Assembly: GCA_944472135.2 (NCBI GenBank)
Contig: CALYDD020000354.1
Span: 1 to 64,000, forward strand
Reading direction: 5' to 3'
Source of the DNA: Trichobilharzia regenti
Taxonomy: Eukaryota; Platyhelminthes; Trematoda; Strigeidida; Schistosomatidae
DNA: 64,000 nucleotides
The translations under genes were made by a program, and so were the position numbers. Every line of letters starts with the position of its first letter. Positions within the stretch are counted from its first letter, which is position 1. A model generated the notes under the pieces. That model was not told the origin of the DNA. It saw nothing but the letters and a program-made list of their open reading frames with translations, and did not search any database. Positions 1 to 64,000 of the stretch are shown in pieces.

Positions 1-620
1 ACAACAGGCGTTGTGTGTTCTTCACTTCCAAAAGTTTACATCGGTAGTGAAAATTTATCGATGCATTCGTGTCTGTCCCAACACTCATAACATTCAGCCT
101 CGTTTACCTTCTCGTGAAATGATGAGTGCTCATCTGATATTATTTTCTCTACAGGAATGTGAGGAAGAAACCAGAAAAGAATGCAAATGTCCTGCTCACG
201 TTAGCATGGGAAACGTGTATTCTGCACATTATTAGGTGAAGGAATGAATGAACTACATGCAGATAAGCACATGGAAATCGAACACCACTTTTAGTAAAAC
301 ATCCATGTGGCGCACGATTCCTTAACTGTCGAACTCTTTTCAAAAACGCATCGTCATTTGAATATCGCCTTAAATTCCTAATAAGGCAGAACTAGATGAA
401 ATCAGCTTACCAGTGGCAGAGACTGACAAGACTGTGAAGGTTATTTTGCAAATCATTGATTTTCACAGGTGGTGGGAAATGAAAGATAAGCTCAGTTGTT
501 CTTGTGGAATGTGATACAAAGAAGTATTCTGGCTATTCACCAGTGGTAGTCACTCCTATTTCAACTACGTTTTCATCTCAAAGTTGACCTATTTTGTTAA
601 AATTGCCTACCTTGTTTGCT
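1..620. other. No recognised gene
   Basis: Only short open frames are present and none carries a motif I recognise. The stretch leads into the first copy of dispersed repeat R1. Confidence 0.5.
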
Positions 621-1640
621 GAGCTTTGTTCTTAGTTACTTAACTTCTCGGGGTCAAAGTACTCATGAATATTGCTGATACAGTGTTGAAGATGGATTTT
701 GCAAGCATCTATTTGGCGACAATTTGTGAACATTCACTATCCCTCAAGAAGACAAAGACCTCCTCGTATATATCAATATCAATTGGGCTGACTGATCTAC
801 CAGTGAGTTTATCAACTATCTCTCCTGATAAGAAGAAGAGAAAAAAGACGAAACCAGCATCAATGATCACACATAAGCGCCTAGCTGTTTATCAGCAAAG
901 CCGAGACAATCAGAATTACCACTGAAAGCACTAATACTACACTAGCTTCGGATAGTTTGAATTGTATAAAGTAAGTTTTTGAAAGAGTCAGTATACAAAT
1001 TATTGAATAAGTAAATGACCTTCAACATTTCTGATAGCTTTAATTACAACAATGTTGTTTTTGAAAACGTGGCATGTTCAATCGTACGACGACAGTGCGT
1101 TAGTAATTAGGATACCAGCTAAATAATAGTCATAATCAATGATCACCAGTGTATATGTGAGAGAGTAATTCTTGTAGTCTTTCCCACCGCACCAATTTGT
1201 TATTTTTATCACAGAAGTAAAAGGTCTGGTTCATTTTGTGAGGTGAAGTACTTTTTACCATTCAGGTCAAATTCCTGTGTGTTTTTCGATGTTCACAGAT
1301 CACACAAGGATTCTCACCAACTTTATTTCACTTGGATTCACTTCTGTTTAACACCATCACCATCAGGTATTTTCAAAAGTATGGTAGCGAATGATCACAC
1401 TTAATCGCATGGAAATACCAGAAGAGATGACTGTATGGTGTGTTGATGTGATTCGAGGAAGTGACGTTGCTACTCATATCACGTGCTTACGAAAAAAATG
1501 CTGATTCTACACCCAAAGGCAATATCTCTCACAGTCGGTCCTCGAATTCACTTCATTAATTTTCGTGTGATAATTTTTACACTGAATACTGAATATAAAT
1601 GTTCGTTTTCTGTTGTTTGTTGGGGAATATTACGAGATCT
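620..1640 (+). repeat. Dispersed repeat R1, copy 1
   Basis: This roughly 1-kb unit recurs at 15.68-16.80, 36.18-37.42, 40.43-40.75 and 46.71-47.34 kb on the plus strand and at 20.17-20.70 and 21.78-22.75 kb on the minus strand. Shared landmarks, in order, are an 'aagacaaagac' block, 'ctgactgatct', 'agtatacaaattattgaa', 'atgttcaatcgtacgac', 'tctgtgaggtgaagtact' and 'acttcattaatttt'. Short frames inside it are not kept open between copies, so I read it as non-coding. The family is not identified. It may be the remains of a non-autonomous retroelement or part of a larger duplicated block. Confidence 0.7.
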
Positions 1641-2056
1641 TATAGGCACCAGAAATCATTATCTATGAAATTTTTTCAATCAAGTCATCCAAGTTCGCGC
1701 CAGGTGAAATGCAGATAGATACCGGTCACCATACTTGACCAAAATTAAACATTATCTTGTGTAGCGTATAGAAAATTCCTATGTAGGGTGTGGTTTCTCA
1801 CCTCTGCCTATACTTGACAATTGTTCCAGCTCCCTAGCCACTTTACTGTTTAAGTTGCTTTTTCCCGTGTCTTGTGTTTTCACGCCGAATCACCAAGTCA
1901 CAGTCCTTTTAAAACTCAGTTCTAATCTTTATGATGAAATGAAGATCTATCATCTTCCTCGCAGGAGATTTCAGGTGATGATCACTGCTCAGAATCATTG
2001 TTAGTTCTCATTAACTGGATGTTTTCAGCATCGTAGTCCCTAAATTCCGAGTGATG
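1640..2056. other. No recognised gene
   Basis: This stretch lies between repeat R1 and the start of the segmental duplication. I see no coding signal or repeat in it. Confidence 0.4.
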
Positions 2057-3429
2057 TTATGCTATCCTCCTCCTAAGCCTTAACTCTGTTTCAACACTGT
2101 GTGTTTTATAACCTCGAAGAAAATTGTAAAAACCACACCGAAAGCAAACCCTGAACTAACAGCATATGGAGTTAATCACTTGTGGAATGATCAGCTCTGC
2201 CAACGTTATTCTGAGTGTTAAACACAGTACTTGCTGATTCACAACTGCAATTTAATAAATAGTACAATAAACAGATGTTCTCACTCACAGTGCTGTAACT
2301 AACCCAAATAACAACATCTCCATATCTTCAGGACGTAATACACACTCCAAAGTTGCGCTGAATAGCGAAAGATGTCAGTTTCTTTATTATCATTTAACTA
2401 TTCCACTTTTGTCTTAGAGATCATTAACGAATCACATGTGAGCATGTGTTCTTTCACAATCACCCTATGCTCCCAGCCAACCTCTCCCATTATCCTCCAT
2501 GATGACCAACGTCAGTTCAAATCATATGACATTACGTTCCACAATTTGTCATCGCCTTCATTATATGGTCTGATACAAATTTCAATATTTCACGGTCAGC
2601 TCTACGTAAAATTGCCCTCTGGCCACTGAGTATCTGCTTCAGAATCTTTGAAGGTTTGAAAACTTGTGAATGGGTCACTAAACACGATTGAATGGAATGA
2701 TTTTTGCATCACTTCTACGTGTATCAATGGAATTCGCAAAGAAGTTGTATCTGTTGAATGTTTCGCATTGTCGAACAGATCTGGGAATTATAACTCTGTT
2801 TCAACAGTTGATTACACACAACTGGTTGTGTGTTCCACATCATAATTGATGAAATCTTTTTCTGAGTTTCTTTGCTAAGACAACGGATGTCAGTAATAAC
2901 ATTCCGAGGTTAGAAAACTAGCGAGCTGGTAACCCAGGTAAGGTTGCAGTACCTATACAGCATGTACTTTTCAACGTTTTGATACGTAATACAACAATCT
3001 GCCTCTTTTTAACGCATATGAAGAATCATGAAATCAGAAATCTCAGGGATGATAAGGAAAAAAACGCAAAGGACTGAAGGATGGCGGAAACGTCATCGGT
3101 TATAAGTAGATGACATGGCAGATAATGGATCAAGAAATAATCTTTGAATAAGGTTTAATTTTACTTCAATAGTTTACACACAAGGATAAGTTTTGTTATT
3201 GGTAAAATTTCGAGCAAAATTACTACTGCCCGTGTTCACACCACTGTTCGAATTGTTTTATTCACACATTTATGATTTGCACTCATATGCATAGTTCATC
3301 ATTTTTTTGTTCATTCATGTTTTCGTTGTATTCAGAATTATATTCCAAGTTGTTGATAGTTGTACTGAGTCACTCTTGTTATATGTATCCGGTGTGACCT
3401 TAATGAATATCGATTCTGTTATAAGTCTC

Positions 3430-3935
3430 TCTTTCCATTTCTTCATGTTAGTTTTTAGAATACGCACATTGTTTCAATAGATATTGTGGTTTTTGTCTCA
3501 TGCATATGCAGCTATCGATGGGTTTTTTCAAGATTCTTGAAGGCTTGTGTTCCTGTTGGTTGACCTTTGGTTAGGCGTTTATGTTCATTCACTCTTATTT
3601 TAAGTGATCTGAACGTTTTCCCCATATATTTAGTCGGACAGTCAGATTGTTTTTATTCATCATTTTTATGGGATCTTTCAGTGGATTTATTTTACTCTTG
3701 ATTAGATTCGTCGGTTTAAACGTTGTTCGAATGCCGATATTTCTGAGGTTTCTTTGAATTGCCTCTGATGTAGCATTTTTATATGGTATTGTGACTGTCT
3801 TTTTCCACTCTTCCATCTTGTTCTTCTCTGGTTTACCCCCTTTTTATGTTATCTTTTATGAATTCTTTAGGGTAGTTGTTTTCGAGTGGTAATTTTATAG
3901 GACTTTTATTTCTTTAAACTGGTCCTCTGTAATTG
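3430..3935 (-). pseudogene. Penelope-like element, GIY-YIG endonuclease end (fragment)
   Basis: Read on the minus strand, the frame from 3,816 down has the linker seen just before the endonuclease in Penelope-like elements: an 'IPYKNATSEAI' block, then 'RNIGIRTTFKPTN' and a 'PLKDP' block. After a frameshift near 3,650 the next part reads 'TKYMGKTFRSLKIRVNEHKR', which matches the GIY-YIG core (Tyr, Gly-Lys-Thr, Arg, Glu-His). Stops follow soon after. The matching part of the other duplication copy lacks this block, so it looks like an insertion into copy 1. The linker differs from that of the 38-40 kb element, suggesting a separate lineage. Confidence 0.7.
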
Positions 3936-4994
3936 GAACAGCACTCGAAGGACATGACAAGCAAAAAGCTGAACTATTTAGCATTGGAAGCATACAGGAC
4001 TGTTGCGTTTCTTGTGGTTTTACGCGAACATATGCATGGGATACGTTTTCAATACAAAAGACTTTCGGTATCAGACAAGATTACTCTAGCCACTTACTTG
4101 CGAGAATTCACATGCCTACCGACAACAATGTCAGTTAGTTTGCTCAAATAGACACCAACCACCCTACTTGCAGCGTTCTGCGTAATGTGATACGATCCTC
4201 CTCGAATATGACAGGGGAGAACAAGGGCGACCAACAAGGAATAATGGGCAAAATACATGAGTTAATGAATTGTAAGAGAGGAGGTTGAGTTACTCCGTAA
4301 AGTCTAGATGTCTCTGTGTATTAAGTCAAACTAAATTCTCTCTTGAATACCAAAATAGTATAAAAATCTATTCATATAGGAACAATCCACTGGCAGAGGA
4401 GTAGTAAGACCATCGGCATATTAAATAAGGTAAGCTTTGGAAAAATACACAGGGGGTTAAGCGAAAAGAATGAAAGGAGAATTGGAACGAGTACAGCATA
4501 CTGGACCTCACCAGTTTCCGTCAGCAGTGAAATGGAGTGCCTTCCATTGAAAAACGGGTCAGTTGATTTCTAGCCGTAAAGACTAGAAGAAGACAGGCAC
4601 ATTGGGATCCATGCCGCGATGCGTGTTGACATCAGCTTGCTTAGTAAAAGTGTCCTAGGATTAGAGTCAAAGGCAGCAGTGTGGTCACCATTCGTACTCC
4701 TACTTGAGTCCTTTGACACAAGTTCTGGTTGGTGAGTGTTGCGTGACATATCCATGCATCTTCAGATTAAAATCATTTCTAACTTCCTTCTTCTCTCAAG
4801 TCCACTCTTAATTTTTTGTTTACTGTTCTCATGCTATTGATGTTGTGCAATCCTATTCACATAAAACAGGCTAAGTCACAGTTATTTTACGACGACTAAA
4901 TCGTGATTAAAAAATAATTCAACTGAAATTTATTATCAGGTTGCCTAAAGGTTTTCCGACTAAATAACGTCAGTTCGTGACCAATCCAGTGATA

Positions 4995-5465
4995 ATTATT
5001 TAGTAATGACCATCCTATCGCCTTTCTTATCTAAACGTCCTGTTTATTCATGTTATTTTAAGTTTTTCTTAGTCCCTGTTTACACTGCCATATTTTCATA
5101 CCCGAACTTCGTGTTTATTTTGTCATTTCACTATTTCTACATATTTAATCCCAGATTGCATAAACATTTATTCATCACATTAGTCTTTTATCCAAATATC
5201 CTGTCCATTTTGTTATTTCCACATTTCTAACCCCTAATTGCACAATGTCAATCTTCTTAGTAATTATGATGCTACTTTGTTTGCTTTATCCATCCCCCTG
5301 TTTATTATGGCACTCTAATTCCTAATTTTAATTTTCATTAATTTGACCCTTAACCGGAAATTATTCTGGAACTTTCCCATTCATTTGATATAAATACACG
5401 ACTGTACAGCCTAGATGATGACTTCGTCGAAACGAAAATTTTCTTCGCTGCAACTGTCTTCTTAA
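4995..5465 (+). mobile_element. Penelope-like 3' tail, 5'-truncated insertion
   Basis: These roughly 470 bases are nearly identical to 61,515-61,985, where they follow the C-terminal end of a Penelope-like endonuclease. Here no coding part is present, so this is a tail-only copy. The matching site in the second duplication copy (about 49,553-49,620) is empty but holds roughly 64 other bases, so insertion may have come with a small deletion. The 3' end has a 'gatgatgacttcgtcgaaac' block resembling the ribozyme-derived ends known from Penelope-like elements. Confidence 0.75.
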
Positions 5466-7989
5466 TCTCATATAATGAATATTTGACTTAGCAAGCAAAT
5501 ATACTACTTGGTATACTACAGTAGTATGTTGTAGTCTTTTGTATTTAACATCGATTCGTTCACGACTAATACTGACATACTTACTTCTAGTATAAACCTC
5601 ATGAATTGAGATTCTCAGGAAGCAAACACTACCACCCAGATGATAATGGTATCGCGGGGAATTGGACTACTTTAGTTTCAAGTGTAACATGTCGTCAAGA
5701 AAACATGAGCCATAGAGAGACCATTGGAAAACAGTGAGTACTGCACAGGTGTTTCCTCATCAGTTGGGAGCCTGCAAAAATGCTCAACCGAGACTCTACG
5801 ACGGATCGAATCCAAGAGCTAAAGGCTACCATTCTAGATGCTCAAGTTACCATGTGTGACGAAACAGCGGTATAGTACTCCCCTCTTTCCCCTCATCTAA
5901 ATAACTCATGGTGGTTCATGGCGAAATCTATCAGATGAAACACCATCGTGCCAACCATCAGACAGAATCTCTGTATGCGTATTAGAAGCTTGTGATATGT
6001 GAAAAGGAACTGAATATCTGAGTGGAAAAAAATTCAAAGATGTGGGAATCAATTAAAGTTGAAGAAACTGCAACTGACAGAGTGTGCTGTGCATAAGAGG
6101 TGGCTCTCCTGGTCCACTGGATGACTGAAAACTCGGTGTTCAAAAGAGCCACTTCCATTCACTAAACTCAACAGGAATTCAGCTGACATGCAGCTAACAA
6201 TTTCTAAAATAGTTCGGAATGCACAACATGAATTACACTGCTAGTCACCATCAACACTTAATGAGTAAGTATTTGAAATTATGCAACGCACATAGATTTC
6301 TCCACTGAACATTTTCAGTGATTACGATTTCCCTTTTATAGTCGATCAGCGTTAGATAGATTTCTCAATAGGAAGACTGATACACCAACTATGGAGGCGT
6401 AATTTGCTTCTTATCTTCAGCAATGAAAAGTGGACAGATCCACATTACATGTTACTTCCCTTTGCATCTACAAATTTTAATCAACTTGACGAAGCAGGTT
6501 CACTGGAAGAACACAGAGAGTGCCATTGTGCTTCACATTTATCAACATATCCAAAACAATTTGAGACGAAAAATGCTAAGTAAACAACTCGACTGCCCGT
6601 CATCTGTCAGATGCGAGTGATATTGTAGACAACGTGAATGCATTCAAACAAATCAATAGGCAAACTAACTACCACCACCATCAACACCCCGCTCCGAGTA
6701 AGCTACACTCACACTTCAAATAAAATTCACCACTGTTGGAAGGGAATGTTGGCTAGCTGAAGGAGACAATGGTCAATGACGCATCACTTTATTTTTCATT
6801 ATATAGATTCACAAAATACAATGTTAGAAAATGTGACTATGCCATTCATTTATTCAAAGATGTCTTCTCATCGTTTCTTCTCATTTTTCCTCCCCCCTTC
6901 TCTTCTCTTTGGAATTTCATTTTTCATGTGAACATCACTCATGCAAATATCCTTGCTCCTACCACACATGCTAAGAGACACAACTCACCTAGCTTGGAAT
7001 CAAGTAAATATTAAGCGTTGTCTGTTTACATCAAGTCTAATAATGATGACTGATCAAGCTAAGCTATCCAGGCTTTGAAAATAAGCTGTGAGGATGAGAA
7101 CTGTGTACTCAGACAGTCTGAACATCACAATCCATAGAGATGAGTAAAATTGAATGGTAGCTAACAGACATCTACTTACTTTCTTACTTACTTACGGAGT
7201 TGCCAAAACGCCACTCTCATCCGCTGGCAGGTTTGGGAAAGTAGCAAAGACTAGTGAGAACCTGATGAAATGTGAAGTGACTGACCCTCAAGGGAGGAAA
7301 AGGATGCGGAGAGCAAACTTAGGCCTGAGGTCAGTCGAATGAACTCCCTCATCCTGTTCATGTACTAACGTGCTTGAACAAAGAGCTCTGTTTGATTGGG
7401 AACACTAACACTAAGCCATCTCCATTAAGTGTGAAACTGGCTCTGCAGAAGAACCTGAAATAATACTGGCACAGGCACTAGCTATCGACAGGAGTTCTGT
7501 ATAAGTGTGAGACATGATAGGCTGTGGGGTGACAGGAGATTGACTGATGCCCCCTACCTCTGTGGTCATACACGGTGATCCGGAGCTGAAAACTTGCACT
7601 GTTTATGAGAAACACATGCATGACCTACAGCTATGGAGATGGCTGTCATCTGAGACGACCCTTGGTGCTTCTCGAGTGATCGCAATTTTCCAGCTACCTA
7701 ATCCCGCTCGTCTCACACTGGTCAGCTTCCGAAGACTGCTAAGTGTAAAATTCTAATCCCAGGAAGGGTTGGCTCTAGTACTTCAACGGTGGTACGAGAC
7801 CAAGCGTAAATCGGGAGGACGCACCCGACGCAGACCTCGAACCATAAGGAGGCGGAAAACGGATGTCTTAATACATCCGCAAACCTCAGTGGCTCTACAG
7901 CGATGCCACCGGAATCAATGGAAAAGATGGCAACAGGTTGGTTCCATTGGAATCGGCCAACTAGCCCTGAAATTATGTCTTCTACCAGC

Positions 7990-8645
7990 AGACGACGTAA
8001 CGTCAACTGGCCGACAACACGTTGAGGTTGTTAGACACACTGTCAATGAGAGGAGTAGGTGAACTCAGAAACCTCCGGTCACACCTCGACCTTAAAATAA
8101 TAACCTTTAATGACAACTGGCTGAGCACCACAATCGCCGACAACGAAATCAGCATAAGTGATATGGTTCTGGTCAGGAGAAACAGGGATAACAAGGAAGG
8201 GGAGAGTGGCAACATACTTCAACAATCAACTTCAATGCCTACTTGAAATGGACCCATCACTTACCGCACTCCGAGAATGCATATGGTGTTATTTCACACG
8301 AATCATTTACTGGGTGGCATCTACTGATCACCCATGTGTGGGGCAAAGCACAACCAGCACCATGACGGGGATACGAGTATTGCGCTTTGACCAAATCACC
8401 GCAGCCAGATATCTCAATGCTTGAAAGCTTGGCTGGGTGTATGCTCAGGGAAAATTCGGTCAAAATCGAATACAAACCATTAGAAATACAAGACTGACTG
8501 ATAATGTTGGAGACTACGCTAGGTAGGGTCCTAGTGGAAAGTCATCGAAACGAGATTATATTCTAACTAATGAGCAACTACTTGTTTAAAATGTCCAGAT
8601 CACGAGAACACTAGAAAGTAGTGACCACGCAATCATATGGTTGAA
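7990..8645 (+). pseudogene. AP endonuclease domain remnant of the L2-like LINE
   Basis: The frame at 8,040-8,170 reads 'LRNLRSHLDLKIITFNDNWL' and then 'ISISDMVLVRRNRDN'. This fits the LINE endonuclease pattern in which a 'L..L..HLD...ltETWL' block is followed by a 'DR' block. The usual catalytic Glu of 'ETW' is read as Asp-Asn-Trp here. A later frame near 8,608-8,640 reads 'LESSDHAIIWLNL', matching the C-terminal SDH catalytic motif. Several frame changes lie between the two, so no intact protein is possible. Confidence 0.65.
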
Positions 8646-9099
8646 TCTTGTTCTTCGTGAGCACTACCAGTGGGATGCTAAGCGACCATATCTGTGCCAT
8701 AACAAGGCGGACTATGCTGATATTCGGCGGCTATGGCCCGACGCAGAATGGCCCATAGACTGGGTTTAGTTATCTGTGCATGAACACTGGGGATTGGAAA
8801 GGAGATTATTCACACAAAAATCTCAGATAACGTCCCTTTAGTCACAACAGAGCCGAAGAAACAGTCCTCCCCATTGAAGTGGTGTACACAAGGTATTCTG
8901 CAAGCAAAGCGGAAGGCTCAGCCTAAGTGGCAAATATCTAATCACAATGCATACTTGAAACTCACACAACAGTGAGGAGTGACAGGAGGTCATTTCAGCC
9001 TACCCTTTCCAAAATAACCCCTGGCAAAAATCAAAAGTCTGGACTGATTCATGTCTGGGAGAAAATCCATCGAACGGAAAATACCTCACTAGTTTGGAA

Positions 9100-9955
9100 T
9101 TGACTGAAACATTCAGTTTAACCTTCGCACTAATACTTCAGCCGAGGAAATCCTAGTGGCTATTCTGCAAACACATCCGGCAGTAGTACTATGGAAGCTA
9201 CAGTGGCTCACATCTAGAAAGTCACCAGTTTGTGAAGATATCAAGCCATCTGTTCTGAAACAGTGCGCTTAAGCTCTGTGCACGTTTTTATGCGACTTGT
9301 TCCAGCACTCGATGGATTAGAGGAAACTTCCAAGGGAAAGGACAAGAGCCAACCTTTCTCCTATTTTCAAGGGTGGCAACAGGCTAATTATCACTAGTTA
9401 CAGACCAGTAGCACTGTTTTCAGTGGTATCGAAAGTACAGGAAAGTAGAATTGATGATCACACCAGGGAACACCCTCATGGGATTAATATACTCTATGAA
9501 GTACAACGTGGTTGCAGGAAAGGTAGACTCTGTGAAAAATACCTACCATCAGCTTGGGACGATTACACATCATGGTAAGATATGAATATTCTAATCCATG
9601 TGATTTTCCTACTGTTCGAGGAGTCACTAGACACAGTTCACCATGACCTCCTCCTACACAAAATAAGTAGGGTAGGTAAATGTGAGCCACTTCTGTCATG
9701 GTTGAAGTAATACATAGCTGAAAGGAAATTCTACACTAAAGTCATTGGTGTCTGGCCATCCTGGCACAGTTCGTCATCACGAGTATTGCGGGGCTCGATC
9801 CTAGGGCTTTTGATGTATTTGATCCTTATCAACTCTCTAAGCCACCTGAGTCTTCATTACGCCGAAGGCGTAAAGCTTTGTAGAGCAGTATAGTATGCGG
9901 AAGACTCAGACATGTAACAGGTTGACCTAAATCTTCTGGAAGACTAAGTGGCGGT
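9100..9955 (+). pseudogene. Reverse transcriptase remnant of the L2-like LINE
   Basis: In order, the translated frames give 'EDIKPSVLKQCA', 'SPIFKGGNRLIITSYRPVAL' (normally PIFKkG..YRPisL), 'EESLDTVHHDLLLHKISRVG' (normally FDrVpHdlLl.KL), 'PLLSWLK', 'SRVLRGSILGLLMYLILINS' (normally SGVPQGSvLGPLLFliyINDL) and 'LHYAEGVKLC' (normally YADDvKl). The catalytic Asp pair is read as Glu-Gly, so the enzyme is dead. Stops interrupt the frame several times. Confidence 0.75.
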
Positions 9956-10194
9956 TAGTGGTATGACTTTCAACCTGAAGAAGTGAAAAGTAGGAAAACT
10001 ATGCACCTGTAGGCTACAGAATGCAAGTTAAAAGCTGTGCAACGAAGGCTTGTCCTGCACATCTTCTGAGAGTGACTTAGATCTAGTTTTAGCGCAAAAA
10101 ATAGACATAAGCGTGAATCACACAGAGGATGTAGCGAGAGCATATGCGAGTATGCGCTGAACAAACAGTAAGGTGCACTCAGTTTTTAGCTCTT

Positions 10195-10325
10195 TCTATT
10201 ATTTATTTTTTATTCATTAAATTTTTTAATTTCTAGAGGAACACAGGGCTTCAGCTGCGCGTCTCCATTGCCTTCGGTTTTCTGCCAACTTTTTCACCCC
10301 CCTCCAAGTCTGCGCACATGCTCTT
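10195..10325 (-). mobile_element. RTE 3' end nested in the L2-like LINE
   Basis: From about 10,222 the plus strand matches the 3' ends of both large RTE copies in this window (compare 31,866-31,955). The match covers the 'ctagaggaacacagggctt' block, the 'cagctgcgc' block and the 'tttttcaccc' block. An AT-rich tail at 10,195-10,221 lies where the 3' tail of a minus-strand RTE should be. It splits the L2-like reading frame between 'DVARAYASMR' and 'HKTYVRPHLE'. It is severely 5'-truncated and non-coding. Confidence 0.8.
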
Positions 10326-10545
10326 TCTATGGTTGCACAAAACATACGTCAGACCACACCTTGAAGTACATAATACCATTGCACTCCCATTACTCAAAAA
10401 GGACACAAACCTCTTGAAAACAGTCCAAAGACAAGCGAGAAAAGGAGTGATTGCTCTCCGAAATAAACAATGTGATGAAAAGCTGAAGAAGTTATGCTTA
10501 TTCACACCTACCTAGAGTCGGCTTAGGGGGATTTGATTACAGCCT
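10326..10545 (+). pseudogene. Reverse transcriptase thumb of the L2-like LINE
   Basis: The frame gives 'HKTYVRPHLE', then 'LLKTVQRQARKGVIALRNKQ', then 'EKLKKL'. This matches the LINE pattern Y...vRPhLEY, le.vQRrat..i, YeeRLk.L. A shifted frame continues as 'LTYLESA', a stop, then 'GDLITA', corresponding to the usual L.sLe.RRlRGDLI. It ends exactly at the target duplication of the hammerhead SINE and resumes beyond it at 10,876. Confidence 0.75.
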
Positions 10546-10557
10546 AAAAGATAATAA
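10545..10557 (+). repeat. Target-site duplication, left, of hammerhead SINE
   Basis: The 13-base block taaaagataataa here is repeated exactly at 10,864-10,876. The two copies bracket the SINE and interrupt the L2-like reverse transcriptase frame. Confidence 0.85.
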
Positions 10558-10692
10558 TTTCTATAGTTTTGGTTTGTAAGGAGGTCCAATTAGATCTCAC
10601 GTGTGTGGATGGATGTCCCACCAACGACAATGGTTGGGGTCGCGCTAAATCACGAATTGGTAGAAGTTAGAATTCACGAGCCATTGAATCGG

Positions 10693-10765
10693 GTCCCAGT
10701 GGCTGAATGGTATACGAGCTTGCCTTGTAACCGGAAGGTCCTGGGTTCGAATCCCAGTGGGTGCG
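10693..10765 (+). promoter_or_regulatory. tRNA-like internal RNA polymerase III promoter (A and B boxes)
   Basis: An A-box-like block, tggctgaatgg, lies at 10,700-10,710. A B box, ggttcgaatcc, lies at 10,744-10,754 and matches the tRNA consensus perfectly. The anticodon-arm region pairs poorly and no complete cloverleaf forms, so this is a tRNA-derived promoter rather than a working tRNA gene. Confidence 0.8.
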
Positions 10766-10813
10766 TACTGCCGATGATTCCCAAACTAGGATGAAACAGC
10801 AGCTGTCCAGTAC
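10765..10813 (+). ncRNA. Type I hammerhead ribozyme
   Basis: Stem I is gtactg (10,765-10,770) paired perfectly with cagtac (10,808-10,813). The core reads ccgatga (10,771-10,777), where the consensus is ctgatga, so core position 4 is C instead of U. Stem II is ttcc with ggat around an aaacta-type loop, with one T-T mismatch at its base, followed by gaaa at 10,793-10,796. Stem III is acag with ctgt (10,796-10,799 with 10,803-10,806). The predicted cut follows the C at 10,807. A further helix (10,754-10,757 with 10,817-10,820) could extend stem I beyond an internal loop. The core change probably weakens cleavage. Confidence 0.88.
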
Positions 10814-10863
10814 TCCCTGGTTTTCAATGGTTCTCTAACTGATATCAATCCGTGATCAACTCG

Positions 10864-10876
10864 TAAAAGATAATAA
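10864..10876 (+). repeat. Target-site duplication, right, of hammerhead SINE
   Basis: Exact 13-base repeat of 10,545-10,557. Confidence 0.85.
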
Positions 10877-11140
10877 ACGATCAGAATCACCCAATCAAAA
10901 GTATTCCGGTCATCCTCGTGGAAATCCCAGAAGGATAGTTCACCAGATGGCAAAGACTCGAGTGAGCTCCTACGTCTTTTCACTGTGTGTTAGCCATGCT
11001 CGAGACTCTTTACCGGCAGATGGAGCTACGGAACCATATGTGGAGAGCTTTAAACGAAGGTTGGACAATCATGCAGCCATACAACGACTGCGTCCAAATG
11101 GTCCATCCCCTTTATATCTCATACACCATCAATGAGTAAA
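10876..11140 (+). pseudogene. C-terminal end of the L2-like reverse transcriptase
   Basis: The frame reads 'RVSSYVFSLCVSHARDSLPA', then 'VESFKRRLDNHAA', which fits the usual LINE ending R...FS.RVv.aWNsLP..Vv.a.sv.sFKrrLD. It continues the frame broken by the SINE. Stops shortly after mark the old end of the protein, and the 3' untranslated part is not delimited. Confidence 0.75.
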
Positions 11141-11149
11141 CATCCGAAT

Positions 11150-11870
11150 TAATCGATATACTTCTATGCAAAAGAGAAGTTTACTGAATACTATGAAGCT
11201 TTACCGTTCAATCAAGAAATCAAACTGATTTACACTAGCTCGTGAGAACGGTATTGGATACGTCATTGCGTATCCAATTTTGGAGCGTATGTTATAATAT
11301 CAGGATTTATCGTAGCGGCTGTCATAACATTGAATGAATAACTCCAGTAAGTTTTCTTTGGTCACGTTGTATTAATGCACGCCTGAGTGAAGTTAAAGTA
11401 TAATAGCCAAAGTTAGAACCTTTGAAAATCTGACCTTCATGAACCACTCAGACTTAGGGCACGCTGTGAAACACAATTCCAAACTAAAACATGCCTACCT
11501 TTGAGGAATTTGATGAGAGTAGATACAGCAATCTACTTATTCTCTAGGTGCTGTTTCTGTATATCCCTACTGTTAGGTAGGGATAAGGCTTTTGAGAACA
11601 CCGTTCATGTCTAGGGCTCAGGTTAGGTTAAACTAATTTCTGTGAACGAATTCGTTCATGAGGTAGTTTCGTTTTAGGCTGCAAAAGTTAAGAGTCAGTT
11701 TCAAAGGTTATGCGACTTCGGAAAGGGTGAACAATGGACACCAAAATCTAATGACCTTGATCTGATGAAGATAGCTCAGCATTACAAATAATAATAAGAA
11801 GAGGAATAATTTATTCTTATATTTTGTACCTGAGGGAGGCCAGTTAACTGGCATTATCAATATGATAAAT
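11150..11870. other. No recognised gene
   Basis: Unique-looking AT-rich sequence between the L2-like LINE and the target duplication of the plus-strand RTE. No coding signal is seen. Confidence 0.4.
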
Positions 11871-11892
11871 TACATATACGATAGATTATTAT

Positions 11893-12177
11893 TTCGCGCG
11901 CTTTTCGACTATTACGCTACATTTTGCTCATTAATAAAAACTCTTATTACTCTAAAATTTTATGCAAAGAGTTTGCGGAAATTATCACAATTATTAACCT
12001 TTCGAACACTGAATCCAAGAAATACAATCTTATTGACAGATAATACACATAACCCACTGTTTGGATTTGTGGAATTTTTAAACATAAACACATCTATAAT
12101 TGTATATATTGTTGGATTTATATGTTCAAGTTGCTCCAAGTCAGTGAGTTTATGGTTAAGATATCATTTTAGTTAAC
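11893..12177 (+). other. RTE leader with a shared open frame of unknown meaning
   Basis: A frame of about 90 codons from about 11,895 to the stop at 12,174-12,176 lies in the 5' leader. The minus-strand RTE has the same frame (about 35,350-35,073) ending at the same residues, with only a few amino-acid changes. It has no motif I recognise and lacks a shared start codon at the element boundary. It could be a small extra protein or chance openness in a leader of similar age. Confidence 0.4.
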
Positions 12178-12301
12178 TGTACTGAACTATATTGCATGTT
12201 GTCTTATTGTATAGTTGTCGTCGCTTTTTGCCCTTTTTTCTGTGAACTGTTTCCTTTGTTGATGTTGTTCTCATTGTTTGTCCGTTATTTTCTGATTTTG
12301 A

Positions 12302-12330
12302 GGGGAGCAACCCAAAAAGTTGCTTCTCTC
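12302..12330 (+). promoter_or_regulatory. Leader hairpin upstream of the RTE coding region
   Basis: The arms ggggagcaac and gttgcttctc pair over ten positions (two G-T pairs) around a ccaaaaa loop. The minus-strand RTE keeps the hairpin at about 34,921-34,950 with one mismatch. Its place about 90 nt before the start codon suggests a translation or RNA-packaging role, but this is inference. Confidence 0.45.
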
Positions 12331-12419
12331 TAAACTTTTACTTAATGCAATCATTCTTTTCTCAGGCGTGAGGCTAGCAACCCCACCCTGTAAACAAAAA
12401 TTGCTAAAGAAACTTCAGT

Positions 12420-15388
12420 ATGTTGAACCTCCTTGCACCAAAAGAAAAAGTCTGTGTAGGAACATGGAACGTCCGAGCTATGTACGAGACGGGAAAGCTG
12501 CCCAGATCGCCAACGAGATGAAAAGATACGGAATACAAGTGCTGGGAATATGTGAGAGCAGATGGAATGGGAGTGGACTCACCAAATTGTCAACAGGTGA
12601 ATCAGTGATCTACTCCGGTCACCCAGAAGATAACCACACGCACACCGAGGGCGTGGCTATCATGATGTCACCAACGGCAACGAAAGCCCTGATACAATGG
12701 GAGGCGATTTCGTCCAGGATAATGACCACTAGATTCAACTCCAAAGGAAGGAAAGTGTCAATAATCCAATGTTATGCACCCACAAATAACGCAGACCTTG
12801 AAAAGAAAGAAGAATTCTACAGACAACTACAGGCAGCAGTGGACAATACTCCAGCTGGCGACATGAAAATACTAATAGGAGACATGAACGCCAAACTGGG
12901 ACCAGACAACTCAGGAAGGGAACTCATCATGGGTAGAGAAGCTCTAGGAGAAATGAAGGAAAACTGAGAACTCTTCGCCGACTTCTGCGCCTTCAACGAA
13001 CTAGTGATTGTTGGCAGTGTAAACAAGCACAAAGATATCCACAAGGCTACATGGGTGTCACCAGATGGGCAAACCAAAAACCAAATCGACTTCATCTCAA
13101 TCTCAAGGAAGTGGAGGTACAGCCTAGTGAACACAAAAGCAAGAAGAGGAGTAGACGTTGGCTCAGACTACTATCTCGTACAAGGGACAATCCAAATCAA
13201 ATTAAAAGCTTTCAGGGAAACAGGAGCTGCAGATAGACCACAAGCCAAGTTCAACACTCAAAAGCTGAAGGACCAGGCTACAAAGGACATCTTCATTGCA
13301 AGCATAAAGGACAAAGCTGAGATACAAATCAACACCAGCGAAAAGGTCAACGTCGAAAAGCACTGGGACAACTTGAAAACGGTGTGGAGCCAAACCTGCA
13401 TAGAAATTCTAGGCAGAAAAAAGAGACAGGACAAACAGTGGCTCACTTTGGACACTTGGAAACTAATAGAAGAGAGAAGGACAGTGAAGCAAAAGATTAT
13501 CCAGTGCACTGACGAGCAACAAAAACAGGAGCTGAATGCAAGCCACAATACACTGAACAAAAGAGTGAAGAAAAGTGCCAGGGAAGACAAAAGAAAATAT
13601 TATGAAACCATGGCAAACGAAGCAGAACAAGCTGCAGGCAAAGGAGACCTCACCACACTCTACCAAACAACTAGGAACATTTCGGGCAAACGTTCGACAC
13701 AGATTAAGCCAATAAAGGACGACAATGGAAAGTCAATCACCAAAGAGGTGGTACAGAGAAAGCACTGGGTTGAACACTTCAAAAGACTTCTAAATCGTCC
13801 GCCACCTACAACACGCCCAACAATACCAACAACGGAAGCAGAACTACCAGTGAACACTGACCCCCCGACGAAATCAGAAGTCTTGAATGCAATCAAGATG
13901 CTTAAAGCTGGGAAAACACCGGGACCAGATGGAATCCCAGCAGAGGCTTTGAAAATAGACCCAGAGACAACAGCGGACTTGATGACGCCATAGCTGGAGA
14001 AGGTGTGGAAAGAGGGCAAAGTACCTGAGGATTGGAAGAACAGTTACTTATTCAAACTTCCAAAGAAAGGAGACTTAAGTCAATGTAAAAACTGGCGTGG
14101 AATTATGCTTCTGTCCATTCCAAGCAAGATACTAAGTCGCATCATCCTGGAGAGAATCAAACAAGCCCTAGATGAAAAACTTCGTCCGGAACAGGCTGGA
14201 TTCAGGAGAAACAAATCATGTATTGATCAAATCGCCACTCTACGGATCATCATTGAACAAAGCTTGGAATGGCAGTCACCTCTCTATCTCAACTTCATCG
14301 ACTTTGAAAAGGCCTTCGACAGCGTCGATCGAGAGGTCATTTGGAAACTACTTCGCTACTACGGGGTCCCATCGACAATTATACACCTCATCCAACAGTT
14401 ATACGACAATGCTACATGTCAAGTAATCCACAACGGGAAACTTACGGAAGCCTTCGAAGTGAGGACGGGAGTGAGGCAAGGCTGTCTATTATCGCCAATG
14501 ATCTTCCTGATTGCAATTGATTGGATAATGCGACAGACAACGGCAACCAACGAGGGAACAGGCATAAAATGGACTGACACAAAAGACTTGGAGGATCTGG
14601 ATTTCGCCGATGATATATGTCTGATTTCCCATAAACTGGAAGATATGCAAGTGAAAAGTAACAAGTTGGCAGAAGAAGCATCAAAGATAGGACTTCACGT
14701 GAACATAGATAAAACAGAGATAATGAAGATTCCTAGCCAACATCAACAACACCAACAGACCACAATAAGCATAAATGGGAAGAACCTGAAAGAAACAACC
14801 TCCTTCACCTACCTGGGAAGCATCGTCTCAACTACAGGTGGAACTGACGAGGACATCAAAGCCAGAATCGGAAAAGCAAGACAAGCTTTCATTACTCGCA
14901 AATCTGTGTGGAGGTCAACAGCAATCAGCATCAAAAATAAGATCCGGATTTTCAACTCCAATGTGAAGTCAGTGCTACTATACGGATCAGAGACTTGGCG
15001 AGTCATAAAGAGCATCTCAAACAAACTTCAAACCTTCATTAACAACTGTCTCCGCTCAATACTCAAGATCAGATGGCCAGAAAAGATCAGCAACAGGGAT
15101 CTCTGGGAGAGAACCAATCAGGAACCGATTGTGAAACAAATAGGCAGAAAGAAATGGAGATGGATTGGCCATACGCTGAGGAAACCATCAAGTGACATGA
15201 CTAGACAAGCCCTCGAGTGGAACCCGAAAGGGAGGCGGCGAGTTGGTCGTCCAAGGGTGACTTGGAGGAGGTCATGCGAGGAGGAGATGAAAGCATGTGG
15301 ACAGACCTGGAGCAGGGTGAAAAAGTTGTCAGAAAACCGAAGTCAATGGAGGTGCGCAGCTGAAGCCCTATGTTCCTCTAGGAACTAA
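12420..15388 (+). pseudogene. RTE endonuclease-reverse transcriptase, broken
   Basis: The start at 12,420 aligns with the start of the minus-strand copy. An AP-type endonuclease comes first ('CVGTWNVRAMYETGK', 'ICESRWNG', 'GDMNAKLG'), then a reverse transcriptase ('FIDFEKAFDSVDR', 'GVRQGCLLSPMIF', 'LDFADDICL') and the RTE-type C-terminus ('RKKWRWIGHTLRK', 'GRRRVGRPRVTWRR'). Breaks: a one-base deletion near 12,490, a TGA at 12,965-12,967 and a TAG at 13,991-13,993. The endonuclease motif SDH is SDY here, losing the catalytic His, while the minus-strand copy keeps SDH. From 14,003 to the end the frame is fully open. Confidence 0.92.
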
Positions 15389-15419
15389 AAGATACAATAA
15401 TAATAATACATATACGATA

Positions 15420-15680
15420 AGTTAGCATATTTCATAATAATAATAATAATAATAATTCATTTACATCACTGCCTTTGTAGGACACAGCAGTTGTACAGGC
15501 ATGGATAAGTACTATTTACATTTTGTTGCATCTGTTGGGTGTACACTCGATGTACAAGGATTCAGTAATCAATCTCTCTCCATCTACCTAGATTCCATTT
15601 TAGAATTTAAATCCTCTTCCACCCTATTGTGTGGTTGGGTGTTAATGTGTGAATTTCAATGGCTGAGCTATTTTCCAAAT
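15420..15680. repeat. (taa)n microsatellite and AT-rich flank
   Basis: A run of taa units at about 15,436-15,456 follows the RTE target duplication. The rest has no recognised feature and leads into repeat R1. Confidence 0.6.
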
Positions 15681-16800
15681 TACTTATCTTCTCGAGGTCA
15701 AAGGGTGCATCAATATTGCTGATAGATTGTTGAAGTTGGATTTTGCGAGTAATTATTCAGCGACAATCGTCTCTTAACTGTATGGTTAACTTGTGAAGCC
15801 TTCATTGTTCCCCCAACAAGACAAAGCCCTCAACGCATATCTCATTATCAGTAGGGCTGACTGATCTCCCAGCGAGTTTATCAACTTTCTCTCTCCCAAG
15901 GTTGAAGAGAAAGAAGACGTGAACAACATCAATAATCACTTATATCCGCGTGGCGGTTTGTCATCAAAGCTGTGACAATCATTATAATTACAAATACCTC
16001 TGAATGTACAACTTCTCTACTGAATCCGGATAGTTAAAGTTGTATAGAGTAAGCTTCTCAAAGATTCCGTATACAAATTATTGAATAAGAAAGAGACCTG
16101 TTAAATTACTGAAATAACTTTTAGTCAACTAGCTCAAGATAGTTTCAGTTGTACAAGGTAAGCTTTTAAAGAGTTCAGGATACAAATTACCGAATAAGAA
16201 AGTAACCAGTTTAATTTTTGTTGGCTTTAATTACAACAATGTTGTTTTTGCAAACGTGGTATGTTCAATAGTACGACGACAGTTTGTTAGTAATAAGGAT
16301 GTCAGCTAATGAATAATCATAATCAGTGATCGCCAGTGTAATTCGTGTAGTCTGTTTCCCCATTGTACCACTTTGTTGCTTTCATCACAGAAGTGTATGG
16401 CCTGGTTCATTCTGTGAGGTGAAATACTTATTATCATTCAGGACAAATTCCTGTGTCGTTTTGGATGTTCACAAATCACACAAACATTCTCATTAATCTC
16501 ATTTCACTGCACTTTGCTTCACTTCGATTCTCTTAACACAACTAGCAATGTGTTATTTCAGAACAGCGAAGAAGTGAATGATCACACTGAGTCGAAACGA
16601 AAAATCACCGGAGATGACTGTGAGATATGATGATATGATTTGAGGAAGTGACGAATCCACTCACATCACAGGCTTACAGTGAGAATACTGGTTCAATACA
16701 AAATGACAAATCACTCATCGCTTCCCATGAGCTGTACTCTAATACACTTCATTATTTTCGTCAGATATTTATCACACTGAGTATTGCATATAGATGTCTG
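15680..16800 (+). repeat. Dispersed repeat R1, copy 2
   Basis: It follows the same landmark order as the copy at 620-1,640 and contains an extra internal partial repeat: the block with 'tgtatagagtaagctt' and 'atacaaattattgaataag' appears twice, at about 16,030-16,090 and 16,150-16,205. Confidence 0.7.
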
Positions 16801-16839
16801 TAGCGTCTCTATTCTATTGGAGTGTTGCCCTATGTCTAC

Positions 16840-18480
16840 ATACTGCTGCTCCTAAGAAGATAGTAAGATTCAGCGAACACCAAGCTGAACACATTCCAAG
16901 GATATACCGCAGTAAGTTGAGTAATAATTTGAAACAATACTATTCCAAGAAGCATATATCACGACTTCACTCAGTTCACGCGTCGCATGAATCTGTCAGG
17001 CGTCTACGCCCACAAATGACCTCAATGAACAGCTTAGTACACCCAAAAGTACCTCCAATTTTGTGACCCCACCATACCTCTTGTAAAGAGAATGCGATCA
17101 ACAAGGGATTTCATTTTATTCCTTTACAACAAAGTAATCTGCAATCAGTCTGTCACCATCTGTGAACATTTCAGCGAGTGGTTTGCGAACTTTAGTTTAG
17201 AAAACCCCCTCATAGTGTGAAAATACAACCCGTACCACCTCCCGCTCAAAAGCATAGTGCTAACCAGTCAGTGGGTAGGACAAAAATTAGGAGCCTTAGA
17301 CCTTCTACCAGCATGGAATCAGATTCCCGCGCTTCAATAATATTCAAAAACAGTGCGTGTGACATTCTTCTCCTACTTCTTATGTTCAGCAAAATATCTA
17401 TGGACATTAGCAGTAACCCTGTTAAGTGGAAAAGTACCTTTAAAACTCCACATCACAAATCTGATGAAATGGAAAACACTCACACTTTACGCCTATAAAC
17501 ATAACTCCATTTCTCTCGTGACTCATTAGGTCCAACGTTACTTGTCACTTCGAATTTTTCAATTGCATCACCAGTAGTCACCAAGCACGTACACAAGGGA
17601 TTGCTATCTCATTTGAAATATCTAGGGTATTCGGAATGGTATTCTCTTTAAGAAATTGCACATGTGTGGAGTTCACAATCCATTATCTGACTGGTTTAAG
17701 TTATTTCTAGGTGACAGGGTACAAATAGCGAAATTCGGATCTCATCCCAGGCATATCAAGAATGGGTCAGTGCAGGGTGGCATGCTAGATAACTAACCTT
17801 ACTAAAATGTTTGCAGACTATCATTCCAGATTTCCTAGAATTCCACAGTACTGGGATTTCGGCGAACTCATGCACTGTCCAACACCCCCCCACATACACA
17901 CACACCACAAATGAGGCAGTGCTTGGTGGTATGCTAAGACTCCTTCTACTTACAGTTTTTACATTAACAGCGTTTATACCTGCCAAACATGAGTAAACCA
18001 TTCCTATATGCTGACGACCTCAAATTTGTTTACTCAAGTTACAGTCATGAATTGGACGGTATGGTCAGCAAAGTAGTAGGCTTGCAATATGATGTGCTGA
18101 AACCCGTATGAAGTTTAACATTGACAAATGCGGATGGATTTGGCTCGAAAACAGCAATCTTTACCTAACTCTTGAGGTAAATGTGCAAAAACTAGTCAAG
18201 CTCAACAAAGTAGTAGTTCTCAGTATCAGATACTCTAGTAACTTAACGTTCTCTGGATCAACTGATTATGCCAGACGTAAAATGCGAAGGCTCTTTGGAT
18301 GCATATCTCGCAATTCCTTCAGTTTCGAAACAAGGGTTTCTTCATACAAAATATGCATCCGACCTATTTTTGAATTCTGTCCGTTTAATCTTAATGAACT
18401 CCAACAGAATGACAAGCTTAAATTAGAGGGAGTGCAACATCAGTTTACTCAAGGAACACCTGGTTTAGAATGAGGTCTCG
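16840..18480 (+). pseudogene. Second L2/CR1-like reverse transcriptase remnant
   Basis: Frames in order give 'NPLSDWFKLFLGDRVQIAKF' and 'KNGSVQGG' at about 17,660-17,790 (normally W...fL..R.Q.V, SGVPQGs). 'FLYADDLKFVYSSY' near 18,000-18,045 keeps the catalytic YADD. Then come 'MKFNIDKC' at 18,108 and 'YKICIRPIFEFCPFN', 'LEGVQHQFTQGTPGL' before 18,473 (normally vRPilEyc, LE.vQR.fTk.i.GL). Before 17,660 the frame is harder to follow but plausibly holds the finger motifs. Stops and shifts are many. It may be a relative of the LINE at 7.2-11.1 kb. Confidence 0.7.
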
Positions 18481-18499
18481 ACTACACTGAGCATTTTAT

Positions 18500-18695
18500 T
18501 TATTTAATTTTTTTTATTTACAGCTTGATTCCACACTGTATTTTTGGTACAAGTATGGAATTTTCAGCATGGATATCGGTAGCCAAAGTTTTGCAGGCCG
18601 ACCATAGATATCAGGTGTGCGCCGGCGTGGGCTCGAACCCCGGCCCATGTGCATGGTCGGCAAGAGTCATAACCACTGTGCCACCGACGCACATT
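18500..18695 (-). mobile_element. tRNA-derived SINE with a CR1-like LINE tail
   Basis: On the minus strand an A-box-like block, tggcacagtgg (18,683-18,673), and a B box, ggttcgagccc (18,639-18,629), form a tRNA-type promoter. Downstream, about 18,566-18,515, the sequence carries 'tgctgaaaattcca', 'cttgtacca' and 'tggaatcaagc', then a (taaa)-like tail. The same blocks in the same order end the CR1-like LINEs at 46,545-46,595 and 55,850-55,900. That is the usual sign of a SINE that borrows the machinery of a partner LINE. No clear target duplication was found. No hammerhead is present. Confidence 0.75.
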
Positions 18696-18699
18696 GTGA

Positions 18700-19590
18700 C
18701 AGACAGAAAACAGAATCACTTTAGTAAAGGTGTCTTAAACTTAGCCTTAATTTCTACTACATGCTAACTAAGGCGTGATACCTACAACTTATTATATAGT
18801 CAGTAGAATAATAAGACCTCGTCTTCTCAACTCATATCAACTATAGGCACAACGTTTTCTTTCTTTTCCTTCTCTCTCTTTTACTTTTTTCTGTTATGTA
18901 ATGATTTGTTCCTTTCTTCCGTTTACGCCAGTAAATATGCAAGCATCTATCTTCTTTTCTAACACTTTTTAAACACTTTTCAAGTTTGGCTTAATTTTCA
19001 CTCGCGAATCTGCCGACCAATAATTAAATCTACCGCTGCCGTAAGTTACAATCTTAGATATCTTGGAAACCTCATTGTAGTAGAGCAATGTCAAATTTAC
19101 ATTCACATTAACTAAGTGGTGTAATTGAAGCGTAATGCATTTTCTCTCAATTTCAATCTCTCATACTCTCTCTCTCCCGTTATGTATCTGAATATGACCC
19201 GGAAAACATCCGCACCTGTCTCTCTGCATGAATAATTCAATGTTGTCTATTTGCTTATTACATCTCCCAATGTAATTTCAGAAGTTAATATATTCCTGTA
19301 TGTAGAGCATTCAGCTGACGAGGTTTGCCGAAATTTGATGCGTTCATTGATTCCTGCTTTATTAATTCTTGTCGCTTGTTCCAAATTTACATACTGTCCA
19401 TCTTCTTTTTAAATTAGTATACAGTCGTTTGAAATAGGCTACCAGCAAATGTTTGTTATTCGACCGTCCAAGCCAAATTGTGCAAATTGAAAAACCTTAT
19501 GTCACAAGCACCACACGAATCGCCTTAAAGCGTAGAGACTTGCAGTCTTCGCCTAAACCGAAATAGACCCCATTTTTGTCAAAGAATTTC
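18700..19590. other. No recognised gene
   Basis: Pyrimidine-rich stretches near 18,855-18,900 and 19,150-19,185. No motif is recognised. Confidence 0.4.
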
Positions 19591-19598
19591 AACCATAG

Positions 19599-20132
19599 TC
19601 AAACCGAATGGCTACAAATAGAATCATATTTATGAACAAACGTTGAAGCACTGAAAGACTCTCGTTCTATTAAATGAAATGTACCACATAAACACGTCAT
19701 AAGCCGTTGAATATGTGTTAATCCAGCGTCCAAACACAACGCCTGAGATAGTTCATCCCAAACTTTGTTCACAGTTAACAAAATGTCATTGCAAACAATA
19801 AATGTACACGACTCCAATAAAGCGCAAACGGTATAACTAACCGAATACACAATGTTGTATTCAAAGTAAAACCTTAGAGGAAATATTCTGCTCAACAATT
19901 TGATTATCACAAAATTAATACTATTTCGCCTTTGCTTCCAAGTTGAACGCAGTGTTTCGTCAACATATGTTAACTTCTTTTCACCCACTGCGGTCCTCTT
20001 TATTCTTCTTCGAGATTTTCCAAAATTTCTCATCCCTTCCATGCACAATGTATTCCACGTCAGCCTCTGAACTTTTCCCAACTCGTCAATTCCCATTCGG
20101 GTTCGATTAAATGGTCTGATGAGAGACACCAA
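19599..20132 (-). CDS. Unrecognised 177-codon open frame
   Basis: This is the longest open frame in the window with no retroelement signature. It starts 'MVSLIRPFNRTRMG', has a basic part ('KSRRRIKRTAVGEKK') and a hydrophobic middle, and ends 'HKYDSICSHSV'. I recognise no domain. It sits just beyond an inverted copy of repeat R1. Codon choice looks no different from the AT-rich surroundings, so it may be chance or part of an unrecognised old element. Confidence 0.2.
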   Translation of the reverse strand: MVSLIRPFNRTRMGIDELGKVQRLTWNTLCMEGMRNFGKSRRRIKRTAVGEKKLTYVDETLRSTWKQRRNSINFVIIKLLSRIFPLRFYFEYNIVYSVSYTVCALLESCTFIVCNDILLTVNKVWDELSQALCLDAGLTHIQRLMTCLCGTFHLIERESFSASTFVHKYDSICSHSV

Positions 20133-20169
20133 TAAACGACTACCTCTGAGTCCCTTCCATCATTCTCCG

Positions 20170-20700
20170 TTTTCTTCTACATATCTAATGAAAACAACTG
20201 ACTGGTACAAGGGAGAAACTGATTACAAGAATTACTCTCTTCTACGCAGACTGGTCATCATTGATTAGAAGTATTCTTTAGCTGGTGGCCTAATTACTAA
20301 AATCTGTCATCGTACTATTGAACGTGCTACGTTTGAAAAAGAAAAACATTGTTATAATTAAAGCTAGCAAAACTTTAAAAGTTCTTTTTCTGAATCAGTA
20401 ATTCCTACCCTAAATCTTTTAAAAGCTTACTTTATGCAAACTAAATTATCTAGATCTAGTATAGTAGCATTAGTTTCAGTATATTTAGTGGTAATAATGA
20501 GTGTCGCTGTCGCCGTAACAAACAGCCACAATGAATTCAGTGAGCTCTGATGATGGTTTCGTTTTCTTTCTCTTCTTCTTATCTGCAGAGATAGTCAGTA
20601 AACTGGTTAAGAGTTCCATCAGCCCACTTGTTATTGAGATATGCGGTGAGATCAACGCCTTAGGGGGGGGCAGTGAATGCTTCACAAGTGAACCATACAG
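20170..20700 (-). repeat. Dispersed repeat R1, inverted partial copy
   Basis: Reverse-oriented match to about 660-1,190, including the 'gaaaacaa' lysine-rich block and the 'aaattattgaa' region, but diverged and shortened. Confidence 0.65.
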
Positions 20701-21780
20701 TTAAAAGATGCCTGTCCTTCATCAAATGTTCACGAAATCCATCCATTTCCAGTATTCAAGCTTAGTTTCAAACTTCAATGAACCCTATAATTATTCTCCA
20801 CTTTTCTCACAGGTTTCATCTCTACTTCACCATTTCGACGCTTGCACATCACCTGTTGACTTATCTTTACCATTTGCTTTCTTCTTATTTCATCTCTAAT
20901 TTCATTTGAAATGTAAGTCAAAATGTGTACAAGCTCTTGAATGTTCAATGAGTATAACTTGATGAAAAAAAAAACAATAAGCAATTAAAAACTGCTTCAC
21001 TCTCTCACCCGTCCAATTGTTGAGCTACCACACTCTACAGAACAGGCTTTCATAGGTCACAGAAGATGATGTTTGCTTTGAATCTACTATAGTGCTTGTT
21101 ATCTCTCAACTTGTTATCTGGTGCGTCATCTGATTATTTAATTAAGTTTGTGTTATTCACTTTTAATACGAGAATTATTGTTTTACATGGATAATAATTC
21201 CTATGTTCATACTCAACTCATTTAATCATCATTAGGATTATTATAGAATCTCTCTAATGATAACTATGATTGTCTTGCATACGAAGGCTTAAGATGTCTC
21301 CAGATATTCCCTCGACCAGGCCATTTGTGACTGCCTACCTCACGTTAGTCGACGGAAATCTTCACTTGACTTGCTCACACCCTGTCATACTCCTTTCTTC
21401 CTCGTGTGCTTCTCCCAATATATTATTGACTGTACAACGCTGTGTTCGACTCAATGTGATTTCAGTGTCATTTCAACGTCGAAAGTGTATGCATTAATTC
21501 ATTCATGTGGATTTGAAGAATTCCTCATGTGTGGATGCACTTGGTTATATTGTTAACCCATTTAGTAGCCTTTTGTGTTCGAAAAGCAAGGAGAGTGAAA
21601 TATTTCATACTTCAAACGCCATTATACAGGAGGACGATGAAAATGTGAGACAATATTTGGTCTCATAATCGTCAGGCATGAGAGAGATTATTTTCCTTGT
21701 GACTCCACATTTATCCATACTTTTGTGAATACAATAACTCGCTGCCAGACAGGTCCACCTCATTTATTGTTGCATGATAT
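20700..21780. other. No recognised gene
   Basis: Lies between two inverted R1 copies. The frame at 21,270-21,497 has no motif. Possibly a diverged inverted part of the segmental duplication, but this was not resolved. Confidence 0.35.
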
Positions 21781-22745
21781 TTACGCGGAAACTACACAAG
21801 ATGAATATTTTTATTCTCTACTCATTATGATAAATATCTCACGAAAATTGATGAAGTATATTCGAGAACAGTTCATGGGAAAATATGAGTGATATTGTCA
21901 CTGTGTGTAGAACCAGTATTCACACTGCAAGTTTGTGATGTGTGTAGACACGTCGGATCCTCAAGTCATATCATCATATCTCATCGACTGATATCTTTAT
22001 GCGATTCAGAGTGATCATTCTTTTCTATACTCTGTTGAAAAAACCTGATGCTGATTACGTTAAACAGAAGTGAAGCCAAGTGAAATTAAGATAATGAGAA
22101 TGTTTATGTGATTTGTGAACATCTAAATATAGACAGGAATTTGTCCTGAATTATAATAATGAGTACTTCACCTCACAGAATAAATCAGGCCACATACTTT
22201 TGTGATGAGAACAAGAAATTGGTGCAGTGGAGGAGGGAGGGGGGAAACAGACAACAAGAATGACTCACTCACACACAGACTGCTGATCATTGATTGTGAT
22301 TATTCTTAAGCTTGCATCGTAATTACTAACAAACTATCGTCGTATGATTGAATATGTCACGCTGGCAAAAGCAACATTGTTGTAATTAAAGTCAACAAAA
22401 ATTAAACTGGTTACTTTCTTATTGAATAATTTGTATACTGAATTCTCTAGGAGCTTATCTTATACAACTTAAACTATCTGGAGCTAGTGAACTAGAAGCA
22501 TTTTCAGTAGTCTTAGTATTATTAATGATTGTCGCTGTTATCGTGACAAATAGTCACACTGAATTGAGTGAGCCATGATGCTGGTTTTGTCTTCTTTCTC
22601 TTCCTCATATCAGAAGTGATAGTTGATTAACCCGTTAGAAGATCAAGCAGTCCACTTGATATTCACATATATGGTGATGTCGTTATTTCTGGGGGCAATG
22701 AATGCTTCACAAGTACACCATTCAGTTTGACAGAAGATCGTTTCT
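21780..22745 (-). repeat. Dispersed repeat R1, inverted full copy
   Basis: A near full-length reverse-oriented copy. The 'ttcatgggaaaatatgag' end lies at about 21,870 and the lysine-rich block at about 22,590-22,610. It lies in the same orientation as the shorter copy at 20.17-20.70 kb, giving two inverted units in a row. Confidence 0.7.
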
Positions 22746-24911
22746 CAATAATAGTTCGCAAAATCCCTCTTCAACTATCTATCTGCAATATTCATGCGCA
22801 CTTTGAATGTTTCAATGAAATCTGTAATTGTTCACCTCTTTTCTACCAGGTTGTATTCACGCTTCATCTACTGTCTGTTCCTTATCATTTGTCTTTCTTC
22901 CCATTTCATCTCTAATTTTGATGCGTCTTTTTCACCTATGTGATGACAACGTTGATAGTGTGTTGTTCTAAGACTGTGATTGTGTTTGTTTCATTGAAGT
23001 TGGCTGTGATCTTGGAATATTTGTTGTACGTTTTATTTTTCGGGATTTGACTAGGCACGCAGACTACATAAAAAACAGACAAGTAGTATTCAGGAATTAC
23101 GCTCCACTTGATGCTTTTACTACAAGTCATGTTCGATTTCCATATGATAATCTGTATGTATTTCATTCAATTACACCAACGATTAGTCACTTGCTTTTCC
23201 TCATTCGATCAACAGACTGGTCCATATTCATCAGGATAGAGTCGGCTGTAGAACATACTGTAAAACTGAGTTACACTATCAAATGTAGTTTGCATGCCTT
23301 TCTACTGTGACCACTAATCAGCAGAAATGTTTTCAATCCGTTATTTTCACGTAAGAACGCACATCCTTTAGATTATTACAGACTTTTAGTAAATCGTCAT
23401 CACTGAAAGCCCAATAAATGCTTGAGATAACGTGTAATCTATGCATTCACTAACATCGGTTTGGAGTGCACATTCCATGGGCAAGATAACAGAGCTGTGA
23501 GGTAAGAAATAAATAGATCACATTGAGTGAATTAATCAAGTCTTATCATAATCTTGTTCTGTCTCGGATGTGCCACAATTAGTGGACCGGACAATCGCTC
23601 TCCTTAAGTATATCGAGCACAGTCTGTTAATGAATACATCCACTTTTGTGTTGTTTGTATTACTTTTTGTATTTTGAAAGCCAAAGTACTACTTGTACTG
23701 TTATCGTGTTTAACTCAGGGTAAATTTGTAATTGTGACGTTTCATTTCTTTTTATAACTTCATCAGCATATTATCACAACGATGGTGGGAAACGGCCCCC
23801 CACAGAAAACGGTTCACTATCGAACAGATCTGTCACACTGTCACTCAGTTTGTCACTTCAATCAAATGAACTCAATAAGAGTTGTATATTGATATTCAAA
23901 TATGATTACAACTAAAAAGAAGTTAACTGCAGTTGATGATACTTTCATTATTTTATATATTCACGCCTGCGTTTCGATTCACTCACAGCATATAATTTCC
24001 TAATTACCATAAGTATATGTGGTTGTGCAGCTTGATAGTTGCCTGTTCAAAAAGTGTCTTTTCGCTGAATCACTCACTTGGATTATGGAAATATCGAAGT
24101 GAAAGTTTCCAGATTAGAAGTTTTTCTACACAATGCAGATAATTTCTGTTGGTGAATATATTATCTCATCATTGTGCTTAAAATGTGTTATGACTAGAAA
24201 TATTGAGATTAGTGAATAGACACCAGACGTAACTGATACCAGCAGTTCTACCTACCACAATGCTATCTCAATGATACCGCTAAGATTAGTACCGCCAGTT
24301 ACTCGAATTTCCACTGTTGAGGCGTCGATATCAAGTTGCATGGAAGCCTATTCGGTGGCATCATCTTCAAATGAATAGAATTCCAATTCTTCCTTAGATT
24401 AATATTATCAATGGGGTAGCCAGTAAACAATATCTACACTCCGGATACAACAAAATTAATTTAACTGATCTCAGTAACACATAAAGCGGATGGAAATTTT
24501 CCTAACTGATGAAATAAATCTCTGAAGTATATACACCATCATGTCAAGTATGATTTTGTAAGCGTCGACAAGTATGAAAATTACTCAGAATGAGAACATC
24601 AAATTCATCTGATTAATCGGAAGAAGTCAAATATTGGAATGATGCAATTATATTTAAAAGAGAGACAATAAGCGTTATAATGAAAATGGGTTATTTCATT
24701 AAGTTTTCATGAAATCCATTGCACACCAAGAATGTGCAGAATACACGTTCACCATGCCAGCGTGGGTAGGATATTCGCATTCTCCTATAGTTTTCTACTC
24801 CAGCTTCTGTAAAGGAAATGAAAGAAGGTGAGCATTTTTGATTTCATACTAAAGCAAACGATATAAGTATAGAATGTGAGTGAGCATTGTGGTGAAGCAC
24901 AACTCCATTGT
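22745..24911. other. No recognised gene
   Basis: No frame with a known motif. The block at about 24,545-24,610 ('gagaacatcaaattcatctg') resembles 35,575-35,640 and 63,640-63,690, marking another dispersed repeat. Confidence 0.4.
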
Positions 24912-25124
24912 GGATAAGATTTCATTTTGAAAAATCACACAGTGTTATGCACTAATGCTAACTGATGACGTTTCGAGCACAAACTATTGCACATAATCAT
25001 GTCAATGAAGAAATCAGTTGTGTGAGCAAGTTGATATGATTATGATCAAGAGTTTGGGCTGGAAACGTCATCAGTTAATATTACTGTATAAGAGTGAATG
25101 ATTTATCAAAATCAAATCTTATCC
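24912..25124. repeat. 213-nt imperfect palindrome
   Basis: The sequence is self-complementary about position 25,018 without gaps in the register. The best arms are 24,959-24,985 and 25,051-25,077, matching at 25 of 27 positions and containing taactgatgacgtttc. The outer arms begin and end with ggataagat and its complement. The loop is only about 25 bases. It could be a small inverted-repeat transposon (MITE-like), a fold-back repeat or a source of hairpin RNA. No clear target duplication was found. Confidence 0.8.
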
Positions 25125-27119
25125 ATAAAGCAAATGAGGCTGAATGTTATGAGTATTGGAAGAGACACGAGAGAATCGACTAATTTTAACTACCGCACTC
25201 GTAATGACTGAGACTCAGTGACTGTGTGAGTGAGGATGTATCGGGTATGTCTGACATGGTTCAAGTAGACTTGACCGCAAATGGGGTTCACTTGAGAAGA
25301 AGACATCGGTTGGGTTTTGTTGAATATCTAGTCTGTGATACACTGAATGATTGTCTTCATCATACCAGGTATGATTTCATATTATATGATATGTCATGAA
25401 CAAATTGGTGATTCATCGAATCCTACTACCCTTGTCCTTCGTGTTCAAAGTAAAAATAATAATATTTTCGTGTGGACTGCATTCAAATTCTAGTTATACA
25501 TATTTATCTAAATAAATAGGTTGGTATTTTCCATCATGAGTAAATTTTGAATTATGATAAATGGTGATTCCTTATGAGATATTAAGTGTATCTTACGTTT
25601 CAACCTCTCGACGGCGGCTTCATAAATGGTCTTGAACACTTGAAAGTAAAAGATTAGTGTAAAGATGACATATTAGTTGAATGAAGACTAGTCTTTCTCA
25701 TCAGTGTGTAAATTCCTTCTCCGACAACTGATAGGATTTGACAATGTGCACAGTAATAAAATACGCATAAGCATATGCATAAGTTTCTTTGTCTACAAAC
25801 TGTTTGATGAGTGGCATATCATAATATATGTCCAAACCGAGTTGACTTTTAACGGTTTGAAAAATTTGGGCATTGGGTATATGATATTCATTATAAGAAA
25901 GGCTTTTGTATTTCCCAATGAATCGTTTTATTTTTCATTCATTGGGAAATAGAAAAACCTTTATAATAATGAAGGGCATATCACACTCAATCAGTCAACA
26001 CTTCATATAATGTGGCAACACTCATGTCTAGGTTGGTCACAGTCATACAGTAGAAACCGTCAATTATTCTAATATCTGCGTTGTAACGAGAATTTACAGT
26101 CTTTGCTGTATTGATTAGTCTTCCTGACATGTATGAGCCTACACGTGAACACATCGGACAGTTTCTCCTCAACTAACTTCCTCTTGCCACTGTCGGCTAA
26201 ATTTAATCTATTGCCGTGTGAACACTCGTGCTGACCTAGTTCCTTCTTTGCATTTCCATGTTGCTTAACAAATTAGTAGTCAATTGTGATTGTGTGAGTA
26301 AGATTAGCCTGTGTGAAACTAAACCGTCACCTGTCGATATTTTGACGATTTCTACCTGTAAAGTGATTCTGTTGGTGGATGTTTCAGACTAGTCTTGTTT
26401 TCTGTGTGATCTGTTGGCATTATTTAGTGAACAGACCAGAAACTGCCAAAAGTTGTGTACTAACTACGAACTGATGCACAACTCTGTGTAGACTTAGACA
26501 TTCTAAGATGAATGTATTACTGCTTTTGGTTTGAAATGCATAACCATTTTGAAATGAGAACAATGTCCACGTTATTAACAAGCGTTATGGGATTATTGCA
26601 ATTGCTGATTATGCGGAATACCAGATAATCATTTTTTCTTTATTTTGTGAATAAATATTGATGCATAAATCGATTGTGTAAAACTCATGAACAAAACAGA
26701 TTGCACTTACTGATGGCTTGACCATACTTCCTTTTGTTCTCATAAAAATCTCTTATTTTATGCTTCAAATTTGTTAGATCTGAAATTTGAAAGAGAATGA
26801 CTGCATTCTAAAACTGAATGTCACAGAATCAAATGGCGAACGGTGATCATACGGAATACTGTGAAATAATTGGTGGTTTGGAATAATGTGTTGTTGTTGA
26901 GATAGACGATTACCTCGTCCACGTTATCCCTCACTTAAACGTCGATTATTGCACGTCTTGGGAGACAGCGAGAACACTTTCGATAAACCCTTGCATGGAC
27001 TTATTGTTTCTCGTCCTGTATTGAAATTGGATAATTTTGACTCCAACAGTATTGGTAGACTGGCAAATTCGTCCTAAATGTCAATGAACGTGAATGATTG
27101 AATTACATTAACTGCAGTC
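25125..27119. other. Downstream flank of the micro-exon gene, otherwise unassigned
   Basis: On the minus strand this is 3' of the stop codon of the micro-exon gene. An aataaa signal on that strand lies at 26,644-26,639 and would give a 3' untranslated region of about 480 nt, but no processing data are available. No other gene is seen. Confidence 0.35.
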
Positions 27120-30100
27120 TCAACTACAACAGACAGTTTCACAGACTTCAGATTTCACGTCATTACACTTCTCAGATGTAATGTGTGATAGCAACCCTGG
27201 AAAGAAAGCCATCTGATATTAAACATGATACTGTATCCTGCACATTGATAGATCTACTTCAAATTCACTGACAACGCTACCAGATCGAGAGCTGGGTGAA
27301 TCCGGTGAAACAAACTCTTATGAGAATATATTTGACTTTCGAGAATTGACCTGATGAAATTCAGAAATGTTCTCTCAATATCTTTCAAAGCAGTAATATT
27401 TCGTAATTTAATTCAAGAGTGACTGGTCATCACTAGATTACCGTGACGGTTTCCTGTTGGTCTATAATCTTCACAGTCGAATGCTTGTTCTGCTCGCAAC
27501 TTAGCTGATGAAGAAACAGAAGAGAGAGACAGAATAGCACATTGAAACAATGAGAAGCAAAACTTATCTTTATCAACAAATATTCAGGCAAATACACGCC
27601 TATGAAATGGCAAAACATCATACAAATAATTGTGGACTTAGTTATCTTGAATAAAAAATCTCCACTCCCAACTCTCTGGTTTTTACCTGGAATAATCAGG
27701 AGAGTGCTAGAGTGAAATAGACACCGGCATATTAGATAGGAATGTTTATTGGATAAGTGTGAAGTAGGAATGCAAACCTAAACTGTTTACCTGCGTAAGC
27801 ATCAGCCTCTCCCTTGATACATTCTTGAAAGAAATACTCCTCTCTGTGAGGACCTGTATGTAAATGAATTTCAAACAATGTGTCAACTCATGTTTATTAT
27901 CTTTGGAAATAGGTGCTAAATAAATGTATGAATTTCACTCATGAATGGTGAGTGATTCAGAGGTTCGGATATAGTCTGGAACTGGAATATGGTCTACGGG
28001 AATTGTCTTCGATGACTCTGCTCTCAAATTGTGTAGTAACACACTGATAAGTGTTCTCCATAAAATGACCAGTTAAATATATGAGCAAATTTTCAATGAA
28101 CCTCATTAGTGTTGAAGGAATGGCTATCAGTGGGTAGTAATAATTCTGATAAATGACTGAAGTAATAATCAAGGAAGTATTTTGGATAGAGGGATCAGTG
28201 AGAGTAAAGAAAGACGCTACGATGGATGATAAATGGGGAGTGAGCACTATGCAAGTCGAATATGAAATGACTACATAATCCCCAAGGACAACTTTTACGC
28301 TTGAATGCAACATTCTTTCATCCTGCATTGAGTTCTGGAAATAACATCAGACATATATATGCCAATCAGTTCCACTTATGACACATTTCGGTACAAAATT
28401 TATAAGATCATTCTATGTGGTTTCTCCTGTCAAATAGATTCGAGGAATACATTTTAACTCTGATATCATTCTCAATGCTTGAACTATACACTGGGTGCAG
28501 ACAAAGTGATAACAACCACACATGAAGTCGGTTGACATAAAATAAAGTTACCATATTGTTCAGGGTTCTTTTCAAGTTTGGATAGTGCAGCTGGAAAATA
28601 CAGAAAATGATTGCTGATATTAAGAGATCATCTAAAAGAATAGTTCCTTATGCATCACTGTGTTGTATGTGGATTTACATCACACCTGATTAATTCCACG
28701 GTATGCTCAAGCATACTTTTTCAATGTCTTCTACTGATTATCACAATGCAATTCAATGGACCAGCCTGTAACACTCAGTTCTCGTGAAATTTATTATTCC
28801 TAATTACATCTAAAGACGGAAATGATTCTCTTCAATCGTCCACTTTCCATTAGGTTGTTTTCCAGACATCTTCAAGATGAATATCTTCATCGATTCAATA
28901 AAGTGTTCATTTCATCGGAATGTCAAGCTGACGTCATTTGCCTGATGATCGAATTCAGAGTCTTAACCCTTCTGATTGATGCTTGACTTTAGAGTTTTCA
29001 ACACTGGTCTCCAAAGCGAATGATGACATAATGTGTGCGTTAAACTGAGTTATAGATTGAACCAAGTTGATAACATCTCGAAGAAAGCAGTGAAATTCCA
29101 TGAACCTGTGTCCCTTTCAACCACCTCAATGAATCACATTCCTCTAGACACACTAAATCAGTGAGTAATCTCATTAGATAAGATAATTGTTTTAAGTCTG
29201 AAAGTGCGCTTTCAAAGTTGTAGGATCTCACTGAATTGTTCTAGCTGCATCATCGTCGACTTTGAATATTCTACACAATAATAACACTTAAACACCTCGG
29301 ATAACCATGTAAATAGAAGCAGTATATAAAGGTGAAATAAATCTTGGAACACACAGTTGAATAATTCGTTTCCGGAGTAGCTTTCATAAAATCTTCTGCA
29401 ACAGCTAACAACTGAAAGAGATTGTTAGTCAGAGAAATTCATAAAATCATCACTCACAGTTCGCAAAGGTACGGTTGCCGGTTTCTGTAACTGCATTTAT
29501 AATCTTGTCTAAAGAAAGAGAGAGAGAGAGAGAAGTGAGTAGAGTCACTGCATGACACAGGACACCGGTTAGAACTTCAGCATTTACTATGATGAAAACA
29601 GTGAGTTGATTGGCTATTATTGGAGCATGCCTACACCGTAGTATATTCATTTTACAACAAAGTGATTGTCATGAACATGAACGTGTAACATTTCTTATTG
29701 GAGCGAATGAGAACGGATGAGAAGTGAATGAGGAGTCAGGTAGTTGCATGCTAACATCCTCACTTGAATAAGTGTCATGTCAGCTGGCTCCACGTAATTA
29801 CAATGCCTGAAGTCGAAGCATTTCCACTGAATAGCCTATGGGGAAAATCTTCTGAAAGTATAACAAATGTTTCATGCGAACATCATATGCAGAAATCGTG
29901 AAGACCTAGGCAAATTATCAATCACCTGAAATTATTGCTTACTTTCCAGTTTTGTAATTTCTTCTTCATTGCTGCGAATCGAACTAGCTAATTTGGGTAA
30001 TTCAGCTATGGAAAAGAGAGCGAGAATTATTTCGAATAATTTACAATTGGAGGGATTTTACAAGAGACATGATGTAACGAAACATCAAAAGCTTCTTTAG

Positions 30101-30713
30101 GTTAATGCAAGAAGAATTATATATCCATCTGAAATCAATCGTCTTACCTACAGTCCCCTTAAGCAATTCTTCTATGTCTCCTAACTTAGACGATTCACCT
30201 TTAAAATTGACAAAATGGAGAGAACAAGCATTGTTACACAAACCGAAACTTTATTAACACGTGAATATTATGTTAGAATTTGCTAACTTCTAAAGCCTAA
30301 AGAGCCATGTGTGCATTGAGTTTATATGATTGGAAATCTGAAAAACTGCTAATTAACAGAACACTAGTTGGAGGATTTGAATGTTTGCTGCATTCACTTA
30401 CAATTTCGGAGATGGAAAGATCATCGAAATACTCTTCATCACTGAAGGAGAGTGATATGTAAAGGTGAGATACTGAAAGTGGAATGGGTTTGTTGGAGAC
30501 ACAAGCAGTCTCCTCTCAGAAATATGATCACGGAATAGTCTTACAAAACACTGATAGGATGAAACAGTAGCATTCATCATAATGCAAAAAAGGTTTATTT
30601 GAAAATAAAGGGTCACAAATGCACAGTCATGGTTATGTATGCGTACTCTCGTTCATGGTGGCAAACACCAGCAGTGTTATCACAGATATGAAACTGTACA
30701 TCAAGTTGAACAT
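27120..30713 (-). CDS. Micro-exon gene (MEG) encoding a small secreted Cys-rich protein
   Basis: Nine exons on the minus strand: 30,713-30,647 (67 nt, ATG), 30,472-30,398 (75), 30,198-30,148 (51), 30,005-29,943 (63), 29,508-29,458 (51), 28,590-28,552 (39), 27,823-27,791 (33), 27,504-27,442 (63) and 27,196-27,120 (77, with TGA). Each is flanked by AG and GT, mostly with long pyrimidine tracts and gtaag-like donors. All internal exons are multiples of three, and every junction is phase 1. The joined frame is open for 172 codons. Exon 1 encodes a signal peptide (core 'YSFISVITLLVFA'). Exons 2-5 are acidic and Leu/Lys/Glu-rich, perhaps helical. Exons 7-9 supply six Cys, four in the last ('SEKCNDVKSEVCETVCCS'). 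Symmetric tiny exons behind a signal peptide define schistosome MEGs, secreted by gland or tegument cells. Exons 1-2 are the weakest: donor gtacgc, and in exon 2 donor gtgaat is needed for phase although gtaagt lies 4 nt earlier. Family not assigned. Confidence 0.8.
28299..28334 (-). other. Possible unused or alternative micro-exon
   Basis: A 36-nt stretch lies between a strong acceptor (ttatttccag) and donor (gtaaaa) within the micro-exon gene. In the phase used by the neighbouring exons it contains a TGA, although it is open in the other two phases. It may be a decayed exon, an alternative exon that ends translation, or chance. Confidence 0.35.
29154..29411 (-). other. Possible optional micro-exons
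   Basis: Three splice-like units lie here: 29,411-29,355 (57 nt, phase-compatible, weak donor gtgtgt), 29,270-29,232 (39 nt, donor gtgaga) and one starting at 29,197 after cactttcag. The 39-nt unit gives a stop if joined after the 51-nt exon but is open if joined after the 63-nt exon at 30,005-29,943, so it could be a mutually exclusive alternative. None is needed for the core model. Confidence 0.35.
29515..29533. repeat. (ga)n tract forming the polypyrimidine tract of an intron
   Basis: Nine or so ag units. On the minus strand they read as a ct tract directly before the 51-nt exon at 29,508-29,458. Confidence 0.7.
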
Positions 30714-30753
30714 ATTCTCTGCTTCCTTTGTTTTCTCTGATTCCACTTCACAG

Positions 30754-30761
30754 CTTTTATA
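30754..30761 (-). promoter_or_regulatory. TATA box of the micro-exon gene
   Basis: tataaaag on the minus strand, ending about 40 nt before the start codon at 30,713. A start of transcription 25-30 nt downstream would leave a leader of roughly 10-15 nt. Confidence 0.6.
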
Positions 30762-30769
30762 CTCTTGCT

Positions 30770-31370
30770 GATGGTGAGTTGTAGTGTTGTAATGCGTTTG
30801 TCAGTTGATAAAAATCCTAGTGCTTATCTTGTTTTCCATTTGTTGAATTAGGCCCGTTTGTGTTGATTAGTTGTTGGTGGTTGATTAAGTGAGTGAGTTT
30901 GTATTTGTGTGGGTGGGTTAGTGAGCGTACGTTCAGCATCACTACAGTATTCTTGTTTTCACGCTACAATGAATATTCTCTCGTATTCAACAAGTCAGTC
31001 TTATAACAGAATTCCTGCTTGATGTTGATGAAACTCAAGAGTAAGTTTTGCTCATGCTTGTATTCACCAATTAACGAGCGTCTCTGACATAAACGGGTGC
31101 CAAAATTGTGTTTTGGAGATGAGCAACGACAGACTATGACACGGAAAGAGATTGCGTGCGTGTGTGGACTTTGTTTTGAATTATTCATTCCATAAGTGTC
31201 AATCAATGTAACATCCTGACCAAATGAATATGTGATATCCAAGCAATTGTCTCTGTCACTTAGAACACGGGCTTGCCAAATATGGTATTGTTGAGTTCTT
31301 ATAAATAATTCTACGAGCATATGAGCATTTTGCACTGATTTCTGTTTCTGCCTGATGAGATACAAGGAGA
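30770..31370. repeat. Upstream flank with a dispersed repeat
   Basis: The block at about 31,105-31,170 ('ggagatgagcaacgacaga', 'tatgacacggaaagagatt') recurs at 35,645-35,715 and, weaker, near 63,750. An open frame on the minus strand here is part of that repeat and has no motif. Confidence 0.5.
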
Positions 31371-31750
31371 GAGTTTAGGGTAGAGTGGGTGTTGGGGGTT
31401 GGAGAGTATGGTTTTAGACCATTTTTCGCATGTATTCAGATGTCTTTCTCCTAATGACGAGGTGACTAAGATTTACATCACAAGTCCTACCAACTAACTT
31501 CAACATATTTCTCAGGATGATATAGTCGTTTCTCAGTAGCCCAGGAAAGACTAGTGGCGAGCAGTAAAGTAGAATAGGTAAGACACGAGGGTTGAAAGAT
31601 TGTAAAAGTAGAGATTGGGTGATTCCTGATAGTCAGAGTTTCTTAATGTAGTAGATTAGGCAGAGAATTTTCTTGAAGATTTTCAGGATAGAAGATGTCC
31701 AAGTAAGGTCGAAACCACACCGGGGTTTTCAGCATAGGCTTAGTTTCAAT
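31370..31750 (-). pseudogene. CR1-like LINE fragment (reverse transcriptase C-terminal part)
   Basis: Read on the minus strand it matches about 54,590-54,955 of the CR1-like copy closely. Shared blocks include 'ctacattaagaaactc', 'ctattctactttactgctc', 'ctttcctgg', 'actatatcatcctgag' and 'catctgaatacatgcga'. Indels break the frame. It lacks the 5' half and the 3' tail, and it lies between the micro-exon gene promoter flank and the minus-strand RTE. Confidence 0.85.
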
Positions 31751-31862
31751 TTTTGACACCTTAATGCTACATGCTGAATATTCCAACCTGTTTTTGTAGC
31801 ATTTATAATACTCTCGCAATATTTCAAGTAACGCGTATAATTTATTATTATTATTGTATCCT

Positions 31863-34849
31863 TTAGTTCCTAGAGGAACATAGGGCTTCAGCTGCGCACC
31901 TCCATTGACTTCGGTTTTCTGACAACTTTTTCACCCTGCTCCAGGTCTGTCCACATGCTTTCATCTCCTCCTCGCATGACCTCCTCCAAGTCACCCTTGG
32001 ACGACCAACTCGCCGCCTCCCTTTCGGGTTCCACTCGAGGGCTTGTCTAGTGATGTCACTTGATGGTTTCCTCAGCGTATGGCCAATCCATCTCCATTTC
32101 TTTCTGCCTATTTGTTTCACAATCGGTTCCTGATTGGTTCGCTCCCAGAGATCCCTGTTGCTGATCTTTTCTGGCCATCTGATCTTGAGTATTGAGCGGA
32201 GACAGTTGTTAATGAAGGTTTGAAGTTTGTTTGAGATGCTCTTTATGACTCGCCAAGTCTCTGATCCGTATAGTAGCACTGACTTCACATTGGAGTTGAA
32301 AATCCGGATCTTATTTTTGATGCTGAGTGCTGTTGACCTCCACACAGATTTGAGAGTAATGAAAGCTTGTCTTGCTTTTCCGATTCTGGCTTTGATGTCC
32401 TCGTCAGTTCCGCCTGTAGTTGAGACGATGCTTCCCAGGTAGGTGAAGGAGGTTGTTTCTTTCAGGTTCTTCCCATTTATGCTTATTGTGGTCTGTTGGT
32501 GTTGTTGATGTTGGCTAGGAATCTTCATTATCTCTGTTTTATCTATGTTCACGTGAAGTCCTATCTTTGATGCTTCTTCTGCCAACTTGTTACTTTTCAC
32601 TTGCATATCTTCCAGTTTATGGGAAATCAGACATATATCATCGGCGAAATCCAGATCCTCCAAGTCTTTTGTGTCAGTCCATTTTATGCCTGTTCCCTCG
32701 TTGGTTGCCGTTGTCTGTCGCATTATCCAATCAATTGCAATCAGGAAGATCATTGGCGATAGTAGACAGCCTTGCCTCACTCCCGTCCTCACTTCGAAGG
32801 CTTCCGTAAGTTTCCCGTTGTGGATTACTTGGCATGCAGCATTGTCGTATAACTGTTGGATGAGGTGTATAATTGTCGATGGGACCCCGTAGTAGCGAAG
32901 TAGTTTCCAAATGACCTCTCGATCGACGCTGTCGAAGGCCTTTTCAAAGTCGATGAAGTTGAGATAGAGAGGTGACTGCCATTCCAAGCTTTGTTCAATG
33001 ATGATCCGTAGAGTGGCGATTTGATCAATACATGATTTGTTTCTCCTGAATCCAGCCTGTTCCGGACGAAGTTTTTCATCTAGGGCTTGTTTGATTCTCT
33101 CCAGGATGATGCGACTTAGTATCTTGCTTGGAATGGACAGAAGCATAATTCCACGCCAGTTTTTACATTGACTTAAGTCTCCTTTCTTTGGAAGTTTGAA
33201 TAAGTAACTGTTCTTCCAATCCTCGGGTACTTTGCCCTCTTTCCACACCTTCTCCAGCAGTGGTGTCATCAAGTCCGCTGTTGTCTCTGGGTCTATTTTC
33301 AAAGCCTCTGCTGGGATTCCATCTGGTCCCGGTGTTTTCCCAGCTTTAAGCATCTTGATTGCATTCAGGACTTCTGATTTCGTCGGGGGGTCAGTGTTCA
33401 CTGGTAGTTCTGCTTCCGTTGTTGGTATTGCTGGACGTGTTGTAGGTGGCGGACGATTTAGAAGTCTTTTGAAGTGTTCAACCCAGTGCTTTCTCTGTTC
33501 CACCTCTTTGGTGATTGACTTTCCATTGTCGTCCTTTATTGGCTTAATCTGTGTCGAACGTTTGCCCGAAAGGTTCCTAGTTGTTTGGTAGAGTGTGGCG
33601 AGGTCTCCTTTGCCTGCAGCTTGTTCTGCTTCGTTTGCCATGGTTTCATAATATTTTCTTTTGTCTTCCCTGGCACTTTTCTTCACTCTTTTGTTCAGTG
33701 TATTGTAGCTTGCATTCAGCTCCTGTTTTTGTTGCTCGTCGTGCACTGGATAATCTTTTGCTTCACTGTCCTTCTCTCTTCTATTAGTTTCCAAGTGTCC
33801 GTAGTGAGCCACTGTTTGTCCTGTCTCTTTTTTCTGCCTAGAATTTCTATGCAGGTTTGGCTCCACACCGTTTTCAAGTTGTTCCAGTGCTTTTCAACGC
33901 CGACCTCTTCGCTAGTGTTGATTTGTGTCTCGGCTTTGTCCTTTATGCTTGCAATGAAGATGTCCTTTGTAGCCTGGTCCTTCAGCTTTTGAGTGTTGAA
34001 CTTGGCTTGTGGTCTATCTGCAGCTCCTGATTCCCTGAAAGCTTTTAATTTGATTTGGATTGTCCCTTGTACGAGATAGTGGTCTGAGCCAACGTCTGCT
34101 CCTCTTCTTGCTTTTGTGTCCAGTAGGCTGCGCCTCCACTTCCTTGAGATTGAGATGAAGTCGATTTGGTTTTTGGTTTGCCCGTCTGGTGACACCCATG
34201 TAGCCTTGTGGATATCTTTGTGCTTGTATACACTGCCACCAATCACCAGTTCGTTGAAGGCGCAGAAGTCGGCGAAGAGTTCTCCGTTTTCATTCATTTC
34301 TCCTAGAGCTTCTCTACCCATGATGAGTTCCCTTCCCGTATTGTCTGGTCCCAGTTTGGCGTTCATGTCTCCCATTAGTATTTTCATGTCGCCAGCTGGA
34401 GTATTGTCCATTGTTGCCTGTAGTTGTCTGTAGAATTCTTCTTTCTTCTCGAGGTCTGCGTTGTTTGTGGGTGCATAACATTGTATGATTGACACTTTCC
34501 TTCCTTTGGAGTTGAACCTGGCGGTCATTATCCTGGACGAAATCGCCTCCCATTGTATCAGGGCTTTCGTTGCCGTTGGTGACATCATGATAGCCACGCC
34601 CTCGGTGTGCGTGTGGTTGTCTTCTGGGTGACCGGAGTAGATCACTGACTCACCTGTTGACAATTTGGTGAGTCCACTCCCATTCCATCTGCTCTCACAT
34701 ATTCCCAGCACTTGTATTCCGTATCTTTTCATCTCGTTGGCGATCTGGGCAGCTTTCCCAGTCTCGTACATAGTTCGGACGTTCCATGTTCCTACACAGA
34801 CTTTTTCTTTTGGTGCAAAGAGGTTCATTATGCTGAAGTTCTGTAGCAA
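31863..34849 (-). pseudogene. RTE endonuclease-reverse transcriptase, one frameshift
   Basis: Start at 34,849 ('MLQNFSIMNLFAPKEK'). The N-terminal AP endonuclease keeps its motifs: 'GTWNVRTMYETGK', 'CESRWNG', 'YAPTNNAD', 'GDMNAKLG' and 'SDHYLVQG'. The reverse transcriptase follows with 'FIDFEKAFDSVDR', 'GVRQGCLLSPMIF' and the FADD active site, then the RTE C-terminal region with 'KKWRWIGHTLRK' and 'RRRVGRPRVTWRR'. The only lesion I see is a one-base loss near 33,740, just after 'TVKQKIIQC', found by comparing with the plus-strand copy. That splits the roughly 995-residue protein into about 370 and 620 residues. The break falls between endonuclease and polymerase. Confidence 0.92.
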
Positions 34850-35072
34850 CTTTGTTTACAGGGTGGGGTTGCTAGCCTCACGCCTGAGAAAAGAATGATT
34901 ACATTAAGTTAACGTTTAGAGAGAAGCGACTTTTTGGGTTGCTCCCCTCAAAATCAGAAAATAACGGACAAACAATGAGAACAACACCAACAAAGGAAAC
35001 AGTTCACAGAAAAAAGGGCAAAAAGCGACGACAACTATACAATAAGACAACATGCAATATAGTTCAGTATTG

Positions 35073-35352
35073 TTAACTAAAATGATATCTTAACCATAAA
35101 CTCACTGACTTGGAGCAACTTGAACATATAAATCCAACAATATATACAATTATAGATGTGTTTATGTTTAAAAATTCCACAAATCCAAACAATGGGTTTT
35201 GTGTATTATCTGTCAATAAGATTGTATTTTTTGGATTCAGTGTTCGAAAGGTTAATAATTGTGATAATTTCCGCAAACTCTTTGCATAAATTTTTACACT
35301 AATAAAAGTTTTTATTAATGAGCAAAATGTAGCGTAATAGTCGAAAAGCGCG
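35073..35352 (-). other. RTE leader open frame, second copy
   Basis: Matches the leader frame of the plus-strand RTE (11,893-12,177) in length, frame and end. A few replacements are visible (for example KTLITLKF against KTFISVKI, NPRNT against NPKNT). It reads through the target duplication into the flank upstream. Confidence 0.4.
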
Positions 35353-35361
35353 CGCGTATAA

Positions 35362-36180
35362 GCCTGTACCTTAAAATCAGCTAATGAATGGACTGGCAAA
35401 ATATCAAGAAAAATATTCAAATAATGAATAACGACACAAGGTGCCAGTATGTGGCCCATGCTTATTCAAGCTGTGTTCAGAAGTACGATCGTATGCACTC
35501 ATTTATAAACTCCATCTTTGAACCATAGCAGCAGGTGATCTGATGAACGAAGTGTAATTTCGTCAACGTCAGTAGGTATGTTAATGACTCACGCTGAGAA
35601 CACCGACTTCATCTGGTTAGTCAGAATAGGTTGTAAATTTGAATGATAAAATTGTGTTTCGGAGATGAGCAACGACAGACTATGACACGGAAAGAGATTG
35701 TGTGTGTGTGTGTGTGTGGAATTTACTTTGACTATATGATGCCACACGTGTCAGTCAAGTTGACGTACTAACCAGTTGTCCACTTCACAAAAGACGAAAA
35801 TACACCGATTGAAGTAAACGCTTCACTCGATGGTTGCTCAAAACGCAGTGCGGTGAACATCAAAGAAAGACCCAAGTGTATAACTCAGGAACTGGGTGTG
35901 GTATATCTCTCAATCACTCAGTAGATTGAGTGAAATTTTTTCAAAGTGCTAATTGTTTAAATCATCCAGTTCCATTCATTGAACACAACAAGAACTTGAC
36001 TTACATTCCAAATAAAATTGGAGGTGAAATAGGAAGAAAGATAAATGATAAAGATAAGTGAATGGGTGATGTGCAAGCAGTGAGACAGTGATGTATGAAA
36101 ACAACCCGGGAGAAAAGAGAAGAATAACTCCAGCTTCATTGAACTTTCAAAGAAAAAATGAATCTTTTGTAGATATCGTA
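35362..36180. repeat. Dispersed repeats and a (tg)n tract
   Basis: 35,575-35,640 and 35,645-35,720 match repeats near 24.55, 31.1 and 63.65-63.78 kb. A tg run occupies about 35,698-35,718. No gene is recognised. Confidence 0.5.
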
Positions 36181-37420
36181 GAAGATTGATTTTGCGAATA
36201 CTTATTGAGCAACAACAGTCTATAAAGTGTATGGATCAATTGTGAAATATTGACTGACACTCAACAAGACAAAGCCCTCACAGCATATATCAATATCAAT
36301 TGCGCCGACTGATCTACCAGCGACTTTATCAACTTTCTCTCCAGATATTTTGAAGGGGAGTGAGACGTGCCAGAATCGATGATCACACATATCCGTGCGG
36401 CTGTTTATCATCAAATCTGTTGCAATCATTATCACTACCAATACCACTGAAAGTACTCTGGTGAGAGCAGCCTGCTAGCCAATTGGTTGACATTAATCTA
36501 CGTCAATGTCTAGGTAACTAATATGAGCCGTGAGAAAATATGGACAAGTCTGTTTCAACAACCAATCACAGCAAACTTAAACGTGGGCAAATATGATCCG
36601 ATGATAGATGGCTCCACTCTCCGAGGAACACGAAAACAACCAATCAGAAGACTGCGTTTTTCTACTTGACTAAGCTATAATAAGGTATGTGAAATTTAAA
36701 TAAATACGTGATGATTTCCGTAATAAAACTATCTGTTGTCTGGCCATTAACTTTTATTGTTACCATAACACTACTCTACTGGTTCCAGATAGTTAAAATT
36801 GAATAAAGTAAGCTTTTCAAAGAGTCAGTATACAAATTATTGAATGAGAAAGAGACCTGTAAAATTTCTGTTAGCTGTATTTAAAGCAATAGTGTTTTTG
36901 CCAACGTTGCATGTTCAATCGTACGACGGCTTTTTTTTATTAATAAGGACACCAGCTAAAGAATAATCATAATCAATGGTCATCAGTGAATATGTGAGAG
37001 AGTAATTCGTGTAATCTATCTCTCCCTCGTACCACTTTGTTGTTTCTATCACAGAAGTGTATGTCCTAATTCATTCTGTGAGGTGAAGTACTTATTATTA
37101 TTATTCAGGACAAATCGCTGTGTATTTTCAGATGTTCACAAATCACACAAACAATTTCATTATCTTTATTTGGCTTCGCTTCCCTTCTATTTAACACAAT
37201 TAGCACTACGCTACTTCAACAGAGTATAGGAATGAATGATCACGCTGAATCGCATAGAAATATCAGGAGAGACGGCTGTGGGATATGATGATATGATTCG
37301 GGGATCTGACGTGTCTACTCGCGGTGACAATATCACTCATAATTCTCCATGAACTGTTCTCGAATACACTTCATTAATTTTTGTGTGGTATTTGTCACAC
37401 TGATTACTGCATATAAATGT
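36180..37420 (+). repeat. Dispersed repeat R1 interrupted by a solo LTR
   Basis: R1 sequence resumes after the LTR at 36,778. From about 36,820 to 37,260 it is almost identical to 46,720-47,165, much closer than any other pair of R1 copies, which points to recent duplication or gene conversion. Confidence 0.75.
36461..36771 (+). mobile_element. Candidate solo LTR
   Basis: A 311-bp block interrupts repeat R1 between two copies of tactct (36,455-36,460 and 36,772-36,777). It starts ggtgagagcag and ends ataacac. It contains two ccaatca blocks, a tataataag block and an aataaaa signal near the end, in the order expected of an LTR. A related block lies at 56,657-56,992. Absence of flanking coding sequence makes it a solo LTR left by recombination. 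Superfamily unknown. It could belong to the gypsy-like relic at 62-63 kb, but nothing links them directly. Confidence 0.65.
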
Positions 37421-38440
37421 TCATTTTCAGTACATTCTTACCATGTTTTCCGCGTAAATGTCATGCTAGGAGGTATGAGGTGGGCCTACCTGGCGACTCT
37501 TGCTCAGCAGTTGACTGTATTCACAGATATATGAATAATTGTGGAGACACAGACAAAATAACCTTCTAAAGATTGGCTATTATGAGACAGACTATTGTCA
37601 CACAATATTATTCCCGCCGGATGGCGACGTAAATCTCCACAAAGTATCAAATATTTTTCTGAACGGCCTTTCTTCCACAAAACAACCGTCACTGGTTTAA
37701 CACTATGAGCAAGTGCATTCACAATTCAGGAATTCTTCAAATCAACATGAATGAATGAATGAATGCATACACTTTCGATGTTGAAATGACACTACATGCC
37801 CAAACGCACCCGATTAGGGTCCGTCGCGAGTTTCAACCCACAGAGGTGCAATGGTGAGCCTCCACACGGTGTCAGATCATTCTTGATCACCCTGAACTCG
37901 GCGCCATATAAGTGCTTTCGTTCAAATTTCAGAGTAAATATGAAAATTGTAGATACATGTTCGGGGTTGGATTTAGCTTACTGTTATTGCTGACAATCGT
38001 CACCACGAACAACACTGGTTTGTGTAGAATACTATAGTTCCATCATTTACTTCGTTGGCTCCTCATCATCATCTGCTTACAGCCTAAATAAGTTGTGAGG
38101 TTTAAGTTCAGAAACGTTTTAACATACTTGCAAATTTTACATGTTGTCAGTTGACAGAATTTTTGACAATAAGTGAACAGTGCTCGGAAAATTGCGCTTA
38201 TATAGTTTCTACACAGGCAGTTCAAATAAAATGTAATGTATGCATACATGTGTAAAAGAGTTACGTAATAAAGCTGAGAGTTGAGTAATAGGGTCAGTAA
38301 ATATTAAATTGGGTGACGATGTACTGAGTTCAGTTCACGTCACAGAAACAAGAGACAAGCAAAATTACAGATTGGAAAAAGAGAGGGATGAGGTGAAAGA
38401 GAATGATTAGATAATAACACGAGAGAAATAAGAAATCCAG
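37420..38440. other. No recognised gene
   Basis: Includes a short (gaat)n run near 37,745-37,765 and the presumed 3' flank of the minus-strand Penelope-like element. No motif is recognised. Confidence 0.4.
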
Positions 38441-40360
38441 TTACCAGGGCAAAGAAAGACTCATAACTGCTTCTTTCAGAACACATAAATCTGGTTTCAA
38501 GCGTTTGATAAAAATTTCTTCGGCAAACGTGAGGAGAATGGAGCTCCTTTGTCTATTGATAATTTTAAAGGATTCCTCAGTTTTCAGCTCATGACCCGTG
38601 TCGAGGAGATGCCTGGCGATAGCACGGTTCAAAGCATTTTTTCCTGTTAGACATAAGCTTTTTGGTACATGTCCTTCTTTCTGTCCTTCCAGTGCAACTG
38701 CTTTCGCAGATACATATAAATTTCTACATACATTTGGAGTTAATATTCGAAGGATATCTATCGATTTTTGATAGCAGCAAAGAGCAAGTTCTTCGATAGA
38801 CGGGAACGGGCTTAGCTGCAGCATAGGCCATGGCTAGTGATGTACTCATCCTTCTGTTGATCATCGCTGCAATGTTTTCACTTTTATAATCAAGCTCAAA
38901 GTAGATTGGCTTTTATCCCACTGTCATTTGTCTTACATTTGTGACTTCAGATTTTCCGTACTTTTTCGATGACTTGTTGAGTGTACCCATCGCTGTTCAA
39001 TGTCTTTTCAAGAAACTCAAATTCTTCCTCTAATTTCTCTTAAGAGCACACACACACCTCGCTCTATGTCACAGAGTCTTGACTAGACCGCATTTAAAGC
39101 TATTTGGAAAAAAGCTATTGAAATGTAAGTATTGTTCTTTCCATGTAGACTTTCGATAAATTGACTTCTGAAAACTACCGTCTTCTAGGCGTTCCATGGC
39201 AGTGTTGAGAAAGTGAAAGTTTCCGTCACTTTCATGTTCCATAGTAAACTCGATATTGGTGTGTGCATCGTTAAATGATCTGAGTAAGTGTGAAGCATGA
39301 CTTTCATTGTTGAACACTATAAATGTGTCATCAGCATATCGACAGTTGGAAGTTGTTTCCTCGATTGCATGCTTCAACTTTTTCTTTTCAAGGTTGGACA
39401 TGAATATATCTGCTAAAACAGGGCTGAATGCACTGTCCATAGCTATACCATCTATTTGACGGTAAAGAGTGTTGTCAAACTGGAATTGCACATCCATGGT
39501 TCACACAAGCAGTAGGCGTTTGAATTCCGACACTGGGAGTGGGAGGAGAACAGACTGCTGACATATCTCGAAATTTTCGTTGATTGGAATCATTGTGAAC
39601 GCGGAGGTTACATAAAATGACACCATTCACTTATTTAAAACGTTCATGTAGTTCACACTTTCAGAGAAATTAAATGATTCGTTCATTATGTGCATGCCTA
39701 CTCGTTGACGAATAGATTCCAGCTTCTTCGCAAACCAACGTGCCACCTTTTGTTGGAGCGAGTTGATCATCGGAAGTATGGGTCTGAGGGGAACTTGCTT
39801 TCCGTGGATCTTCGGAAAACCATGCATGTGTGGCAAGCAAGACCTTCAGGGTTTCAGATCATTGTACGTATTGTTGTCAAACAATTTCTTCTTCAGAAGA
39901 TCTCTTAGTGCGTTTGTGATACGTTTTTCGACTGCATTTGTCTTATCTTTCTGACAATTGTTAACTTTGAACGTCAACGGGTCATTTAACACAACTTTCA
40001 TCTTTGTAATCCAGTCCCCTTTATTCATCAGCGCCACTCCTGAGCCTTTGTCAGGTTGCAATATAACAGTTTTGTCATTATTCTTGAGAGCTTTCAATGC
40101 TCTTCGATGCTCTTTAGAGAGGATTTTGGAATATGACATTGGAGAAATAAGGTATTGATTTGCAAAGTCGACCAGCTTCGATTTGAACCAGATCTTCTTA
40201 TCCACATTATCTGTGGTATAGTCATTCAGCTGATTGAACAGGTTTTTGAATTGAGCTGCGACATCGGTTCTTTTGACAAAAATATTTAGTACATGGAAGT
40301 TAAATCCGAGGGTAAGTGCCTCGATTTCAATGCGGCTATATTATTCTGCACAAACCACAG
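38440..40360 (-). pseudogene. Penelope-like element: reverse transcriptase plus GIY-YIG endonuclease, broken
   Basis: Reading down the minus strand, in order: 'AQFKNLFNQLNDY', 'VILQPDKGSGVALMNKGDW' (40.20-39.98 kb), 'HGFPKIHGKQVPLRPI' (39.83 kb), 'YRQIDGIAMDSAFSPVLADI' (normally G.aMGSPlsPvlADi), 'CRYADDTFIVF' with the catalytic YADD (39.35 kb), then 'IYRKSTWKEQYLHF'. After shifts come 'KCMYKFICICESSCTGRTER' (38.70 kb), a GIY-YIG core, and 'ARHLLDTGHE'. These are the Penelope-type domains in the right order. At least four frame breaks separate them, and the Gly before Ser in the catalytic loop is Asp. Confidence 0.85.
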
Positions 40361-40429
40361 TTTTTTGCTTTATTCAAATTCATCGAGGGGAATAACTGCA
40401 TGAAATAGTCTCCAATCTGTACGGCTAAC

Positions 40430-40745
40430 TTGTGAAGTATTCACTACTCTACAAGACAACGTCCGCACCACATATACGCCTGGCTATCTGTCATCATAAC
40501 ACCGTTATCCTCGTAACCACTGAGACCACTGAAATTACTACTACTCGACTGGATCCGAATAGTTGAAAATGAATAAGGTTAGCTTTTCAGAGATTCACTA
40601 CACAAGTTATTGAATAAGAAATTTACCTGTTAAATTTATTTCAACTTTAATGACAACAGTGTTTTTTGCAATCGTGGCATGTTCAAACGTATGACGACAG
40701 CTTGTAGTTATAAGGATGGCAGCTAAATAATAATCATACTCGCAT
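40430..40745 (+). repeat. Dispersed repeat R1, partial copy
   Basis: Matches the middle of R1 ('tgttcaaacgtatgacgac', 'ggcagctaaataataatcat'). It is cut off at the start of the CR1-like LINE. Confidence 0.6.
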
Positions 40746-40908
40746 TTTGAATAATTAAATCTTATTCAAATATGACCTCTAATCGGATGATTTATTCTCA
40801 TAAGTCTTTAATATCCTTTAAACCTACTGATCTGCATTTCTATAAAAAAGACTGAAAAAGCATCATGCCGGCTGGCAGAGAGCATTAAAAAATACCCCTA
40901 TTCAATTC

Positions 40909-41391
40909 ATGACTGTTCCAGCAATTATGAGTACCAATTGTCGCTCCCTGCCGGCTAAAATTAACTGTCTTCAATCGCTGGTGTCTTCCATTATATATCA
41001 TAATACTGGGATCATATCACTTCAAGAAACATGGCTACATGATCTATATGATGACAATCTAGTGTATCTAAATGATTTCAAATTATTCAGACAAGATCGG
41101 TGTAGTTCCAGGAAGAAACGCGGTGGCGGTGTCGCCATCTTCATCGATTCACAATGGTGTACATCTAATGATGTATGTTTGAAATTGTCTAGTGACAATA
41201 TTGACTGCCTCACCGTTAACTGTCGACCTAAACATTTGTCAAAATATAACTACATATACATCTCGAAAATGTATATTGCTCCTGGATGTAATTCCACAGA
41301 ATTGTCTTTATTAACGGATGATTTTACCTCACTTGTTGCCTGCTCCTTCGGAAACTCCTTGTCTATAGTTGCTGGAGATTTCGAATTCTAG
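40909..41391 (+). pseudogene. CR1-like endonuclease, copy A
   Basis: AP-type endonuclease of a LINE. 'MSTNCRSLPAKI' is followed by 'GIISLQETWLHD' (catalytic Glu in QETW), then 'GGGVAIFID' and 'CLTVNCRP'. The C-terminal 'SIVAGDF' holds the catalytic Asp of the GDFN motif. The frame then stops, and the SDH part ('LNSDHCIIKIL') appears in another frame near 41,520-41,560. Confidence 0.8.
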
Positions 41392-41876
41392 TGACCACAG
41401 ATTCCTTATTTCACTTGGACATGAAAACACTGTCAACTTCCCGACTAAACTGGATAATACTCTTACTCGTATGTTTACAAATGACACAGGAATATTTAAA
41501 GCTCAAAAAAGAGACCCGCTACTTAATTCTGATCACTGTATCATAAAAATATTGTCCAAAGTATATGGAAAGCAACATTCACGAAAAGGTCTTCTCATAC
41601 CTCGGAAAGAAAACACAACACAGATGTTATTCTCATAACAACACACTGAATCTAAGGTCCATGTTGAAAGACACAAACTGTGACTTATATACTGAGCATG
41701 CTCTTGATAATACAATTACTAGCATAACACACTGTCTTAAATTTCTGTTTTGATGTTTGTTGTCCAAAAGAGACAATATTCCTAAAATTCGACCGCTTCT
41801 CCTCTTCTCAACTCAGATAGCTTCGCCGTGAAAAGGAGCGGATGCGTTATGATTCCTCACTGTAGTAGTGTAAATA

Positions 41877-43127
41877 ATGGCTGCTTCTCATGCTTTAATA
41901 CAAATAATGCCCTTAAATGCCTTCAATCTATGGAACTTACTTAGTCCCTTTGCCCTCCCTGATGGTGTTCCTGCTGTTATCCTTAAGAAGTGTGCTGACA
42001 TTTTATGTTCTCCATTAACCATCATTTTCAACGAATCTTTTTCCAAAAGTAATATACCTGAATCATGGAAAAATATCAAGATTGTTCCATTGCCTAAATC
42101 AACAAGTGGACCTAGTGTTAAGTTTAGACCCATTGCTATTACGTCACCTTTTTTGAAATTTATGGAAAGACTTACTTTGCTGAATCTTGAACCCTCTTTA
42201 AAGCCTTTCAGTGACCTCAACCAGTTTGCTTATAAACATAGTGGGTGTAACTTAGATCCCGCTGTTGTCCTATATCATAATATATTCTCTAGGTTAGATA
42301 TAGTAGCAAATTGCGTTCGATGTTTATTCCTTAAATACACATCTGCATTTGACTGTGTACGTAATTCTCTCTTGCTAAGTAGGCTTGCTGCCACACAGGC
42401 TGATGTAGCCACTTTTGTTAAATATGCTGATGACCTCTCTGTTGTTACTATAGCTGTCAACTCTCACACAGATTATTCCAAATTAAATACTATTCTGTGA
42501 GAAATTAGTCAGTGGTCCTCTTCAAACGGTCTGAAGCTGAATCCGTTTAAATGTCAGGTGGTCAATTTCACTGTCAGACGAAAACGCGACGCACATCAAC
42601 TAGCTAGCTCACACGACCTCACTATCATTGACCACATAGAGGTTGATATTACATTACTGAGTATTTCCTCCGATCTTTCCTGGTCCTCCCACATCTTGCT
42701 AGTTACCAGAAAGATGCTTCGCTTAACGTTCTATGTTAGGAAATGAAGGCAGTCTGGTATAAATCAGTCTTTGCCTTCTCATTTTGTCAATTCCTGTATT
42801 CTACCCATCCCTCTTTACTGCTCCCCACGAATCTTTCCTGGACTACTTAAGAAAGACTTTGGTTTGCTGAGAAGGGCACTGAAAGCCGTTAGTGGGGCAA
42901 GTGGGATATCGTCAAACCAACTGGTTAATACTTTTGTGGATAGACATATAATGTCATGTAAGAAACTGGCGAATATTATATTGTCAGACCTCCCACATCC
43001 TCTCTATATGCAACTTTCTCCTTGCGTTTCATCTGATAGATCCAGAAGCAGCTATAGGAGGCCATATGCTGTGACTACTAAAGTACTAAATCTCCACAAT
43101 GCCATATCTGGAACAGATCTCATGTGA
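41877..43127 (+). pseudogene. CR1-like reverse transcriptase, copy A, with deletion
   Basis: Keeps 'DGVPAVILKKCADIL', 'FRPIAITSPFLKFMERL' and 'FVKYADDLSVV' with the YADD active site. About 62 codons present in copy B (about 45,325-45,510, including the SGVPQGAVLSPF loop) are missing in frame between 'LAATQ' and 'ADVATF'. Stops at 42,498 and 42,744 break the thumb region, which ends near 43,127. It cannot make an active enzyme. Confidence 0.85.
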
Positions 43128-43519
43128 TGAGAAATCCGTTAGATATGACACGATCAACCTACTGCGGCACTCAAACAAATAATCTCATTAGTTTTTTTTC
43201 CTTTCTTCGTTACTATTATATTGTTGCTCCCATCTTATACTACACACTAATTTTATATTTCATATTCTGTGCTGCATTGTTTAAAACGTAAACGCAACGC
43301 TGTTCTTTTGATTTATCTATTTTGTTTTTGGTTGTTGCTATTTTGATTTTAAAATCTTAGAAAATTAATGAGGTAATTAGATGCAACATCGAATGACATT
43401 GGCGGCCTGTTTGAACATTTTTGGGCTACCACATTCTATGTACATTTTGCATCTATTTACTCGTATTTTATTGGTATTTACTTATCACATTATGCATTCT
43501 AATCATATTATCCACTCCC

Positions 43520-44350
43520 AGGATTTTATAAAACGTTTTAAACCCAAAAACTTTCATATTTGCAATAAACTCAAGAAAAAGCACCATGGAGGTTGGCAGC
43601 GTGCCTTAAAATCTACACCCATACATCACGCCACTGTTCCAGTTATCATTAGTACCAACCGCCGGTCCCTGCCTAATAAAATTCTGGATTTTCAGTCCCT
43701 GTTGTCTTCTAGTGCCTACCACAATACTGGTATTGTCACTCTACAAGAAACCTGGCTCCATGACTCATACGATGACAGTATTGTGTCTCCAAAGAAGTTT
43801 AATGTTTTCCGACAAGACCGTGTTTGTTCCAAGAAAAAATGTGGTGGAGGTGTTGCGACATTTATTCACTCAAAATAGTCCATTTCTAACAAAGTTTCAA
43901 ATTCTCGAATGACTACATTGATTGCATCACTGTGAGATGTCATCCGAAACACCTGTCAAAAAACAAATTCATTTATATTTCTAATGTTTATGTCTCTCCT
44001 GGCTGTACCATATTGGATTTATCTATGTTCGCCGATGAATTCACCGCTTTTGCTGCAGCTTGTTTCGAGAACTCTTTATCAATAGTAAAAGGTGATTTAA
44101 TTCATGCGATCACCCCTTCCTTATATCACTTGGTCATGACAATATTGTTAACTTTGCCACTCGTCTTGGTAAACACTGGATCTAGTATTTATCAATGATA
44201 TTGGTATATATGAAGCTCGCAAACGTGCTCCTTTACTTAACTCTGACCACTGCATCATACGTGTACTGCCTAAAATATATTCCAAATCACACAAAGGTGT
44301 CCTCTCTCACCTCTACAGTAAAGTTCAACGGAGATGCTACTCAAAAGACA
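43520..44350 (+). pseudogene. CR1-like endonuclease, copy B, broken
   Basis: 'STNRRSLPNKI', 'GIVTLQETWLHDS' and 'GGGVATFIHSK' are readable up to the stop at 43,876-43,878. The rest continues in other frames with 'AACFENSLSIVKGD' and later 'LLNSDHCIIRVLP', the SDH motif, near 44,240-44,270. At least two frameshifts are needed to connect them. Confidence 0.8.
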
Positions 44351-44370
44351 ACCTAGACAAGCTCAGATGC

Positions 44371-46278
44371 ATGTTGAAAGACACTAACTGGGACTTATTT
44401 ACAGAACAAACATTAGATGAAACAATCACAAACACTACCGATTATCTTAAATTCTGTTTCGAAATATGTTGTCCTAAAGAAACATTATTCATTCGATTTG
44501 ATCGCTTATCTTCGCCATATCTCAAAAAGCTACGTAGAAATAAAGAACTGTTGTTCAAAACTAATGATAAGCCTGGTGTAAAAAAGTTAAACATTCTGAT
44601 AAAACTGGAAATAAAAAGACTAAATGTTTTATATAATCAAAGATTTTTGTCATGTAAAACCCCTTCTAATTTATGGAAACTTTTCAAAGAAATTACTAAC
44701 GGTAAGCGATGTATTTCTGTTCCATCTCTTAATGTTGACACTCTTAATAAATCTTTCATACGCTCTTCTGTTGATACCCTTCCAAATGATACAAATCATA
44801 TTGACAATAACTTTAGTGGTTTTAATACCCTTGATGTGCTTAAATGTCTCCGGTCTCTTAAGCCTTCTCAAAGCCTTGGTCCTGACGGCATACCTGCCAT
44901 TGTCCTCAGGAATTGTGCTGATATTTTGTGTTATCCTCTTACTAACATTTTTAATGCTTCTTTTTCCGGTAACGTTCTACCTTTTGCATGGAAAAACATT
45001 AAAATTATCCCTATACCAAAACCATCTTCTGGTTCTGATATTAAATTTCGGCCTATTGCAATTACTTCCCCCTTTTTAAAATTGATGGAAAAATTACTTT
45101 TACTTCGTCTTGAACCCGCTTTGAAACCTTTTAATGATCCTAAACAATTTGCATACAAACATGGTAGAAGTACCTTGGATGCTGCGGTTGTCTTATATCA
45201 CAATGTTGTCTCTTGTTTAGACAAAGGTGCTAAATATGTTCGTAGTGCTTTCTTAGACTACACATCTGCTTTTGACTCTGTACCTAGGGGCCTTTTGTTA
45301 AATAAGCTATCGTTGACACAAACAGGATCCTGGGCTAAGAGTTGGTTGCATTCCTATTTTTCTGATAGAATGCAGTATACTGTATATAACGGCAAATCTT
45401 CTTCTACCTCGCTTACAAAATCCGGTGTTCCACAAGGTGCTGTCCTCTCTCCTTTTCTTTTTTCTTTCTTCCTACATGACCTGCCTCATTCAAACGAAAC
45501 TAACTTTGTCAAATATGCAGATGATCTGACTGTATCACTGCCTATCACTTCCGAGTCTGACAGCTCCAAACTTAATAGCTTTCTGTTGGACATCAACAAC
45601 TGGTCCAAGTCAAATGGTCTTATATTAAATCCTTCCAAATGTCAGGCAGTTGACTTTACTTTCAAGCATCGACGTGACTTACTTGAACTAGTTAACTCTC
45701 ATGATCCCTGTAGCATAGATGGCACGGAAATTGAAACCAAATCAAGCATTAAATACCTTGGATTAGTTCTTTCCTCTGACCTTTCATGGTCATCCCATAT
45801 CTTATCTATCTCTAAGAAAATGTTTCGTCTTACCTTCTACATTAAAAAGTTAAGACAATCAGGTATCAACCAACCTTTAGTTTTGCAATTTTTAAACTCC
45901 TGTATTTTACCTATTGTACTCTATTGCTCTCCATTAATCTTTCCTGGGCTTCTCAAAAAAGATTATATCATATTACGAAGAGTATTAAATGCTGTGAGTA
46001 GAGCTTGTGGTCTGCCACTGCATGAGCTCGCTAATACTATAGTCGAGAGGCATATAAATTCCTGTACGAAATGGGCAAAGGCTATAATGTCAGACCCTCT
46101 GCACCCCCTTTATTCACACCTGTCCCCTTGTATCTCATCAGGTAGGACGAGAAGTCAATATAAAAAGATATATGCTCGTACCACTAAGTATAGAAATTCT
46201 ACAATACCCTATTTAGCGCGTACTTTATGTGACGAAGACTCTGTTAGACGTGAAACACTTAAGTTACTATGTAATTAG
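44371..46278 (+). CDS. CR1-like reverse transcriptase, copy B (open, 635 codons)
   Basis: An unbroken frame with all the usual LINE polymerase motifs: 'GPDGIPAIVLRNCADIL', 'FRPIAITSPFLKLMEKLL', 'FLDYTSAFDSVPRGLL', 'SGVPQGAVLSPFLFSFFLHD', 'FVKYADDLTV' (YADD catalytic Asp pair), 'NPSKCQAV' and 'IKYLGLVLSSDLSW', then a thumb and C-terminal region to the TAG at 46,276-46,278. The frame is open for at least 50 codons before the first Met too, since it begins as the tail of the endonuclease. With the endonuclease broken the element is not autonomous, but this is the best-preserved CR1-like polymerase here. Confidence 0.88.
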   Translation: MLKDTNWDLFTEQTLDETITNTTDYLKFCFEICCPKETLFIRFDRLSSPYLKKLRRNKELLFKTNDKPGVKKLNILIKLEIKRLNVLYNQRFLSCKTPSNLWKLFKEITNGKRCISVPSLNVDTLNKSFIRSSVDTLPNDTNHIDNNFSGFNTLDVLKCLRSLKPSQSLGPDGIPAIVLRNCADILCYPLTNIFNASFSGNVLPFAWKNIKIIPIPKPSSGSDIKFRPIAITSPFLKLMEKLLLLRLEPALKPFNDPKQFAYKHGRSTLDAAVVLYHNVVSCLDKGAKYVRSAFLDYTSAFDSVPRGLLLNKLSLTQTGSWAKSWLHSYFSDRMQYTVYNGKSSSTSLTKSGVPQGAVLSPFLFSFFLHDLPHSNETNFVKYADDLTVSLPITSESDSSKLNSFLLDINNWSKSNGLILNPSKCQAVDFTFKHRRDLLELVNSHDPCSIDGTEIETKSSIKYLGLVLSSDLSWSSHILSISKKMFRLTFYIKKLRQSGINQPLVLQFLNSCILPIVLYCSPLIFPGLLKKDYIILRRVLNAVSRACGLPLHELANTIVERHINSCTKWAKAIMSDPLHPLYSHLSPCISSGRTRSQYKKIYARTTKYRNSTIPYLARTLCDEDSVRRETLKLLCN

Positions 46279-46614
46279 CACAGTGAATCGACCCTTTTAT
46301 CGTTCATCTTTCTGTATTTTATGGTGTCACACTTTCTATCGTTTAAATCGTTACTCTGCTATTTTATATTAGTTGGTATTACTATTATTACTACAATTTT
46401 GTACTTTATACATATTTTTCTCCGTATGGCATACAGTATTTTGCTATGTAGCTGCAATAACAATCGTTTTATTACTATTATGTATTGTGTAATTTTAATT
46501 TTTTTTGTCGTTTTTGAGTAAATTAGATGCAATATTGTACTGAATGCTGAAAATTCCTTGCTGTATCATTAGTACTGTTTTTGGAATAAAGCAGAAATTA
46601 TTATTATTAATATT

Positions 46615-46690
46615 GTAATGCACCCTGCGAATTGCATACTTGTACCACAAATACTGTTTGGAATGAAGCTGTTATTATTTAATTAATTAA
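46615..46690 (+). repeat. Orphan LINE/SINE 3' tail
   Basis: 'gcatacttgtaccacaaat', 'actgtttggaatgaagctg' and a (tta)n end match the tails of the CR1-like LINEs and of the tRNA-derived SINE at 18.5 kb. No body is attached. Confidence 0.65.
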
Positions 46691-46704
46691 TTTAATTGTA
46701 TTGA

Positions 46705-47335
46705 GTAAGCCTTTGAAAGAGTCAGTATACAAATTATTGAATGATAAAGAGACCTGTAAAATTTCTGTTAGCTGTATTTAAAGCAATAGTGTTTTTGCCA
46801 ACGTTGCATGTTCAATCGTACGACGGCTTTTTTTATTAATAAGGACACCAGCTAAAGAATAATCATAATCAATGGTCATCAGTGAATATGTGAGAGAGTA
46901 ATTCGTGTAATCTATCTCTCCCTCGTACCACTTTGTTGTTTCTATCACAGAAGTGTATGTCCTAATTCATTCTGTGAGGTGAAGTACTTATTATTATTAT
47001 TCAGGACAAATCGCTGTGTATTTTCAGATGTTCACAAATCACACAAACAATTTCATTATCTTTATTTGGCTTCGCTTCCCTTCTATTTAACACAATTAGC
47101 ACTACGCTACTTCAACAGAGTATAGGAATGAATGATCACGCTGAATCGCATAGAAATATCAGTAGAGATGGCTGTATGATGTGGTGATAGAACTCGAGGA
47201 TGTGAGGTGGCTACTTACATCACAGGCTAACAGCAACTATACTGATTCTACCCACAATAACAACATCACTCACAATTTCTCATCCACCTTCCTTGAATTC
47301 ACTTCACAGTCTCAAGTAAATATTGTCGGGTTTCG
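46705..47335 (+). repeat. Dispersed repeat R1, copy next to the duplication
   Basis: Almost identical to 36,810-37,260 for about 450 bases, then more diverged. Confidence 0.75.
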
Positions 47336-47644
47336 GGGGAAATTTTGTGTTCAATCCTAGGGCCAATATTCTGTGCTTTCGGGTGATGAAGAGAGTATTT
47401 CCGCAATGTGTTGAAATTGAGATGTATCAACATATTTTATTCGGGCTGAGAATCAAACTGGACGACGAAGTGCCTAACTTCTCTTATGAGTAGAGATTGT
47501 ATCAGCCCTAAATTCAGTAACTTTGTTACGCTTCTGTAAGGCCTTCCCAGTAAGCATCAAATATCGGTTTGCATGTTCTCAGTAGACTCGGATTCAGATG
47601 ATTGAGGGAAGTAGGCTGTTTTTGCCTATGTTGATCACAGCACA
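47335..47644. other. No recognised gene
   Basis: Bridges repeat R1 and the segmental duplication. It differs from the corresponding stretch in copy 1. Confidence 0.4.
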
Positions 47645-50600
47645 GTTATGCTATCCTCCTCGTAAGTCTTAACTCTGTTTCAACACTGTGTGTTTTTTAA
47701 TCGCGAAGTAAATTGCAAAACCCACATCGGAAGCAAACCCTGAACTAATAACATACAGAATTCATCACTTGTGGAATGATCAGCTCTGCCAACGTTGTTC
47801 TGAGTGTTAAACACAGTACCTGCTGATTCACAACTGCAATTTAATAGATAGCTCAATAAACAGATGTTCTCACTCTCAGTGCTGTAACTAACCCAGAGAA
47901 CAACCTCTCCATATCCTCAGGACGTAATACACACTCCAAAGTTGCGCTGAATAGCGAAAGATGTCAGTTTCTTTATTATCATTTAACTATTCCACTTTCG
48001 TCTTATTGATCATTAACGAATCACATGTGAGCATGTGTTCTTTCACAATCACCCTATGCTCCCAGCCAACCTCTCCCATTATCCTCCATGATGACCAACG
48101 TCAGTTCAAATCATATGACATTACGTTCCACAATTTGTCATCGCCTTCATTATATGGTCTGATACAAATTTCAATATTTCACGGTCAGCTCTGCGTAAAA
48201 TTGCCCTCTGGCCACTGAGTATCTGCCTCAGAATCTTTGACGATTTGAAAATTTGTGAATAGGTCACCAAACACGATTCGATGGAAAGATTGTGCTCCAC
48301 TTCTACGTGTATCACCGGAATTTACAAACAAGTTGTATATGTTGAATGTTTCGCATTGTCGAAGAGATCTGTCACTTATAACTTTGTTTCAACAGTTGAT
48401 TACACACAACTGGTTGTGTGTCCGATATCATAATTGATGAAATGGTTTTCTGAGTTTCTTTGCAAAGACAACTAATGTCAGTGATGGTAATCGCTTTATT
48501 CCAAACTACAGTATCTATACAGGATGCAGTGTTTTCAACGTTTTGATACGTAATACAACAATCTGCCTCCTTTAATGCTTGTGCAGAATCGATACATCAG
48601 GAAACGCAGGGATGATAAGGAAAAAAAACGCAAAGGACTGAAGGATGGCGGAAACGTGATCAGTTATAAGTAGATGACTTTACTTGCACTTTGCAGTTCA
48701 GTTACAGATTCATAAAGTTCACAAGTGCTTGGCATTGTGAGCATAAACGACTGTTACGTTTCTTGTGGTTTTACCCCAAGATAGGATTGGGATAAGTTTT
48801 CAATAAGAAAGACGTACGGTGTCAAACTCAAGCCAACTGCTTGCAAGAATCCCTACCGACAAGATTGCCAGTTAGTTTGGTTGAGTGCACACGTACAGCG
48901 TTCTGTGATAGAATCATCCTCAAAGGCCATAATAGGTATAATAGGCTAAATACATGATATACTGAATTGTAAGAGAGGGGGATGAGTTATTCCATAAAGT
49001 CTTAACTTCTTTGTGTAACACGTCAAGCGAAATTCGTTCTTAGATATCAGCTGGACATAAAAATTCATTCATATGAAAACAATCCACTGCAGAGACCACT
49101 GGCTGAGGAATCGATGGACCATCTTCATAATAAATAAGGTAAGCTTTGACATAATACAGAGGGGTTAGGCGAAAAGAAAGATAAGAGAAGTGGAACGAGT
49201 ACAGCACACTGGATCTCACCAGTTTCCGAAGTACTGAAATGGATTGCCTTCCATTAAAAATAGTGTGCTGTTTTCTAGCCGAATACTAAATAGACGGGCA
49301 CCTTGTGTCCCAGGACGCGATACGCAGTGAAATTACCTTGCTTAGTTAAAGTATCCTGGAATAGAGTCAAAGGTTACAGTGTGGTCACCATTCGTACTGC
49401 TACTTGATTCCTTTGACACAAGTTCTGGTTGGTGAGTGTTGCGACGATGCGTCATTCGTCTTTACAACATAATCCAAATGAATCTTTATTGTCAGCTTGC
49501 CTAATGGTCTTCTAACTAACTAACGTCAGCTCGTGATCAATCCTGTGATAGATCAAATCTCTACATGACAACAGTTGACAATTGATCGGTTTTCAATCAA
49601 AATATTCCAATCATTTCGTAATCTCACATTTTAAATCTTTGAGCGAGTTAGCCATTATACTACTCAGTTTACCACGGTAGTATATTGTTGAAAAAATAAA
49701 TAACTTAGTTGCCGAATTTATTCAGTATTTACCGTCAATTCGTTCAGTATTAGACAGAGGTGCACGACTACTACTGATATACTAACTTCTAGTATGGACC
49801 TCATGATTAGGGATTCTCAGAAAGCAAACACTACCACCCAGATGATAGCGAGATCGTGAGGAATCGGACTACTTCCATTTCATGTGTGACACATCGTCAA
49901 GAAAACAACATGATTCAGACAGAGATCACTGGAAAACAGTGAGTACTGCACAGGTATTTCCTCCTCAGTTGGAATCCTGCAAAATTGCTCAACCGAGACT
50001 CTATAAGGGATCGAATCCAAGAGCTGAGGGCTACCAGTCTAGATGCTCAAGTTACCATGTGTGACGAAACAGCGGTATAGTACTCCACACTTTCCTCTCA
50101 TCTAAATAAGCCATGATGGTTCATGGTGAAATCTATCAGATGAAACACCATCATGCCAACCATCAGACAGAATCGCTGTATGCGTATTATAAGCCTATGA
50201 TATGTCAACAGGAACTGAATATCTCAGTCGTAAAAAAACTCGGACATCGAAGAAATCAAATAAACTTGCAGAAACTAAAACTGACAGAGTGTGCTGTGCA
50301 TAAGAGGTGGCTCTCACGGCCCACTGGATAACTGACGACGCCATGTTTGAAAAGAAACCTGCCGATTACCCAATTCAAAGGGAATGAATTTAACATTCAG
50401 CGAATAATTTCTAAAATAGGTCGAAATACACAACCTGAATTCCACTGCTAGTCACCATAGACAAGATAACAATTAATGAGTAAGTATTTGAAATTATGCA
50501 TCGCACATGGATTTCGCTGTAGAAACAGTTTCGGTGAATAAAATTCCCAATTTCCAGTCGATCAAAGTTAAATTGATTTCTCATCGAGAAGATTGGTACA

Positions 50601-51880
50601 CAAACGTTGAAGGTCTGTTCATCTCCTTATCATTGAAAAGTGGATAAATTCACATTACATGTTACTTCCAACTACCTCTACAGACTTTTATGTACCCAAT
50701 GAAGTACATTCATTGGTAGAACACAGGAAGTGTCATTGTGCTTCATATTACTCAACATATCCACAACGAAAAGTGCTAAGTAAACAGTTCGATTCCTCGT
50801 CATCTGTTGAACCCGAGTTATATTGTAGACAACGCGAATGCATTGAGACAAATCAACAGGCGAACTAACTACCACTACCATCAATACCCCACTCCGAGTA
50901 ACCTACACTCGCAATACAAAGAAAATTCGCCATCATACTGTTGGAAGGGAATCTGTGCCAGCTGAAGGAGACATTGGTCAATGTCTCATCACTTCATTAT
51001 CTAATGTACATTCATGAAAAAGAATGTTAGATAAGCTCACTACGCCATTGATTTATTCTTCAATATCTTCTCGAATCTTCTCCTCGTTTCTCTTATCTTT
51101 GGAATTCCACTCTCCATCTGAACGTCACTCATACTACTATACATGCTGTTTTCAGGTATTTCTAGCCGTCACATAACATTACGCTAGGTAACTGCAGGCA
51201 GTTGAAAAGACTCTAAGAAATACAAAACTCTTATGTTAGGTGTTGAATATATGAAGATAGTTTAAGTGTGGTATGTGAACTGAGAATGCAGTGGAATGTT
51301 CAGCGAAGGCGCAATTAATTGTGAAGGAGAAGGACGGAGGGCCGAAATATCCTTCTGCATGCATATGTTAGGCTATAACCGTAGCATTGTTTGGGCTGAT
51401 GCCACTTCGTCATGTCGGAGTAATCAAGTATTGCTCTGTCAATATTCCACTAAGAATCCTTCCTTTTAACTGTTGACATGACTCGTATTAAGGATACACC
51501 TATCAATACAACTTCTACAAAATCAGGTAAGTATGCCATTTCGAATATTTCTTTGAGCATATAGGTCTACAGACGATCGAAACTACCGTTTATATCAAGT
51601 TATTTATTTCGACCAGAGAAGCAAAGAAACACAACTCACCTAGCTTGGAATCAAGAGAATATTAAGTGTTGTCTGTTTACACCAATTCTGAGAATAATGA
51701 CTCATTACGCTAAGCTATCCGGGCTTTGATAATAAGTTATGAGAATGAGAACTATGTACTCAGACAGTCTAAACATCACAACGTATAGCGATTAGTAATT
51801 GTGAGTGATAGACGATAGGCAAACGTCCAGACAATCGAAAATGAAAGCTTACAGACATTTACTTACTAACTTACCTACTT
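47645..51880 (+). repeat. Segmental duplication, copy 2 (partner at 2,056-7,195)
   Basis: Collinear with copy 1. It lacks the Penelope-like insertions at 3.1-3.9 and 5.0-5.5 kb and so shows near-empty sites. It has its own extra block at about 51,150-51,615, of unknown nature. No credible gene is seen: frames are short and mostly not preserved between copies. Confidence 0.75.
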
Positions 51881-52250
51881 CATAAATCGTCTCCTGAAGC
51901 TTATTCATCGTGGATTAACGATTAACGCGGAAATATTAAACCAACATTATTGTGAAACAATGCGCTTTCTTGTAATTCTGCACAATCCACTGGAACACTC
52001 TTTTCTTTTTGTTTACTAGATTTCAATGGAGATGTTTCCCAGTTTAGCGTGTTTGTGATGCGTGAATAAATGATGACGATGTATGCCAGAACACTCAGGC
52101 GCCACACACTGAAAAAATTGACTCCATCCAATCATGTATCTCTGAACTAGATCGAAATATCAACTTAAGGATCCACTCAGTCTATGATTTAGATCAAGAA
52201 CTGTGACAATCCTTCACAGAAACAATGCGATAAGATCAATTCAAGTTCAA
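51881..52250. other. No recognised gene
   Basis: Sequence between the duplication and the Penelope-like element. No motif. Confidence 0.35.
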
Positions 52251-54055
52251 TCAAAAGCCTGAAGTCGACGAGTGATACTAAACGTCCATTCTCAAACAAT
52301 CCAGATCAATGAATATTCAATCTCTCAAATATCAAACTGCCAACACATCAACTAGAAGTACTTTCACTCGGTCCAAATTTCTCCACAAAACCATCAGATA
52401 CCCAGGAGCTTCTATCCTAGGTTTATTTCGATTACCTGATACATCAAACACATGATCTGCTACCAGCATCTGAAGAAAGCCAGCAACAATTCAAATCTTT
52501 AGTCTTTGACAGCTGAAATGAGTTAATTTATAAATGCCAAACCAAGTAGGAGGTCTATACTGAACAAAAGACACTTGATAGTGCTGAAGGATTTAATAGA
52601 CAGCAAAGAGATCATTGTGTTACACCCTGTAAAATGTGTGGGAATTGTTGTCATGAATCGTGAACACTACATAAGCGAAATACTGATCACCCTATCCGAC
52701 GAGCTTAAATTCACAAAACCAACCAGTGAAAAGAAATTGATAAAGCAAGGTGAACAAAAACTAACTAAAAACTGTGTGATTCATCGACGCTGAAACCTTC
52801 GAATAGCTGAAGCCTCCTAGCTGATTAATATATCGACTTTATGCATTACCGAAAGTGCACAAGAAACACATACCTCTTCGACACATCCACTATATGACCT
52901 ATTCACCTTATCATCACACTGCCTAATGGCTAGTGGACTTACCAGAACCAGTCAGAAGGCGAATTTCCTGCAACTTACTCCGAGATTCCTTCGATTTCAT
53001 CAATTCCATTGAAGACGTCAATGTTTCCAATCAAATCATGTACTCACAAGATTTGGCATCATTGTTTACAAACGTCACACTAACCGAACAAATTATGCCA
53101 TATATGTGAAAATATTGATTCAAAGGAGATGAACACTGGTATACACACTGAATATTTGAAGCAACTCATATTGAGATATATCCTAAACGTCTGATTCTCG
53201 AAATATATCGACAATAAGATGGAATATCTATGAGCTCACTACTTGGCCCGTCGCTCGCAGACTTTTTCACGTCAAAAGTAAAAACAAGCATCTAAAGAAA
53301 GTGACTGACAACTTTGTATTCTACAAGACATACGTGGACAATACCTGCCTTCCAGCAATCAAATTTAAACTAGAGAAAGAATCTGGCACAAAAATATCTT
53401 TTCTCGATGTCCAGTTAACAAGACTTGAACAAGATGGAACACTGAAAAGATCTATCCACAGAAAGCCGACGTGGAACAGACAACTTACTAACTTTTTCAA
53501 TTGGGTGCCCCTGTATACATAACGAAAACTGATCAGTTCACCAAGCAACAGAATTCGCAGCATTTGCAGCCCTGATACTATAAAAGAGGATTTAAACACC
53601 CTGCAGAGAATCTTTACTAGAAAATGGCTGCCAAGAATGTTTCATCACAAAACCTATGAAACCTAAAAAACCAAAACCCCTCATACTCCTTGCTGACAAA
53701 ATACCTCTTTACTTGAACTTGCAATGCAATGGAGATTCAACAAAAAAAATTACTGGGAAACTGTCTGTTCTGCTCACTAAAGAAAACCTTAGCAGAAGTT
53801 GACGGAAACAGACTGACTATCCAACGAACTCCTTATAGTTTTCGCTTCTCGTGATTCAAGTGACCATAGCACATAAAATGTTTACCTTCAAATACCTCAA
53901 CCCTAACAGATGATAATAATGACTGCAAAGTCTCTTTTAGAGGTAGACTGCAGCTGACATCCGCTATTACAACTTCGTCTATTCCTCAAAATTCAAAAAA
54001 TACTTCATTAGTACAACATTGAAAACAAACTGCGCATGAAACAATCGACCTGCAA
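52250..54055 (+). pseudogene. Penelope-like element, plus strand, degenerate
   Basis: Frames in order: 'IVLHPVKCVGIVVMNREHY' (52.60 kb, normally I.L.PDKGsGvViMnr.dY); 'MTYSPYHHTA' and 'LVDLPEPVRRR' (52.9 kb); 'DLASLFTNVTLTE' (53.06 kb, normally DVtsLFTnvPl.e); 'LLGPSLADFFTSK' (53.25 kb); 'FYKTYVDNTC' (53.32 kb), the active site, read as YVDN instead of YVDD; 'ISFLDVQLTRLEQDGTLKRS' and 'IHRKPTWN' (53.39-53.47 kb); then 'IFTRKWLPRMF'. Many stops lie between. The C-terminal endonuclease is not seen, because the CR1-like copy C inserts at 54,066. Confidence 0.8.
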
Positions 54056-54065
54056 ACAAAGTCAC

Positions 54066-55122
54066 AAAGGGGCCAAGTATGTCCGTTGTACTTTCCTTGA
54101 TTACACATCTGCTTTTGACTCTGTACCTAGAGGCCTTTTGTTAAACAAGCTTAGCCTTATACAAACTGAGTCCTGGGCTATCAACTGGCTGCACTCTTAC
54201 TTCTCCAGTAGGATGCACTACACGGTATATAATGGTGTAGCTTCCTCTCCTTTGCTTACTGAAGCTGGAGTTCCTCAGGGTGCTGTTCTCTCACCGTTTC
54301 TCTTTTCTTTCTTCTTACATGACTTACCTCTCTCAGATGAAATCAACTTCGTCAAATATTCAGATGACCTGACTGTTTCGCTTCTCGTTAAGTCTTAGTC
54401 AGACTGTCTCAAATTAAATAGCTTTCTGTCTGACATCAGTCAGTGGTCTAAACTAAATGGCCTCATGCTGAATCCCTCAAAATGCCAGACTATCGACTGC
54501 TCCTTTAGGCATAAACGAGATCTACAAACACCAGTAAGAACTCATGAAGCCTGTAGCATTGAGGGGACTATAATTGAAACAAAGTCTAATGCAAAATACC
54601 TCGGATTAGTTATATCTTCCGACCTTACCTGGTCATCTCATATCCAAATGATTTCCAAGAAAGTGTTTCGTCTAACCTACTACATTAAGAAACTCAGACT
54701 AACTGGAGTCCCTCAACCTCTGCTTTCACAATTTGTCAACTCTCGTATCCTACCTATTCTACTTTACTGCTCCCCGTTAGTCTTTCCTGGGTTACTGAAA
54801 AAGAACTATACCATCCTGAGAAGGATGTTGAAGGTAGTTAGTAGGACTAGCAGTGTAAAACTCAGTCAACTTGTCACTACATTAGTGGATAAGCATCTGA
54901 ATACATGCGAGAAATGGTCTATAACCATACTCTCCGACCCCCAACATCCCCTCTATTCCCAACTCTCTCCTTGCATCTCATCAGGTAGAACCAGAAATCA
55001 GTACAAAATAATATATGCTCGTACAACCATGTATAAGAAGTCAACGATACCATATTTGGCCAGCCCGTGTTCTAAGTGACAGGGACAATGTTAAGCGTGA
55101 AACTTATGACTTGCTTTGTTGT
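54066..55122 (+). pseudogene. CR1-like reverse transcriptase, copy C
   Basis: Retains 'AGVPQGAVLSPFLFSFFLHD', 'FVKYSDDLTVSL' (YADD read as YSDD), 'NPSKCQTI' and 'AKYLGLVISSDLTW'. A TAG at 54,396-54,398 and a frameshift near 55,065, just before the C-terminus, break it. It is closer in length to copy B than to copy A, since the deleted loop is present. Confidence 0.85.
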
Positions 55123-55912
55123 TAATAACATAATTTTGGCCCTTGTTATTTCCGCCTTATACCCTCTTATTTGTACTCTATAGTGAACAACCTTCTTAAA
55201 CATACTTAGCTACTTAATATTATTATCATTGACTTACTTTTTTGTACTTTACTCTATTCCTTCTTTTGTATATTTACTGGGTCCAACTATATTATCACTA
55301 TGATTATTACAAAATTGTCCTGTCATTAACCATCATGTAATATTAATTTTTGTGGTTGTTCTTTGTTCGGCACTATTGAACTGACAATCTTGTTTGTGAA
55401 CGCCACTATCACCATCTTAAAAATGTTGTATTATGCATGGTTACTCACACTACCACTACAAACACTGCATTAGTGCTGACAATAAAAATAAAAAACCCTG
55501 AAATGTTTATTTTATGATTGTTTGGTGTAGTTCAATCAAATTAACTGATCATCTTGGCTATAAACATTCTTGAGAACATCTCATAATTTCTTTGATGATT
55601 ATAGCTGTTACTGTTCACCACGCATACACAAATCATAGCTTCCACTACCCAATACTGAAATATTTTTTCATTATTGGTGTTTATCTTCCTTTCTACTTGG
55701 TATTTTTATTTGCATTTTTTTCTTTTGTTTTTTTTGTTATTTCTGTTTCTTTTTTGGTTTTATGTTGTGTTTTTTATATATTTTATTTCTTTTGTAATAC
55801 TCCTTTTAAATGTACGATGAAATTAGATGGAATATTGTAGATATGTGCTGAAAATTCCACACTGTACCACAAGTACTGTTTCTGGAATAAAGCGAAATTG
55901 TTATGTTATGTT
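54066..55912 (+). mobile_element. CR1-like non-LTR retrotransposon, copy C, 5'-truncated
   Basis: Begins abruptly within the reverse transcriptase ('GAKYVRCTFLDYTSAFDSVP') inside the Penelope-like relic. It ends with the family tail 'tgctgaaaattccacactg', 'taccacaagtactgtttct' and a (ttatg)n end at about 55,912. Truncation at the 5' end is usual for target-primed insertion. Confidence 0.88.
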
Positions 55913-56656
55913 AAATACTACCCAATTTTATTATTATGAACGTGTGAAATAAACTGTTGGCTGTCTGAGTCATCTGCATTGATATCAATCAATATACATG
56001 GAATGCGAATATTACACACATAATAGAAATGCAGTGATTGGTTCAGTCGGTGTAGTCATCACATGACAGTCATCTGGTATTGGACACGGTTAACAACAGA
56101 CAGGTTGAATATTGAATAAGATAGTGAGATGACGATTGGTAGACCATTGCCGTGGACTACACTGTAAATCAAAGCATTTATAAACGGCAACGCCTCCTAA
56201 TATGATCACAAATATTCTGCCTTGTGTTGTATGAGATGGATGTGACTAATATACCAGTAGGCGTGTGCACATTACTTTCAGTGAATCGCATGATCTGGGT
56301 AAAAATAGTTTATACAATGAGTGAAAAATCTGTGGATAGAGCGATGCGTATTAAACATACTAATCGTTTGCGAAAACCACTGCTCATGTCTGGACTGCTT
56401 CATCACTATGACGGCAGTTTCATGAATAACAAAAGGTGGCAAAACAGTGAAATTAGAATAAACGAAGAGGTATTTTTGATGAAGTTGAGCTTTACTCTTA
56501 GGAGACACAACCACCAAGGCAAGGTAGATGAAAAACAGTACATTCACGAAAGAAACTTGTTGACTTCATAAAGGAATATTTATTTGCATTTGAGTATCAC
56601 TGTAAAGCGAATTTATGTGCATTCTATCTACAAAGCACAATATGCTCAGATCTGTG
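55912..56656. other. No recognised gene
   Basis: A plus-strand frame at 56,224-56,571 (115 codons) overlaps a signal-peptide-like minus-strand frame. Neither has supporting evidence. Confidence 0.35.
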
Positions 56657-56992
56657 GTGAGAGCAGGCTGCTAGCCAATTGTGTCAATGTCTAGGTCACT
56701 AATATTGGCCGTGAGAAAATATGAACAAGGCTGATTCAAAAACCAATCACAGCAGACTTAGCGTGGGCAAATATGATTTGCAGATAGATGGCTCCATTTT
56801 TCGAAGTTACCCGAAACAACCAATCAGAAGCCTGCATTTGTCTGCCTAACCTCCAAGAAACAACCAATCAGAAGACTACGCTTGTATACTTGAATAAGCA
56901 AGATAATGTACAGGAAATATATGTAAATACGTATTGATTTCCGTAATAAAACGATCTGTTGCCGGATCTTGTCTTCTGTTATTACAATCTAT
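56657..56992 (+). mobile_element. Candidate LTR, second copy
   Basis: Collinear with the LTR at 36,461-36,771: same ggtgagagcag start, the paired ccaatca blocks (one extra here) and the aataaaa signal near 56,945. The end is less clear and no convincing target duplication was found. Diverged relative to the other copy. Confidence 0.6.
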
Positions 56993-58620
56993 GTTGTGGT
57001 GTTACTTCTCTCCTTCCATCATATTGGGTTTCTTTGTGTTCCTTTCATGTCTCCCAAGTATCTGTGCAATGCTGTATCGTTTGCTTTCTCTGACATCAAA
57101 TCTGTCTCCCTGCTATTCAATGTTTTCATGCCAAAATCCTAATCAGTAGCACATGACACAGTGTTATTTGATTTAACGTGATATATTTAGATAATTTTAG
57201 GTTGGGTTTACGGAAGGTTATAGTTAGTTTTAGGCCACGGACAAGTAGGCTTATAATGGAGAATATTAGATTTAAGGTAGATTTCGGTAACGGCTAAGTT
57301 AAGAAAACATTAGGCAGCTTACCTTTGAATACAGTGAGTATTCACAATGTCACTGGTGCCTAAAGTTTAATACCTTGCCGTATTTCCATCTAAACTGTCG
57401 AAGAGAATGTTCTTTCATGTGCCACGGTAACTCGATAAGCTTTACAGCAACAAGAGTAAGTGTTACGGTAAATAATAGCGCAAGAAATCACTGGCCTAAC
57501 AAATGATCTCGATAAAACCCATAAATTTGTTCTCATTATGACATCCTTTCTACTCAAGAGGTTCTCTACGTTTCTGAGCTCATGTCCTGTTTCCCTTCTA
57601 GACTTCCTCGAAGCATTATCTTTCAGTTAGCACTTTGGTTCGATTGTAATCAAGGTAAGCTTCATAGACATGATTTAGTGAAGGTTGAGGAATTAGCAAT
57701 CAATGTAACGGTGACAACATACTACAGCATTGGTAAAGACCTAAATATTTGATTTCAAGATCCATTGCCTGAAATACAAATACTTTCTGAAGAAGTATTC
57801 ATCGAAATCAAGCGTCAAAACACCTATTCCGTAATTGAGATTGAAAATTTGTAGTGTTGAACATTGCTAATCAAATCGTGCATTGAATCACATAGACAGA
57901 CTTATAAAGAGATTAGTGGGTGAAAATCCAAAGACCTACGGCTCACATTTCCCCTCACCAGAATCCAGTGTGTAGCTGGCGATTATTCTACCGTTGAAAC
58001 ACTAACTCATCAAATACCTAGGTTAAGTCGCAATTGTCATGGCGCAACAAATCTTTCAGAATATGTCCAGTCTACATTGTAATACTGTGTATTGGAGATT
58101 TATTGATGGGTAAATATGCGTGTAACACATGACAGTGACAAATATGTCAACTGAACAGTGTCCTGGCCGGCTTCTATCAGTAGCATTAACTCTTATCAAG
58201 AGTGTCACAATATGAACTTAGTATTTCGAATTGATTACTGATGCGTATAACCAGTGACTTGCGTCAAGTCCTTAGTATTTGGAATGACTGAATACTGTGA
58301 TTCGAGTTTTTTCCCACACTGGTAACTAAGCTTGATTGAATCGCCTACTTGGACAGGGCAATATTTCAATTTTCACAGTTTCTCTCCATTGCAATATCAT
58401 CAGAGTGGTTTGGTGAAGTGTGTGCTTATTCAAGAGGATTCAGTGCATTTGTACCCTCGATGTTATAGGTGATACAGAGGATATGTTGATGAGTAATGTT
58501 GTCGAGGAAGTATATCCTTTGAAATATGTTGACCGATGCAGAAGTCAGTTTATTCTATTCGTAGTGAAGTTGTCTTCACCAGTGAGGAAATAAACAGTAG
58601 AATTTGAGGATAGATTTATT
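56993..58620. other. No recognised gene
   Basis: No motif or repeat I recognise over about 1.6 kb. Confidence 0.4.
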
Positions 58621-58624
58621 AGTG

Positions 58625-59145
58625 TGAAATATTCCCACCTGGATAGCATCGTCTCCACTATAGGCGGACGGCACTGGCGAGGATAACAAAGCAGCAAAGA
58701 TCGGGAAAGTAAGGCAAGCTTTAATTACTCTCAAGTCGGTTTGGAGGTCAACAACACTCAGCATAAAAAATAAGGTCTTGATTTTCAACTCCAGTATGAA
58801 GTCAATGCTGCTTAGTATACAGATCAGAGAATTTGCGCCCCGTCGTGTCACGAAAGGCACTTCAAACAAAATACAGACCTTCATCAATAGCTGTCTTCGC
58901 TCAATACCACTAAACATCAGATGGCCGGTCAGAAAAGATCTGCAATAGTGATCTCTGTGAGCGAATCAACCTAGCAGGGACAAACTGTGCAAACATTATG
59001 CGGGAATAAATGGGGGTGGATTAGCGACGTTCGGAGAACACCATCAAGTGACATTGCACGCCTGGCCACTACTATTGGAAGCCGTATGGGGACGAAGAGA
59101 TGACGGTCACTGTGAGTTTGAGATGACATGGAGGAGGTAAATAAA
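58625..59145 (+). pseudogene. RTE fragment (reverse transcriptase thumb), old
   Basis: Matches about 14,810-15,280 of the plus-strand RTE: 'ggatagcatcgtctccacta' against the 'gggaagcatcgtctcaacta' block, then 'tcaaaaataagatccgg'-type and 'cttcatcaatagctgtctt' blocks. Indels are frequent and the frame is lost. It is much more diverged than the two full-length RTE copies, so it comes from an earlier burst. Confidence 0.8.
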
Positions 59146-60760
59146 TTCCCTTTAGACTCATATAAATAAGGAATGTAGTATTTGTATTATTTACAATAAT
59201 GGTTAGTTATTTGGCGGATACATTTTTGTTGAGGTGAACAGCAGATTACTAGTTATAAAAAGGCGACAAAATGATTCGTATTTGTGTGATAATCGTACTG
59301 GTCTGAATTCGATTAGAAAGTATCATGAAGTTTAGAGATGGTGATGGTGATTAGTCGTGAATGCTGGACTGAAACAATGTGAGGAAGGAAGACTGATGAA
59401 TCAGATCAAAGTGATGAAAGCTGTCAGGCTAGTGAACCAGTGAATGAGTGAGTGAGTGAATGGCTAGTACAAAATAGCAAGCAGTAGCGAGGAGATAGTA
59501 AGAATGTTGCAGTGAACAGTTAGTTCCTCATAAAATAACCAGTATGTGAAATGAAACACTTGGAGGTATATTTTGAGAATGATAAAAATGGCCAATTCGA
59601 TAGTATTGCCAGAATGATAGAATGAAGCGCATATACTAGAATAAATGATAATAATAATGGTAACCATACTAATAATTTATAAAAGGTAAATTAGATGTTA
59701 GAAGGGATAAGGAGGAAGAGGCATTCGTGAATAGGATGAAAAATTTTAATGCTAGTTTGGCCAAGGTAGGAACGGCGCTTGAATGTGTTCCTTTTGAATG
59801 TCAAATCCCCGCTTTAGTCCAGCTGATTGCTACAGCTTTAGCCGTATATGTGTAAGAATTAGACGAAGTGTGCGTGATAATTCCTTTAAAATATGGTATA
59901 CAACCGTGTAGGCTACCATAGGGTGAATATGATGTGCTGTAACGACCAGGTGTGATAGAATCTAACATTTTATGCATTTGACATCATATTCATTGAAAGA
60001 AAGCTGGGAAATGTTTGTGAATCAATGAATGAACCTGTACAGTTGTGTACATCTAATGTAACTTTGACGACAGGAACAGTTGGAATGCTACTTGCAAGAG
60101 GAAGAGCTAGGTTTAGACAAGACGTCTTTCAGTTTCTGGGTGTGTAGGGGACTGGTGCCGATGAAGACGAAGAGATGAGTGGAATGGAGAGTCTTCTTCT
60201 ACTTCAACTCTCTGGTAAGACATCGGGATAGAAACTCCACACGACAACCGCCTATGTGTTCTGATTTATGTCACATCCTCAGTGGGATGATGATTGAGTA
60301 ATGCTCAAGGTTGTTAAAATAGGAAGTAATACACGTCCAGTACTCTCAACTATTTATCGCTTGAATAACTTGTTTCCATTCTCAATGAAAGTTTTGTGAT
60401 GATTGAGGTTGAAACAGCAAGCAAAGCGTAGATTCAGAGAGACACAGAGAGAGAGAGAGGGAGAATTGAAATCTGAAGACCACAGTGAAAGTGTCTTATT
60501 ATGTTCAGTTTATGACTATTCACTTCAAATAAATCAAAAGTCCTAAATTTATTCTGATGTGATGTTTAAATTATGGCAAAAGGAGTTTAACTGGGTTGTC
60601 TCTAATAAGATAGATGAAGCAATCGAGAAGACTGAATGTAGCAGAGTATTAGGAGTTGACATTTCGCGGATATGTTTCAACGACCTACAACCAGTTAGTG
60701 GACCGTTAAGTGACGGCGAAAAATACTCGAAACTAGCAAGAATTGTCGCATGGCTGACCT
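59146..60760. other. No recognised gene
   Basis: Contains gagtgagtgagtgaatg and (ga)n microsatellite runs. At its end (about 60,760-60,840) the reverse complement matches 6,841-6,960 and 51,050-51,170, so a piece of the duplicated block lies here in inverted orientation. Confidence 0.45.
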
Positions 60761-60839
60761 TCAGTTGAAAAGTGGAATTCCAAAGATTAGAGAAGAGAAG
60801 AAATGAGAAGAAACGAGGAGACATTGAAGAATAAATGAA

Positions 60840-61510
60840 TGGCGTAGGAAGATATGCAGCGAGGAAGTGGTTGGAGAAGAACTGCGTAATCTTCAAAAAA
60901 ACCCTAATAAAAAACGGTTTCCCACCCAGATTCATAGAAAATAATCTCACATCTAAGAAGACTTCCGAACAAGTCCAATCCATTCCAAAGGAAATACTTC
61001 TGCTTAATCTAGAATTCAAAGGTGATTTGAAGCACAAATCCTTCGCAAACGCTTCTCCAAACAGCTAAGGAAAACATACTTCGCCGCGAGCCTACGACTG
61101 ACGTTCTCCTGCAAGAAACTGTTCAGCCAGAACACAAAAGACAAGCTGTCGCATTGGGCCACCCCAACGTGCATATACCAGTTTACTTGCTCTCGTGGAG
61201 ATGAGAATGTTAGCCGCACCATGCGTCGACTTGAAAACCGCGCTCGTGAACACTACCCAGCCTGATTAGTAAAGGGAGACTAAAAACGTGTATACAGTTC
61301 AGTGACAGAACATCTAGTCAATTCAGGACATTCAGCGCCTTTCGAAAAATCCTTCAAAATAATATACAAGATTCAATCAAACCTATCAAAGGGATTGAAA
61401 TCAATACATCTGGGCATAGCCGACGCGCTAACTACCGAAAAGCTCAAACTCACGCTTTGTGTCCAGAAGAAATACGTCCAACCCTTGTCCTTGGCTGGCG
61501 ATGATAAATA
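60840..61510 (+). pseudogene. Penelope-like element, GIY-YIG endonuclease end
   Basis: 'KTLIKNGFPPRFIENNL' and 'EILLLNLEFKGD' are the typical linker after the polymerase. A shifted frame reads 'AASLRLTFSCKKLFSQNTKD', 'CIYQFTC' and 'SRTMRRLENRAREHYPA', the GIY-YIG core. The usual Cys-Gly-Asp..Tyr-Val-Gly is damaged here, read as Arg-Gly-Asp-Glu-Asn-Val-Ser. After a stop the C-terminal block 'EHLVNSGH' corresponds to 'RHLLDTGH' of the element at 38.4 kb. 5'-truncated, inserted in an inverted piece of the duplicated block. Confidence 0.8.
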
Positions 61511-61514
61511 GGTA

Positions 61515-61985
61515 ATTTTTTAGTAATGACCATCCCGTAGCCTTTCTTATCCAAACGTCCTGTTTATTCATGTTATTTTAAGTTTTTCTTAGTCCCTGTT
61601 TACACTGCCATATTTTCATACCCGAACTTCGTGTTTATTTTGTCATTTCACTATTTCTACATATTTAATCCCAGATTGCATAAACATTTATTCATCACAT
61701 TAGTCTTTTATCCAAATATCCTGTCCATTTTGTTATTTCTACATTTCTAACCCCTAATTGCACAATGTCAATCTTCTTAGTAATTATGATGCTACTTTGT
61801 TTGCTTTATCCATCCCCCTGTTTATTATGGCACTCTAATTCCTAATTTTAATTTTCATTAATTTGACCCTTAACCGGAAATTATTCTGGAACTTTCCCAT
61901 TCATTTGATATAAATACACGACTGTACAGCCTAGATGATGACTTCGTCGAAAAGAAAATTTCCCCCGCTGCAACTGTCTTCTTAA
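61515..61985 (+). mobile_element. Penelope-like 3' untranslated tail
   Basis: Directly follows the endonuclease remnant and is nearly identical to 4,995-5,465. That pairing is what identifies the earlier copy as Penelope-derived. It ends with the 'gatgatgacttcgtcgaaa' block and 'gctgcaactgtcttcttaat'. Confidence 0.8.
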
Positions 61986-62129
61986 TAACTGCTATGACCC
62001 AATGTGTATATTCCGTAATGCTTTTTATTGGCTTTAAGGTATATTTCACAAATGTAATACAGGATGCATCGTGGCGGAAGGTAATGGGTAATTCACGAGG
62101 AAGTTGTAGCATATGGGACTAGTAATGTT

Positions 62130-63130
62130 TGCATTGTAAGTGGTCGAATATCTTGATACCACCTACACAATTTAAGCATTGGAGAACTAATTCTCCGAGC
62201 AAAGATTCATCGGACAATTGAGTACAAAGTAGGATTTCGACATTCAACAATTGAAGGGACTTTAAGGATGGGGCACATTCAATAATGAGAAAAGGATGAT
62301 TCACAAAGTTTTCACTGTCCAATTTCAAATCAGTGTTAGCAGTACCAATGAGAGGTAGTCTATGACCAGTAAAACCTGCTAGAGAACTAGTATTAGAGTC
62401 TACCTGCGCATGCTTACAAAGAGATATCGAAAGTTTCTTAGAAATTATTGACTAAGTATTCACCGTTTCAGTTATATGGGGGTGATATTTGCCTAAACCT
62501 GTGGTAAAGGTTTTCATCAGATGAGATTCAGTGCTGTGAAAACTGGAAAGAGATACTGACTGCATTTCATCAGAAAAATTGGGAGAATCATGCAAATTCT
62601 GAGTATCATAAGTATTTGAACTCCAGCAAACAGGCTTAATGTGCCTAATCTTAACACATTTATAGCGCTTAGAAGCCCGAAAACGTCATGAGTTTCATAG
62701 AGGAATGTTTGCATATAGAAAAAAGGATTGAGAATTTCACTCTTTCTCTGCAGTCTATCAGATGTGGGTGACAGTTTTGAAATCGTTTCATGAACACTTT
62801 GGACAGCATGACATCAGACACTTTTGAAGTTCGAGCAAGGAATCAGCTGTTGACATCTTCATATGTTATACATTAATCCTCAGCAGGTTAAAAGGTGCAA
62901 GAAGGAATCTGTATCAGATCTTGCTCTAACTTCAGAAGACTGACGACCAATTAGTTGACTATTGAACTGATCTCCAAATTTGCACTTTGAAGCCTTTATC
63001 TGAAGCTGTAGAATAAAGTCCCTAATCTGCTGGTTGAGAGCACGAACAAGTTTGTTGAGCTGAGTCCTCGCTCATGTTTCAGAAGTCATTTGGAAGTGAT
63101 CGGTTAGAAGTCAACGGAGTTTTTGATTTG
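62130..63130 (-). pseudogene. LTR retrotransposon gag and protease region, gypsy-like, degenerate
   Basis: On the minus strand a frame at about 63,065-62,960 reads 'LNQQIRDFILQLQIKASKCK' then 'FGDQFNSQLI', the conserved Gag pattern (l...a..C.FGd.....li.d). Near 62,675-62,630 'YKCVKIRHIKPVC' fits a CCHC zinc knuckle with the first Cys changed to Arg. Then, from 62,480 to 62,130, 'AQVDSNTSSLAGFTGHRLPL' and 'IGTANTDLKLD', 'NHPFLIIECAP' suggest the retropepsin region and what follows. Stops interrupt the frame. The pol part beyond is missing, cut off by the Penelope-like tail at 61,985. Confidence 0.6.
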
Positions 63131-63184
63131 GCAGGGAAATGTTTTTATCTGGACATGCGACGGTTTACATTCGACTGTATGCAT

Positions 63185-63370
63185 CTAGCCCAATCTCAGA
63201 AATAGATGAGCTACCAATTCATCATCTTCAACCCTCTTCGATGTGCACTCAAGGTAATCGTCGTTGTTAAGAAACTTTTCAAGGTTGTTAACTCCCATGG
63301 CGGCGTCAAATTGTAATAGTAATTTGCACCTGTATTTTGCAATGACCGAATCCGTGAAATCACACGACAA
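63185..63370 (-). pseudogene. Possible upstream gag part of the gypsy-like relic
   Basis: A coding-like open frame of 61 codons ('RCKLLLQFDAAMGVNNLEKF', 'VEDDELVAHLFLRLG') just upstream of the gag block and in the same orientation. I do not recognise a motif. Its position suggests it belongs to the same element, but it could be a separate exon. Confidence 0.3.
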
Positions 63371-63379
63371 CAGAGATTG

Positions 63380-64000
63380 GACAGAATTTAGTCATTTGCA
63401 TTTGCCAGCAGTAATTTAAAGTAGTATAATAAATAATAATAACACAAAACTCAACCATTTAAGCAATACGGTAGTAGAAATTGTCAGTCGCCAAATGTGG
63501 GAAACAGGCAATGCTGACACTATGGACAAGTTGAAGTTAGTTCGACTCATTTTAATGATTATGTCAACAATGGAGAATCATTTTCACTGATGAATTGAAA
63601 CGATGAAGTATGTTCACCATCACATTAAGTTTGGATTTGTTAACGTCGATAGGTAAATAAATGACTCAGATTAAGAACATCGAATTCTTGTGATCAGTTA
63701 AACACTTGCACGACAGTACTGCGTTTAGTAGACAAACACCAGGAGTATAGGACACGGAAACGATTTGTATTCGACTTGCGCACAATCGCGATCCAGTCAT
63801 TATGGAAAACAGTCTGATGCGCCTAGATTCCCACAGCATTTCGTGGAATGTATTCCGACTATCTGATTCTGCCCACATGAATGAAGTCAAATTTCTTACC
63901 AGCTATTCACTTCACAAAAGACTGAAAAATAACCGACCGACGTACAAGCCACACCTGGTGTATAATCAAAAAGCAATGAAGTGAACATTATACAAAGACT
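63380..64000. other. Dispersed repeat, no recognised gene
   Basis: 63,640-63,690 resembles 24,550-24,600 and 35,575-35,625. 63,740-63,790 weakly resembles 31,120-31,170. Nothing coding is seen. Confidence 0.4.

Follow-up and report, generated by a model that had tools for sequence, protein, structure and literature searches.

The closest described systems are the micro-exon genes (MEGs) of Schistosoma, which in the strict sense have central exons shorter than 36 bp, with 26 of 33 symmetric in one set (PMC4671649). Few motifs are common among MEGs, and intrinsic disorder is described for the MEG proteins studied to date (PMC10526429), while raised dN/dS of the mature part, species-specific expansion and enrichment in transposable elements are given in PMC4350168. 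Within Trichobilharzia, PMC6362228 lists MEG transcripts in both species (10 from T. szidati and four from the second species), found by BLASTp to GenBank MEG references, some of which are not close to S. mansoni MEGs; they come from the same genus as the gene described here. T. regenti counterparts of MEG-4 and MEG-8/9 have been reported (PMC5825161), as have highly transcribed orphans in its larvae (PMC4749378).

The window, that is, the whole stretch of DNA analysed here, comprises positions 1 to 64000 of the 76,843-bp contig C338 of Trichobilharzia regenti (genome of 954 Mb in 548 contigs). T. regenti is a bird schistosome, a group that causes cercarial dermatitis in people. On the minus strand of the window we found a gene of eleven coding exons (30713-24691) with a product of 226 aa. 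A near-identical second stretch of the locus lies on contig C2 at 109.16-109.17 Mb (introns 99.8% and exons 100% identical). The exon structure was fixed by a UniProt/UniRef protein of T. regenti, A0AA85KEF9 (P0001), together with other relatives; this protein is identical, with zero differences, to residues 41-226 of the gene model, a match of 186 residues over nine exons (exons 3 to 11). The nine internal exons (39, 42, 51, 51, 57, 63, 63, 63, and 69 nt) are all symmetric and in phase 1, as predicted, and make up 498 of the 681 coding nt, with introns of 46 to 1072 nt. The original prediction, made from the bare sequence, had thus recognized a real gene but drew its structure partly wrong.

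Queries from the window matched at least 26 and at least 28 places in this genome, counts that include the window. We retrieved 27 paralogous stretches and set aside L025, which has the same sequence, and L028, which has no gene. The remaining 25 include several near-identical copies from separate contigs and some partial genes, so fewer than 25 are independent. Below, a locus is "placed" for an exon when both exon ends were located in the paralogue, and fractions give the loci meeting every exon criterion. The TATA box (TATAAAAG, 30754..30761, minus strand, like all features that follow) keeps TATAAA at the aligned place in 16/16 other aligned loci among L009-L028, plus the identical copy L025. 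Exon 1 (30647..30713) carries the ATG, a hydrophobic N-terminus and 67 coding nt, and ends in phase 1, with all features in 12/16 placed loci, which supports a hydrophobic, conserved first exon downstream of a TATA box. Five of the seven internal exons originally drawn were right: exon 2 (30148..30198, 51 nt, the second in that list; 18/18 placed loci) and, all matched by A0AA85KEF9, exons 3 (29943..30005, 63 nt; 15/19), 4 (29458..29508, 51 nt; 16/17), 6 (28552..28590, 39 nt; 16/17), and 8 (27442..27504, 63 nt; 18/18). The exon drawn as 33 nt had the wrong acceptor and is the second half of exon 7, whose full size according to A0AA85KEF9 is 63 nt (27791..27853; 16/16).

Missing from the prediction were three internal exons also present in A0AA85KEF9, namely exons 5 (29355..29411, 57 nt; 17/18), 9 (26711..26779, 69 nt; 20/21), and 10 (25597..25638, 42 nt; 17/19), as well as the true terminal exon 11 (24691..24806), which has 116 coding nt to the TAA, encodes the C-terminus of A0AA85KEF9 and keeps its acceptor in 21/21 loci. 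With these 3' exons and an end at 24691, the gene reaches about 2.4 kb past the interval first proposed. The predicted frame of 172 codons was reproduced using the 33-nt version of exon 7. In the supported product, the six cysteines stand at residues 81, 82, 121, 141, 212, and 217 and are not confined to the last three exons, as had been stated. In the aligned proteins, three cysteines are invariant (9/9).

Two other exons of the original drawing, one of 75 nt (30398..30472) and a Cys-rich last exon (27118..27196), are unsupported and, judging from the comparison with relatives, most likely intron sequence. Among the 12 homologues, matches to either were 0/12, except for one four-residue hit (E 0.10) to the 75-nt exon; one homologue, P0002 (A0AA85JD56), runs directly from exon-1 into exon-2 sequence, leaving the 75-nt exon no room. 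At the placed paralogous loci, the acceptor AG of the 75-nt exon is kept in 5/9, an open frame in 2/9 and all features in 2/9, and the corresponding values for the Cys-rich exon are 2/15, 5/15, and 2/15. The loci keeping all features of either are the two copies on C500, the nearest non-identical copies. It is very improbable that the locus is a true schistosome micro-exon gene as first drawn, with these two exons serving as alternative, isoform-generating parts: in the window and both C500 copies they have an open frame and splice-site flanks, but they are absent from the homologues, they mostly lack acceptor or openness elsewhere, and against C500 they are conserved like introns or better (91% and 96% identical), unlike the mature exons, which average 79%.

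The splice-flanked open units noticed at first are present in the window sequence. Their count in phase 1 was reached by 0, 0, 1, and 1 of 200 dinucleotide shuffles at four threshold settings and by 0/57 other window segments at four settings, each control being scored in whichever of its three phases did best. With looser thresholds, high counts also appear in the two remaining phases of this strand (8 and 7 versus 10; 10 and 8 versus 13), and with the stricter ones phase 1 stands out (6 versus 3 and 1; 4 versus 2 and 1). Hence, the argument that chance would rarely give such an array holds for the density of units, but only the stricter thresholds show a clear phase specificity.

Across the 25 paralogous loci, AG|GT, frame and openness of the nine internal exons are retained with few exceptions. 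Changes in exon length are multiples of three in 18/18, 16/19, 16/17, and 17/18 placed loci for exons 2 to 5 and in 17/17, 16/16, 18/18, 21/21, and 17/19 for exons 6 to 10 (exon 6, for instance, is 36 nt in the C377 copies). In several other copies there are also length changes not divisible by three. In the terminal exon, the first stop comes after 5 codons in 14/16 other copies among L009-L028, after 11 in L014 and after 1 in L015. The window copy stops after 37 codons, 32 past the usual stop, so that it carries a C-terminal extension. This reading beyond the usual stop, like the length changes not divisible by three in other copies, could point to a decaying or non-expressed gene copy, but since this copy has all eleven exons intact and its promoter, TATA box and splice sites are conserved, we consider this improbable.

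Twelve annotated proteins were found as homologues, 12/12 from Trichobilharzia (T. regenti and T. szidati); two further protein searches returned 3 and 7 homologues. The protein database searches, run without a known-MEG positive control, returned no Schistosoma homologue. The T. szidati clusters are listed on contigs of five differing sizes. First-exon identity among relatives ranges from 11/18 to 22/22 residues and that of the mature part from 26% to 65%; between P0002 and P0005, 20/22 first-exon residues are identical versus 43/166 in the mature part. The hydrophobic start is common to 7/8 aligned relatives (P0011 is without it, and P0012 begins four residues later), and P0002 carries the annotation "Secreted protein." Judging by such N-termini, the proteins of the family are probably secreted. 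Of the 42 codons upstream of the ATG, 35 agree with the N-terminal extension of P0007 and 33 with that of P0005, so both extensions look like translated promoter, TATA box included. Exon skipping had been proposed as the source of variation, and one annotated pair from T. szidati bears on it: P0004 and P0006 differ by a single 18-residue block, matching exon 4 and absent from P0006, which fits an in-frame exon skip. On these sequences, we call this a large, MEG-like, genus-restricted family with exon-biased divergence, so far known only from Trichobilharzia.

The MEG design proposed at the outset applies in that this is a schistosomatid gene with symmetric exons and a hydrophobic first exon, but a strict-sense Schistosoma micro-exon gene is not supported, since none of the nine internal exons (0/9) is shorter than 36 bp. 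All nine fall within the wider definition of short exons of 3 to 81 bp between longer introns given in PMC10526429, and all are in phase 1; having the exon design but not the strict length, the gene is better called MEG-like. As in Schistosoma MEG-1 to MEG-32, according to PMC10526429, PMC4671649, and PMC4350168, the first exon is signal-peptide-like, internal exons are divisible by three, copies are multiple, transposable elements lie nearby, and the mature part evolves faster than the signal part (both in protein identities and in the copy-pair medians given below). The internal exons of 39 to 69 nt set it apart, as does a protein predicted to be helical and folded, in contrast to the disorder described for MEG proteins. 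Two AlphaFold models of P0002, one built on only 5 sequences and one on only 9, show the same four main helices (residues 3-64, 75-109, 113/114-137, and 150-193), with pLDDT 82.5 and 82.3 and pTM 0.74. We claim no known relative for this fold. Should successive helices run in opposite directions, one end of the bundle would hold exon 6, the start of exon 7 and exon 10.

Exons tend to differ more than the surrounding introns between gene copies, as far as the aligned copies allow us to judge. Against the C500 copy L010, the window introns are 90.0% identical over 4729 aligned positions (unalignable intron parts were excluded, which favors introns) and the mature exons 79.3% over 498 (p 3e-11). 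Exon 6 is the most divergent (54%), followed by exons 10 (67%) and 7 (70%), while exons 5 (96%), 8 (94%), and the first exon (92.5%) are close. Averaged over exons, the window/C500 identity steps at the splice sites, from 82-97% in 10-nt flank bins to 73-82% inside exons, and single 60-nt flanks are 72% to 98% identical. The exception to this exon-confined drop is the upstream flank of exon 7 (43/60 identical), which is as divergent as the exon itself, making exon 7 the weakest case. Among non-coding 39-nt windows of the same comparison, 0/4873 are as low as exon 6, and non-coding windows as low as the exon make up 1.0%, 2.0%, and 0.9% for exons 7, 9, and 10 and 12.5%, 16.4%, and 3.7% for exons 2, 3, and 4; no unusual divergence by this measure was found for exons 1, 5, 8, and 11.

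The same tendency extends to other copies, since mature exons are below introns in identity in 100/104 copy pairs (104 of 105 had enough alignment, and pairs share sequences and are not independent), with median identities over the 104 pairs of 68.1% for the mature part versus 83.6% for the first exon. The excess of exon divergence is absent from the two closest pairs, L019/L020 and L021/L022. Between the window and 16 loci, both dN and dS exceed intron divergence in 16/16, with dN/dS of 0.67-1.58. For window/L010, dN is 0.246, dS 0.228 and intron K 0.106. We bootstrapped these quantities on six chosen pairs (95% intervals; the NG86 method spreads multiple hits within a codon over both classes). 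For window/L010, dN/K was 2.32 (1.71-3.06), dS/K 2.15 (1.26-3.21), and dN/dS 1.08 (0.68-1.79); for L011/L012, dN/K was 1.83 (1.21-2.68) and dS/K 1.37 (0.57-2.56); and for L014/L015, dN/K was a borderline 1.53 (1.00-2.38) and dS/K 2.25 (1.08-4.01). No significant excess over intron divergence was found for L019/L020, L017/L020, and L015/L016, so that dN is clearly above intron divergence in two of the six pairs (window/L010 and L011/L012). A clear rise of dS is not seen in the four pairs other than window/L010 and L014/L015, and part of the raised dS may reflect multiple hits within codons.

Several mechanisms could drive this divergence. One is ordinary positive selection, acting on point substitutions and needing no separate process of exon exchange, which we give not quite an even chance of being the cause. 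It agrees with a dN 2.3-fold above intron divergence between the window and C500, with the sparing of the first exon and with the raised dN/dS of Schistosoma MEG mature parts in PMC4350168. However, dN/dS values of 0.67-1.58 over the 16 loci, and of 1.08 for C500, do not prove positive selection, and a raised dS, as seen in window/C500 and L014/L015, is not expected from amino-acid selection alone, which would be an incomplete account. Silent and replacement differences in the window/C500 exons are both about twice the intron level, with introns 90% identical, and this would suit an exchange of segments exon by exon, in which short exons, each as a whole, undergo replacement or hypermutation between copies and splice sites and introns stay alike; as a reading of sequence comparisons it is tentative, and we rate it as possible but somewhat unlikely. 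Introns could instead be homogenized by gene conversion between copies, with selection removing the conversions that enter exons, which would then only look fast. Conversion itself probably occurs, since L019, which is otherwise nearest to L020, matches L017 without a difference in exon 2 and the flanks next to it, but the mostly exon-confined drop between the window and C500, with flanks remaining largely similar, would need many short tracts, and we regard this explanation as unlikely.

Comparable patterns have been described in other animals. The conserved signal exon and large exon-confined differences recall ASSET in snake venom three-finger toxins (PMC2711939; also PMC2474615), whose introns are more than 85% similar according to PMC2711939, but protein, phylum and exon number are unrelated and the mechanism is unproven in both. 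The bicycle genes of aphids likewise evolve fast, have an unusually large number of small exons and encode putative secreted effectors (PMC9168663), but they come from insects and the likeness is one of description.

Taken together, it seems quite probable that the gene is functional and belongs to a multigene family so far known only from Trichobilharzia, whose copies diversify mainly in the exons of one probably secreted, predicted helical scaffold. The first exon, hydrophobic and conserved by inspection, would act as signal peptide, and the protein might be secreted by a gland or surface stage and fold as an elongated alpha-helical bundle. Its variable segments, above all exons 6 and 10, would be remodeled between copies, and the parasite may thereby confront host molecules or immunity with a single scaffold in many variants. 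This diversity would come chiefly from gene copies with differing exons, and in-frame exon skipping, allowed by the common phase, may contribute as well. With this finding, the design of short symmetric exons reaches into bird schistosomes, in a large family that looks genus-specific and has a predicted helical fold unlike the disordered MEG proteins of Schistosoma. Its exon-biased divergence makes it a concrete case for asking if exons of this kind work in splicing variation, in exon remodeling between copies, or in both; if exon exchange is true, short symmetric exons would serve genomic remodeling as much as alternative splicing.

Some public protein models of this gene family, so far found in Trichobilharzia only, appear to be partly wrong. 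In two UniProt homologues, A0AA85JAJ7 and A0AA85JB94, about 42 extra N-terminal residues match the translated promoter, TATA box included, and their start codons therefore appear, from sequence, to have been placed about 42 codons too early. In L009, a copy on contig C500, exon 3 maps at 62 nt instead of 63 nt; a third public model, A0AA85JCE8, appears to read this exon out of frame and then to continue into an intron.

Fragments of the family also occur. Window positions 42-325 (+), in the orientation opposite to that of the gene, hold a 3'-end fragment made up of the last intron, the terminal exon, and downstream sequence. A larger part of this fragment is found at 9213-9824 (+) of L029, the stretch of contig C2 immediately to the left of the window, together with a second fragment (7154-5999, -) that carries exon 9 and the terminal exon; L029 showed none of the exons from farther upstream.

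The window also contains an inverted pair with 97.6% identity across 3.5 kb (11895-15416, +, and 31834-35354, -), which looks like two copies of a non-LTR retrotransposon. The minus-strand copy, located ca. 1.1 kb upstream of the gene, has Pfam matches to reverse transcriptase and endonuclease. Matches of the same type occur in reading frames at 44173-46275 (+) and, more weakly (below the Pfam cut-offs), at 40846-41388 (+) and 41874-42497 (+).

Exon 9 is 96 nt long in the C2 copies L014 to L016 versus 69 nt (+27), with the frame kept. Near-identical family copies are repeated between the small contigs (C338, which holds the window, C377, and C500) and C2, or inside one small contig, possibly representing uncollapsed haplotypes or recent duplications. 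Exchange between copies is suggested by exon 2 of the copy L019 (the counterpart of window positions 30198-30148), which is identical to that of L017; outside this exon the closest relative of L019 is L020, while within it the two share 82% identity. Judging from these sequence identities, exon 2 of L019 is likely a gene-conversion tract.
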